Assembly (NCBI RefSeq): GCF_947495625.1
Contig: NZ_CANLZW010000034.1
Location: forward strand, 1 to 50,678
Direction of reading: 5' to 3'
DNA: 50,678 bases
Source of the DNA: an uncultured Cocleimonas sp.
Lineage (GTDB): Bacteria; Pseudomonadota; Gammaproteobacteria; Thiotrichales; Thiotrichaceae
Shown here: positions 1-50,678 of the stretch, piece after piece
How the letters are laid out: the number at the start of each line of letters is the position of its first letter
Position numbering within the stretch: the first letter of the stretch is position 1
The notes under the pieces: generated by a model
What the model was told of the DNA's origin: nothing
Databases searched by the model: none
The model's input: the letters and a program-made list of their open reading frames with translations, nothing else
Position numbers and translations under genes: made by a program

Positions 1-6
1 ACATAC

Positions 7-26
7 TCCTGATATAAAAATCAGGA
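7..26. other. small hairpin at left edge of window
   Basis: TCCTGAT and ATCAGGA form a perfect 7-bp stem around a 6-base loop. No T-tract follows it on either strand, so a terminator role is not supported. Apart from this and the palindromic repeat, I see nothing in the first 158 bases. Confidence 0.3.
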
Positions 27-75
27 ATATCTCATAAGTTATTTGAAATTAACAATTTTTAATGCGTTTGCCCTG

Positions 76-135
76 GGTCACCCCCCTACTTATAGGCACT
101 TTTTAAAAAAAGTGCCTATAAGTAGGGGGGTGACC
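76..135. repeat. dispersed 3'-end repeat, perfect palindromic pair (copies 1a/1b)
   Basis: Two 29-base arms (76-104 and 107-135) are exact reverse complements separated by two bases. Each arm is a full copy of the dispersed repeat: GGTCACCCCCCTACTT, ATA, then GGCACTTTTT. It lies 23 bases beyond the hisD stop. The long stem ends in A/T tracts on both strands, so it could act as a bidirectional terminator. Confidence 0.85.
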
Positions 136-158
136 TAAAATCTAAATGAACTGATTAA

Positions 159-1454
159 TTACTTGATTCGGTACTCAGCAGAACGAGCATGAGCCGTTAA
201 GCCTTCACCATGAGCCAGTGTCGAAGCGATCTTACCCAACTCGGATGCACCATCGGCAGAACAACCAATCAGTGAAGAGCGCTTCTGGAAATCATACACC
301 CCTAAAGGTGATGAGAAACGAGCAGTTCTTGATGTTGGCAGTACGTGATTCGGACCAGCGCAGTAATCACCTAAGGCTTCAGCCGTGTAACGACCCATAA
401 AGATCGCACCAGCGTGCTTGATACGCTTAGCCACTTCTTCTGCATCATCAACAGAAAGCTCTAAATGCTCAGGAGCAATGTAGTTTGCGATTTCGATCGC
501 ATCATCCATATCTTTCGCCTGAATAACCGCACCACGGCCTTGTAATGACGCTTTGATGATCTCGGCTCGTGGCATCTCTTCAATCAACTTGTCGATGCTT
601 TGCATAACGCTTTCGATGAAATCCGCATCCGGTGAAACCAGAATAGATTGTGCATCTTCGTCGTGTTCCGCTTGCGAGAATAAATCCATCGCAATCCAGT
701 CTGGATCTGTCTTACCATCACAAACCACTAAAATCTCAGATGGACCTGCGATCATATCGATGCCTACGGTGCCAAATACCATACGCTTTGCCGTAGCTAC
801 ATAAATATTACCTGGACCAACGATCTTATCAACCTGCGGTACGGTTTCAGTACCATACGCTAATGCAGCAACTGCCTGAGCACCACCAATCGAGAATACA
901 CGATCGACATTGGATATCGCAGCAGCAGCGAATACTAGTTCGTTTACCTCATCATCAGGCGTTGGTACAACCATGATTAACTCAGGTACACCCGCAACTT
1001 TAGCTGGAATCGCATTCATCAATACTGATGAAGGATAAGCGGCTTTACCGCCGGGTACATAGAGACCCACTTTGTCTAATGCAGTAACTTGCTGCCCTAG
1101 CACCGTGCCATCTTCTTCGGTGTAGCTCCATGAATCCATGGTTTGGTGTTCAGCATAGCTTTTGATGCGCGCTGCTGCTTTTTCTAAAGCCGTTCTTTGC
1201 TCTGCAGTAATATTTTCAAGTGCTTCCTGTAAGCGAGATTGTGGAATCTCTAACTCTGCAAATGAGGTTGCCTGCATGCGATCAAATTTATTGGTGTATT
1301 CAATGACTGCTTTATCACCATTGGATTTAACATCAGCCAAGATTCCGTTAACCGTTTCGATAACACTATGATCAGACTCACTATCCCACGCTAGGCGCTT
1401 ATCAAGCTTCTTCCAGAAATCAGTTTCGTTTGTGTTTAATCGTTGGATATCCAT
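159..1454 (-). CDS. hisD: histidinol dehydrogenase
   Basis: This cytosolic zinc enzyme carries out the last two steps of histidine synthesis, oxidising L-histidinol to L-histidine with two NAD+. The 431-residue length is normal for the family. The expected zinc ligands are visible as Q261 and H264 in SQAEHDE, D363 in GDYCAGPNH, and H422 near the C-terminus. The catalytic Glu-His pair is E329-H330 in APEH. It is the last gene of a minus-strand run, after a DAHP synthase and hisG. The other his genes are not in the window. A perfect palindromic repeat follows its stop codon and probably ends the transcript. Confidence 0.97.
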
Positions 1455-1491
1455 AATATTTCTTCTGTTTAATACGTTTCAGTATGTGTTT

Positions 1492-2571
1492 TTACTGATT
1501 CAAGGTACGACGTTTCGCAACAGCTTCTGCTAACTCACGCAATACTGTCTCAGTTGTTTCCCAATTAATACACGCATCTGTGATGCTTTGTCCATAGGTT
1601 AAATCATCGAGGTTTTTGCCTTCGCCATTCTGATTTCCTTCAACCAAATGACTTTCGATCATGACACCGCAGATTCCATGCTCTCCACGAGCAATTTGTC
1701 CGGCGATATTATGCGCAACCTTCGGCTGATTTTTGAAGTCTTTATTGCTGTTAGCATGACTAAAATCAACCATGAGTTTTTTACTCAGACCTGCTTTCTC
1801 GAGTTGTTCTAATGCTTCAGACACACTTACTTCGTCGTAGTTCGGTCTACGACCGCCGCGTAAAATGATATGACAATCATTATTACCTTTTGTGGTAAAA
1901 ATCGCAGAATGACCAGCTTTAGTCAAAGACATGAAGTGATGAGAATGCGAAGCTGATTTAATCGCATTAATAGCAATATCTAAATTACCGTAGGTGCCAT
2001 TTTTAAAACCGATTGGACAGGACATGCCAGACGCTAATTCACGATGACCTTGTGATTCCGTGGTACGTGCACCAATAGCGCCCCAAGAGATCAAATCTGC
2101 GACATATTGCGGCGAGATTAAATCCAGGTATTCTGTCGCTGTTGGCATTCCCTGCTCTGCCAGGTCTTTCAATAAGCTTCGCGCTACACGTAAACCTTTA
2201 TTGATATTAAATTTACCCGTTAAATCAGGATCGTTGATCAATCCTTTCCAACCCACACTGGTTCGAGGCTTCTCAAAATAAACGCGCATCACAATGTGTA
2301 AATCATCGCTTAATTCTTCGCGCATTTTTGCCAGACGCGCAGCATATTCCAAGGCCGCTTTAGGGTCATGAATAGAACATGGGCCAACCACTACCAGCAC
2401 ACGATCATCTTTATCATGCAAGATATCATGAATCATATTACGCGCGGTAAAGACTGTTTCTGCCGCTTTATCTGATAGAGGATAATCCTCTAATAAAGTA
2501 GCTGGAGAATGTACTTCTGTTTCGCCCATAATACGTAAATCGTCTGTTTGGTATTTAGTTTCTGTACTCAT
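1492..2571 (-). CDS. aroG: 3-deoxy-7-phosphoheptulonate synthase (DAHP synthase, type I)
   Basis: This enzyme condenses phosphoenolpyruvate and erythrose 4-phosphate to DAHP, the first step of the shikimate pathway. The 359 residues match the AroF/AroG/AroH class in length. Family signatures include VVGPCSIHD near residue 62, KPRTSVGWKG near 100, RGGRRPNYDE near 240 and DFSHANS near 270. Which feedback-regulated isozyme it represents cannot be fixed by eye, so the symbol is provisional. It sits between hisG and hisD on the same strand, an unusual place for an aro gene. The 110-base gap to hisG and the 37-base gap to hisD leave room for its own promoter and for read-through. Confidence 0.93.
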   Translation of the reverse strand: MSTETKYQTDDLRIMGETEVHSPATLLEDYPLSDKAAETVFTARNMIHDILHDKDDRVLVVVGPCSIHDPKAALEYAARLAKMREELSDDLHIVMRVYFEKPRTSVGWKGLINDPDLTGKFNINKGLRVARSLLKDLAEQGMPTATEYLDLISPQYVADLISWGAIGARTTESQGHRELASGMSCPIGFKNGTYGNLDIAINAIKSASHSHHFMSLTKAGHSAIFTTKGNNDCHIILRGGRRPNYDEVSVSEALEQLEKAGLSKKLMVDFSHANSNKDFKNQPKVAHNIAGQIARGEHGICGVMIESHLVEGNQNGEGKNLDDLTYGQSITDACINWETTETVLRELAEAVAKRRTLNQ

Positions 2572-2681
2572 AGAGATAGTTTCGCTTAAGTAATTTGTAT
2601 GTGTGTAGTTCTGTATTCTTTGTGTATTTTTTCAATAACGCTTGGCTTGTCTAAGATTCAAAGGTTATTTTCGTAACAATT

Positions 2682-3311
2682 TTAATTAACCGCTTGTTTA
2701 AGCTGATCAAGTAATGTGCTTAATCTTTGGTGTTTGGTTTTCATAGACGCCGTATTAACGACTATTCGAGAGCTAATATCAGCCATGTGCTCCAACGGCA
2801 CTAAACCGTTAGCTTTTAATGTATTACCGGTATCAACCACATCCACGATAATATCTGCAAGACCAACGATTGGAGCGAGCTCCATAGAACCATAAAGTTT
2901 GATCAATTCGATTTGACGACCTTGTTCAGCAAAATAATTACGTGTGCAATTCACAAATTTAGTCGCTACTTTTAATTGTCCTTCAGGTAACGGTTTGTCA
3001 GCGAAACCCGCAGTCATCAATTTACAACGCGCGATTTTTAAATCGAGCATTTCATATAATCCTTCACCACCGTGTTCCATTAACACGTCTTTACCTGTTA
3101 CACCTAAATCAGCGGCACCGTACTGTACATAAACAGGTACATCGGTCGCTCTGATAATGACTAACTTCACATCATCATGATTGGTATCTAAAATTAGCTT
3201 CCGACTAGTTTCAGGATCATCCAGTGCTTGTATACCAGCGGCTTCTAAAAGAGGCATAGTCTCTTTAAAGATACGGCCTTTGGATAGTGCTATTGTTAAG
3301 GTTTCTTTCAT
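2682..3311 (-). CDS. hisG: ATP phosphoribosyltransferase, short form
   Basis: HisG makes phosphoribosyl-ATP from ATP and PRPP, the first committed step of histidine synthesis. At 209 residues it is the short form, which lacks the C-terminal regulatory domain. In known systems the short form needs the HisRS-like partner HisZ for activity, and no hisZ lies in this window. The N-terminal [10 protein letters not shown], the [11 protein letters not shown] motif and the PRPP-loop region [11 protein letters not shown] are present. It follows murA on the minus strand with a 38-base gap, consistent with co-transcription. Confidence 0.95.
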
Positions 3312-3349
3312 AAGATGAATTATATCTATCTAAATTTAAATAAAGGTTA

Positions 3350-4645
<1,296 letters not shown>

Positions 4646-4753
4646 TTATGATGATTAAATGCACCTTTAATACACGATTAATGCGTTAAAAACCTTTATT
4701 AAACGTTGGTATTTTGAATTTTAACTATTGCGGACAAACGTTAAGGCTTTTTG

Positions 4754-5101
4754 CTAAGAAATATTGTACGGAAGTACGTTTTTTAGACGGTAGGTTTCGA
4801 CCAAAGACTTGGCCTGATCTGGGAGGTTGGTGATTGAGAATTGCTTGTTATTCTGGTCACAGGCTCTTTTCCATTCGACCAATAAAGCGATACCCGCACT
4901 ATCGATTCGAGTAACTTCGGAACAATCAAAATTGAATGTTGCATCAGCCGTTTTGAACTGGGTTTTCATCAAGGCCATACTTTTTTCAAGCAACGAAGAA
5001 GCACTTGAGTAAACAAGTGCTCCCGTTATTTTAAACCCATCGCTACTAACGACTATTTCTGAAGCTTTACTATTGGTGGGTTCATTATTTAGATTATTCA
5101 C
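4754..5101 (-). CDS. mlaB: MlaB, STAS-domain subunit of the Mla lipid transporter
   Basis: This small cytosolic STAS-domain protein of 115 residues binds the MlaF ATPase and stabilises the inner-membrane MlaFEDB complex in known systems. The STAS signature DCSEVTRIDSAGIALLVEW lies near residues 60-78, with the conserved Asp-Ser-Ala-Gly. The start is a GTG. It is the last gene of mlaFEDCB, 48 bases after mlaC. Sequence outside the STAS core is poorly conserved, so the assignment rests partly on gene order. Confidence 0.88.
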   Translation of the reverse strand: MNNLNNEPTNSKASEIVVSSDGFKITGALVYSSASSLLEKSMALMKTQFKTADATFNFDCSEVTRIDSAGIALLVEWKRACDQNNKQFSITNLPDQAKSLVETYRLKNVLPYNIS

Positions 5102-5149
5102 AGCGTTTTCACTTAGGGTTAGTCATAAATTAACTACTAATATCAGCTA

Positions 5150-5779
5150 TTAACTGCCACTTTTTTCAATTCTTGTAATTAATGATTCCAAACCACTTGT
5201 ACTCGCTTCACGGGTAAAGTTAGTACGAAAGTTGGTGATTAGGTTAATTCCTGCAATCTCTACGTTATAAGCTTTCCAGACTCCGCCGACATTACGAACA
5301 CTGTAATCCGCTTTAATCGGTGCCGCACCTTTTGGAGTCACTACTGTCCGAACAAGTACGTAACCAGGCTTACTATTTGGTACAGAATTTACACCTTTAA
5401 TATTCGCTCCCTTATATTTAAGCATCGACTTTGCGTAGCTTTTAACTAACATTTCACGAAATGCATTGATAAAACGTTGACGTTGTTGAGGTGTCGCTGT
5501 TCTCCAGTGTTGACCCAATGTCAATTTAGACATTGCATCAAAATCAATTAGTGGCAATATTTCTCTTCTGACCATGGCATTTAATGCATTGATATCAGTG
5601 CTATATTGAGCTTCGTTTTTCTCAAGTAAATTAACGACACTACTTGTAACATCTACCACTTTCTTCTCAGCAACATCAACATCACTCGCCCAAACTGACG
5701 TTGTAAAAGTTACAAGCATTAGCAAAAAGGCCATTTTTTTAGTATGCGCCATAAGCTGCTTAGCGATTGAATTAATCAT
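5150..5779 (-). CDS. mlaC: MlaC, periplasmic phospholipid-binding protein
   Basis: MlaC carries phospholipid across the periplasm between the outer-membrane MlaA complex and inner-membrane MlaFEDB. The 209-residue product starts with a basic region and a hydrophobic stretch ending at about VWA-S (residue 32), a typical signal peptide. The mature part shows family features: IDFDAMSKLTLGQHWRTATP, then a C-terminal region with GVWKAYNVEIAGINLI. An AGGAAAG ribosome site sits just before the ATG at 5779, which supports this start. It lies between mlaD and mlaB. Confidence 0.94.
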   Translation of the reverse strand: MINSIAKQLMAHTKKMAFLLMLVTFTTSVWASDVDVAEKKVVDVTSSVVNLLEKNEAQYSTDINALNAMVRREILPLIDFDAMSKLTLGQHWRTATPQQRQRFINAFREMLVKSYAKSMLKYKGANIKGVNSVPNSKPGYVLVRTVVTPKGAAPIKADYSVRNVGGVWKAYNVEIAGINLITNFRTNFTREASTSGLESLITRIEKSGS

Positions 5780-5879
5780 TAAATCTTTCCTATTTAAATT
5801 AGATACTTATTAGTTTCTTTATAGAGACTAAAGTTCATCAATTATTCTTTTGGTTACAAAAAGTTACATATACTTACAA

Positions 5880-6341
5880 TTATTTGGTTGTAAGGCTAAC
5901 CAGTACTTTTCCTATTATTTCTTCCAATACTACGGCTGATTGAGTCAACTGGATCACACTGCCTTCTTTTAATGATACTTCTTCAGCGCCAGGTTCTAAT
6001 GAAACGTATTGCTCACCGAGTAACCCCGCAGTGTAAATACTCGCCTGTGTATCTTCTGGCAAGTAATCGTATTGAGGATCAATCGCCATGACTACCGTCG
6101 CTCTAAATGATTTTTTATCATAAAAAATCTCAGTCACTCGACCGACAGTTACGCCCGACAAAGTAACCTTTGCTTTAGTTTTTAGGCCTCCAACATTACC
6201 GAACTTTGCAGTAACGTTAAAACCTTTATCAGCGCTAAAACTGGATATGTTACTAACATTCATTGCTAATGCAAAAAGTGCCAGCACACCTAGTACGAAT
6301 AAAGCACCTACTGTAATTTCAGCTGTTCTTGAAGAACCCAT
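5880..6341 (-). CDS. mlaD: MlaD, MCE-domain substrate-binding subunit
   Basis: This single-pass inner-membrane protein has a periplasmic MCE domain that forms a hexameric ring around the lipid path. One hydrophobic segment spans about residues 9-28. The MCE domain follows, with FGNVGGLKTKAKVTLSGVTVGRV and TAGLLGEQYVSLEPG. I place the start at the ATG at 6341 (153 residues), because an ATAGG ribosome site lies 7 bases before it. A TTG at 6356 would add five residues but lies upstream of that site. The C-terminus is short compared with E. coli MlaD. Confidence 0.93.
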   Translation of the reverse strand: MGSSRTAEITVGALFVLGVLALFALAMNVSNISSFSADKGFNVTAKFGNVGGLKTKAKVTLSGVTVGRVTEIFYDKKSFRATVVMAIDPQYDYLPEDTQASIYTAGLLGEQYVSLEPGAEEVSLKEGSVIQLTQSAVVLEEIIGKVLVSLTTK

Positions 6342-6367
6342 AATAAAACCTATCAATAATTATTTTT

Positions 6368-7150
6368 TTAAAAGTTTGAAAACATTAACGCAGTAAGAAT
6401 AAAATCGAGCGCCAATACTGCCAATGCCGAATAAACGACGGAATTAGTCGTCGCTCTGCTGACTCCTTCAGAAGTTGGCATCGCATTATATCCCTGGAAT
6501 ACGGCAATCCAGGTGACAACAAACGCAAACACCACACTCTTGATGATTCCGTTAACGATATCGTGTCTAAATTCAACCTTACTCTGCATTTGTGACCAGA
6601 AAGAGCCATCATCTACGCCTAACCAAACACTACCTACCAGATAACCCGAATAGATTCCGATAGCCATAAATATTATAGTTAAAATAGGTAGCGTAATTAA
6701 GCCTGCAAAAAAACGTGGAGCAATAATTCTTCGAACTGGGTCAACTGCCATCATTTCCATACTGGCGAGTTGTTCAGTGGCTTTCATTAAACCAATTTCT
6801 GCAGTTAACGCTGAGCCGGCACGACCTGAGAATAATAAAGCACTTAACACCGGCCCTAATTCTCGAATCAAAGATAACGATACTAGTAGCCCGAGTGACT
6901 CTTCCGCGCCAAAGTCTACCAGTGTTATATAACCTAAAAGACTCATTACCATTCCTACGAATATCGCAGAAAAAATAATGATAAGCATCGATAGTACGCC
7001 AACCGAATAGAGCTCACGCACAAACACTTTAGGTCTGAGTAGAACGTCTTTTAAACCCAACAAAACATTGAATAAAAATAGCGTAGCTTTCCCAAGATTA
7101 GAAAGCGTATCGATAATATGTGCGCCAGTTGTTTGCAAAAAATTCAGCAT
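6368..7150 (-). CDS. mlaE: MlaE, permease of the Mla ABC transporter
   Basis: This integral inner-membrane permease of phospholipid transport has 260 residues and several strong hydrophobic stretches. The conserved MlaE core includes [27 protein letters not shown], followed by [13 protein letters not shown]. The last segment, [15 protein letters not shown], is typical of the family. Its ATG overlaps the mlaF stop as TGATG, indicating translational coupling. It pairs with MlaF as the membrane half of the transporter. Confidence 0.96.
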
Positions 7151-7956
7151 CAGATATCACCATCCAGCAAATCTTGCGTGTAATCACCCGCAGGATAATG
7201 AAATGGCATTGGTCCATCAGGTTTACCATTCACAAATTGTTGTACAAATTCAGAATCTGAATTCATTAATTCTTCAGGAGAACCCGCTGCAACGATTATA
7301 CCTTCTGACAAGATACACACATGATCAGCAATTGAAAAAGTTTCGCGAATATCATGCGACACAATGACACTGGTAAGCCCCAGCGACTCGTTCAGTTCTT
7401 TAATCAAAGTAACAATCGTTCCGAGGGTAACAGGATCTAGCCCGGTAAAAGGTTCGTCATACATCATGAGTAATGGATCTAAAACGATAGCTCTAGCCAG
7501 TGCAACTCGACGTTTCATACCACCAGATAGTTCTGAAGGCATTAAATCTCTGGCACCACGCAATCCTACTAACTCGAGTTTCATCAGAACGATGTCGCGT
7601 ATCATTGATTCGGTAAAATCATAATGCTCGCGAATCGGAAACGCGATATTCTCGAACACGCTTAAATCCGTAAGTAAAGCACCGGACTGAAACAACATAC
7701 CCATGCGTCTGCGCGCTTTGTATAGTTTTTCTCTATTCAATTTTGGAATTTCTTCGCCAGCTACTTGTACGCTGCCGCTACTAGGTCGTAACTGTCCACC
7801 AATCAAGCGCAACAATGTTGTTTTGCCTGTACCACTAGGTCCCATAATTGCGGTAATTTTACCTTCTGGAATTTCTAGACTGACACCCGTATATATTTCA
7901 CGTCTTGGGTTCCATGAAAAATGTACATCTCGGATACTAACTAACGAATCTGACAC
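7150..7956 (-). CDS. mlaF: MlaF, ATPase of the Mla ABC transporter
   Basis: This cytosolic ABC ATPase powers phospholipid movement through MlaE and MlaD. All nucleotide-binding motifs are present in 268 residues: Walker [12 protein letters not shown] near residue 39, the signature LSGGMKRR near 143, Walker [10 protein letters not shown], and the switch histidine in VSHD. It is the first gene of the mlaFEDCB-murA run. Its promoter should therefore lie in the roughly 320-base gap to its right. Confidence 0.96.
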
Positions 7957-8274
7957 TGTATTTTGCCTGTGTTTTCCTGTTTATACTGATGGGTTTTATT
8001 GATACAAAAAGCTACATAAACAACTATTTATATAGCGATATAAAATTTTTCGTGAATGATACGGATGTTTGGTCGTATTTACCAGTAAGCCTGTGATAAT
8101 TATGATATTAGGTATGGAAGAATTGATTTAACACACCGCCCTACTTTTAGAGGGTTTTTTTCATACTTTATTTATCTAAATATCTATAGAAATGACATTG
8201 AAAGTTTACATTTACAGAGTCTGTATATTATCGAAAGCGCTTAAAAATCAATCATCTTATTTTAAAAACTTCTT
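7957..8274. other. intergenic region before mlaF
   Basis: About 320 AT-rich bases separate the minus-strand phosphoribosyltransferase from mlaF. It contains a degenerate copy of the dispersed repeat near 8131-8161 and should hold the mlaF promoter. I see no convincing open frame or RNA gene in it. Confidence 0.5.
8131..8161 (+). repeat. degenerate copy of the dispersed 3'-end repeat
   Basis: ACACCGCCCTACTTTTAG followed by AGGG and a run of seven T resembles the consensus, but the C-run is interrupted and GGCAC is lost. CCCT and AGGG can form a 4-bp stem before the T-run, so a weak plus-strand terminator is possible. The flanking genes are both on the minus strand, unlike at most copies. Confidence 0.45.
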
Positions 8275-8832
8275 CTAAGCTCTATTTGTTAAAATCTCTT
8301 TAACACCGGGTTTGTTTTCAAAGATTTCTTCTTCTGTTAAACCTTGTAACTCGTGCGGAAACACCAACCACTTATCTGTCTCATACAAATAATAATCCGG
8401 AACTCTTTCCGTTTTATTATTATTTGGCTTATACCAAGGTGTAGCGATACGAATATCTTTGGGAGTATTACGTCTGGACTTGATCAGTAATGTATCGACA
8501 ATTGCCTGAATACTACTACCAGAATCAAATACATCATCGACGAGTAGCAGCTGATCTTCATAGTTTATGTTCTGAATAATATAATCCAATCCGTGCACCT
8601 TGACCTTTTTGTGCTGTTTGCCGATACCATAGTAAGAAGAAGTACGAATCGCAATATGATCAGACGGTGATCCTAAATACTCAAGAATCTCCTGAACAGA
8701 AATCCCCACAGGCGTTCCACCGCGCCAAACACCTACGATAAAGTCTGGTCTAAAACCACTATCGTAGATTTTGGCACCTAATTTATAGGAATCCAGTAAT
8801 AGTTCATCGGCGGAAATGTAATATTTACTCAT
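8275..8832 (-). CDS. phosphoribosyltransferase-family protein (hypoxanthine PRTase-like)
   Basis: The protein has 185 residues with a type I phosphoribosyltransferase fold. The PRPP-binding loop is LLLVDDVFDSGSS near residues 95-107, and an early GVWRGGTPVG loop is also typical. It most resembles the hypoxanthine phosphoribosyltransferase-like group (COG2236), suggesting purine salvage: base + PRPP to nucleotide. The precise base cannot be read from the sequence. It stands alone between pgpA and the mla operon, with sizeable gaps on both sides. Confidence 0.8.
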   Translation of the reverse strand: MSKYYISADELLLDSYKLGAKIYDSGFRPDFIVGVWRGGTPVGISVQEILEYLGSPSDHIAIRTSSYYGIGKQHKKVKVHGLDYIIQNINYEDQLLLVDDVFDSGSSIQAIVDTLLIKSRRNTPKDIRIATPWYKPNNNKTERVPDYYLYETDKWLVFPHELQGLTEEEIFENKPGVKEILTNRA

Positions 8833-8981
8833 AGAGAAATTGCTCGTCTTTGGCGTTAGATGCTATGACACATAAAAATGACATAACGAATTAGAGTCAA
8901 AATAAGTTTTATAAAAGGGGGATAATAAAATAAGGCAATCTAAATAGCGATAAATTGACGGAGATTAAGCAATTAACTGGC

Positions 8982-9488
8982 TTAACCAGAGATAACCATC
9001 AGGTAATGTATTAATTGAAGACAAACCAACGCATAAACCCCAGCGACAATATCATCGACCATAATACCCAAACCGCCTTCAACTTTTTTGTCTAAGATCG
9101 AAATAGGCCAGGGTTTCCAGATATCAAACAGACGGAATAAAGCAAAACCGATAATTACCCATAGCCATCCAGCGGGTGCTGCGATCATCGTTACAAAAAA
9201 ACCTGCAAACTCATCCCACACAATACCTGAATGATCATGCACACCGAGTAATTCTGAAGACTTATCACAGATCCAGATACCGACAATGCAAACAACTGCC
9301 AGAATCCCTAAATAGATGGGTAGTGATTGGGTTTGGATTATTAAATAAAGCGGTATCGCCATCAGCGTACCAAAAGTCCCTGGGGCAAAAGGCGCTAAAC
9401 CACTACCAAAACCAAATGCTAAGAAATGTACGGGGTTGGTCATCACCTTGCGATTAAGGTCAGGTATTTTGGGATTCTTACTAGTCAT
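8982..9488 (-). CDS. pgpA: phosphatidylglycerophosphatase A
   Basis: PgpA is an inner-membrane phosphatase that removes phosphate from phosphatidylglycerophosphate to give phosphatidylglycerol. The 168 residues match the family. Signatures are FGSGLAPFAPGTFGTL near residue 27, then GIVWDEFAGFFV and the acidic GIMVDDIVAGVYA near the C-terminus, with several hydrophobic segments. It is last in the nusB-thiL-pgpA chain, 9 bases after thiL, as in many gammaproteobacteria. Confidence 0.95.
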   Translation of the reverse strand: MTSKNPKIPDLNRKVMTNPVHFLAFGFGSGLAPFAPGTFGTLMAIPLYLIIQTQSLPIYLGILAVVCIVGIWICDKSSELLGVHDHSGIVWDEFAGFFVTMIAAPAGWLWVIIGFALFRLFDIWKPWPISILDKKVEGGLGIMVDDIVAGVYALVCLQLIHYLMVISG

Positions 9489-9497
9489 TATTTCGCT

Positions 9498-10532
9498 TTA
9501 ATCTCTGCTGTTTTCGTCACGGATATCATCATTAAAATGGTTGTATCCATTTCCACGTAAATTCATACCATTGGGATCTAGAATAACACCTATTTCCTGC
9601 TTTTCACTTTTAGGTTGAGAAATGACTTCACCAATCATGGTTATATGAGTAGTTAATTTTTCAGACACTGCTTGCATAAAGGCTTCGCATTTGTAACTCG
9701 GCACAGTGAAAAGCAATTCATAATCATCGCCACCATTTAAAGCGTATTGAATCGCTTTATCTTTCGGTAGCTTTTTTAAACTATCAGATAAAGGAAATTC
9801 AGAAGGATTTATAACAGCAGATACTTGTGATTTTTTTAAGATATGACCCAAATCTTGTAACAAGCCATCAGAGACGTCAATGCAGGAGGTGGCGTATTGT
9901 TTAATCACTTCGCTTTCTTCAAGTCTTGGAGTTGGATAATTCAGTCTTGCTTCACAGATGGCTTTATCTTCACTTGCAAATTCGACGCCTTCACTAGCTA
10001 AGTCACCTTGAATTGAAGCTAATCCAACAGCTGCATCTCCAGGCGTTCCTGTGACAAATATCTTATCATCTGGTTTTGCACCACTACGTAGTAATGATAG
10101 ATTATTTTCTACCGTACCCATGACCTGAATACTGATTGCAAGTGGACCACGGGTAGTATCACCACCGACCAAACTCACTGAGGTTTCATTCGCCAGTTTT
10201 TTAAGGCCAGAACTGAAAGCTTTTAACCATGCATGATCTGTACCAGGAAGCGTTAGCGCCAGAGTAAACCATTTGGCTTTTGCACCCATCGCTGCCAAAT
10301 CGCTCAGATTAACAGCTAGTGCTTTATGCCCAACCGCTTCAGCAGGTGTATTTTCAGGAAAATGTACACCCGATATGAGTGTATCGATGGAGGTTACTAA
10401 TTGCTGATTGGGTTCTAATTGAAGTACAGCGGCATCATCGCCAATACCTGTTACAACACCGTTTTTATCGCCAGTAGGATCTGAATCATTATCCCAACGG
10501 AAATAGGTTTCTATAAGATCAAACTCACCCAA
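9498..10532 (-). CDS. thiL: thiamine-monophosphate kinase
   Basis: ThiL phosphorylates thiamine monophosphate to the active cofactor thiamine pyrophosphate, which Xsc in this window needs. The protein has 344 residues of the AIRS/PurM-like fold. The opening GEFDLIETYF, then GIGDDAAVL, SVSLVGGDTTRG and DVSDGLLQDLGH are family motifs, and NGGDDYELLFT lies in the C-terminal half. The start is a TTG at 10532, three bases after the nusB stop. The AGGAAAG ribosome site lies inside the end of nusB, which implies coupled translation. Confidence 0.95.
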   Translation of the reverse strand: MGEFDLIETYFRWDNDSDPTGDKNGVVTGIGDDAAVLQLEPNQQLVTSIDTLISGVHFPENTPAEAVGHKALAVNLSDLAAMGAKAKWFTLALTLPGTDHAWLKAFSSGLKKLANETSVSLVGGDTTRGPLAISIQVMGTVENNLSLLRSGAKPDDKIFVTGTPGDAAVGLASIQGDLASEGVEFASEDKAICEARLNYPTPRLEESEVIKQYATSCIDVSDGLLQDLGHILKKSQVSAVINPSEFPLSDSLKKLPKDKAIQYALNGGDDYELLFTVPSYKCEAFMQAVSEKLTTHITMIGEVISQPKSEKQEIGVILDPNGMNLRGNGYNHFNDDIRDENSRD

Positions 10533-10535
10533 GGA

Positions 10536-10988
10536 TTAACTTTCCTGTTGGCGAAGTTTGTTTCCCAGCTTATCCAAAACACCATTGATAAATTTATGTG
10601 CCTGATCTGCACCAAATTTTTTGGTTAAGTTAACTGACTCGTTAACTACTACTTTGAAAGGCACTTCTGGATGATTTAGTAATTCACAGGTCGCTATACG
10701 TAATGCGGCTCTTTCGATTTGATCGAGGTGATCTGCTTCTCTATCGAGAAAAGGACGAAACTCTGAATCTAGTTTTTCATTGTTTTCGATGGTGAATTTA
10801 ACCAATGATTGAAAATATGCCATATCTGCTTTGCGCATGTCTTTTGATAGGTCTTTATCTTCCTGTAAGCCCAGATAAATATCTTCATACGAATTCTGAG
10901 TCATCTGCCATTGATAAACAGCGATTAGGGCTAATTTCCGTGCTACACGACGCTCGGAAATATATTGGTTTTTCTTATCAACAGGCAT
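10536..10988 (-). CDS. nusB: transcription antitermination protein NusB
   Basis: NusB is a small all-helical RNA-binding protein that joins NusE (S10) on boxA RNA for rRNA antitermination. It has 150 residues. The N-terminal RRVARKLALIAVYQWQM and the C-terminal VVNESVNLTKKFGADQAHKFINGVLDKL are highly characteristic. It lies between ribH and thiL on the minus strand, the standard gammaproteobacterial order. The 174-base gap to ribH leaves room for a separate promoter. Confidence 0.96.
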   Translation of the reverse strand: MPVDKKNQYISERRVARKLALIAVYQWQMTQNSYEDIYLGLQEDKDLSKDMRKADMAYFQSLVKFTIENNEKLDSEFRPFLDREADHLDQIERAALRIATCELLNHPEVPFKVVVNESVNLTKKFGADQAHKFINGVLDKLGNKLRQQES

Positions 10989-11162
10989 TATTACGACTTC
11001 ATTTAAATTTTAAAAGAACATATCAAAGTAAAATTAAATAATACTTTGATTACAACAGAACATATTACAACAGAACTTGGCTTTCTAGATTAACTAAGCT
11101 TTCTAAACTTTAGAGAGAGACTAGTCTTTTACTGGATAAGCTTTAACTGGATCTAGCCAGAT

Positions 11163-11636
11163 TTATTTAAACTTCTTCAATAATGAAGTCATTTCGATTG
11201 CAGTAACAGCAGCTTCTGCACCTTTATTACCCGCTTTGGTACCCGCACGCTCTATGGCTTGCTCGATAGAATCAGTAGTTAAAATACCATTGATAATGGG
11301 TAATCCTGTATCGAGTGCAATTGTTGCCAAGCCTTTTGCAGAAGCGTCAGCCACAATATCGAAATGAGGCGTGCTGCCACGAATAACCGCACCTAAAGCA
11401 ATTACTGATTCGTATTTTGCGCTATTCGCCATTGCCTGAACCATCACGGGCAATTCAAAAGCACCAGGCACACGTACGATTTCAATATCTTTGTCTGCAA
11501 CACCGTGGCGTTGTAAAGTGTCTACTGCACCTTCAACCAGACTTTCGACGATAAACGAGTTAAAGCGTGCAACGGCAATACCAAACTTTGCTTTTCCAGG
11601 GTTAAAGTCACCGGCAAACTCTTTAATTGAACTCAT
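11163..11636 (-). CDS. ribH: 6,7-dimethyl-8-ribityllumazine synthase
   Basis: RibH condenses 5-amino-6-ribitylaminouracil with dihydroxybutanone phosphate to give lumazine, the penultimate riboflavin intermediate. It has 157 residues, the normal length for the icosahedral enzyme. Motifs include [25 protein letters not shown] and [14 protein letters not shown] with its catalytic histidine. It follows ribBA(X), but a copy of the dispersed repeat lies between them and may separate transcripts. Confidence 0.96.
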
Positions 11637-11698
11637 ATCTTTTAATCCTATACTTTTATCTTATTCATTCCCTACTTTTTGCAAACTAATCATAATTT

Positions 11699-11726
11699 AA
11701 AAAAAGTGCCTATAAGTAGGGGGGTG
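11699..11726 (-). repeat. dispersed 3'-end repeat, copy 2
   Basis: On the minus strand this reads CACCCCCCTACTTATA then GGCACTTTTTTT, 53 bases after the ribBA(X) stop and before ribH. A worn partner, CCCTACTTTTTGCAAAC, occurs in the other orientation at about 11670-11686. Confidence 0.8.
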
Positions 11727-11779
11727 TGTTTTGTTAACTATTTTAACAGTAAATGTAAATGAGCATTAGTCAGATAGCT

Positions 11780-12886
11780 TTACTCAGAGACATATTCAAC
11801 TATTTCGAGGCCAAATCCTGCTAAACCATGGAAATGCTTAGGCGCACTCATCACGCGCATTTTGGTAACGCCAACATCACTTAAGATTTGCGCACCGATA
11901 CCGAATGTTTTTAATGCAGTTGGAGACGATTCGTCGTATTCAGCCTGCTTCTCGTGATTCACATCGATTTCTCTTAAACGATCAAGGAAACTTCCAGAAC
12001 TAGCACCACGCAGCACCACGATAACGCCCTGCTCTTCACGCTCCATAATTTGCATCACATCACGTAAAGGCCACGAACAGCCTTCTTCCTGAAGCGATAA
12101 CATGTCGCATAAGGTATCTTCTACATGTACACGTACCAATACCGGTTCGTTTTCTTTCACTTCGCCTTTTACCAAGGCTAGATGCGTACGTTGACTAGCA
12201 TCGTCTTTGTAACCAATAACTTTGAATTTTCCAAATTCAGTTTTTAACTCAGCTTCGTGTTTACGTACGATAGTCTTTTCATTCTGAACACGGTAACGAA
12301 TCAGTTCTTCGATAGTGCCAATTTTTATATTATGTTTTTCTGAAATTTTGAATAGATCATCACGACGCGCCATGCTGCCATCTTCATTCAAAATCTCAAC
12401 AATGGCAGCAGCAGGTTCCAGACCGGCTAATCTCGCCAAATCAACACCCGCTTCAGTATGACCCGCACGCGTTAATACGCCGCCGGGTTGTGCCATTAAT
12501 GGAAAGATATGACCAGGTTGCACAATGCTCTTACTGGTCGCATCAGGCGCCACCGCCGCACGAATTGTTAAAGCACGATCGTAAGCTGAAATGCCGGTAG
12601 TAACGCCTTCAGCGGCTTCAATAGACACCGTAAAATTGGTGCTAAACTCTTCATTATTTTCAGCAACCATCAACGGAAGAGCCAATTGCTTACAACGCTC
12701 TGCGGTAATAGGCATACAGACTAAACCACGCCCATAAGTGGCAAAAAAGTTGATATCTTCCGTTCTAACTTTAGAAGCAGCCATTAAGAAGTCGCCCTCG
12801 TTCTCACGATCTTCATCGTCAACGATAATGACCATTTTGCCTTCGGCAAGGTCTTCTATTATTTCTTCTATGCTATTAAAATTCAT
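11780..12886 (-). CDS. ribBA: RibBX: dihydroxybutanone-phosphate synthase fused to a degenerate GTP cyclohydrolase II domain
   Basis: The first 200 or so residues are a complete RibB domain, which makes 3,4-dihydroxy-2-butanone 4-phosphate from ribulose 5-phosphate. Motifs are VIIVDDEDRENEGDFL near residue 18, RAGHTEAGVDLARLAG near 140 and the C-terminal EI-rich strand. The remainder to residue 368 aligns with GTP cyclohydrolase II but lacks its Cys-rich zinc motif: the equivalent stretch reads VEDTLCDMLSLQEEGCSW. This matches the described RibBX class, in which the second domain is inactive, so another ribA would be expected elsewhere. It lies between ribE and ribH. Confidence 0.92.
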   Translation of the reverse strand: MNFNSIEEIIEDLAEGKMVIIVDDEDRENEGDFLMAASKVRTEDINFFATYGRGLVCMPITAERCKQLALPLMVAENNEEFSTNFTVSIEAAEGVTTGISAYDRALTIRAAVAPDATSKSIVQPGHIFPLMAQPGGVLTRAGHTEAGVDLARLAGLEPAAAIVEILNEDGSMARRDDLFKISEKHNIKIGTIEELIRYRVQNEKTIVRKHEAELKTEFGKFKVIGYKDDASQRTHLALVKGEVKENEPVLVRVHVEDTLCDMLSLQEEGCSWPLRDVMQIMEREEQGVIVVLRGASSGSFLDRLREIDVNHEKQAEYDESSPTALKTFGIGAQILSDVGVTKMRVMSAPKHFHGLAGFGLEIVEYVSE

Positions 12887-12890
12887 ATAA

Positions 12891-13562
12891 TTAACTTCGC
12901 GCTACAAAACCGTTTTCGGCTAAATATTCTTCTGTAATGGTTGACCCTTTTACACTTCCTTCATTTAGCGCACCACCTTGCAGTAAACGCTCTAAATAAC
13001 GGGCGATAACATCAACTTCTAAATTAATTTTTGTGCCCGCTTGATAGGCACTTATAACGGTTTCTTGTAAGGTATGAGGGACGATATTGATTTCAAAATA
13101 AACACCATCAACACGATTAACAGTGAGGCTAACACCGTCAATGGTAATTGAACCCTTGGCAGCAATATAACGCGCCAGATCATCAGGCGCTTTGATACGA
13201 AAATGCTCTGATCGTCCATCATTACGTCGAGATTCAACTTCACCCAGACCATCCACATGACCACTGACCAAATGGCCACCCAAACGAGTATTGAGGGTTA
13301 ATGCCTTTTCGAGATTAACCGGAGAACCTTTTGATAAACCACCAAGTGATGTCAAAGAGAGCGTCTCTCTGGAAACATCCGCGGTAAAGCTATTTTCTGT
13401 CATCGCAACCGCAGTTAAACACACGCCATTGACTGCAATGCTATCGCCCAACTCAACGTCACTCATGTCTAACTTTCCGGTATTCACAATCAAAGAAACA
13501 TCGCCGCCTTTGGGCTGAAGATCTGAAATAGTACCGATTGATTGAATGATGCCTGTAAACAT
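12891..13562 (-). CDS. ribE: riboflavin synthase, alpha subunit
   Basis: This enzyme dismutates two lumazine molecules into riboflavin and 5-amino-6-ribitylaminouracil. It has 223 residues with the expected internal duplication. The first lumazine-binding repeat opens MFTGIIQSIG and contains IAVNGVCLTA; the second contains LVSGHVDGLG and GSITIDGVSLTVN. It heads the rib-nus-thi-pgp chain, 4 bases before ribBA(X). No ribD precedes it, although ribD often does in relatives. Confidence 0.95.
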   Translation of the reverse strand: MFTGIIQSIGTISDLQPKGGDVSLIVNTGKLDMSDVELGDSIAVNGVCLTAVAMTENSFTADVSRETLSLTSLGGLSKGSPVNLEKALTLNTRLGGHLVSGHVDGLGEVESRRNDGRSEHFRIKAPDDLARYIAAKGSITIDGVSLTVNRVDGVYFEINIVPHTLQETVISAYQAGTKINLEVDVIARYLERLLQGGALNEGSVKGSTITEEYLAENGFVARS

Positions 13563-13863
13563 GTGTTAATTTCTACTTTCTACGAATGGTTTATTACGAT
13601 TGAAAACGGTTATAAATCGCGTCTAAATGCGAGGGTTGAGTATTATCACCTAGCTAGATTAAGATAGAAAGCCCGAGAGTAGACTATTTAGTAATAGAAT
13701 CAGTTAAAAGCGATTCAAATTTCATCACTAAAATGATTGGGGAATAGTTTTGGCCGAAGCGAAGAACATTTTATAATTTTAAAGAGTAACTCAGAGGAAA
13801 TGAAATAGAAGACCAAAAGTGGTTATCAAAACTAGCTCTAGTTATTTTATTAGTTACTAATAG
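13563..13863. other. intergenic region before ribE
   Basis: About 300 bases lie between the transglycosylase gene and ribE, both on the minus strand. I looked for the conserved blocks of an FMN riboswitch on the minus strand and did not find them. A short AACTAG-CT-CTAGTT palindrome at about 13830-13843 is the only clear structure. The ribE promoter should be here. Confidence 0.45.
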
Positions 13864-14652
13864 TTATTTCATCTTCTTGAAAAGATGAGGAGCTAATTTA
13901 CGGTTATATTGCCAACCATATCTACCTGGTTTTTCGCCTAATTTAGGTGGCTGATAAACCGCTTTAACGCGCTTTTTACCGTAATCAGGATTAAGTACAC
14001 TGTAAATCTGAAGCACATTCTTCACATATTGCTTGGTCTCTTTATACGGTGGAATACCTTTATATCTGTCTACTGCGCCCTCGCCAGCGTTATAGGCTGC
14101 AACTGCCTTTTTGATATCTCCTTTATATCTATCGAGCAAAAATTTCAGATACTTTACACCAGCACGAATATTCTGCTGTGGATCATAGCTATCAGTCACG
14201 CCGAAACGATCAGCAGTATCAGGAATCAATTGCATCAAACCTTGAGCTCCGGCCGAGGACAACGCTTTTCTTTTAAAACACGATTCAGCAGTGATCACTG
14301 ATTTGACGAGATTACTATCAACATTATGTTTTTTCGAATATTTAGTGATGTGAGTATCGTATCGATCAGCTTTGGCATGTACCTGCTGAGCATTCCAGCT
14401 TATACAATTATCGGGAAAGTTTAATTTGGGAGGGACTTTTGCTGTAACTTTTTTACCCGTATTCTGCATGGGTTGGGGTTTGACTGCAGCAGTTCCACGC
14501 ACAACGGTGTTATTACGTGTTAAATTCAACATCGCCAATTTCATGTTTTGATCAATAATTGGTGGTTTTGCAGGACTAGCACCCACAGCCGGAAGTATGC
14601 TAAAACTAACTAACATGAAAATAGATAATTGTTTGTAAAATTTTAAAAACAT
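13864..14652 (-). CDS. periplasmic lytic transglycosylase, SLT domain
   Basis: The enzyme cleaves peptidoglycan glycan strands with formation of 1,6-anhydromuramic ends. A signal peptide covers residues 1-25 (to about AVGA). The SLT domain spans roughly 100-215: catalytic E123 in ITAESCF, then SAGAQGLMQLIPDTA, NIRAGVKYL and VAAYNAGEGAV. The 262-residue length and single catalytic domain resemble small SLT proteins rather than Slt70. The C-terminus is basic and Pro-rich. It lies alone between truD and ribE, so its specific role is unclear. Confidence 0.9.
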   Translation of the reverse strand: MFLKFYKQLSIFMLVSFSILPAVGASPAKPPIIDQNMKLAMLNLTRNNTVVRGTAAVKPQPMQNTGKKVTAKVPPKLNFPDNCISWNAQQVHAKADRYDTHITKYSKKHNVDSNLVKSVITAESCFKRKALSSAGAQGLMQLIPDTADRFGVTDSYDPQQNIRAGVKYLKFLLDRYKGDIKKAVAAYNAGEGAVDRYKGIPPYKETKQYVKNVLQIYSVLNPDYGKKRVKAVYQPPKLGEKPGRYGWQYNRKLAPHLFKKMK

Positions 14653-14760
14653 TATTTGGGGGCTAGGTAGCTTTATTGGTTAGGCAGAATCTAAAACGTA
14701 AATTAGGGAGTACTTATATTATAGTGTACTTTCCCCATAAAAAGTTCGATTACTCGCCCT

Positions 14761-15819
14761 TTAGTCAAATCGACCTATTTCAGCTAAAACAGAAGTTGCA
14801 TAGCAACCTGCAGGCAAAGTAAACGATAATTCAACCGCACTTCCAGTTTCATCAGCGCTGTTATCTTTATCTATATAGGTGTAACTCAGATTTTCAACAC
14901 TAAGTCGCATGGCGCGCCGTTCCTGTTTTAAACCATTTCTTTCCAGCCCGTCACACAAGCTTTTAAAGGTATCAGCTATAGCTGTTTCCATTAATAGCGT
15001 TTCATCCTGAGATGCCAAACGCCCTCTGCCCCACAAAGCAGCCGTTGGATGCAAATCATGCTTTTCTACCCGTTGAATAATCTCATCGCTCAATGCCTCA
15101 TAAAAGCATGATTTAGAACCATTCAACATGTACACATCGCCTTCAACAGCTTTGTTCCAGTTATCAGCCTCAATACGCGCCGAAAGAATATGATTGAAAA
15201 TCCACGAACGCGCTGAAGATAAATAAATACTACGTTTAGCGCGGTCTTTAATCTTAAATTCACCGGCAAACCATTTTTCGGCTCTTTCGATATTGTAATT
15301 ATTATGACCAAAACGTTGTGCACCAAAATAATTAGGCACACCCTGTTGTTTGATACGCTCAATGGTTGCTGCTAACTCTGATTCTTCGCCTTTGAAATCG
15401 CTTAGCTTCAAAGTAAATTTATTACCAATCAGCGCCCCACGCTTGAGCTTTTTATCATGACGTTTCTCTGCTAAAACTTCTACCGATTCTGGAAGTAACG
15501 CCTGCCAATCAGGCGCTTCTCGTCCTGGCATTTGCACGCTAAACCATTGCGTTGTTACCGCATTGCGATCTTTTAAACCTGCATAACTCACATCCCGACG
15601 TGGAACACCAGCCGCTTTCGCTAACAAGCCACCCACCCAGTCAGTATTCTCACCAGTTTTTTTGATGTGCAACCACACGTGTTCACCAATGCCCGACGGT
15701 GAAAATTGCTGAATCTCATCTACCTGAAAATCAGACGCAGTACTGCGAATACGCCCGGAAAGCGTGCTGTTTTTATTTACCTTAGTAAAGTTTACTTTTT
15801 CAATGTGATTCATGGGCAT
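14761..15819 (-). CDS. truD: tRNA pseudouridine(13) synthase
   Basis: TruD makes pseudouridine at position 13 of certain tRNAs. The 352-residue protein contains the TruD motif GLKDRNAVTTQWFS with catalytic D84, and NYFGAQRFGHNNYNI further on. Two in-frame ATG codons (15819 and 15813) are close together, so the exact start is uncertain by two residues. It is divergent from the spermidine operon, and the 163-base gap between them should hold both promoters. In many gammaproteobacteria truD lies beside ispF and surE; neither is here. Confidence 0.95.
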   Translation of the reverse strand: MPMNHIEKVNFTKVNKNSTLSGRIRSTASDFQVDEIQQFSPSGIGEHVWLHIKKTGENTDWVGGLLAKAAGVPRRDVSYAGLKDRNAVTTQWFSVQMPGREAPDWQALLPESVEVLAEKRHDKKLKRGALIGNKFTLKLSDFKGEESELAATIERIKQQGVPNYFGAQRFGHNNYNIERAEKWFAGEFKIKDRAKRSIYLSSARSWIFNHILSARIEADNWNKAVEGDVYMLNGSKSCFYEALSDEIIQRVEKHDLHPTAALWGRGRLASQDETLLMETAIADTFKSLCDGLERNGLKQERRAMRLSVENLSYTYIDKDNSADETGSAVELSFTLPAGCYATSVLAEIGRFD

Positions 15820-15982
15820 GGAGTATATATATTCACAAAGAAATAGTTGTAAATTATTATCCTATATTCCGACAAATATAATTTTAAATTAAGCGAATTA
15901 TTTTTGTTGCCATTATTGCAATCTAACTCTATATTTTCCGTTTTTTCAGGTCACAAATATTTAGATTTGTAAGGTATCAATT

Positions 15983-17191
15983 ATGACTAAAGTAGTAATT
16001 ATCGGGGCTGGTGGTGTTGGCGGTGTTGTTACCCATAAGTGCGCTCAATTACCCACTGTATTTACAGATATCGTATTAGCTAGTCGAACCCTTAGTAAAT
16101 GCGACGCAATCGCAGAACAAGTGCTAAAAAACTACGAAGTGAAGATTAGCACTGCACAAGTTGACGCTGACAATGTACCTGAATTGACTCAGTTTCTAAT
16201 CCAGGAAAGACCCAAGTTAGTCATTAATGTTGCCTTACCTTATCAAGACCTTACCATTATGGATGCTTGTCTGGCTGCTGGTGTTCATTATATGGATACA
16301 GCAAATTATGAGCCTGAGGATACTGCAAAGTTTGAATACAAATGGCAATGGGCCTATCAGGAAAAGTTTGAAAAAGCAGGTCTTATGGCACTTTTGGGGT
16401 CTGGTTTTGACCCGGGTGCTACTAACGTATTTACAGCTTATCTAGCCAAACACTACTTTGATGAAATTCAACAGCTAGACATTATCGACGTCAATGGCGG
16501 TGACCATGGTCATCCGTTTGCGACAAACTTTAATCCTGAGATAAACATTAGAGAAGTCACTGCAGAATGCAGACATTGGGAAAATGGAGATTTTGTCGAA
16601 ACAGAAGCGATGTCTAAGAAAGCCTCGTTTGAATGCCCAGAGGCAGTGGGCACTTATAATATTTATCGCATGTACCATGAAGAATTGGAGTCACTGACAA
16701 AGCATTTTCCTACTATCAAGAAAGCGCAATTCTGGATGAGCTTTTCAGAGAACTATCTAAACCATTTACGTGTTTTAGAAGGCATCGGCATGACCAGCAT
16801 CGAACCAGTAATGCATAACGGACAAGAGATTATTCCACTTCAATTTCTTAAATCAATATTGCCAGAACCGGCAAGTCTTGGGCCACGTACCGTGGGTCGA
16901 ACCTGTATCGGCTGTATCGTTAAGGGCGTTAAAGATGGCAAAGAGGTAACCCAATACATTTATAATATCTGTGACCATCAGGCTTGCTACGCCGAAGTGC
17001 AGTCTCAAGCGATTTCTTACACCACCGGCGTTCCAGCCATGATCGGCGCAAAATTGATGCTCGAAGATAAATGGATGAAGCCAGGGGTATGGAATATTGA
17101 ACAAATGGACCCTGATCCATTTATGGATGATATGAATCAGTACGGCTTGCCATGGACGGTGATTGAGCTAACACAAGATAAAATATTGTGA
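15983..17191 (+). CDS. carboxynorspermidine/carboxyspermidine synthase (saccharopine dehydrogenase-like)
   Basis: This NADPH-dependent reductase couples L-aspartate semialdehyde with a diamine. From putrescine it makes carboxyspermidine; from diaminopropane it makes carboxynorspermidine. The 402-residue protein opens with a Rossmann motif, VVIIGAGGVGGVV. LGSGFDPGATNVF near residue 139 and the acidic NICDHQACYAEVQ stretch are typical of this branch. It is first in a four-gene operon, and its stop overlaps the next start as GTGA. Because agmatinase in the operon supplies putrescine, spermidine is the probable end product. Confidence 0.93.
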   Translation: MTKVVIIGAGGVGGVVTHKCAQLPTVFTDIVLASRTLSKCDAIAEQVLKNYEVKISTAQVDADNVPELTQFLIQERPKLVINVALPYQDLTIMDACLAAGVHYMDTANYEPEDTAKFEYKWQWAYQEKFEKAGLMALLGSGFDPGATNVFTAYLAKHYFDEIQQLDIIDVNGGDHGHPFATNFNPEINIREVTAECRHWENGDFVETEAMSKKASFECPEAVGTYNIYRMYHEELESLTKHFPTIKKAQFWMSFSENYLNHLRVLEGIGMTSIEPVMHNGQEIIPLQFLKSILPEPASLGPRTVGRTCIGCIVKGVKDGKEVTQYIYNICDHQACYAEVQSQAISYTTGVPAMIGAKLMLEDKWMKPGVWNIEQMDPDPFMDDMNQYGLPWTVIELTQDKIL

Positions 17192-18405
17192 GCCCAAGCG
17201 AGGATCAGAGTATAAAAGATTATTTCCAACACTTTGATCCAACACGAGTTACCTCCCCCTGTTTTGTAGTCGATCGGCAAGCCATTGAGGATAACCTACG
17301 CATTTTAAAAAGAGTGCAGACTGAAAGCGGCGCCAAAGTGCTCGCGGCACTTAAAGCATTTTCTTTTTGGAAACTTGCGCCTTTAACCCTTGAATATTTA
17401 TCCGGTACTTGCTCAAGTGGTTTACACGAAGCGCGCCTAGCCTATGAAGAATACAGGGGCAAGGGTTTAGATGGAGAAGTTCACACTTATTCAGCGGCAT
17501 TCAAAGACGAAGAATTTCCAGAAATACTGAGAATTTCGGATCATGTGGTTTTTAATTCATTTTCTCAATGGCATCGTTTACAGCCATTAATTTCAGAAGC
17601 TAAAAAAGCACATCATTTACCAAAATTTGGATTGCGCATAAACCCTGAACATTCTGAGGGTAGCGTTGATTTATATGACCCTTGCGCAAATCAATCCCGG
17701 TTGGGAATTACTATCAGTGAATTTCATGCAGATCAGTTAATCGGTTCTTCTGGAGCACAGATTACTGGTTTACACTTTCATACGCTGTGCGAGCAGGATT
17801 TTCTTCCTTTAAAACGAACCCTGGAAAGCATCGAAAATAATTTTTCAGATACATTGAAACAAATGGAATGGGTCAATTTTGGGGGTGGACACCACATAAC
17901 AAGACCTGACTACCAAATATCTGATTTGATTGAATGCATAAAAAACTTTAGTCAAAAATATCAAGTACAGGTTTATATTGAGCCAGGTGAAGCTGTCGCT
18001 ATCAACACAGGGGGACTTGTTTGTGAAGTATTGGACATTATTCAAAACAATGGCGAAATAGCCATACTGGATACTTCTGCTACCTGTCATATGCCTGACA
18101 CACTGGAGATGCCTTACAGAGCGGATATACGAGGTGCCGGTCAACCTTATGAGAAAGCACACACCTATCGATTAGGTGGCATGACCTGTTTAGCGGGAGA
18201 TATCATGGGGGACTACAGTTTTGGCGCCCCTCTAGAAATTGGGCAACGCCTGATCTTCGAAGACATGGCACATTACACAATGGTCAAAACATCCACATTC
18301 AATGGCATAGGCTTGCCCTCATTAGCGCTTTGGGATTCCAGTACCGATGAATTGGAAATTGTTAAATCCTTTACTTACGACGACTTTAAAAACAGATTAT
18401 CCTGA
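17188..18405 (+). CDS. nspC: carboxynorspermidine decarboxylase
   Basis: This PLP enzyme removes the carboxyl group from carboxyspermidine or carboxynorspermidine, giving the triamine. It has the alanine-racemase-like barrel fold, with PLP lysine K56 in ALKAFSFWKL. SGLHEARLA, the GLHFHTLCEQ histidine region, VNFGGGHH and YIEPGEAV match the family. The start is a GTG overlapping the previous gene by four bases. At 405 residues it is slightly longer than usual, owing to an N-terminal extension of about 20 residues. The agmatinase gene begins 2 bases after its stop. Confidence 0.95.
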   Translation: MSPSEDQSIKDYFQHFDPTRVTSPCFVVDRQAIEDNLRILKRVQTESGAKVLAALKAFSFWKLAPLTLEYLSGTCSSGLHEARLAYEEYRGKGLDGEVHTYSAAFKDEEFPEILRISDHVVFNSFSQWHRLQPLISEAKKAHHLPKFGLRINPEHSEGSVDLYDPCANQSRLGITISEFHADQLIGSSGAQITGLHFHTLCEQDFLPLKRTLESIENNFSDTLKQMEWVNFGGGHHITRPDYQISDLIECIKNFSQKYQVQVYIEPGEAVAINTGGLVCEVLDIIQNNGEIAILDTSATCHMPDTLEMPYRADIRGAGQPYEKAHTYRLGGMTCLAGDIMGDYSFGAPLEIGQRLIFEDMAHYTMVKTSTFNGIGLPSLALWDSSTDELEIVKSFTYDDFKNRLS

Positions 18406-18407
18406 AA

Positions 18408-19304
18408 ATGAACAGTAATGACTTAAACACCACTTCGAATGATCCTGATTACCCGATATTTCTAGGTTCAGAAATTGACCAGGGACTTCCTGAAGAATCC
18501 TTTTTTCATATTATTCCAGTTCCGTTCGAACGCTCTGTATCCTATGGTGGAAATACCGCGCTTGGGCCTTCCAGTATCATGCATGCTTCCTGGCAGTTAG
18601 AAGTCTGGGAAGGTAAAAGCAAACCCACTGAGTTAGGTATTCATAGCACCAAAGTTGTTGACTGTAGTGTCGATGCTGATCAGGTGATGAAAAATATTGC
18701 TAATCAGGTGAAACAAAGCTTAGATGTCCACGCTATGCCTGTAGTTATTGGTGGCGAACATTCTGTCACTTACGGTGTTATTAAAGGTTATCTTGATGCC
18801 GGATTTACAGATTTTGGGGTGGTACAAATTGATGCTCACGCAGATCTACGTGATGCCTACGAAGGTGACCCTTTGAGCCATGCATCCGCCATGAAAAGAA
18901 TAGTCGACTTGGATATTCCGCTTTATCAATTAGGCATTCGCGCATTCTGCGAAGAAGAAATACAGACCCGAATTGACTACAATGTTCATCATCGTGATGC
19001 CGATGATATTGTCGCAAATAATATCCAGGAAATTACATTGCCAGAAGACTTCCCAAAAAAGGTCTTTTTCACGGTAGATATTGATGGTATCGACCCATCC
19101 ATTTTTCCTTCCACAGGCACACCTGTCCCAGGTGGACTCAGCTGGTATCAAACTCTTAATCTTTTTGAATCTGTAGTGAAGCAACGAGAAATTATTGGTT
19201 TCGACTTGATGGAATTTGCCCCAATCGAAGGGTTCCATGCCTATGATTTTGCCGCAGCCCAACTACTTTATAAATTCATGGGCATCGTCCAGAGAAATCG
19301 TTAA
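18408..19304 (+). CDS. speB: agmatinase (agmatine ureohydrolase)
   Basis: SpeB hydrolyses agmatine to putrescine and urea with a dinuclear manganese centre. The 298-residue ureohydrolase shows all metal motifs: GGEHSVTYG near residue 116, DAHADLRD near 141 and DIDGIDPS near 228. The adjacent arginine decarboxylase supplies agmatine and the two upstream enzymes use putrescine, which supports agmatinase rather than arginase or a formimino enzyme. It is followed by speA with a 12-base gap. Confidence 0.93.
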   Translation: MNSNDLNTTSNDPDYPIFLGSEIDQGLPEESFFHIIPVPFERSVSYGGNTALGPSSIMHASWQLEVWEGKSKPTELGIHSTKVVDCSVDADQVMKNIANQVKQSLDVHAMPVVIGGEHSVTYGVIKGYLDAGFTDFGVVQIDAHADLRDAYEGDPLSHASAMKRIVDLDIPLYQLGIRAFCEEEIQTRIDYNVHHRDADDIVANNIQEITLPEDFPKKVFFTVDIDGIDPSIFPSTGTPVPGGLSWYQTLNLFESVVKQREIIGFDLMEFAPIEGFHAYDFAAAQLLYKFMGIVQRNR

Positions 19305-19316
19305 CAGGTATAAAAT

Positions 19317-21233
19317 GTGAAGCAATTATTATCCCAAACACAGTGGACAAGTAAAGATTCTGTAGAACTTTATGGCATTAATCGCTGGGGTCTAGATTAT
19401 TTTGATATAGCAGATAATGGGGATGTTGTTGTTAATGCAAACCTTGAAAATGGCGAATCTCATCAAGTCTCTTTAAAGCATATTAGCGAAGGACTCCAAC
19501 AAAGAGGCTTGGATATGCCAATTATGCTTCGATTGGATAATCTAGTCGATAAGCGTATAGATGAATTGAATCTGGGTTTTCAAAAAGCCATCGATGAACT
19601 TGATTATCAGGGAAAATACCAAGGTGTTTTCCCTATCAAAGTAAACCAACAAAGTCAGGTCATCAAAGAAATTGTTAAATATGGTGAAAAGTACGATTAC
19701 GGGCTTGAAGCGGGTAGTAAAGCGGAATTACTAATTGCTATTTCCACCCTTAAAAATCGTAAAAGCCTGATCATTTGCAATGGTTATAAAGACGCTGAAT
19801 TTATTGATCTGGGCTTACAAGCGATCAGACTCGGTTTTAAATGCTTTTTTGTAATGGAGACCCCCAAAGAACTGCAGTTAATTCTTGAAAGAAGCGAGTT
19901 TTGGGGAGTAAATCCATTACTAGGCATGAGGCTTAAACTATCCACAAAAGTGGATGGCCAATGGACAAATGACAGTGGTGATAGAAGTTTATTTGGCTTA
20001 ACAACCAACCAGATCATTAATGTCATTGACGATTTAAAAGCTGTTGGAAAAATAGATTGTCTGAAGCTATTGCATTATCACCTAGGTTCTCAAATACCCA
20101 ATATTAGAAACATAAGAGATGGTATCCGTGAAGCAACTCGTTACTACATCAACATGGTTGATGAAGGTGTAAAACTTGAATATATAGACCTTGGTGGTGG
20201 CCTAGCCGTTGATTATGACGGTACTGGTAACGGTGATTTTAGTAGAAACTATAGTGTTGAAGAATACTGTATCGACATCATTGAAGGACTAAAAGAGTCT
20301 CTAGACCGGTTTGAAATCCCTCACCCTATTGTTATTACCGAATCAGGCAGAGCAACAGTAGCTCCTATGTCTGTGTTGCTATTCAATATCATCGATGTAA
20401 ATACGTTTGAGCCCCAAGAAGTCAAAATAGAATCAGAAGATCACCATGAATCTATTACATCATTACTAGAAACTATTGAAGGTATTGACTTAAAGAATTT
20501 ACAGGAAAGCTATAATGATGCGCTCTACTATAGAGATCAAACGCAAGAAGCTTTTCGTCGTGGATTAATCACACTGAGAGAACGCGCTATTGGAGAAAAC
20601 CTATACCTCTCCATCCTACAAAAAGTATTATCGCTAGTTCCACAATTAAAATACCCATCAGATGACTTGCAAACGTTAGATTACAAACTTGCAGATATTT
20701 ACTATGGGAACTTCAGTGTATTTCAGTCTTTACCTGATGCCTGGGCTATCGGACAAATTTTCCCGGTCATCCCTATCCATCGCTTAGATACAAAACCTAC
20801 GAGACAAGCCGTCATTGCCGATTTAACTTGTGATTGTGATGGCAAATTAGATAATTTTTGTGGCATGGGTAGCAATGAAAAGACACTACCCCTGCATCAC
20901 AAAGAGCCGTCTGAGGAATATATATTAGGCGTTTTTCTGGTAGGCGCTTATCAAGAAACATTAGGTGACTTACATAATCTATTTGGTGATACCAATGTGG
21001 CCAGTGTAAGAATTGTTGAAAACGGAATAATTGAATACGTCAATGAGATTGAAGGCGACAGTATTTCTGATGTTTTAAGCTACGTTGAATACGAGCCACA
21101 AGACTTATATAAAAGTTTTCGATCTACCGCAGAACTCGCCGTTAGCGAAAACCGAATTAGCATCCAGGAAAGACAGACAATGCTGAAATTATTCAAAGAA
21201 AGTCTGACCGGGTATACCTATTTTGAACAATAA
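19317..21233 (+). CDS. speA: biosynthetic arginine decarboxylase
   Basis: SpeA decarboxylates arginine to agmatine, using PLP. The 638-residue length fits the large biosynthetic SpeA family. PLP lysine K108 lies in GVFPIKVNQQ. HYHLGSQIPNI, YIDLGGGLAVDYDG and VITESGRA are barrel motifs. A C-terminal helical region follows the cofactor-site motif LTCDCDGK. The start is a GTG at 19317; an ATG two bases earlier is followed directly by a stop in its own frame. It is the last gene of the operon, so gene order runs opposite to pathway order. Confidence 0.96.
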   Translation: MKQLLSQTQWTSKDSVELYGINRWGLDYFDIADNGDVVVNANLENGESHQVSLKHISEGLQQRGLDMPIMLRLDNLVDKRIDELNLGFQKAIDELDYQGKYQGVFPIKVNQQSQVIKEIVKYGEKYDYGLEAGSKAELLIAISTLKNRKSLIICNGYKDAEFIDLGLQAIRLGFKCFFVMETPKELQLILERSEFWGVNPLLGMRLKLSTKVDGQWTNDSGDRSLFGLTTNQIINVIDDLKAVGKIDCLKLLHYHLGSQIPNIRNIRDGIREATRYYINMVDEGVKLEYIDLGGGLAVDYDGTGNGDFSRNYSVEEYCIDIIEGLKESLDRFEIPHPIVITESGRATVAPMSVLLFNIIDVNTFEPQEVKIESEDHHESITSLLETIEGIDLKNLQESYNDALYYRDQTQEAFRRGLITLRERAIGENLYLSILQKVLSLVPQLKYPSDDLQTLDYKLADIYYGNFSVFQSLPDAWAIGQIFPVIPIHRLDTKPTRQAVIADLTCDCDGKLDNFCGMGSNEKTLPLHHKEPSEEYILGVFLVGAYQETLGDLHNLFGDTNVASVRIVENGIIEYVNEIEGDSISDVLSYVEYEPQDLYKSFRSTAELAVSENRISIQERQTMLKLFKESLTGYTYFEQ

Positions 21234-21330
21234 AGTTAAGCAGCTATCCCAGTAAATTAATTTAAATCTGAGTAACTGCTTATCATGCTCTTATAGATAA
21301 CTATAATCATTGCTGCTTTAAATAAATATT

Positions 21331-21359
21331 GTCACCCCCCTACTTTCAGGCACTTTTTT
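21331..21359 (+). repeat. dispersed 3'-end repeat, copy 3
   Basis: GTCACCCCCCTACTTTC then AGGCACTTTTTT, in the same orientation as speA and 97 bases after its stop. It is a close match to the consensus. Confidence 0.85.
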
Positions 21360-21527
21360 GATACTGACAATTAATACAAAGACTAAATAATTCAGACTGT
21401 TTAATAGAGGAGGCAACGGTTTATTAATATACTGATTCGGTATAGTATAAAAATAGTCCTACCCCTAGCTGTTTTTACTATCAAACTTCCACTATTAAAA
21501 ATTGTTAGAATACTTTAACTTTAAAAT

Positions 21528-21550
21528 AAGTGCCTAAAAGTCCGGGGGTG
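21528..21550 (-). repeat. dispersed 3'-end repeat, copy 4 (inverted partner of copy 3)
   Basis: The plus strand reads AAGTGCCTAAAAG then TCCGGGGGTG, a copy in the reverse orientation with two changed bases in the G-run. It lies 64 bases before the next gene and faces copy 3. Confidence 0.7.
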
Positions 21551-21614
21551 CCATTCATGTCAACTAAGTTATCAACGTCTTCTGCTGAATAGAGAAAACT
21601 ATACAGAAATAACA

Positions 21615-21995
21615 ATGCAAATTTATTTATTATGGTCAGCAGTCTTGGTAAGTATCATTACTTTTATCATTCATACCTTTGTTGGTGGCCCTCGTGTGGC
21701 GAAACCATTACTTGAAAGTAAAGAATTACCGATAGCATCAAAATGGCTTAATTATTACACATGGCATATAACAACCATCTTCACTTTATTGATGGGTGGC
21801 GGATACGGCTATGTTGCATTAAACCCTGACAAACCTGAACTAGTCGTTTTTTTAACTCTACTTACAGGTGCATTTTCTATACTAAGTGCAAGTGTTGCGA
21901 TTAAAGGAAAAATTAATCCCTTTCGATTTCCTTCCACCTCTCTTTTTGCTGTGGTTTGTTTATTAGGGTTAGCGAGTTTAGTCGTCACTTCATAA
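21615..21995 (+). CDS. small integral membrane protein of unknown function
   Basis: The 126-residue product has four hydrophobic segments at about residues 3-23, 47-68, 78-97 and 106-124, so it is probably a four-helix inner-membrane protein. I do not recognise the family. A Gly-rich MGGGYGY lies at the end of the second helix. It stands alone after the repeat-rich gap and before an acyltransferase gene on the same strand, 219 bases away. The composition and steady codon use suggest a real gene. Confidence 0.65.
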   Translation: MQIYLLWSAVLVSIITFIIHTFVGGPRVAKPLLESKELPIASKWLNYYTWHITTIFTLLMGGGYGYVALNPDKPELVVFLTLLTGAFSILSASVAIKGKINPFRFPSTSLFAVVCLLGLASLVVTS

Positions 21996-22214
21996 CAAAG
22001 ACATTTACAATCAAGTTTCATTTCCGAACCTATCATTTTTAGATTGCGATAAAACAAAGGAATAGCAGTAGTAAAAATACAATCGAAAAGTCAGCAAGAG
22101 ACTTGGTATGGGTACTGTGTTTATAATCAATCCGAGTTTTAAGTATTACGCCACAAAATGACTGCACTTTTTTTCAACAACTAAATAACAACAAATAGAT
22201 AACAAGGAATCCGA

Positions 22215-22781
22215 ATGCTTAAATCTTTCGCCAAAACAATGTTGAAACTCATTGGCTGGAAACTTGATATTGTTTTGCCTAAAGAAAAGAAATTCGTTCT
22301 GATAGGTGCTCCGCATACCAGTAACTGGGACTTTCCACTCGCTCTTCTCACCTTCTGGACACTCGATTTAAAAATCCACTGGGTCGCCAAAATACAGATG
22401 TTCTGGGGACCTTTGTATTATTTGTTTACTGCGCTAGGCGGCATACCCGTTGATAGAAAAAGCTCAACGGGTTTCATTGATCAGATAACGAAAAGATTCG
22501 AAGAATCCGATGAAATGGTGCTCACTATTTCCCCTGAGGGAACCCGTTCAAGAACGGATCACTGGAAAAGTGGTTTTTATCATATTGCCCAATCAGCCAA
22601 TGTGCCGATTTGTATGGCTTATATCGATTACAGTAAGCGCACCATGGGATTTACTCAGGTTTTGTATCCAAGTGGCGACATAGATGCTGATATGGAAATT
22701 ATCGCTAAGTTCTATGAAGGCATAAAAGGTAAACGACCACAGAATCAGGGACCTGTTCTAATTCAAAAGAAGCAGACGTAG
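22215..22781 (+). CDS. PlsC-like glycerophospholipid acyltransferase
   Basis: This 188-residue protein belongs to the lysophospholipid acyltransferase family, which transfers acyl chains to glycerol phosphates or related lipids. The catalytic HX4D motif is H34-D39 in PHTSNWD, and the substrate motif is ISPEGTRS near residue 107. It is shorter than PlsC and lacks a clear N-terminal anchor. An AAGGAAT ribosome site precedes the ATG. The exact acyl acceptor cannot be told from sequence. Repeat copy 5 lies 13 bases after its stop. Confidence 0.85.
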   Translation: MLKSFAKTMLKLIGWKLDIVLPKEKKFVLIGAPHTSNWDFPLALLTFWTLDLKIHWVAKIQMFWGPLYYLFTALGGIPVDRKSSTGFIDQITKRFEESDEMVLTISPEGTRSRTDHWKSGFYHIAQSANVPICMAYIDYSKRTMGFTQVLYPSGDIDADMEIIAKFYEGIKGKRPQNQGPVLIQKKQT

Positions 22782-22784
22782 AAG

Positions 22785-22823
22785 TAAAAGTGAGTTCACC
22801 CCCCTACTTTTATCCGGTTTTTC
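22785..22823 (+). repeat. dispersed 3'-end repeat, copy 5, with local stem
   Basis: TTCACCCCCCTACTTTTA then a TTTTT tract starts 13 bases after the acyltransferase stop; GGCAC is replaced by TCCGG. TAAAAGT (22785-22791) and ACTTTTA (22806-22812) form a 7-bp stem across the C-run. Confidence 0.75.
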
Positions 22824-22877
22824 GTTTGGTGTTTTTAACATTAAACTCGATGATATGTTTTTAGCATTAGCCACTTT

Positions 22878-23843
22878 TTATTCGCTTAATAAATAGGACT
22901 GAATTAGATCCCAGCTAGATTCACCTTCCAACTTAATTACTTTATCTCTCATCCCTAACCAACCTTGTAATCCGCCACTATGCACCATTGTAATGGATGT
23001 GCCTTTTTCAAATTGACCATCAGTTAGCTGTTCGACTAGCCGCCTGCACATTTTGCTAGTGTAAATGGGATCTAGCAAGATTCCTGTTTGTTCTAACCAG
23101 TCTAGAATAAACTCGAGATGTGTTTCATCAAACTTGGCGTATCCGCCATAATCTGCCTGTTCTATCGAATACTCATTGGCTTGTATCTCTTCCTTATTAA
23201 TGAAAGATGAAATCCGCTGCTCAAGAGACTGATCTTTTAAAACGGCATAAGAAATGGCTTGCTGAGTTTCTTCAAGCCCACAAACCAAACCCGCAAAACT
23301 CGCACCTGTTCCACTGGCTATGGTAAAAATATCACTTCTATGCTGTGCATTAATATCTTTGGTTAATGTTGCACAGCCCGCTATCGCCAACTGGCTACTG
23401 CCACCTTCAGGAATTATTAAAGCGAGTGGATAACGCTTCTGGAGTTCGGCTAAATAGTTTTCACCATGTCTTAGCTGGTATTCTTTTCGGGTGACAAACT
23501 CCAGCGCCATACCGGCGTTACGCGCCGCAGTTAACGTTGGATTGCTTGCATATTCTTGCTCACCACGAATAATTCCAACACTTTGAAGCCCATAATCTTT
23601 CGCCATTAATGCCAGCGCATGAATATGATTAGAAAAAGCACCTCCGAAGCTAACTAGCTGTTTTATATCATTGGCTATAGCGTATTCGAAATGTGGTTTT
23701 AACTTGTAAAATTTATTACCACTGGCCAAAGGATGTATTCGGTCAGCGCGTGCCATAAACAGCTTCACGCCTGACTTCTTCGCAGCTGCTATCTCAACAC
23801 TTTCAATATTTAAATTTTGTGGTTGCATATACCTATTGATCAT
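22878..23843 (-). CDS. PLP-dependent D-cysteine desulfhydrase/ACC deaminase-family protein
   Basis: This fold-type II PLP enzyme of 321 residues belongs to the group containing D-cysteine desulfhydrase and 1-aminocyclopropane-1-carboxylate deaminase. The PLP lysine is K44 in ASGNKFYKLK. SFGGAFSNHIHALA and the phosphate loop ASGTGASFAG are present, with MVHSGGLQGWLG near the end. D-cysteine desulfhydrase is the more usual activity in gammaproteobacteria but cannot be proven here. An AATAGG site before a second ATG at 23828 could give a start five residues shorter. It is divergent from the cytochrome gene. Confidence 0.87.
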   Translation of the reverse strand: MINRYMQPQNLNIESVEIAAAKKSGVKLFMARADRIHPLASGNKFYKLKPHFEYAIANDIKQLVSFGGAFSNHIHALALMAKDYGLQSVGIIRGEQEYASNPTLTAARNAGMALEFVTRKEYQLRHGENYLAELQKRYPLALIIPEGGSSQLAIAGCATLTKDINAQHRSDIFTIASGTGASFAGLVCGLEETQQAISYAVLKDQSLEQRISSFINKEEIQANEYSIEQADYGGYAKFDETHLEFILDWLEQTGILLDPIYTSKMCRRLVEQLTDGQFEKGTSITMVHSGGLQGWLGMRDKVIKLEGESSWDLIQSYLLSE

Positions 23844-24013
23844 AAGTATTTTTCATGACCAAGTCCTTATAAAGATTATGTAATTTGACAGAACGGTTAA
23901 TTAGGGTATTTTAATCCTTGATACACAATAATAAAAAATACATTTACAAAGATGTAAGTTATAAAATAATTTAAACCAATATACGAAATATTTCAGGAAC
24001 AGGAGACTGCTTT

Positions 24014-24340
24014 ATGCAAAGAACAACGTTAATAAAAGCTTCACTTTTAAGCACATGCGTTTTATTTTCAGCGGCGACTATAGCTGATGATGAAGCTGGA
24101 AAGAAAACATACGACGACGCCTGTAAGGTTTGCCATGAAGCAGGTATCGCAGGATCACCTAAATTTGGAGATGCTGAAGCCTGGGCACCGCGTATTGCTA
24201 CAGGTTTGGAGGCACTATATACAACATCGCTGAATGGTAAAGGAGCGATGCCTGCTAAAGGCGGCCGTGCTGATATTTCGGATGAAAATGTAAAAGCAGC
24301 GGTTGATTATATGGTTAAAAACGCTTCTCCAAAACTATAA
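24014..24340 (+). CDS. c5-type monohaem cytochrome c
   Basis: This periplasmic electron carrier of 108 residues has a signal peptide to about residue 24 (ATIA-DD). It has a single haem site CKVCH (C37, C40, H41). The probable distal ligand is M79 in GAMPAKGG, the motif typical of cytochrome c5. An AACAGGAG ribosome site precedes the ATG. It stands alone, between a divergent PLP enzyme and rpe. A good hairpin terminator follows. Its redox partner is unknown. Confidence 0.92.
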   Translation: MQRTTLIKASLLSTCVLFSAATIADDEAGKKTYDDACKVCHEAGIAGSPKFGDAEAWAPRIATGLEALYTTSLNGKGAMPAKGGRADISDENVKAAVDYMVKNASPKL

Positions 24341-24380
24341 CCATTCTTAATACGAATAGATAATAACAAGTTAAAAACAG

Positions 24381-24408
24381 AAAGGCGGCATTTTTTGCTG
24401 CCTTTTTT
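24381..24408 (+). terminator. rho-independent terminator after cytochrome c
   Basis: AAAGGCGGCA pairs with TGCTGCCTTT (one G-T pair) around a short T loop, and the 3' arm runs into a six-T tract. It lies 40 bases after the cytochrome stop. Confidence 0.8.
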
Positions 24409-24583
24409 AATGCTTATTAAACTTAGCATTAGATAAGCTTTGCATTAGATCGGAATAATATTTTTGTATTCCTATTTGTATCCCTAAAGGCAAATACACA
24501 GCTTAAAATATTTGATGTAGAGTCATGCAAATAAACAATACTCGCACCGCTACGTATACAACACAAACATAAGGAATTATTCT

Positions 24584-25282
24584 ATGGCACGTCAAACAGA
24601 CCTCATTGCACCTTCAATCCTTTCTGCTGATTTTGCTCGTTTGGGTGAAGAAGTCGATAACGTCATAAAGTCAGGTGCGGATGTTGTGCATTTTGATGTA
24701 ATGGATAATCACTACGTGCCTAATCTCACCATCGGTCCTTTGGTTTGTGATGCCTTACGTAAACACGGTGTGACTGCTGAAATTGATGTACATCTTATGG
24801 TTAAGCCAGTGGATAGAATCATTCCTGATTTTGCAGAAGCAGGTGCCAGCTATATTTCTTTTCATCCAGAAGCATCAGAGCACGTCGATCGTACCCTGCA
24901 AATGATTCGTGAATTAGGTTGTAAAGCAGGTTTAGTGTTCAATCCTGCAACGTCTTTAGATGTTCTGGAATACGTGATGGATAAAGTCGATCTGATTTTA
25001 TTGATGTCAGTAAACCCGGGCTTTGGTGGTCAAAGCTTTATTCATTCAACGCTGACTAAGCTTAAGCAATGCAGAAAATTAATTGACGATTCTGGTTACG
25101 ATATCCGTCTTGAAGTGGATGGTGGTGTTAAAGACAACAACATCAAAGAAATCAAAGAAGCCGGTGCGGACATGTTCGTCGCGGGTTCTGCGATCTTCGG
25201 TGCAGCTAATCCGGATGATGCCAATGATTATGAAACAATCTGTGGCAAGTTCCGCGAGCAATTAGCTGCAGCTAAGGTTTAA
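24584..25282 (+). CDS. rpe: ribulose-phosphate 3-epimerase
   Basis: Rpe interconverts ribulose 5-phosphate and xylulose 5-phosphate in the pentose phosphate pathway. The 232-residue barrel protein has the expected [16 protein letters not shown] opening, [27 protein letters not shown] and [11 protein letters not shown]. An AAGGAAT ribosome site precedes the ATG. It is followed by gph and trpE on the same strand, a linkage common in gammaproteobacteria. Repeat copy 6 separates it from gph. Confidence 0.97.
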
Positions 25283-25305
25283 ACGCCTCAATGATAGTCT
25301 TTTAA

Positions 25306-25357
25306 GTCACCCCCCTACTTTTAGCCACTTTTTATCTAAACAGATTAAAAGTGGCTA
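25306..25357 (+). repeat. dispersed 3'-end repeat, copy 6, with inverted 3' half
   Basis: GTCACCCCCCTACTTTTA then GCCACTTTTTA begins 23 bases after the rpe stop. Its 3' half is mirrored: TAGCCACTTTT (25322-25332) pairs perfectly with AAAAGTGGCTA (25347-25357), giving an 11-bp stem. Confidence 0.85.
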
Positions 25358-25411
25358 CATTAAACATTAGCAATCATTAGCCAATATTTGTAAACACTAG
25401 CGAGTTTCACT

Positions 25412-26092
25412 ATGAGTAAAACATTTTCACCTGAATTAATCATGATTGATGTTGATGGTACATTGGTAGATTCAGTGCCAGACCTCTCATGGTGTCTCGA
25501 TGAAACGTTAAAAAAAGTAGGACTTCCACCACGCGGTGAAGCGGCGGCACGTAAATGGGTGGGTAATGGTGTTATCCGAATCGTCGAACGCGGTATCGCT
25601 AATGATTTAGATGCGCCACACGATGAAGCTATCTTCAAAGATGCTATGCCCATTTTCAGAGAACTTTACGCAGAAAACACATCAAAACGCAGCAAGCTCT
25701 ATCCTGGAGTACGTGAAGGTGTCGATTACCTAAAATCTACCGGTATCAAAATCGGTTGTATCACTAATAAGGATGAACAATTCACTCACCCTATTTTAAA
25801 GGACTTAGGATTGTGGAATGATTTTGAAATTGTTATCAGTGGCGATACTCTGGAAAAGAAAAAACCTGATCCACTCCCGCTATTACATGGTGCAAAAATG
25901 CTTGGGGTTAAACCAGAAAACTCTTTGATGTTAGGTGATTCGACATCAGACGTAAAAGCGGCTCGCGCTGCCGGTTTTGAGATTATCTGCATGTCTTATG
26001 GTTATAACCATGGCGATGATATTCGGGATTCGAACCCTGATGCGGTGATTGACTCGATGACGGAGTTACGCGACATGATAAAACCTCGGTAA
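25412..26092 (+). CDS. gph: phosphoglycolate phosphatase (HAD family)
   Basis: Gph hydrolyses 2-phosphoglycolate, a product of DNA repair and oxygenase side reactions. The 226-residue protein has the HAD motifs: nucleophile and acid D13 and D15 in IDVDGTLVD, motif II ITNKDEQ, and K plus DSTSD in the C-terminal third (MLGDSTSDVKAARAAG). It lies between rpe and trpE, which supports the specific call over a generic HAD phosphatase. A hairpin follows the stop codon. Confidence 0.93.
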   Translation: MSKTFSPELIMIDVDGTLVDSVPDLSWCLDETLKKVGLPPRGEAAARKWVGNGVIRIVERGIANDLDAPHDEAIFKDAMPIFRELYAENTSKRSKLYPGVREGVDYLKSTGIKIGCITNKDEQFTHPILKDLGLWNDFEIVISGDTLEKKKPDPLPLLHGAKMLGVKPENSLMLGDSTSDVKAARAAGFEIICMSYGYNHGDDIRDSNPDAVIDSMTELRDMIKPR

Positions 26093-26143
26093 TCCAGCCT
26101 ACTCTGGTCTGAAACTCATCACTACGTTTACTATCTTTTCACT

Positions 26144-26170
26144 CAGCCAATCCTTTGGCTGTTTACTACT
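26144..26170 (+). terminator. probable terminator after gph
   Basis: CAGCCAA (26144-26150) and TTGGCTG (26155-26161) form a perfect 7-bp stem with a 4-base loop, followed by TTTACTACTT. The T-tract is imperfect, so this is a moderate call. Confidence 0.55.
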
Positions 26171-26199
26171 TGCTGATTGATTAAAAAGCGAGTTAAAAT
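26170..26199 (+). promoter_or_regulatory. candidate sigma-70 promoter for the trp leader and trpE
   Basis: TTGCTG (26170-26175) and TAAAAT (26194-26199) are separated by 18 bases. Transcription from it would begin at about 26205-26207, almost on the ATG of the leader peptide. Confidence 0.45.
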
Positions 26200-26206
26200 A
26201 CCCCCC

Positions 26207-26248
26207 ATGTTAAATACCTCTATAAATCGTCACTGGCTTTGGATATAG
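26207..26248 (+). CDS. trpL: probable trp leader peptide
   Basis: A 13-codon frame encodes MLNTSINRHWLWI, with two Trp codons close to its stop, 85 bases before trpE. Trp-rich short peptides in this position are the classical sensor of trp attenuation: ribosome stalling at Trp codons controls folding of the leader RNA. No good ribosome site precedes it, and the best promoter would start the RNA within a few bases of its ATG, so it may be translated as a leaderless message. A stem (GTCTTTT with AAAAGAC, 26250-26267) follows, competing with AGCGT/ACGCT. A clean terminator with a long T-run is not seen. Confidence 0.55.
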   Translation: MLNTSINRHWLWI

Positions 26249-26333
26249 CGTCTTTTGAAAAAAAGACAGTTGTACGCTTATTTATTCGTAATAAATTAAT
26301 ACCAATGCACATACATTTATATCAGGTTTAACC

Positions 26334-27821
26334 ATGAACAAATCACAATTCGAAGCTTACCTTTCTGAAGGTTACAATCGCGTACCTCTAGTTCGCGAAA
26401 TACTCGCTGATCTAGACACCCCTTTAAGTACCTACCTCAAACTCGCCAATGGCCCGTATTCTTATTTATTTGAATCCGTCCAAGGTGGAGAGAAATGGGG
26501 TCGTTATTCAATTATTGGCCTACCCGCCAAAACGATTATTAAAGTCACGGATAGAGATGTTGACGTTATCACCGATGGTGAAACCGTTTCCTCTGAAACT
26601 GTCAGTGATCCTCTAGAATGGATTGAAAACTACAAAGACAGCATCAAAGTCCCTGAAATCGAAGGCATGCCGCGTTTTAATGGTGGCTTAGTCGGTTACT
26701 TTGGCTATGAAACGATTCGTTATATAGAGCCAAAACTATCAGGTGTGGAAGCAGAATCAAAACCTGATCCGATTGATACGCCCGATATACTACTGATGCT
26801 TTCAGAAGAAGTAGTCATCTTCGATAACCTGAATGGCATTCTTTCGGTAATCGTACATGCCAGTGATGGAGAGTACGAAGAGGCAGAAAGTCGACTCGAT
26901 TACTTAAGCAATAAACTGCAAGAACCACTGACTTTATACAATCCGGTAAGTAATCCCAAGACCATTACCGAAGATGATTTTGTCTCTGGTTTCACCAAAG
27001 AAGGTTTTGAAGAAGCCGTTGAGAAAACACGTGAATACATCAAAGCCGGCGATGCCATGCAAGTGGTGCTTTCACAACGTCTGAGTATTCCCTTTGAAGC
27101 GCCACCAATAGATTTATATCGTTCCTTACGATCGTTCAATCCATCCCCTTATATGCACTTTATGAATCTGGATTCTTTTCAGATTGTGGGTTCATCACCC
27201 GAGATTTTAGTACGCCTTGATAATGGTGAAATCACTGTTAGACCGATTGCTGGTACGCGTAAACGCGGCCACGATAAAGTCAAAGATCTGGCTATGGAAA
27301 AAGAATTACTCAATGATCCTAAAGAACTCGCCGAACATTTAATGCTGATTGATTTAGGGCGAAATGATGCGGGCCGAGTAAGTCAGACTGGATCTGTGCG
27401 CCTCACCAATAAAATGGGAATTGAGCGTTATTCTCACGTCATGCATATCGTTTCAAATGTCGTCGGTAAATTATTACCTGACATGTCTGCGATTGACGTG
27501 CTTCGTGCGACATTCCCTGCGGGTACAGTAAGCGGCGCACCTAAAATTCGCGCAATGGAAATCATCGATGAATTAGAACCCGTAAAACGTGGTATTTATT
27601 CGGGTGCTATCGGTTACCTGGCATGGAATGGTAATATGGATACTGCGATTGCAATCCGTACTGGTGTGATTAAAGATGAGACCTTACACATTCAGGCAGG
27701 TGCCGGCATAGTTTATGATTCTGTTCCGGAAATGGAATGGATGGAAACCATGAATAAAGCACGCGCCATTTTCAAAGCAGTCAGCCAGGCAGCTGCTGGT
27801 TTAGACAGACTTCACAAGTAA
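26334..27821 (+). CDS. trpE: anthranilate synthase component I
   Basis: TrpE converts chorismate to anthranilate, using ammonia delivered by TrpG, as the first step of tryptophan synthesis. The 495-residue protein shows the feedback-inhibition site motif LxS as [15 protein letters not shown] near residues 35-50. Catalytic blocks include [43 protein letters not shown] and IRTGVIKD. It is followed 10 bases later by trpG. A probable Trp leader peptide upstream suggests attenuation control. trpD and trpC are not adjacent. Confidence 0.96.
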
Positions 27822-27831
27822 GGAGAACGAC

Positions 27832-28410
27832 ATGATTCTAATGATAGATAATTACGACTCCTTTACCTACAACCTGGTGCAATACCTGGGTGAATTAGGC
27901 GCTGAAGTCGTTGTAAAACGTAATGATCAAATCACCATTGAAGACATTGAAGCACTCGCACCAGAAAGAATAATGATTTCTCCCGGTCCTTGTACTCCCA
28001 CAGAAGCCGGTATTTCTCTGGCTGTCATCGAACATTTTAAAGGCAAGCTACCAATTTTTGGCGTGTGTCTAGGCCATCAATCAATCGGTCAGCAATTTGG
28101 CGGCAACATTATTCGCGCCAAAGAAATCATGCACGGCAAAACCTCTGATATTTATCACAAAGGCACGGGCATTTTTAAAGGCCTACCGAATCCATTCAAG
28201 GCGACGCGCTATCACTCTCTGGTTATCGAAAAAGAAACATTACCCGATTCGCTAGAAGTGATTGCATGGACCCAGGATGATAACGGAGAACTTGATGAAA
28301 TCATGGGTGTGCGACATAAAGAACTCGCGATTGAAGGCGTTCAGTTCCATCCAGAATCTATTCTGACGGAAAATGGTCACGATATGTTGCAAAACTTTCT
28401 TAATATGTGA
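27832..28410 (+). CDS. trpG: anthranilate synthase component II (glutamine amidotransferase)
   Basis: This class I glutamine amidotransferase of 192 residues supplies ammonia to TrpE. The catalytic cysteine is C79 in FGVCLGHQS, and the His-Glu pair is in GVQFHPESI. It opens [17 protein letters not shown], typical of TrpG/PabA. Because pabA and trpG are often one shared protein, it may also serve p-aminobenzoate synthesis. An AAGGAG ribosome site lies before its ATG. Confidence 0.95.
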
Positions 28411-28426
28411 TTGATAGATAATTAGA

Positions 28427-28894
28427 ATGTCTGAAACTACCCTATCATCACCGACAAAAATACGATCCCGCCTATTAGCTATTTTTTACGATAGTTTGAT
28501 CGTATTTTTCGCCATCATTATTTCAACTTTAATCATTCAGCAGGTCATCATTAGCTCTGGATTAGTGGCCTTGCAGCAACTACAAATTAGTGAAACTGAA
28601 ACTATTACCACCATCCCAACAGGTAGTCTTACTAACTTGTTCTTAAAAAGCTTATGGCTGATTGTGAGTTTTCTTTATTTTGGTTACTTCTGGACCAAAC
28701 GTGGACAAACGCCCGGAATGCGCGTCTGGAAAATAAAAGTCGTCAATAAACATAATGGACTGATCTCATGGTCTGAATCTTTAGTTCGTTATGTCACTGC
28801 ACTTTTTGGTCTGGGGCTATTGTTAATACCTTTTAATAAACCACGTCAGGCAGTACAGGACATCATGAGCAAAACGACTCTGATTAATATATAA
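28427..28894 (+). CDS. RDD-family membrane protein
   Basis: This 155-residue inner-membrane protein has three hydrophobic helices at about residues 15-45, 68-88 and 120-140. The RDD features are RLLAIFYDSLIV in the first segment and TPGMRVWKIKVVNK after the second. RDD proteins have no single known role; some are linked to ion or osmotic stress. It starts 16 bases after trpG, and a CPBP protease gene follows 5 bases after its stop, so the two may work together. Confidence 0.85.
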   Translation: MSETTLSSPTKIRSRLLAIFYDSLIVFFAIIISTLIIQQVIISSGLVALQQLQISETETITTIPTGSLTNLFLKSLWLIVSFLYFGYFWTKRGQTPGMRVWKIKVVNKHNGLISWSESLVRYVTALFGLGLLLIPFNKPRQAVQDIMSKTTLINI

Positions 28895-28899
28895 ATAAA

Positions 28900-29718
28900 G
28901 TGATACAAGACCCTTTAACAGAGCTACCAGCTGAAAATACGAGAAGCGAAAATTACTACTGGGGATTTTGGGCAACTTTAGCTTTAACCATCCTCATTTT
29001 TATCGTCTTTTCTATATTTCAATCATTGTTCTTAGTAGCCTATGTGTTAGTGATTGAAGGCGTTTCGATAGGTGATGCTTTTCAATCTGATTCAACCGTA
29101 GGCTTAGATAACTTACTCAAAAACTACGCTTTAAACGGTGATGCCATAAGTATTTCACAAATACCTTCGGCAATCATAGGTATCGCTTTAGTTATTTTGT
29201 TTGTATTTATTCGTCTTAACACTATCCGTAAAACTACAGGCGTTAATACTTTTGGCATTAAAGAATACCTAGGTTTTCACAAGCCGACACTCAAGCATGT
29301 ACTACAGTTTTTAGGGTTGATGATTCTAGCCATGGTGCTGATGGAAGCGATCAATATCTGGCTAGATCGACCCACGCCTGAATTCATGACTCGCTTATAT
29401 TCGAGTACCAATAACTTACCATTACTCTGGATTGCAGTTGGTATATCAGCACCTATTTTTGAGGAAATCCTTTTCCGTGGTTTCTTTTTTGAAGGTCTAC
29501 GTAACAGTGTTTTTGGTACTTTAGGCGCGATACTACTGACATCCGCCACCTGGGCTATCATTCACATGCAATATGGCTGGTTTGAAATTATCAGCATTTT
29601 CCTTATCGGTATTCTATTAGCCATTGCCAAACTCAAGACTAAATCACTTTATATTCCAATCGCTATGCATATGTTAATGAATTTAACCGCAAGCCTCGGC
29701 ATGGAACTGGGTTTATAA
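28900..29718 (+). CDS. CPBP-family intramembrane metalloprotease
   Basis: The protein has 272 residues and about seven hydrophobic segments. The CPBP (CaaX protease and bacteriocin-processing) motifs are present: FEEILFRGFFFEGLR with the Glu-Glu pair, then ATWAIIHMQYG and MHMLMNLT with metal-ligand histidines. Known members are membrane proteases or maturation and immunity factors; the substrate here is unknown. The start is a GTG, 5 bases after the RDD gene, suggesting co-expression. Confidence 0.87.
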   Translation: MIQDPLTELPAENTRSENYYWGFWATLALTILIFIVFSIFQSLFLVAYVLVIEGVSIGDAFQSDSTVGLDNLLKNYALNGDAISISQIPSAIIGIALVILFVFIRLNTIRKTTGVNTFGIKEYLGFHKPTLKHVLQFLGLMILAMVLMEAINIWLDRPTPEFMTRLYSSTNNLPLLWIAVGISAPIFEEILFRGFFFEGLRNSVFGTLGAILLTSATWAIIHMQYGWFEIISIFLIGILLAIAKLKTKSLYIPIAMHMLMNLTASLGMELGL

Positions 29719-29876
29719 TAATCAGAAATTAGCTTATGAAACACTCAATGTCTCATAAGCGCCCCTAATTTACCAACACTGGTTTTATGTTAAGCATTGG
29801 ATAAAAAAAAGAATATCCACCAAGTTCTTTCTACTATAATCGACCAGATATTGATTTGTTATGGGTGGAAATAACT

Positions 29877-31502
29877 ATGAGTGAACGCGATTCTATAGAT
29901 GTTGATGTAGTCATTGTTGGTGCCGGACCTGCCGGTTTATCGACTGCAATTCGACTCTCTCAACTGGCTAAAGAAAAAGGACAAGAACTGGCTATTACCG
30001 TTCTCGAAAAGGGGGCCGAAGTTGGCGCTCATTCTCTGGCTGGTGCAATCCTGGAAACGCGTGCTCTTGACGAACTCATCCCCGACTGGAAAGACAAAGG
30101 CGCACCAATCAGCACCGCAGTCACCGAAGATCATTTCACCTACCTGACAGAAAAAGGCTCGAAGAAATTACCGACGCCACCTTCCATGCATAACGAAGGA
30201 AATTACGTCATCAGCATCAGTCGTTTAACCAAATGGTTGGGCGAACAAGCAGAAGCAATGGGCATCGAAATCTACGCAGGTTTTGCTGCGGCAGAAGTTC
30301 TTTATGATGAAAACAACAAGGTTGTGGGTGTCGCTACAGGCGAAACAGGTATGGATAAAGAAGGCAATAAAACCCCTTCTTACGACCCGGGAATGGAGTT
30401 ACGCGCAAAACTTACCATCGTTGCGGAAGGCTGCCGTGGTTCATTGAGTCGCGTATTAATCGATCACTATGACTTGGCGAAAGATTCTTCACCGCAAACA
30501 TACGGCCTCGGCATCAAAGAAGTTTGGGAAGTTAAACCAGAAAAACACACAATGGGTAAAACATTACATACCATTGGCTGGCCATTAAAGAGCGATACCT
30601 ACGGCGGTTCTTTCCTCTATCACATGGAAAAGAATCTGGTCGCAGTAGGGTTCGTAGTCGGTCTGGATTATACCAACCCATACCTTAGTCCTTTCGAAGA
30701 ATTTCAGCGCTTTAAAAATCACCCATCAATTAGACCACTTTTTGAAGATGGCCAACGCCTCAGCTATGGCGCGCGCGCTATCGTAGAAGGCGGTTTACAG
30801 TCTCTACCAAAATTAGATTTTCCGGGTGGATTACTGATTGGGGACGCTGCTGGCTTCCTCAATGTAGCGAAAATCAAAGGCATTCATACGGCAATGAAAA
30901 GTGGCATGCTAGCTGCAGAAGCGACATTTGCTGCGCTGGAAAAAGACGCATTTGACTCTGTCTCTTATGAAGCGGCTTTCAAAAATTCATGGATGCACGA
31001 AGAACTGCACAAAGTACGCAATATACGCCCAGGCTTCAGCAAAGGTTTATTGCTCGGTTTAGCCAACGCAGGCTTAACTGCTTATGTGACTCGCGGTAAA
31101 GAGCCATGGACGATGACCCACCATGCGGACCATCTGCAACTGAAGAAGAAAACAGACGTCGAAAAAATCGAATACCCAGCGCCTGACGGAAAAGTCACGT
31201 TTGATCGTTTGTCGTCGGTGTATTTATCCAATACGTTCCACGATGAAAACCAGCCGATTCACCTAAAACTGAAAGATCAAAAAATCGCGATTGATACCAA
31301 TCTTGATCTTTATGATTCACCTGAATCACGTTATTGCCCTGCCGCTGTATACGAGATTGTAGAAGAAGAGGATGGTTCAAAAGCGTTGCTCATCAACTCT
31401 CAAAACTGCGTGCATTGTAAAACCTGTGACATCAAAGACCCAACGCAGAATATCGTTTGGACCACACCAGAGAGTGGCGGACCGATGTACAGCAATATGT
31501 AA
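29877..31502 (+). CDS. electron transfer flavoprotein-ubiquinone oxidoreductase
   Basis: ETF-QO passes electrons from reduced ETF to ubiquinone at the inner membrane. The 541-residue protein starts MSERDSIDVDVVIVGAGPAG, with the FAD Rossmann motif near residue 15. GDAAGFLNVAKIKGIHTAMKSG is the second FAD motif. A C-terminal [4Fe-4S] ferredoxin-like domain holds YCPAAVYE and NCVHCKTCDIKDP. The ATG at 29877 follows a GGGTGGAA ribosome site, so the in-frame TTG seven codons upstream is rejected. The matching etfB-etfA genes lie about 7 kb away on the other strand. Confidence 0.96.
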   Translation: MSERDSIDVDVVIVGAGPAGLSTAIRLSQLAKEKGQELAITVLEKGAEVGAHSLAGAILETRALDELIPDWKDKGAPISTAVTEDHFTYLTEKGSKKLPTPPSMHNEGNYVISISRLTKWLGEQAEAMGIEIYAGFAAAEVLYDENNKVVGVATGETGMDKEGNKTPSYDPGMELRAKLTIVAEGCRGSLSRVLIDHYDLAKDSSPQTYGLGIKEVWEVKPEKHTMGKTLHTIGWPLKSDTYGGSFLYHMEKNLVAVGFVVGLDYTNPYLSPFEEFQRFKNHPSIRPLFEDGQRLSYGARAIVEGGLQSLPKLDFPGGLLIGDAAGFLNVAKIKGIHTAMKSGMLAAEATFAALEKDAFDSVSYEAAFKNSWMHEELHKVRNIRPGFSKGLLLGLANAGLTAYVTRGKEPWTMTHHADHLQLKKKTDVEKIEYPAPDGKVTFDRLSSVYLSNTFHDENQPIHLKLKDQKIAIDTNLDLYDSPESRYCPAAVYEIVEEEDGSKALLINSQNCVHCKTCDIKDPTQNIVWTTPESGGPMYSNM

Positions 31503-31520
31503 TAGCTGATTAACTAATCA

Positions 31521-31573
31521 GATACTAAAATGCCACAATTTTGAACATCAAGGTTGTGGCATTTTAGTATCTG
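31521..31573. terminator. bidirectional stem-loop terminator after ETF-QO
   Basis: Two 19-base arms (31521-31539 and 31555-31573) are perfect reverse complements around a 15-base loop. The stem contains A-rich and T-rich ends, so either strand could terminate. It lies 18 bases after the ETF-QO stop. Confidence 0.65.
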
Positions 31574-31604
31574 GATTCGTCATTAAAACTTAGTTAGCAT
31601 AAAG

Positions 31605-31633
31605 TCACCCCCCTACTTTAGAGGCTTTTTTTA
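31605..31633 (+). repeat. dispersed 3'-end repeat, copy 7
   Basis: GTCACCCCCCTACTTTAG then AGGCTTTTTTT, 102 bases after the ETF-QO stop and only 6 bases before the next ATG. AAAGT just before and ACTTT within it can pair. Confidence 0.85.
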
Positions 31634-31639
31634 TATCCC

Positions 31640-32554
31640 ATGGAAAAACCACACGACATCTTTTCCAAACAACTGAACGCATTGTTAGAACCGATCACGT
31701 CAGTCAGGGATAAAGCATTAAAACTCATAATCCATGCTGGCACACCCAAAACCGGAACCACCAGCTTACAAACTTATCTGGATAAGAAACAACGCAAACT
31801 CAGGGGCAAAGGGATTCTATATCCGCATAACCTGCAAAAATTGCAAAATACCCATGCACCCAAACACCAATGGTTCGAGAAAAACCTGATCACTACTCAT
31901 CACGAAAACTTTCTGGAAAATTTCAAAAATATCCTGTCACAGGTCAACGAAAACACCCACACCATAATCCTGTCATCTGAAGGAATTTATAATTACTGGT
32001 GGGATTTTCCCGAGGCATCCAAAGACCTTTTAAGAGAATTGAATAAATGCTTCAACATAGAAATCTGGATATGGTTTCGCGAACCACTGGCGTTTATCGA
32101 AAGTTATTACAAACAATGTATACGTAACCCGCAAATAGAGAATAACCCCTGTTATGGCAAAGACTTATCTCTATCCGAAATGTTAGACTTTAAGTGGTTT
32201 TCACAGCATTTAGACTATCAGGGTTTTGTCTCAGATTGCCAAAGCCTGTTTGGTGAAAACAAAATCTCGGTATTCAACTATGAAGGAGATGTAGTTCAGG
32301 AAGTTATTCAGAAACTTGGTTTAGCCACGCCGCATGATAATCCTACACCTCGCAAAAACCAGAGTTTGAATAGTGCGTCGATATCAATACTCAGAACAAT
32401 CAATAGCTACAACATAAAAGCAAAAGATAAAGAGTTATTGATTCCGCCTTTAAAAGCGATGAATGAAATCCTTGGTGAATATGCTTTAGAAACATTGATG
32501 GATGATGCAACCAGAAGGAAAGTTCTGGAACTGGCTCAGCCCATAGAATTTTAG
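31640..32554 (+). CDS. sulfotransferase-like P-loop protein
   Basis: The 304-residue protein resembles PAPS-dependent sulfotransferases. HAGTPKTGTTSLQTYL near residue 32 matches the 5'-phosphosulfate binding loop. WFREPLAFIESYYKQ near residue 145 matches the 3'-phosphate site with Arg and Ser. The acceptor is unknown. The ATG lies 6 bases after the T-run of repeat copy 7 and has no visible ribosome site, so a later start is possible. Its stop codon shares its last base with repeat copy 8. The gene is thus bracketed by two direct repeat copies and may be an acquired unit. Confidence 0.75.
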   Translation: MEKPHDIFSKQLNALLEPITSVRDKALKLIIHAGTPKTGTTSLQTYLDKKQRKLRGKGILYPHNLQKLQNTHAPKHQWFEKNLITTHHENFLENFKNILSQVNENTHTIILSSEGIYNYWWDFPEASKDLLRELNKCFNIEIWIWFREPLAFIESYYKQCIRNPQIENNPCYGKDLSLSEMLDFKWFSQHLDYQGFVSDCQSLFGENKISVFNYEGDVVQEVIQKLGLATPHDNPTPRKNQSLNSASISILRTINSYNIKAKDKELLIPPLKAMNEILGEYALETLMDDATRRKVLELAQPIEF

Positions 32555-32583
32555 TCACCCCCCTACTTTGAGGCACTTTTTTT
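32554..32583 (+). repeat. dispersed 3'-end repeat, copy 8 (overlaps a stop codon)
   Basis: GTCACCCCCCTACTTTG then AGGCACTTTTTTT. Its first G is the last base of the sulfotransferase TAG stop. An inverted partner lies 57 bases downstream. Confidence 0.88.
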
Positions 32584-32640
32584 GTAGATTGTATTTTTAA
32601 AGACTCACAAAATTGGCAACGACAATGGCAACGATTAATT

Positions 32641-32665
32641 AAACGCCTGTAAGTACGGGGGTGAC
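32641..32665 (-). repeat. dispersed 3'-end repeat, copy 8' (inverted partner)
   Basis: The plus strand reads AAACGCCTGTAAGTAC then GGGGGTGAC, the reverse orientation of copy 8 with a few changes. The pair could fold into a long imperfect stem-loop with a 57-base loop. Confidence 0.75.
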
Positions 32666-32767
32666 TTTTTAATAAAAATATCACGGCCTTTTACTTTTAT
32701 TTGATTGCTCACAAAGAATATTTACACTACGCTACCCGCTTTTTAAATTATTAGATATTCTTATACT

Positions 32768-33640
32768 ATGATCAAACGAACCCTCATCGCGGCAATTTTG
32801 TTTTTTACGATAAACACGGCTGCCACTGCGAAACCTTTTGTTTTTACCGCTATTCCTGATCAGGATGAAACAGCTTTGAAAGAGCGTTTTGATAATGTCG
32901 CTGTTTATTTGAGCAGAGCGCTTGATCATGAAGTGAAATTTGTTCCGGTTAAGTCGTATGCTGCAAGTGTTACCGCTTTCCGCAATGATGACGTGCAGTT
33001 AGCATGGTTTGGCGGATTGTCTGGTGTTCGCGCACGTTTATTATCAGAAGGTTCTCAGGCGATCGCACAGGGCGCTGAAGACCCTACGTTTAAAAGTTAC
33101 TTCATCGCGCATACTGGCGTTGTGAGCAAAGATAATGACAGTAAGTCAGAAAAAATGCCTGAGTCTATTCTCAATAAAACCTTCACCTTTGGTTCTAAGG
33201 GTTCTACTTCTGGACGTTTGATGCCCGAATATCATCTACGTAAACAATTTAATAAAGCACCTGAAAAAATCTTCGAAAAAGTAGGTTTCAGTGGCAATCA
33301 TTCTCGCACGATTGCGTTGGTTCAGTCTGGTGCTTATCAGGTAGGAGCAGTTAACTACAAGGTATGGGAAAGAGAATTATCAGAAGGAAAAATTGATACT
33401 GATAAGGTTTCAGTTATTTGGGAAACACCTGATTACCCGGATTACCAGTGGAGTATTCGTGGAGATGCAGACAAAGTATACGGCGAAGGTTTTACCGCTA
33501 AAGTAACTCAGGCTTTAATCGACATTAAAGACAAAAGCATTCTGGATGCCTTCCCTCGTTCTGGTTTTATTCCTGCAAGTAATGCGGATTTCCAACCGGT
33601 ATTGGATGTCGCTAAAGAGATTGGTCTAATCGACCAGTAA
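32768..33640 (+). CDS. PhnD-type periplasmic binding protein (putative selenate/phosphonate family)
   Basis: This solute-binding protein of 290 residues has a signal peptide to about residue 21 (TAATA-KP). The PhnD-like fold is shown by AIPDQDETALKERFDNVAVYLS, VQLAWFGGLSGVRAR, and the anion-site region TFGSKGSTSGRLMPEYHLR. It looks closest to the clade called putative selenate ABC transporter binding protein (TIGR04553), related to phosphonate binders. The ligand is therefore uncertain: selenate, another oxyanion or an organophosphonate. It is followed 7 bases later by the ATPase gene. Confidence 0.82.
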   Translation: MIKRTLIAAILFFTINTAATAKPFVFTAIPDQDETALKERFDNVAVYLSRALDHEVKFVPVKSYAASVTAFRNDDVQLAWFGGLSGVRARLLSEGSQAIAQGAEDPTFKSYFIAHTGVVSKDNDSKSEKMPESILNKTFTFGSKGSTSGRLMPEYHLRKQFNKAPEKIFEKVGFSGNHSRTIALVQSGAYQVGAVNYKVWERELSEGKIDTDKVSVIWETPDYPDYQWSIRGDADKVYGEGFTAKVTQALIDIKDKSILDAFPRSGFIPASNADFQPVLDVAKEIGLIDQ

Positions 33641-33647
33641 CACGCGC

Positions 33648-34325
33648 TTGTCTTTATTTGATCTGCAGGACGTAAGTATTAGCTATGACGAAACAGTCGT
33701 TTTAGCGAATCTTAACCTAACCATCCATGCAGGTGAACGAATCGCTCTTCTTGGTAAGAGCGGTTCGGGTAAGTCCACCTTACTGCGCTATCTTTACGAA
33801 TTATCTTCAGCGCAAAAAACACACAAGCCTTCCAATCAATGTGCGTGGGCGCCACAAGCACCGGCTTTGTCCCAAAGCTTAAGTGTTTACCATAATGTCT
33901 ATATGGGCCGTTTAAACGAGTATCCCACTTGGCGAAATCTGTGGAATTTAATTCGTCCTTTTGAAAATAATGTCACTGAAATTAAACAACTGTTAGACGT
34001 GCTTCGCTTAAAAGACGAATGTTTCAACAAAGTAAATGCCTTATCGGGCGGACAGCAACAACGTACTGGACTGGCGCGCGCTCTGTATCAGGAAAAACCC
34101 GTATTATTGGCAGATGAACCCGTTTCAGCTGTGGATGAATACCAGGCAGAAGAAATCATTAAGTGCCTTCAATCCTATAGCCAAACCATCATTTTAGGCT
34201 TACATGATAGTTATCTGGCGCTAAATCATTGCGATCGGATTATCGGTTTAAAAGATGGCAAGGTTCTGGTCGACTCGCCATCGAGTCAATTAACCATGGC
34301 TGATCTGGCCTGTTTGTATCAGTAG
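33648..34325 (+). CDS. PhnC-like ABC transporter ATPase
   Basis: This cytosolic ATPase of 225 residues is shorter than typical PhnC. Motifs are Walker A LLGKSGSGKSTLL near residue 35, signature LSGGQQQR and Walker B VLLADEPVSAVD, with a switch histidine in LGLHD. The start is a TTG at 33648 without a clear ribosome site, right after the binding-protein stop, so translation is probably coupled. It works with the double permease that follows 12 bases after its stop. Confidence 0.87.
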   Translation: MSLFDLQDVSISYDETVVLANLNLTIHAGERIALLGKSGSGKSTLLRYLYELSSAQKTHKPSNQCAWAPQAPALSQSLSVYHNVYMGRLNEYPTWRNLWNLIRPFENNVTEIKQLLDVLRLKDECFNKVNALSGGQQQRTGLARALYQEKPVLLADEPVSAVDEYQAEEIIKCLQSYSQTIILGLHDSYLALNHCDRIIGLKDGKVLVDSPSSQLTMADLACLYQ

Positions 34326-34337
34326 ATCTTTGCTGTT

Positions 34338-35834
34338 ATGCAAAACCCATTGACTATCTTTTCTGCTAACTTGTCTTACCGTAACGTTTCAATACTGTTT
34401 GTTGTGATTGCACTATTGTGCATTCCATTTGCAGATTTAAGTATATACAACGTAGACCCGTGGCAGGAATTAAGGCGTTTTGGCGCAGCGATACTCAACC
34501 CCGATATTGGTGATATCAGCATCTTGTTGAATGCTTTATTACAAACGCTCAGCTTCGCATTGATTGGGGTTTTTCTTGGGGTAGTTTGTGCAATACCGCT
34601 CAGTTATTTATACCGTTTTTCTATGATTCGTGGCTTGTGTGCATTTCTTCGCGCTATTCACGAATTGTTCTGGGCGCTCATCTTTTTACAAGTGTTTGGT
34701 CTACATCCGTTAACCGGCATTTTGGCGCTTGCTATTCCTTATGCCGCAACCTTTGCCAAAGTCTATGCAGAAATTATTGAAGAAGCTGATCACTCAGTGA
34801 TCAAAGCCCTACCTTCCAACACTGGACGTTTAAATCAGTTTTTCTACGGTTTGCTCCCTGATGTTTGGCAGGCGCTAAAAACCTATACATCGTATCGTTT
34901 TGAATGCGGCTTGCGCAGCAGCGTGATTCTGGGTTTTATTGGTCTACCAACTTTGGGATTCTACCTTGAATCATCATTCATGCAGGGCGATTATTCCTAC
35001 GTCGTGGTGTTATTACTGGTGTTTTATCTCTTGATTGCCAGCATCCGATATTGGTTACGACCGTTATTGATGCCCGTGTATTTTGCAATCGCAGCTTATA
35101 CCGTATTGACCGATCAACATGATTTCAAATGGTCGAATGTGTATCGATTTTTTACTCAGGATATCATCCCTTCACCTATTCGAGGCGCAAAAGAAGGTAG
35201 CTTTAACGATCTGTGGCACTGGTTTAGCAACATTATGCAGGATCAGGCCATACCGGGAATTATCAATACCTTACTACTGACACAAATTGCATTGGTAGTG
35301 ACTGGCATTCTGACCTTAATGGTTTATCCGCTGATATCGAAACACTTTCAAAACAGGATCGGTCAAGGTTTTGGACATGTCGCCTTAGTCATCATGCGCT
35401 CCACACCCGAATACATTCTGGCATTTATTCTATTGCAGTTTTTTGGGCCGTCAATGCTACCTGCCGTGATTGCTTTAGCATTACATAACGCAGGGATTAT
35501 CGGACACTTAGTGGGTAATCAATCGAATACGTTAGACGTAAGAATAGATGCGCCTAAAGGCCTAAACCTTTATGCGTACGAACTCACTCCGCGAATTTAT
35601 GGCAACTTTCTGGCTTACCTTTTTTATCGCTGGGAAATCATCCTGAGAGAAACGGCGATCATGGGCTTACTTGGCATTGCCACGCTGGGCTTCTATATCG
35701 ATAACGCCATGCAAGACCTACGCTTCGATCGCGCATTACTGCTGATACTAATCACTGCGTTACTTAATATGAGCGTAGACGCCATCTCACGTCTGTTGAG
35801 ACGCAAGAGTACCAACACGCCTAAACAGCGATAA
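34338..35834 (+). CDS. fused double PhnE-like ABC permease
   Basis: The 498-residue inner-membrane protein contains two tandem copies of the PhnE-type permease domain. The first spans about residues 60-240, with RSSVILGFIGLPTLGFYLESS at its end. The second spans about 300-485, with the parallel RETAIMGLLGIATLGFYIDNA. Most PhnE proteins carry one such domain and dimerise, so this fusion would supply both halves of the pore in one chain. Twelve or so hydrophobic segments are visible. It completes a binding protein-ATPase-permease operon. Confidence 0.87.
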   Translation: MQNPLTIFSANLSYRNVSILFVVIALLCIPFADLSIYNVDPWQELRRFGAAILNPDIGDISILLNALLQTLSFALIGVFLGVVCAIPLSYLYRFSMIRGLCAFLRAIHELFWALIFLQVFGLHPLTGILALAIPYAATFAKVYAEIIEEADHSVIKALPSNTGRLNQFFYGLLPDVWQALKTYTSYRFECGLRSSVILGFIGLPTLGFYLESSFMQGDYSYVVVLLLVFYLLIASIRYWLRPLLMPVYFAIAAYTVLTDQHDFKWSNVYRFFTQDIIPSPIRGAKEGSFNDLWHWFSNIMQDQAIPGIINTLLLTQIALVVTGILTLMVYPLISKHFQNRIGQGFGHVALVIMRSTPEYILAFILLQFFGPSMLPAVIALALHNAGIIGHLVGNQSNTLDVRIDAPKGLNLYAYELTPRIYGNFLAYLFYRWEIILRETAIMGLLGIATLGFYIDNAMQDLRFDRALLLILITALLNMSVDAISRLLRRKSTNTPKQR

Positions 35835-35847
35835 ACCGTATTCTCGT

Positions 35848-35875
35848 TGACTAACAGGCGCTGACTAACAGACGC
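35848..35875 (+). repeat. 14-base tandem duplication
   Basis: TGACTAACAGGCGC is followed directly by TGACTAACAGACGC, one mismatch apart, 13 bases after the permease stop. It looks like a small slippage duplication. Confidence 0.6.
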
Positions 35876-35946
35876 CCATTCAAAGATTCCAGTTAAATGC
35901 CCAATAAAGCGCATAACTCGCGAATAAACCCGGAAAAAGAGTTTAA

Positions 35947-35976
35947 TTCTCGAGTTAATAAGCATTAAAACGAGAA
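35947..35976 (+). terminator. possible stem-loop after the ABC operon
   Basis: TTCTCGAGTTAA and TTAAAACGAGAA pair with two mismatches around a 6-base loop. There is no clear T-tract. It lies between the converging ABC operon and the pilin-like gene. Confidence 0.3.
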
Positions 35977-36011
35977 TATAAACAGTCGTTGTTTATTGTG
36001 AGATTACTCTA

Positions 36012-36509
36012 CTATTGAGTAACAACTTCAACTCTAACCGTATCGCTATACATACCCGGTTCAACTTCAGCTAAATACTGACCAGTTGTATTAAATTTAA
36101 TTTTTTCGGGTTTGTAATTACAAGGGACTGACATCTTGTTGTTCTGCTTTCCAGAGATATTTTTATTCCGATAATTTAATAAATAATCAGATAATTTTGT
36201 ATTGCTGCTGACATGACGCAAACCAAAATTATTATCTGTTGAAAAGTTTAAGGTGCAATCACCACTCACATTTGAGTTTAAACCCAATGTACCTAAAGAG
36301 ATTGTAGGACCGGGTTTTTGTGAGCTAGAGGGTTTAACTTGGACTTCTGAAAAATAGTGAGATGTATCAACTACTGTCCCTGAGAATTTCACATACCCGG
36401 GACTAACTACATTTAATTGAATACTTGTTTTATCTTCACCTGCAGAAACGAATTGAGTCATCACAAGTAGAGAAATGACTAGAAGCGGACTTCCTTTACG
36501 TAAATACAT
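36012..36509 (-). CDS. secreted spore-coat-U/pilin-like protein
   Basis: With the ATG at 36509 the product is 165 residues with a clear signal peptide (MYLRKGSPLLVISLLVMTQFVSA, cleavage near residue 23). The mature part is beta-rich, has two cysteines, and ends YSDTVRVEVVTQ, like the last strand of SCPU or fimbrial subunits. The likely role is a surface or extracellular structural protein. No usher or chaperone gene lies nearby, although such subunits normally need them, so it is an orphan. An upstream in-frame ATG would add 24 residues that spoil the signal peptide. Confidence 0.62.
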   Translation of the reverse strand: MYLRKGSPLLVISLLVMTQFVSAGEDKTSIQLNVVSPGYVKFSGTVVDTSHYFSEVQVKPSSSQKPGPTISLGTLGLNSNVSGDCTLNFSTDNNFGLRHVSSNTKLSDYLLNYRNKNISGKQNNKMSVPCNYKPEKIKFNTTGQYLAEVEPGMYSDTVRVEVVTQ

Positions 36510-36697
36510 TTTAACAAATTTACATTGTATTAACCAAAATACAGAATTGCATCTCGGTTGGGGCAAACGCTTACCTTGCATACAATATTATTACATAGTG
36601 ATATTTTTGCATGTTTTTCTGACAGACGGTTATAAGGACTTTGAACTTACTTTTTATTCCAGATTTACTGCTTTTTACATACCCGTATAAACAAAAA

Positions 36698-36765
36698 GTC
36701 ACCCCCCTACTTCAAGCCACTTTTTTTAACATAGATAAAAAAAGGCTTATAAGTGGGGAGGTGAC
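36698..36765. repeat. dispersed 3'-end repeat, inverted pair (copies 9 and 9')
   Basis: Copy 9 (36698-36727) reads GTCACCCCCCTACTTC then AAGCCACTTTTTTT on the plus strand. Copy 9' (36737-36765) is its reverse-strand partner with AAGGCTTATAAG and GGGGAGGTGAC. They form an imperfect 28-bp stem with a loop of about 9 bases. Copy 9' is in sense orientation 39 bases after the minus-strand aminotransferase stop. Confidence 0.85.
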
Positions 36766-36804
36766 TTTTAATAGAGCTAGTCGGTTTAGACTCGAGTACT
36801 TAAC

Positions 36805-37932
36805 CTATAAAACATCTTTTAAAGCATCATCAAGACTTGCAACCGTACGATCAATATTTTGTAATTTATCCAAACCAAATAAACCTAAACGGAAGGTTTG
36901 GTAATCTTCTCGTTCGTCACACATAAGTGGCACACCTGCTGCAATCTGCATGCCTACAGCTCCAAATTTCTTACCGGTTTGAATTCCTTCATCCTGGGTG
37001 TAACTTACTACGACACCGGGTGCTTCAAAACCTTCTGCGGCTACACTCTTAATACCTTTAGATGCTAATAGCCCTCTAACCTTTTGGCCCAGCTCGTATT
37101 GATTTTGTTTAGCTTTGTCGAAACCGTATTCGCGGGTTTCAACCATAATGTCTCGAAAGCTACGCAGTGCATCAGTTGGCATGGTTGCGTGATAAGCGTG
37201 TGCGCCACCTTCGTATGCTTGCATGATAGTGTGCCACTGCTTGAGGTTCATCGCAAAGCTTGTGCTTTCCGTTGTTTCCATCTTTGCAATTGCTGCATCA
37301 CTTAACATAACCAGACCAGCACACGGTGGACCGCTCCAGCCTTTTTGCGGTGCGCTAACTAATACGTCAACACTTGTTGCTTCCATATCTACCCAGATTG
37401 TTCCTGAGGCAATACAGTCCAGTACGAATAAACCACCCACTTCGTGAGTCGCATCGGCAACAGCTTTGATGTATTCATCAGGAAGAATCATTCCTGAAGA
37501 AGTCTCAACATGCGGTGCGAAAACCACTGCAGGCTTTTCTGCTTTGATTGTTGCGATTACATCTTCAACAGCTGCTGGTGCAAAAGGAGCTTGAGCTTCA
37601 TCTGCCGTTTGTTGCGCTTTCATCACGATATGTTCTGAAGGAATACTTCCCATATCAAATATCTGTGTCCAACGGTAACTGAACCAACCGTTACGAATCA
37701 CCAAACATTTCTCGTTAGTCGCAAATTGACGCGCTACAGATTCCATGCCGAAAGTACCACTGCCTGGGACGACAATAGCCGCTTTAGCATTGTAAACTTC
37801 TTTTAAGGTTGACGAGATATCTCTCATCACGCCTTGGAAAGACTGTGACATATGATTAAGAGCACGATCCGTATAAACAACGGAATATTCGAGTAAACCA
37901 TCCGGGTCTACGTTTGGTAATAACGCGGGCAT
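36805..37932 (-). CDS. class V aminotransferase (alanine/serine-glyoxylate aminotransferase-like)
   Basis: This PLP aminotransferase of 375 residues resembles alanine:glyoxylate and serine:pyruvate enzymes. The PLP lysine is K197 in VSAPQKGWSGPP, and VPGSGTFGMESVA near residue 55 binds the cofactor phosphate. The ATG at 37932 follows an AGGAATTC ribosome site; a longer frame adds 33 residues with no family match, so I reject it. Beside tpa and xsc, a likely role is recycling amino groups, for example alanine made by Tpa back to pyruvate, but that is inference. Confidence 0.85.
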   Translation of the reverse strand: MPALLPNVDPDGLLEYSVVYTDRALNHMSQSFQGVMRDISSTLKEVYNAKAAIVVPGSGTFGMESVARQFATNEKCLVIRNGWFSYRWTQIFDMGSIPSEHIVMKAQQTADEAQAPFAPAAVEDVIATIKAEKPAVVFAPHVETSSGMILPDEYIKAVADATHEVGGLFVLDCIASGTIWVDMEATSVDVLVSAPQKGWSGPPCAGLVMLSDAAIAKMETTESTSFAMNLKQWHTIMQAYEGGAHAYHATMPTDALRSFRDIMVETREYGFDKAKQNQYELGQKVRGLLASKGIKSVAAEGFEAPGVVVSYTQDEGIQTGKKFGAVGMQIAAGVPLMCDEREDYQTFRLGLFGLDKLQNIDRTVASLDDALKDVL

Positions 37933-38093
37933 AAGAATTCCTATAGTTTGAGATTGATGAATAGCTTGTACATTTACTAAGTAAATAGAGTGTACGATAA
38001 ATATCCAGAGCGTGTTAATAACCTTAACCACATACTCTGGGTATTTAGGGATATAACGCTAGATATAACGTTATAGTGTCTTTTTTACTGACC

Positions 38094-38128
38094 AACAATA
38101 CTGACCAATCTTATTAGTCAGTATTGTT
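38094..38128. terminator. stem-loop between etfA and the aminotransferase
   Basis: AACAATACTGAC (38094-38105) and GTCAGTATTGTT (38117-38128) are perfect 12-base complements with an 11-base loop. The T-run is better on the plus strand (ATTTTT) than on the minus. It lies 30 bases after the etfA stop. Confidence 0.5.
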
Positions 38129-38157
38129 ACTAATTTTTAAACTTTATTTCTTAAAAA

Positions 38158-39090
38158 TCAGCTTAATTGCTCAGTAAGTTCAGGAACAACATCAAACAAA
38201 TCAGCAACGATACCGTAAGTTGCAATCTGGAAGATTGGTGCTTCTTCATCTTTATTGATGGCTACGATAACTTTACTCTCACGCATACCAGCTTGATGCT
38301 GAATCGCACCAGAAATACCAATTGCAAAATAGATATCAGGAGCAACCACTTTACCGGTTTGACCTACCTGGAAATCATTTGGTGCATAGCCCGCATCAAC
38401 TGCTGCACGAGATGCACCAACTGCAGCATTCATTTTTTCAGCAAGTTTTTCGATGATTGCAAAGTCTTCTTTACTACCAACACCACGACCACCAGAAACA
38501 ACGATTGGCGCTGTTGCAAGATCAGGTCTTTCAGATACGGTTACATCACGACTTACAAATGAAACGCCTTCGAATGCTTCGCCAAATGCGAGCTCTTCAA
38601 CAGCGGCAGAACCACCTGTCGCTTCAACTGCATCAAATGCTGTACTACGAACAGTAATCAACTTAACTGAATCACTACTCTTCACCGTAACTAATGCATT
38701 ACCTGCATAGATAGGACGAACAAATGTATCTGCAGAAACCACATCAACAATATCAGAAACCTGCATCACATCTTGCATCGCTGCAACACGTGGTAAAAAG
38801 TTTTTACCGAAGTTAGACGCTGGTGCTAATACATGAGTGTAATTAGCAGCTATGCCATTTACTAACCATGCGATGTTTTCTGCCAAACCATCAGCCAGTG
38901 CCGCATCATTCGCAGATAATACTTTGCTGACCGAAGCGATTGCAGCCGCTTCATCAACCACACTTTGTGCATCACTACCTGCAACCAAAAGCGTAATATC
39001 ACCACCAATTTTTGCTGCGGCGTTTAAGGTATTTAAGGTATTAGCGTTTAAAGCACTGTTGTCGTGCTCAGCAATTACTAAAATAGACAT
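38158..39090 (-). CDS. etfA: electron transfer flavoprotein, alpha subunit
   Basis: EtfA carries the FAD of the ETF heterodimer, which accepts electrons from several flavin dehydrogenases. It has 310 residues. The C-terminal FAD domain shows VVSGGRGVGSKEDF, GQTGKVVAPDIYFAIGISGAIQHQAGM and AINKDEEAPIFQIATYG. Its ATG overlaps the etfB stop by one base (TAATG), so the pair is translationally coupled. Electrons would pass on to the ETF-QO encoded at 29.9-31.5 kb. Confidence 0.97.
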   Translation of the reverse strand: MSILVIAEHDNSALNANTLNTLNAAAKIGGDITLLVAGSDAQSVVDEAAAIASVSKVLSANDAALADGLAENIAWLVNGIAANYTHVLAPASNFGKNFLPRVAAMQDVMQVSDIVDVVSADTFVRPIYAGNALVTVKSSDSVKLITVRSTAFDAVEATGGSAAVEELAFGEAFEGVSFVSRDVTVSERPDLATAPIVVSGGRGVGSKEDFAIIEKLAEKMNAAVGASRAAVDAGYAPNDFQVGQTGKVVAPDIYFAIGISGAIQHQAGMRESKVIVAINKDEEAPIFQIATYGIVADLFDVVPELTEQLS

Positions 39091-39839
39091 TATAGTACTC
39101 CCGCTTCGTTCTTAAGTTTATCGATTAACTCTGCCGCATTCGCCACGATAACACCTGGCTTACGAGCTTCAGGAGCAGATACACTAACGACTTCTAAACG
39201 TGGTGCAAGGTCAACACCAAAGCTAGCTGCTTCAACCATATCGATTGGTTTCTTCTTCGCTTTCATAATGTCAGGAAGTTTTGGCAGACGAGGCTCATTC
39301 AAACGTAAGTCAGTTGTAATAACCGCAGGAAGGTTGATTTTGATTGTTTCCAAACCAGCATCGGTTTCGCGTGTTAGGTTTACGCTATCGCCTTCAAACT
39401 CAGCTTTGGACGCGAATGTACCTTGAGGCCAGTTCAATAATGCTGCAAGCATTTGACCGGTTTGGTTAGAGTCATCATCAATCGCCTGCTTACCCAGAAT
39501 TACTAATCCTGGCTCTTCTTGCTCTACCACTTTGCTTAATAGCTTAGCAATCCCTAAAGGCTCAGGCGCTTCATCCGCTTTGATAAGTATCGCACGATCA
39601 GCACCCATTGCTAATGCACTGCGCAATGTGTCTTGTGATTGTTCTGTACCAACGGTTACCGCAACAATCTCAGTCGCAATACCCGCTTGCTTCATACGTA
39701 ATGCTTCTTCAAGTCCATTCTCATCAAATGGGTTCATCGACATTACCACGTTATCTGTGTCTACTCCGCTGCCATCTGATTTAACGCGGATTCGTACGTT
39801 ATAATCGACGACGCGTTTTACAGCGACTAATACTTTCAT
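39090..39839 (-). CDS. etfB: electron transfer flavoprotein, beta subunit
   Basis: EtfB forms the heterodimer with EtfA and binds AMP. The 249-residue protein begins [20 protein letters not shown] and contains [16 protein letters not shown] and the ETF-beta signature [26 protein letters not shown]. The ATG at 39839 has an AGAGGA ribosome site 9 bases before it; a longer frame adding 20 residues lacks support. It lies downstream of a disrupted flavin oxidoreductase gene on the same strand, a possible former electron donor. Confidence 0.97.
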
Positions 39840-40075
39840 TTCGGTTAATCCTCTTTTCTCAAATGTTACTAATTCTATTGTGTTTAGATAGTAGTGCACT
39901 TTTCATAAAACGACACTAAAAATCAAACATTTTCGTGAAATATTTTATTATTTTTTCATTTTAAAATAATTTAGCTTAATTAATTTCATTTCCAGAAGGG
40001 ATTTTTGCGTATTAATTTTATTTAAATTTAGCTCATAGTGAATTTCCCAAACCTTTAAATTTCAATAATTAAGTC

Positions 40076-40104
40076 AAAAAAGTGCCTAAAAGTACGGGGG
40101 TGTC
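40076..40104 (-). repeat. dispersed 3'-end repeat, copy 10
   Basis: On the minus strand this is GACACCCCCGTACTTTT then AGGCACTTTTTT, 13 bases after the end of the disrupted flavin oxidoreductase gene and in its sense orientation. Confidence 0.82.
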
Positions 40105-40117
40105 AAAGATAGCGCAT

Positions 40118-41380
40118 CTATAATTGACCACTCGGGTATTGCAAGATTTCATCCAGTAGCGCTGCATTTTCAAAACGATCAGGTGAAAAATATTTCAGAT
40201 ATTCTGGCGGTTGCTGTTTGGTGATTATCTCAGCCATTAATTCCCCCGAAGCACAGCCTGCCATGGTTCCATAACCTGCAAATGCGCCTGACACATAAAG
40301 CCCCTGTTCCAGTTCACCCATCACCGGTAAATTGTCATCGGTTCTGGTGTAGTAACCCGCGAAATGCGTCACTGATGTTGGTATCTCATCGGCGTAAGCA
40401 CTGATAGCGGGAATGAAACGACTCGCGCCTTTTAGCACCACACTGACAAATTCATCATCCGCAAAAATATCCCATTGCGGTTGTTCTTGTTGCTGATTGT
40501 ATGCCCAACCCATTTTGATCTGGTCTTGTCCTTCTGGTTTGATATGCAATCAAGCGGGGAATTCTTCCAGCAGCCAGTGATATTCTTCGTACTCATTCAT
40601 CAACTTCTCTTCATCTGGATTCCATTGAAGATACTGGCTATCCGCATAAATGGTAAACGGCATATCACGCGGTATTATTTGTTTGGTATCTTTAAAAACA
40701 AACTTTCGCTGCTTGATATTATAGATAGGAAGGTCGTAACCCAGGGATTTGGCGTGTTGTTGAATAAAGGGACCAGACGCCAGTAACAAATCTGTTGTTT
40801 CCAGTGAAGCACCCGTTTCAAATGAAAGCTTGAACTGACTTGATGCCGTTCTATCGAGTTCAACAACCTCTTCTGTGAGCAATTTCACGCCATTCTGTCT
40901 GGCGAGTTTTAATAACATCGAACCCAGTGCATACACTTCTATCGAGCCGGCTTTATTAATGTGTTCTACTGCTTTTACAGAATCTTCCAGATAGGGTTTT
41001 GTTTTCTGGATTAGCGCATGATCTTCCAATCGCTGGATATCTCCTATTTCACCAGAGTCCTTGTCGGTTAATGGAAAGATCGAATGATTGTCTTTATGTG
41101 TGACAAAGTCATAACCGCTGTATTTCATATTGAAGCAGTTATCACAATCCTTACTAAAGGCTTTCATTAAATCAATACTGTGACCGATGAATGTATTCAT
41201 CATGGGTTGAGGCCAGTATTCCCTGAAATTTTCACCCGAACAACTGGTAGTAAACGAAAGCGGCTGAAGTTTATCAATCACGATGATCTCATCAAATACG
41301 CCCAGCTTTGATAGATAGTAAGCACTCTATACACCACTGATTCCAGCACCTAGTATGGCGATTGATCTATTATTTTTCAT
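40118..41380 (-). pseudogene. FAD-dependent amine/amino-acid oxidoreductase (DadA/glycine-oxidase-like), two in-frame stops
   Basis: Starting from the ATG at 41380 the frame reads MKNNRSIAILGAGISGV, a normal FAD Rossmann start. It then meets TAG at 41327-41329, resumes SAYYLSKLG, and runs about 260 codons to a TGA at 40550-40552. It resumes again as LHIKPEGQ and continues 143 residues to a normal stop. No frameshift is needed, and the total of about 420 codons is a full-length enzyme. Later motifs such as YYTRTDDNLPVMGE and VSGAFAGYGTM are intact. The gene is divergent from tpa and upstream of etfB, so it may once have oxidised an amine such as N-methyltaurine or taurine. Sequencing error remains possible. 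Confidence 0.8.
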
Positions 41381-41414
41381 TTATGACATCCTAAAAATAT
41401 AATAATGAAAGCAA

Positions 41415-41430
41415 TCGAAATATATTTCGA
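41415..41430. promoter_or_regulatory. 16-bp perfect palindrome, possible operator
   Basis: TCGAAATATATTTCGA is a perfect palindrome 34 bases upstream of the flavin oxidoreductase ATG, with a related half TTCGAAG just after. Its position suits a repressor site, but the protein is unknown. Confidence 0.4.
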
Positions 41431-41523
41431 AGTCAATTCGAAGACAGTTAAAAAACTATGAATACTAGTATTTTGCGATTTCAGTCTCTAGTACCAGATA
41501 TCTTTTATCGCGGTTTGATCATG

Positions 41524-41594
41524 GTGCCAGTCAGCTCATTTTGGGTTAATTGGAGGGATAGTTTTATCCAGACTGGCACTATACAAAAATGAGC
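41524..41594 (+). promoter_or_regulatory. interleaved inverted repeats upstream of tpa
   Basis: GTGCCAGTC (41524-41532) matches GACTGGCAC (41571-41579), and GCTCATTTT (41534-41542) matches AAAATGAGC (41586-41594). The two 9-bp pairs cross in the order A-B-A'-B'. Between them GGATA/TATCC makes a small hairpin (41556-41569). As DNA this would be a two-site operator, perhaps for the MocR regulator; as RNA it has pseudoknot topology. A TATACA that could be a -10 box lies at 41580-41585. Confidence 0.5.
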
Positions 41595-41692
41595 CGTATA
41601 GACTACAGTTAGGAGATACCGTACAGAATCAATAAAGAGTATTGATAAACTGTATCTATTTACTATCTCAGTTATCTCAGAGGGAGAAAATC

Positions 41693-43084
41693 ATGGGTAA
41701 TACCAACGTTAATACCACACCAGCTAGCGAAATCGAAGAGTTAGCAGCTAAAGATCAAAAGCACGTTTGGCATCATCTTACGCAACATAAAGGTTTTGAA
41801 ACAACCACGCCCATGATGATGGTTTCTGGAGAAGGTTTAAGAATAACCGACGATAAAGGCAAAGAATATCTAGATGCTGTTGCTGGCGCTGTCTGGACTG
41901 TAAACGTTGGCTATGGCCGCGAGCGTATTGCCAAAGCAGTTTACGAGCAAATTAAAACCATGAACTTCTTTGCAGGTTCTATGGGTAGCGCACCAGGCGC
42001 ACAATTCGCAGAAATGCTGATTGATAAAATGCCTGGAATGAACCGCGTTTATTATTCGAACTCAGGTTCTGAAGCGAATGAAAAAGCTTTCAAAATGGTT
42101 CGTCAGATTTCACATAACAAATATGACGGCAAGAAACACAAGATTCTTTTCCGTGAGCGTGATTATCACGGCACTACCATTACCGCTTTGAGCGCTACGG
42201 GACAACTTCAACGTAAAGATCAGTACGGTCCATTTACACCGGGTTTTGTTGAATTCCCACACTGTTGTGAATACCGTTCGCAGTTTGAAGATACGACTGA
42301 CTACGGTGTAAAAGCAGCACTGGAAATGGAAAAAGTAATCCTGGCTGAAGGTCCAGATACAGTCGGTGCAGTTATTGTAGAGCCAATTACAGCAGGCGGT
42401 GGCGTAATCACACCGCCAGTAGGATACTACGAGAAAATTCAGGAACTTTGCAAAAAATACAACCTACTGTTGATTGTTGATGAAGTAGTTTGTGGTCTTG
42501 GACGCACAGGAACATGGTTCGGATACCAGCATTTCGGCATCAAGCCTGACATCGTGACAATGGCAAAAGGCGTTGCTTCTGGTTACGCAGCAATCTCTTG
42601 TACCGTTACGACTGAAGAAGTCTTCAATATGTTTAAAGAAGACCCAAGCGATAACATGAGCTACTTCCGTGATATCTCTACCTTTGGTGGTTGTACTGCT
42701 GGTCCGGCAGCGGCTATCGAAAACATGAAGATCATCGAAGAAGAAAACCTACTTGAGAACGTAACCAAGATGGGTGAGTACGCGATGGATAGAATGCTTG
42801 CGCTGAAAGAAAAGCATGCAATGATCGGCGATGTACGTGGTAAAGGCTTGTTCTTAGGTATCGAGCTCGTAAAAGATCGCGAAACCAAAGAGCCTATGGA
42901 TGAGAGCGTTTCAGTAGCAATCGCAGCTGATTGTATGAAAAATGGCGTTATTATCGGTAGAACAAATCGTAGCTTTGCAACATTGAATAATACGCTATGT
43001 CTTGCACCTGCTTTGATTGCGACGAAAGATGATATCGATGAAATTATGGATGCGATTGACGCTGCAATTACTCGATTAAGTTAA
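41693..43084 (+). CDS. tpa: taurine-pyruvate aminotransferase
   Basis: Tpa transfers the amino group of taurine to pyruvate, giving sulfoacetaldehyde and alanine. The 463-residue class III aminotransferase begins MGNTNVNTTP after a GAGGGAG ribosome site. It contains the Tpa-like HVWHHLTQHKGFE and AVAGAVWTVNVGYG. PLP residues are D263 in VDEVVCGLGRTG and K292 in MAKGVASGY. The presence of xsc 5 kb downstream and a TauR-like regulator next door supports taurine as the substrate over other omega-amino acids. Repeat copy 11 and a strong hairpin follow. Confidence 0.92.
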   Translation: MGNTNVNTTPASEIEELAAKDQKHVWHHLTQHKGFETTTPMMMVSGEGLRITDDKGKEYLDAVAGAVWTVNVGYGRERIAKAVYEQIKTMNFFAGSMGSAPGAQFAEMLIDKMPGMNRVYYSNSGSEANEKAFKMVRQISHNKYDGKKHKILFRERDYHGTTITALSATGQLQRKDQYGPFTPGFVEFPHCCEYRSQFEDTTDYGVKAALEMEKVILAEGPDTVGAVIVEPITAGGGVITPPVGYYEKIQELCKKYNLLLIVDEVVCGLGRTGTWFGYQHFGIKPDIVTMAKGVASGYAAISCTVTTEEVFNMFKEDPSDNMSYFRDISTFGGCTAGPAAAIENMKIIEEENLLENVTKMGEYAMDRMLALKEKHAMIGDVRGKGLFLGIELVKDRETKEPMDESVSVAIAADCMKNGVIIGRTNRSFATLNNTLCLAPALIATKDDIDEIMDAIDAAITRLS

Positions 43085-43106
43085 CGCTAAGCGCTTAATT
43101 TATAAG

Positions 43107-43153
43107 AAAATGCCTAAATTTGGGTCACCCCCCTACTTTTAGGCATTTTTTTT
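43107..43153 (+). repeat. dispersed 3'-end repeat, copy 11, set in a perfect stem-loop
   Basis: GTCACCCCCCTACTTTT then AGGCATTTTTTTT (43124-43153) starts 39 bases after the tpa stop. Its 3' half pairs perfectly over 12 bases with AAAATGCCTAAA at 43107-43118, leaving the C-run in the loop and a T-tract after the stem. This has the layout of a rho-independent terminator. Confidence 0.88.
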
Positions 43154-43232
43154 GGCTACACTTAGAGATGCAACAAAACGTTAAACTAATTTAGATTTCC
43201 CTCACAAATTAGACATTAACTAAGTTGTAAGA

Positions 43233-43284
43233 ATCTGCCATCACTCTCCTTAAGGAGTTAGTGGTGGTGGATTTTTATTTTTTT
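43233..43284 (+). terminator. strong stem-loop with T-tract after tpa
   Basis: CCATCACT pairs with AGTGGTGG, extended inward by CTCC-TTAA-GGAG and outward by ATC/GAT, followed by ATTTTTATTTTTTT. It lies about 115 bases before the MocR gene, so it ends tpa transcripts or acts as a leader element of the regulator. Confidence 0.65.
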
Positions 43285-43399
43285 AAATTCCTTTTTCTAA
43301 ACTATACTGACTCTCATAGAAGAATAAATATAAGAGATGGATCTATAGCAGGGTCCGATATGGGATCAGAATAATCTATATAAAAAGAGACAATCGAGT

Positions 43400-44869
43400 T
43401 TGACTGAATATCTATTTCAACTATCAGAAACATCAACCGGCACGCTGCAATCCCGTATCCAGGAAATGATGGTGTCAGCGATCGTCAATCGTCATGTAAG
43501 GCCCGGCATGCCATTGCCTTCGGGACGAAAATTAGCGGATCAATTAAAAGTCTCTCGAAATACGGTAGTACTTGCCTATCAAAACCTAGTGGATGAGGGT
43601 TTTATTGAAACGCGTCAACGCAGTGGCTATTACGTTTGTGAAGATGTGCTATCGGGTTATGCGAATACAAAACCACAAGACACAGAAACCAAAGGAAAAT
43701 CCAGCTTAGACTGGAAACAGCTTTTCAGTATTCAACCGAGTAAATTTGTTACCGCAAGAAAACAACAAGACTGGCAAAACTTTCCCTACGCTTTTTTATA
43801 CGGTCAATACGATAAAGAAATTTTTCCGATATCAGACTGGCGCGAATGCTGCCGTGATGCCGCAAGTATATCTGCCATTTATGACTGGGCTTCTGATCAT
43901 ATCGATCAGGACAATTCAGAACTAATCGACCAGATTCATAACAAACTATTGCCTCGACGCGGCATCTTTGTTGAGCCGGATGAAATCCTGGTAACACTGG
44001 GTGCACAAAATGCAATTTTTCTTACCGCTCAACTTCTACTCAGTAAAGATAAAACCATTGGTATTGAAAACCCGGGTTATGTTGATGCCAGAAACACCTT
44101 TCTCACTCAAACCGATAAAATCACTTGTCTAGATGTTGATGAAGATGGTCTAGTTATTGATGAAAAACTAGATGACTGTGATTGCGTATATGTTACTCCC
44201 AGTCATCAATATCCAACGACGGTAACCATGCCGATAAAACGTCGTACCGAGTTACTAAAGAATGCCAAGGAAAACAATTTCATAATCATTGAAGACGATT
44301 ACGAAGCAGAACTGACCTACAATAAAAAACCACTCGCCGCCCTTAAAAGTCAAGATACAGACGGTCGTGTAATTTACATCGGCAGTATTTCAAAAACACT
44401 GGCGCCTGGTATACGCTTAGGCTTTATGGTGGCACCCAAAGAATTTATCGAAGAAGCCCGCGTATTAAGACGCTTGATGTTGAAACATCCGCCGAGCAAT
44501 AATCAATTTATCATCGCGCGTTTCTTACAACGCGGCTATCACGACTCCTTGATTCGCAAACTCAGTCTAACGCTATATAAACGCTCAAACGCTATGCGCG
44601 CTCAGATAGATGAGAATTTCCCTGGCGAGGCATTAGAGTCACAACACGGTGGCTCCGCACTCTGGATAAAGGGTCCCAAAGGATTAGATTCTCGCAAGCT
44701 CGCTGAAGAGCTTTTAATCGAAGGCGTTCTGATTGAACCCGGCGATGTATATTTCTACCCTAAGAAAGATAAATGTGAATATTTTCGTTTAGGATTCTCT
44801 TCATTGCCAGAAGATAAAATTGCCACGGGTATTGAAAAAATTATAGAGAAAATCAAGCATTTAAGCTAA
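43400..44869 (+). CDS. tauR: MocR-family transcription regulator, probable TauR
   Basis: The 489-residue chimera has an N-terminal GntR-type winged helix (about residues 12-80, with SGRKLADQLKVSRNTVVLAYQNL). It is joined to a class I aminotransferase-like domain. The PLP lysine is K332 in GSISKTLAPGIRLG, and IIEDDYEAEL is intact. TauR of Rhodobacter, a MocR protein, activates taurine genes, and this gene directly follows tpa, so the same role is likely. The start is a TTG at 43400; the first ATG would cut into the DNA-binding domain. Repeat copy 12 follows its stop. Confidence 0.85.
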   Translation: MTEYLFQLSETSTGTLQSRIQEMMVSAIVNRHVRPGMPLPSGRKLADQLKVSRNTVVLAYQNLVDEGFIETRQRSGYYVCEDVLSGYANTKPQDTETKGKSSLDWKQLFSIQPSKFVTARKQQDWQNFPYAFLYGQYDKEIFPISDWRECCRDAASISAIYDWASDHIDQDNSELIDQIHNKLLPRRGIFVEPDEILVTLGAQNAIFLTAQLLLSKDKTIGIENPGYVDARNTFLTQTDKITCLDVDEDGLVIDEKLDDCDCVYVTPSHQYPTTVTMPIKRRTELLKNAKENNFIIIEDDYEAELTYNKKPLAALKSQDTDGRVIYIGSISKTLAPGIRLGFMVAPKEFIEEARVLRRLMLKHPPSNNQFIIARFLQRGYHDSLIRKLSLTLYKRSNAMRAQIDENFPGEALESQHGGSALWIKGPKGLDSRKLAEELLIEGVLIEPGDVYFYPKKDKCEYFRLGFSSLPEDKIATGIEKIIEKIKHLS

Positions 44870-44884
44870 CACAAATTAAATATG

Positions 44885-44915
44885 GTCACCCCCCTACTTT
44901 AAGGGGTTTATTTTT
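44885..44915 (+). repeat. dispersed 3'-end repeat, copy 12
   Basis: GTCACCCCCCTACTTTAA then GGGGTTTATTTTTA, 15 bases after the regulator stop. Here CCCC and GGGG form a 4-bp stem over TACTTTAA before the T-rich end, so it could terminate on its own. Confidence 0.82.
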
Positions 44916-45108
44916 AGTTTTACCATTTTTAAAACCAATGCATGCAAAAAGCTGAGCTATAGCTTACCTGAATCTAAATGCATAACTTATGCGTAAATTT
45001 ATAGGGTATTAATTTTTCCTTTCTATGTTTTATTAAAGCTTTAATAATATTTTTATAAATTTTGGCTTGGTACAAAAATCAACTAAATTAGGGTATTATC
45101 CATAGATT

Positions 45109-45927
45109 ATGCTAGATATTACAAAAGACAATATGGCCGAACCAGATTCAAAAAACACACCAACCAATTCAACATTGCTTCGTGGGCTTTCAATCCTTCA
45201 GGCTGTTTCCGCTTCTAGCCGCCCGCTTTCAATCTCTGATTTAGTGACTGAATTGAAACTCGCTAAACCAACGGTCCATAGAATTGCTACTCAACTTGAA
45301 GCGAATGGTTATCTACAAAGAGATCCGGTAGATAAACGCTTTATCGTTGGCAGTGAATTACAGAATTTCTCATTACAAGTTATCTCTAATGCCTCAATCG
45401 GCGCACCGCGACACGCAATTTTAGAAGCACTTTCAGAAGAAGTAGAAGAAACCTGCAATTGCACTATGCTCGATGGCAATCACATTGTTTATTTTGATCG
45501 TGTTGAATGTAACTGGCCTATCAAGATCAATCTGCGACCAGGTTCAAGATTGCCTTTGCATGCCACTTCTAGTGGAAAACTGTTTCTTGCTCATATGAAA
45601 CCCAGAGAAAGAAGACGTTTATTAAATGCAGCACCACTCTCACGAGAAACTGATCGCACCATAGTCTCACCAGAATTATTAGAAACAGAACTAAAAAAGA
45701 TCAAAGCTGAAGGCATAGCTTATGATAATGAAGAGTTGCTCAAAGGTATGGTTGCAATAGCCGTACCGGTATTCAACAGCGAAAATAAAATATGTTTTAC
45801 CGTTGCGATACATGCCCCCACAACACGTCAAAGTTTTGATGATCTGAAGCTTTTTATTCCTGCGCTGAGACGTGCCGCCATGGCGTTATCATCGAGTTAC
45901 TGCGATAGAAAGCTGGACTCTGATTAA
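45109..45927 (+). CDS. IclR-family transcription regulator (first copy)
   Basis: The protein has 272 residues. An N-terminal winged helix (about residues 20-80, with STLLRGLSILQAVSASSRPLS and KPTVHRIATQLEANGYL) precedes an IclR effector domain (about 95-265). The effector domain shows LPLHATSSGKLFLAHM and GIAYDNEELLKGMVAIAVPV. It is clearly paralogous to the IclR at 47.1-47.9 kb, sharing motifs such as DRxExNWP and TAIHAPxxR-like segments. Effectors of this family are small acids; a sulfonate or sulfoacetaldehyde-related ligand is an inference from context. The start falls in an AT-rich promoter region after repeat copy 12. Confidence 0.88.
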   Translation: MLDITKDNMAEPDSKNTPTNSTLLRGLSILQAVSASSRPLSISDLVTELKLAKPTVHRIATQLEANGYLQRDPVDKRFIVGSELQNFSLQVISNASIGAPRHAILEALSEEVEETCNCTMLDGNHIVYFDRVECNWPIKINLRPGSRLPLHATSSGKLFLAHMKPRERRRLLNAAPLSRETDRTIVSPELLETELKKIKAEGIAYDNEELLKGMVAIAVPVFNSENKICFTVAIHAPTTRQSFDDLKLFIPALRRAAMALSSSYCDRKLDSD

Positions 45928-45984
45928 GATCTGGGTAGATCCTATTTAGAACTAAATTAGCAAGATAGTTTCCCCCTCCTTAAC

Positions 45985-46698
45985 TTACAATGATTTATTT
46001 CCTTTAAGAATAGCTAAAGCTTTTGAGTGATATTCGCGACGATACAGAATTATCACAACCCACGTGGTAGCTAACATAAATACCAAAGGATGAAAGAACC
46101 AACTCAATTCTGCCAGTGCAAAATAATACGCACGTAGACCGTCATTAAAATGATTCGCTGCCAGACTGCTTAAGTCTGCAAGCTGCTTTGCTTTTACCTT
46201 CGATACTTCGGATTCGCTCTCTTTGGCAGGAGGAATAGACCCTAGAAACGTTGAACAATAAGAATGTTGTCTAATGGACCAGGTGAACTTGAAGAAGGCG
46301 AACATGAAAATTATAATCAGCACGAGTACTTTCAACTCCCACAACACTTTTGATGTTGATTGAGCAAAAGGAATATTATGGAATAGTTTGAGTACATCAT
46401 CGCCCACACCGATTAGCGCCAGCGAACTAGCTAATATCAACATGGTTGTAGATGCGAAGAAGGTTTCTTTACGGATTAAGCCATTGAGTACCTGACTGTC
46501 CATAATACGATTATCGCGTCTGATAAGTTCAAGAGCCCATTCCATGCGAACAGAGTTCATCTCCGCTAACAAACCTACTTTATGTGTATAAAATTTATAA
46601 CGGGTAAACCGGACATAACTTATCCAGAGTATGACAAACCAGAAAAGAGCAATTAGATCGAGGTATGAAATACCTATTTGATTTAACGTTTCTAACAC
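45985..46698 (-). CDS. DUF599-family membrane protein
   Basis: The 237-residue inner-membrane protein has hydrophobic segments near residues 12-30, 78-98, 118-140 and 205-222. The family pattern is clear: LIRRDNRIMDSQVLNGLIRKETFFASTTMLILA, then FFKFTWSIRQHSYCS and NHFNDGLRAYYFALAELSWFFHP. The function of DUF599 proteins is unknown. It lies between the two iclR genes on the minus strand, without close operon partners, so context offers no clear role. Confidence 0.85.
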   Translation of the reverse strand: MLETLNQIGISYLDLIALFWFVILWISYVRFTRYKFYTHKVGLLAEMNSVRMEWALELIRRDNRIMDSQVLNGLIRKETFFASTTMLILASSLALIGVGDDVLKLFHNIPFAQSTSKVLWELKVLVLIIIFMFAFFKFTWSIRQHSYCSTFLGSIPPAKESESEVSKVKAKQLADLSSLAANHFNDGLRAYYFALAELSWFFHPLVFMLATTWVVIILYRREYHSKALAILKGNKSL

Positions 46699-46965
46699 AA
46701 TAGATTAACCCTGATTTTGGTGTTTAAGAAATTATGTATATTAATTTACATATTCTATTTAATCACAATTAATGGATGCTATTCTCCTTTGCACTGTTTA
46801 AGAGAATTCTCAAAGATAAGTCTTTCAATTATTTAACTTAAAAATTTACCTAAAGGAATTCGTTGAAGATAGCATTCCTCTTTATACTGTTTAATAATTT
46901 AGTGTATGACTGTTTTTTCCAAAACAACTATTGTTTTTTTATTTAGCCTTAATCAAATAAAGAAA

Positions 46966-46990
46966 GTCCCCCCCCCTACTTTTGAATGAT
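46966..46990 (+). repeat. dispersed 3'-end repeat, copy 13 (variant)
   Basis: GTCCCCCCCCCTACTTTTG has nine C instead of ACCCCCC and lacks GGCAC. The genes on both sides are on the minus strand, so it is not in sense orientation with a preceding gene. Confidence 0.65.
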
Positions 46991-46991
46991 A

Positions 46992-47018
46992 TTAGGTTTT
47001 TGTTTTGTAAAAACCTAA
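46992..47018. terminator. hairpin downstream of the second iclR
   Basis: TTAGGTTTTT (46992-47001) and AAAAACCTAA (47009-47018) form a perfect 10-bp stem with a 7-base loop. It lies about 105 bases past the minus-strand iclR stop and could act on either strand. Confidence 0.45.
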
Positions 47019-47122
47019 ATAGAGCCGAGCTTGCGAGACAAAAGCTTTAGCTGACCCTTTAGGGTGAGGCGTAGCCGAATAATTTATGCAGAGCTAGGGG
47101 GTTTTTAATAGTCATTTTTTAT

Positions 47123-47902
47123 TTAACTCTCATTAAGTTCCTGACACTCAAGTTCAGAGATCTTAGTCGCGGCTTTATTAAGTTTAGGTATATATTCTTT
47201 AAGATCATCCAGACTTATGCGTGCGCTGGGCGCATGAACCGCTATTGAGTAACACACATCACCCTGCTCATTTTTGACAGGAACGGCTAAGGCAATCATG
47301 CCATCCAGATATTCACCCTGATCAAAACCGACTTCTTCTTCAGCAATTTGTCTTAATTGACCGCGGAGTTCTTTGACACTGGTTATAGTTTTATCGGTGT
47401 GTTTTGAAAGACTCGCCGCTTTTAAATAACGTTGCTGCCATGCCGTATTCATATTTGCCAGAAACAACTTACCTGCGGCTGTACAATGCAGCGGTAAATG
47501 CGAACCTACGGGCAAATGGATGCGATATGGCCAGTTACTTTCGATACGATCCAGATAAATAATTTCATTACCGTCCAATGCCGTCAGGTTGACGGTTTCA
47601 TTAATACTCTCAGACAAGCTTTGCAAGATCAGATGTCTGCTGGCAGTCATGACAGAATTAGATAGCACTGCAGTCGCGAGTTTTCTTAAACGCAAACCAC
47701 CGACAAAACGCTTACCGTTAGGCTCCCGTTGCAATAAGCCCTCTTCTTCTAGTTGTTGTGCGATTCTATGCACCGTTGCTTTGGGTAAATCCAGATCTTC
47801 AGCAAGGTAGGCGCTGGTCAGCGGTTTATCTGCCTTCATTATGGTTTCTAACAACATAAATCCGCGAATTAATGTCGACTGGGTGGCGTTCTCAGTACTC
47901 AT
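47123..47902 (-). CDS. IclR-family transcription regulator (second copy), divergent from xsc
   Basis: The 259-residue regulator has a winged helix at about residues 8-70 (STLIRGFMLLETIMKADKPL, KATVHRIAQQLEEEGLL). The effector domain has LPLHCTAAGKLFLANM and GFDQGEYLDGMIALAVPV. It is paralogous to the IclR at 45.1 kb. It faces xsc across a 198-base gap with two TGAGA-N7-TCTCA palindromes, the likely sites through which it controls xsc and itself. Whether it represses or activates cannot be told from sequence. Confidence 0.9.
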   Translation of the reverse strand: MSTENATQSTLIRGFMLLETIMKADKPLTSAYLAEDLDLPKATVHRIAQQLEEEGLLQREPNGKRFVGGLRLRKLATAVLSNSVMTASRHLILQSLSESINETVNLTALDGNEIIYLDRIESNWPYRIHLPVGSHLPLHCTAAGKLFLANMNTAWQQRYLKAASLSKHTDKTITSVKELRGQLRQIAEEEVGFDQGEYLDGMIALAVPVKNEQGDVCYSIAVHAPSARISLDDLKEYIPKLNKAATKISELECQELNES

Positions 47903-47966
47903 ATTGGCCTTTTGTTCTATAATTTAGGCCTAAAATACACGTTTAAAACATCAAAGTACATATAAT

Positions 47967-47983
47967 TGAGATTATTCATCTCA
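47967..47983. promoter_or_regulatory. putative IclR operator, site 1
   Basis: TGAGA-TTATTCA-TCTCA is a 17-base palindrome with 5-base arms and a 7-base spacer, 65 bases from the iclR start. Its centre is 48 bases from that of site 2. Together the two sites also form a larger 20-base inverted repeat with 18 matches. Confidence 0.55.
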
Positions 47984-48000
47984 TTTAGTAAAAATAATGA

Positions 48001-48029
48001 TTGACTTAAATTAATGAGACGATTAATCT
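48001..48029 (+). promoter_or_regulatory. candidate xsc promoter
   Basis: TTGACT (48001-48006) and TAATCT (48024-48029) are spaced by 17 bases. The -10 box is weak and lies inside operator site 2, which fits regulated transcription. Confidence 0.35.
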
Positions 48030-48031
48030 CA
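48015..48031. promoter_or_regulatory. putative IclR operator, site 2
   Basis: TGAGA-CGATTAA-TCTCA has the same arms and spacer as site 1. It overlaps the candidate xsc -10 box and lies 70 bases before the xsc ATG. Confidence 0.55.
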
Positions 48032-48045
48032 ATTTTCTTAAGTCG

Positions 48046-48080
48046 GTAACACATGACTGTTACACAATAATATGTAACAG
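48046..48080 (+). promoter_or_regulatory. three alternating GTAACA/TGTTAC half-sites in the xsc leader
   Basis: GTAACA (48046-48051), CTGTTAC (48057-48063) and GTAACAG (48074-48080) can pair in two alternative ways: first with second, or second with third (7 bp). The last ends 8 bases before the AGAGGAG ribosome site. It could be an operator or an RNA switch, or chance. Confidence 0.35.
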
Positions 48081-48100
48081 CTTTAACAGAGGAGATCGAA

Positions 48101-49858
48101 ATGGCTAAAATGACGCCAAGTGAAGCATTCGTAGAGACTATGGTTGCGAATGACGTAGACACCATATTTGGAATTATGGGTTCTGCTTTTATGGATGCGA
48201 TGGATATCTTCGCTCCTGCTGGAATTAGTCTAATTCCGGTTGTACATGAGCAAGGTGCAACGCACATGGCTGATGGTTATTCACGTGCTACAGGTAAGCA
48301 CGGTGTAAGTATCGGACAAAATGGTCCTGGTATTTCTAACTCTGTAACAGCAGTTGCAGCAGCATACTGGGCACACACTCCATTAGTAATGATCACTCCT
48401 GAGACAGGAACCATGGGTCAAGGCCTTGGTGGTTTCCAGGAAGCTAATCAGCTACCAATGTTTGAAGAATTTACTAAGTACCAGGGTCACGTATGTCACC
48501 CAGCTCGTATGGCTGAGTTCACAGCACGTTGTTTTGATCGTGCAATGTCTGAAATGGGTCCTACACAGTTAAACATTCCACGTGATTACTTTTACGGTGA
48601 AATCGACGTTACGATTCCTAAGCCTATGCGTTTAGATCGTGGTCCAGGTGGAACACATAGCCTAAACGAAGCAGCAGACTTAATTGCAGAAGCTAAATTC
48701 CCAGTAATCATTTCTGGTGGCGGCGTTGTAATGGGTGATGCAATTGAGCAATGTAAAGCACTTGCAGAACGTTTAAACGCACCTGTTGTAAACAGCTACC
48801 TTCACAATGACTCATTCCCGGCAAGTCACCCACTATGGTGTGGTCCACTAGGATATCAAGGTTCTAAAGCTTCTATGAAGCTAATGGCTCAAGCTGACGT
48901 TGTAATCGCTTTAGGTTCACGTTTAGGTCCATTCGGAACATTACCACAACATGGCATGGATTACTGGCCAACTGAAGCCAAGATCATCCAGATCGATGCT
49001 GATCACAAAATGCTAGGTTTAGTTAAAGATATCTCTGTTGGTATTTGCGGTGACGCAGGTGAAGCAGCAACAGCACTTGTTGACCGTTTAGAAGGTCGCG
49101 ACCTAGCTTCTGATGCGAACAAAGATGAGCGTGTTGCTACAATGAACGCAGAAAAGTCAGCTTGGGAAAAAGAGTTAACTGAGTGGGTTCATGAGAAAGA
49201 CGATTTCTCTCAGGACATGGTTGAAGAAAACAAAGAGTTTGGTTACCCATCTCCACGTCAGGTATTACGCGCACTTGAAAACGCAATGCCAGAAGACGTA
49301 ATGGTTTCTACAGACATCGGTAACATCAACTCTGTAGCTAACAGCTACCTACGTTTTGAAAAGCCACGTTCTTTCTTCGCAGCAATGAGCTGGGGTAACT
49401 GTGGTTATGCATTCCCAACAATCATTGGCGCTAAGAAAGCTGCTCCACATCGTCCTGCTATCTCATACGCAGGTGACGGCGCATGGGCAATGAGCATGAT
49501 GGAAACTATGACCTGTGTACGTCATGACATCCCTGTTACTGCGGTTGTATTCCATAACCGTCATTGGGGTGCAGAAAAGAAGAACCAGGTTGATTTCTAC
49601 GGTCGTCGTTTCACAGCGGCTGAGTTAACAGATCAGGACTTCTCAGCAATCGCTAAAGCAATGGGCGCAGAAGCAATCACTGTTACTAAGCTTGAAGAAG
49701 TTGGACCGGCACTAGAAAAAGCAATCGACATGCAGATGAACGAAGGCAAGACGACTATCATCGAGATCTTCACAACTCGTGAATTAGGCGACCCGTTCCG
49801 TAAAGATGCATTGAGCAAGCCAGTACGTTACCTTGAGAAATACAAAGACTACGTATAA
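48101..49858 (+). CDS. xsc: sulfoacetaldehyde acetyltransferase
   Basis: Xsc is a thiamine-diphosphate enzyme that converts sulfoacetaldehyde and phosphate to acetyl phosphate and sulfite. The 585-residue protein follows the three-domain ThDP plan. VVHEQGATHMADGYSRATGK near residue 48 holds the catalytic glutamate. GTMGQGLGGFQEANQ is Xsc-like, and GDGAWAMSMMETM with VFHNRHWG near residue 465 binds ThDP-Mg. The ribosome site AGAGGAG is strong. Codon choice is markedly uniform (GCA, GCT, GTA, CGT), suggesting high expression. pta, which often neighbours xsc, is not here; an IS110 element follows. Confidence 0.96.
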   Translation: MAKMTPSEAFVETMVANDVDTIFGIMGSAFMDAMDIFAPAGISLIPVVHEQGATHMADGYSRATGKHGVSIGQNGPGISNSVTAVAAAYWAHTPLVMITPETGTMGQGLGGFQEANQLPMFEEFTKYQGHVCHPARMAEFTARCFDRAMSEMGPTQLNIPRDYFYGEIDVTIPKPMRLDRGPGGTHSLNEAADLIAEAKFPVIISGGGVVMGDAIEQCKALAERLNAPVVNSYLHNDSFPASHPLWCGPLGYQGSKASMKLMAQADVVIALGSRLGPFGTLPQHGMDYWPTEAKIIQIDADHKMLGLVKDISVGICGDAGEAATALVDRLEGRDLASDANKDERVATMNAEKSAWEKELTEWVHEKDDFSQDMVEENKEFGYPSPRQVLRALENAMPEDVMVSTDIGNINSVANSYLRFEKPRSFFAAMSWGNCGYAFPTIIGAKKAAPHRPAISYAGDGAWAMSMMETMTCVRHDIPVTAVVFHNRHWGAEKKNQVDFYGRRFTAAELTDQDFSAIAKAMGAEAITVTKLEEVGPALEKAIDMQMNEGKTTIIEIFTTRELGDPFRKDALSKPVRYLEKYKDYV

Positions 49859-49892
49859 ATATTAGTTTTTAACCAAACTAGTACGGTAAAAA

Positions 49893-49925
49893 GCCCGTTC
49901 AACGCATGTTGAGCGGGTTTTTTTT
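49893..49925 (+). terminator. rho-independent terminator of xsc
   Basis: GCCCGTTCAAC and GTTGAGCGGGT form an 11-bp stem (with G-T pairs) around GCAT, followed by a run of eight T. It lies 35 bases after the xsc stop. Confidence 0.92.
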
Positions 49926-50105
49926 ATGGGCCAAAAAAATAAAATATATAATACGAATATGTCTATAAATTGAAGATTTAATAAGTTAATCAGTTTAAGA
50001 TCACTCCCAGTTCAAGCAGTGTACATCGACGATTCATTTTGAATCTACGATCGACTTTTTGGCTCTAGGTGATCCTGAAAATGACACCCCCCACCTTGTA
50101 TGTTC

Positions 50106-50132
50106 ACTCTTAAGATCAATTGAGAGTTTTTT
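50106..50132 (+). terminator. terminator-like hairpin left of the IS110 element
   Basis: ACTCTTAA pairs with TTGAGAGT around GATCAA, followed by a six-T run. No gene directly precedes it, so it may belong to sequence interrupted or carried by the insertion. Confidence 0.65.
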
Positions 50133-50169
50133 CATAAGATAATTCTATCAATAGTTCTTTATTATAAGA

Positions 50170-50375
50170 GAAGTAATCGGGAAGGCCGTCCCCACCTAAA
50201 GCCATTGAATGATGAGCTTGTAAAAAGACAGGTCTCCCGCCCTCTTCATCCATTCCGTAGAGTATCCGAGGCCTTTGAGTAAAACCCTTGAGCCTGAATC
50301 ACAAGGTCGGTAGGTGTTGGTACAGGGTCGGGAAACCCATTACTAGTCTAAATTATCTGAGCTTAAAGGGCTAAT
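50170..50375 (+). ncRNA. candidate IS110 bridge RNA region
   Basis: In IS110-group elements a structured RNA from the non-coding end upstream of the recombinase gene pairs with target and donor DNA. Here that stretch shows short stems such as GGGA/TCCC (50180-50193) and CTCT/AGAG (50242-50262). The near-repeat CCTTTGAG/CCCTTGAG lies at 50272-50292. The folds are not verified, and the exact ends are a guess from position. Confidence 0.35.
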
Positions 50376-50378
50376 TTT

Positions 50379-50678
50379 ATGAATTGTTGTGGTATTGATG
50401 TCAGTAACAAAACATTGGATGTTGTCGTTCGAAAGAAAGGGAAGTCGTTAGACTGTCGAAAGTTTGACAATGATTACGCGGGTCATATGGCGGTTATCAC
50501 TTACCTAAAAAAACATAAGGTTACCCGGGTTGGCATAGAAGCCACAGGTTACTATCATTTAGATCTAGCCTTGGAATTAGATGACACTCAAGACATCGAG
50601 ATAATGATTATTAACCCTCGCGCTTCCAAGAACTTTGCTAGAGCCATGATGCAACGTAACAAAACCGATGCCTCTGAT
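50379..50678 (+). CDS. IS110-family transposase (DEDD recombinase), truncated by window edge
   Basis: The first 100 codons are present and the frame is still open at the end of the window. MNCCGIDVSNKTLDVVV at the start holds the first acidic residue of the RuvC-like DEDD domain (D7). GIEATGYYHLDLAL near residue 52 carries the Glu, and INPRASKNFARAMMQRNKTDASD is the typical following block. The C-terminal serine-containing domain lies beyond the window. Confidence 0.93.
   Translation, partial: MNCCGIDVSNKTLDVVVRKKGKSLDCRKFDNDYAGHMAVITYLKKHKVTRVGIEATGYYHLDLALELDDTQDIEIMIINPRASKNFARAMMQRNKTDASD

Follow-up and report, generated by a model that had tools for sequence, protein, structure and literature searches.

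The DNA analysed was a stretch of 50,678 bp from an uncultured Cocleimonas sp., referred to below as the window. It carries a class III aminotransferase gene (41693..43084, plus strand; PF00202) that probably encodes a taurine-pyruvate aminotransferase and is here called tpa. The best NCBIfam match to its product is PRK07678, a general aminotransferase model, at 486.9 bits against a cut-off of 488, and does not supply the name tpa; that name follows from the company of the gene, as its homologues often have MocR and xsc genes close by. Downstream of tpa is a gene for a MocR regulator, probably TauR (43400..44869, plus strand), whose product combines a GntR-type helix-turn-helix domain with an aminotransferase-like domain (PF00392 and PF00155) and has GabR as its nearest solved structures (E 5.6e-46). 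NCBIfam gives this protein the name PdxR (364.4 bits, cut-off 320). Two genes for IclR-type regulators follow, and then xsc (48101-49858; TIGR03457, 1002 bits, cut-off 676). Upstream of tpa, a divergent gene on the minus strand (40121-41389) matches the FAD-dependent oxidoreductase family DAO (PF01266). When compared with the intact 423-aa protein of Cocleimonas flava (95% identical over 423 aa) it contains three in-frame stops, and so looks broken in this genome.

The DNA between the divergent gene and tpa had been singled out in an earlier note for two crossed inverted repeats, and every element described there is present. Arm A, GTGCCAGTC (41524-41532), is a 9-nt perfect partner of arm A', GACTGGCAC (41571-41579), while arm B, GCTCATTTT (41534-41542), pairs with arm B', AAAATGAGC (41586-41594), neither B arm being assigned a strand. 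The order is A-B-A'-B', with a 5-bp hairpin, GGATA/TATCC, nested in the middle (within 41556-41569), and the centre distances are 47 bp for A-A' and 52 bp for B-B', as had been claimed. The A/A' complementarity extends to 12 nt at 92%. Interlocked perfect 9/9 pairs appeared in 0 of 4000 dinucleotide shuffles of the 86-nt stretch 41515-41600, and any perfect 9-bp pair in 0.98% of them; when 1000 shuffles were made of the larger stretch 41385-41692, the two frequencies were 1.0% and 26%, respectively. A scan of the real 50,678-bp sequence in 90-nt windows (step 10) returned two clusters with interlocked 9/9 pairs. The second, with starts at 12321-12341, covers about 12321-12431 and lies inside an ORF (11780-12886). 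Together, the shuffles and this further cluster indicate that the crossed pattern is improbable locally yet not unique in 50 kb. The repeats are a fair thing to flag, though the finding is ordinary in kind.

Arm A' overlaps a TauR-type box, CTGGCACTAT (41573..41582, plus strand), which scores 12.8 against a position weight matrix (PWM) derived from the boxes in 47 loci. The pattern CTGGNACYA, picked after the site was seen, has four matches in the window, three of them here (41573 on the plus strand; 41530 and 41497 on the minus strand). The match at 41573 overlaps arm A' and that at 41530 overlaps arm A. The complementarity of the two arms is thus explained by a single box being present twice, in opposite orientations. 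The last of the three matches had not been listed in the earlier note.

The pattern CTGGNNCTA was seen by eye upstream of tpa in seven of the eight family loci besides the window, G071 being the one without it. The comparison was then widened to the best 80 of 116 tpa loci confirmed in a contig scan, with up to 330 bp of upstream DNA for each (86 bp in L034). On the tpa strand CTGGNNCTA occurs upstream in 54/80 loci, whereas 100 first-order resampled sets averaged 1.12 and never exceeded 3; for the opposite strand the count is 8/80 loci, with a resampled mean of 0.97 and maximum of 4. Two of the 80, L013 (= G003, C. flava) and L014 (= G011), had served in choosing the pattern. Among the 26 loci lacking the strict box, eight have a MocR gene nearby, and some carry relaxed forms (CTGGCCTTA in L052 and L055; TTGGTCCTA in L015); no box, strict or relaxed, was found upstream of tpa in, for example, L040, L041, L056, L066 and L089-L091. 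A single box is not specific, as the window holds 48 PWM matches scoring at least 9. Moreover, CTGGNNCTAT occurs 74+74 times in the genome against 59+52 for a control; the box is thus too short, and the listing of a TauR regulon from single boxes was rejected.

A distal direct box on the plus strand, TTGGAGGGAT (41550..41559), has its TGG at 41551, 23 bp before the proximal TGG at 41574; this partner was also absent from the earlier list. It resembles the proximal box only in the TGG (PWM score -1.65) and is without the C that is common at column -16. A predicted -10 hexamer of the tpa promoter, TACAGT (41604..41609, plus strand), begins at +31 from the start of the proximal box. For the comparison with other loci, L013 was set aside and loci more than 70% identical were dropped, which left 40 of the 54 for alignment on the box; multi-box loci were anchored on the box with a TG or TGG 22-24 bp upstream, a choice that slightly inflates the spacing count. 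In 28 of these 40 non-redundant loci a TGG lies upstream of the box, at 23 bp in 21 and at 22 bp in seven. The sequence TANNNT begins between +29 and +31 from the box start in 25/40 loci (1, 17 and 7 loci at 29, 30 and 31, respectively), where 500 base shuffles gave 1.9 on average and 8 at most. The window fits both spacing rules, with 23 bp from TGG to TGG and TACAGT at +31. It is these two distances, 23 bp and 31 bp, that are informative, and not the near-integral helix turns that had been read into the A-A' and B-B' spacings. From the position of the -10 hexamer, transcription of tpa would start about 7 nt further on, at about 41616 on the plus strand. A consensus sigma-70 scan of 41350-41720 was uninformative, returning one site (41374-41403) against 2.0 in shuffles. 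Confidence in the boxes and the -10 rule is high.

The predicted start bears directly on the proposal that the repeats act as RNA, with stems A-A' and B-B' forming a pseudoknot in the tpa leader that senses taurine or a related metabolite. In favour of this proposal, the crossed arrangement does exist and is improbable for this stretch (the 0/4000 shuffles above), and the strand 41515-41600 folds better than its shuffles (z -3.30). The minimum-energy fold of this stretch contains A/A' and the small hairpin without B/B', as calculated by a method that cannot show pseudoknots. However, the predicted start at about 41616 is downstream of both pairs, and a start beyond 41594 is what the earlier note itself had named as excluding the RNA model; the repeats therefore fall outside the predicted tpa transcript, as a riboswitch would not. 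A search of 41300-41760 against Rfam with cmscan gave only snoU25, at chance level (E 3.4) and outside the repeats. The A-B-A'-B' order is, on paper, that of H-type pseudoknot riboswitches, but the present repeats differ from those in lying upstream of the predicted start, in the lack of conservation of the pairing (see below) and in having no Rfam match. No taurine riboswitch was named in the titles or abstract openings among the matches listed, which is not proof of its absence from print.

Conservation of the arms was examined in the relatives. With tpa as query at E up to 1e-150, hits were obtained in 4 of 12 genus genomes, namely that of the window, G003, G011 and G007; the order-level tpa search returned the same 63 genomes as the family-level search. 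The nearest named relative is C. flava, whose tpa is 99% identical; it is identical over the arms and so says little about their conservation. G011, with tpa 82% identical, keeps TTGGAGGGATA of the distal direct box (as does C. flava), CTGGCTCTA, and CTACAGTTAGG of the -10 region, while arms A and B are absent; its complements to the box region all fall short of 4 nt, and those to B' do not exceed 5 nt. In G007 (tpa 64%) CTGGCTCTATA is kept and the longest stretches of complementarity measure 5 and 4 nt; the corresponding lengths in L015 (tpa 78%) are 4 and 5 nt. Among the 57 promoters compared (the 54 with a strict box plus those of the window, G007 and L015), the window and C. flava are the two that carry a perfect 9-nt complement of the box region, and the same two are the only ones with a 9-nt perfect complement of the B' region; the next longest are 8 nt, in L072 for the box region and in L044 for the B' region. 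No compensating changes in A/A' or B/B' were observed in the 57 promoters, the sole other carrier being C. flava with its identical arms. The stretch from G011 folds with a z of -1.51, compared with -3.30 for the window. A DNA search of 57 relatives with 41480-41700 gave three matches: the genome itself, G003, and a weak 35-bp match in G036 (E 0.005).

Retention of the box in relatives where the pairing is missing is what would be expected of protein boxes and not of paired RNA. The pairs are missing in G011, G007 and L015, and what is conserved of A' is a box that also occurs in promoters without any complement to it. An RNA role is thus of low probability, and the metabolite-sensing pseudoknot in particular appears extremely improbable; it was rejected from the predicted start together with the missing pairs.

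Further upstream, towards the divergent oxidoreductase gene, there are two reverse boxes on the minus strand. The first, CTGGCACCAT (41521..41530), overlaps arm A and fits CTGGNACYA with a PWM score of 8.2; the second, CTGGTACTAG (41488..41497), is 33 bp away and scores 11.6. The arm A box is therefore weaker than both the A' box (12.8) and the box at 41497. The second reverse box is kept in C. flava, where the spacing is 32, and the box at 41521-41530 is not present in G011. When reverse matches scoring at least 7 were counted between -110 and -24 in the 47 loci used for the PWM, 24 were found in 18 loci, whereas 60 resampled sets contained 2.8 on average and never more than 7, with the qualification that several of these 18 loci are from related Pseudomonas or Marinobacterium. 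Forward matches in the same interval are at chance level (2 versus 2.2). Boxes in reverse orientation are thus a part of these operators, and the arm A box fits as one, if weakly.

The reverse boxes may serve the divergent oxidoreductase gene, a looped complex or the regulator. A possible, though weak, -10 for the divergent gene is TAGTAT (41462..41467, minus strand), at position +30 relative to the box at 41497. No TWNNNT was found at +29 to +31 from any of eight strict reverse boxes in six loci of the relatives. Where these have direct partners the distance is 22-24 bp, compared with 33 bp for the reverse pair here, and the case for a divergent promoter is a weak one. Searches with the C. 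flava protein placed the oxidoreductase near tpa in one of the 80 loci, that of C. flava. We take the COG665 oxidoreductases and the DAO family of the divergent gene to be the same family. The TauR regulons of some Rhodobacterales take in a COG665 oxidoreductase, according to PMC5320631.

The second suggestion of the earlier note, a double operator in DNA for a MocR dimer, survives in part: A and A' overlap TauR-type boxes in opposite orientations, but B/B' is not a MocR box. Arm B' sits downstream of the proximal box and ahead of the -10 hexamer. The B/B' pair is probably a coincidence, which is the simplest reading. It could instead work as another operator that interlocks with the TauR boxes and is bound by, for instance, one of the IclR-type regulators in the cluster, and a 9-bp pair is indeed rare by chance (0.13% of trials when the B' region was shuffled, besides the 0.98% for any pair in the 86 nt). 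The cluster also has its two IclR-type genes, and between an IclR-type gene and xsc are palindromes of the form TGAGA-N7-TCTCA, at 47967-47983 and 48015-48031, 48 bp apart, whose arms TGAGA/TCTCA share, by eye, ATGAG/CTCAT with B/B'. On the other hand, B/B' is absent from G011, G007 and L015, it occurs at this one site in the genome and nowhere else, its 52-bp arm spacing is unlike that of the xsc palindromes, and C. flava is too close to be informative. A functional B/B' operator is accordingly judged quite unlikely; if it were real, the two interlocked operators would open the same 70 bp to competition between two signals, or to looping by them. The palindromes are themselves candidate IclR-type operators. 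No CTGGNNCTA box was seen at 47967-48031, and the region upstream of xsc in the window found no match in the 11.5 kb of C. flava DNA around the cluster.

On the preferred reading, which is very probably correct, this DNA serves tpa as both promoter and operator and responds to a TauR-type MocR regulator, in all likelihood the product of the gene just downstream of tpa. A MocR homologue (tblastn, more than 200 aa) is encoded in 53 of the 80 tpa loci, and full-length homologues of the MocR protein, at 38-51%, are found in most MocR-bearing loci. That the neighbouring MocR protein binds the boxes can be proposed with moderate confidence. The boxes might be real and yet be bound by another MocR paralogue or regulator, as the name PdxR given to the neighbour by NCBIfam could imply. 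The box is also present in 9/27 loci without a MocR homologue, a figure that may be too high because no flank exceeded 5 kb and some contigs are short. Against such a different binder, 45 of the 53 loci with a MocR homologue nearby carry the box, and the DNA before mocR itself (43337-43369) has two boxes, with TGGs at 43338 and 43361, that are 23 bp apart and kept in C. flava, making a different binder unlikely. The mocR pair would be in keeping with possible autoregulation; no -10 was seen by eye at +30 there.

The predicted arrangement compares well with known operators of this family. The published TauR consensus is CTGGACYTAA, and in Rhodobacter capsulatus the TauR operators contain it in direct repeats; most MocR motifs contain TGT or TGG, and their repeats are separated by one or several helix turns (PMC5320631). 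Shared with the TauR operators of that source are the CTGG core with its CTA-like tail, a direct repetition at about two helical turns, and a location before tpa with a MocR gene adjacent: the boxes here resemble CTGGACYTAA in the relaxed form CTGGNNCTA of the relatives, the direct repeats are 23 bp apart, within the two or three helix turns looked for, with an upstream box that is weak beyond the TGG, and the taurine genes are accompanied by MocR (43400) and xsc (48101). The sites here are predicted ones, and they differ from those operators in the third to ninth positions (CTGGCACTAT), in the upstream direct box, alike only in TGG, and in having two extra reverse boxes. Table 2 of PMC5320631 gives 39 regulons with the order <- <- -> ->, and the four boxes here agree with it in number, order and orientation, with 33 bp between the two reverse boxes and 23 bp between the two forward ones. 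In the portion of PMC6917764 available, operator geometry was not found.

Given this architecture, a working model for tpa can be put forward. The effector of TauR is taurine or a PLP-bound effector. The regulator, loaded with effector, would occupy the two direct boxes (TGG at 41551 and 41574), which are separated by 23 bp, approximately two helical turns, upstream of the -10 at 41604-41609, and would help RNA polymerase to start tpa transcription. The proximal box would cover about -43 to -34 relative to the predicted start near 41616, which is the position of an activator, and the two reverse boxes (41521-41530 and 41488-41497) would lie further upstream, on the side of the divergent gene.

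Overall, a candidate taurine riboswitch is removed and a testable operator replaces it. The tpa promoter architecture, comprising a TGG, 22-23 bp, CTGGNNCTA and a -10 starting approximately 30 bp after the start of the box, could help to predict taurine promoters elsewhere. The locus also illustrates that opposite copies of the box of one protein can mimic an RNA stem.

Separately, an exact 13-mer, CACCCCCCTACTT, is repeated 11 times in the window, on the plus strand at 79, 21333, 22797, 25308, 31606, 32556, 36700, 43126 and 44887 and on the minus strand at 120 and 11714. It is present 343+434 times in the 4.6-Mb genome, where its reversed control is found 0 times, and is also present in C. 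flava, G011 and G007. It is possibly a DNA-uptake-like or terminator-linked repeat. The copy at 43126 is situated, by eye, within the loop of a stem that is followed by a run of T, in the manner of an intrinsic terminator.
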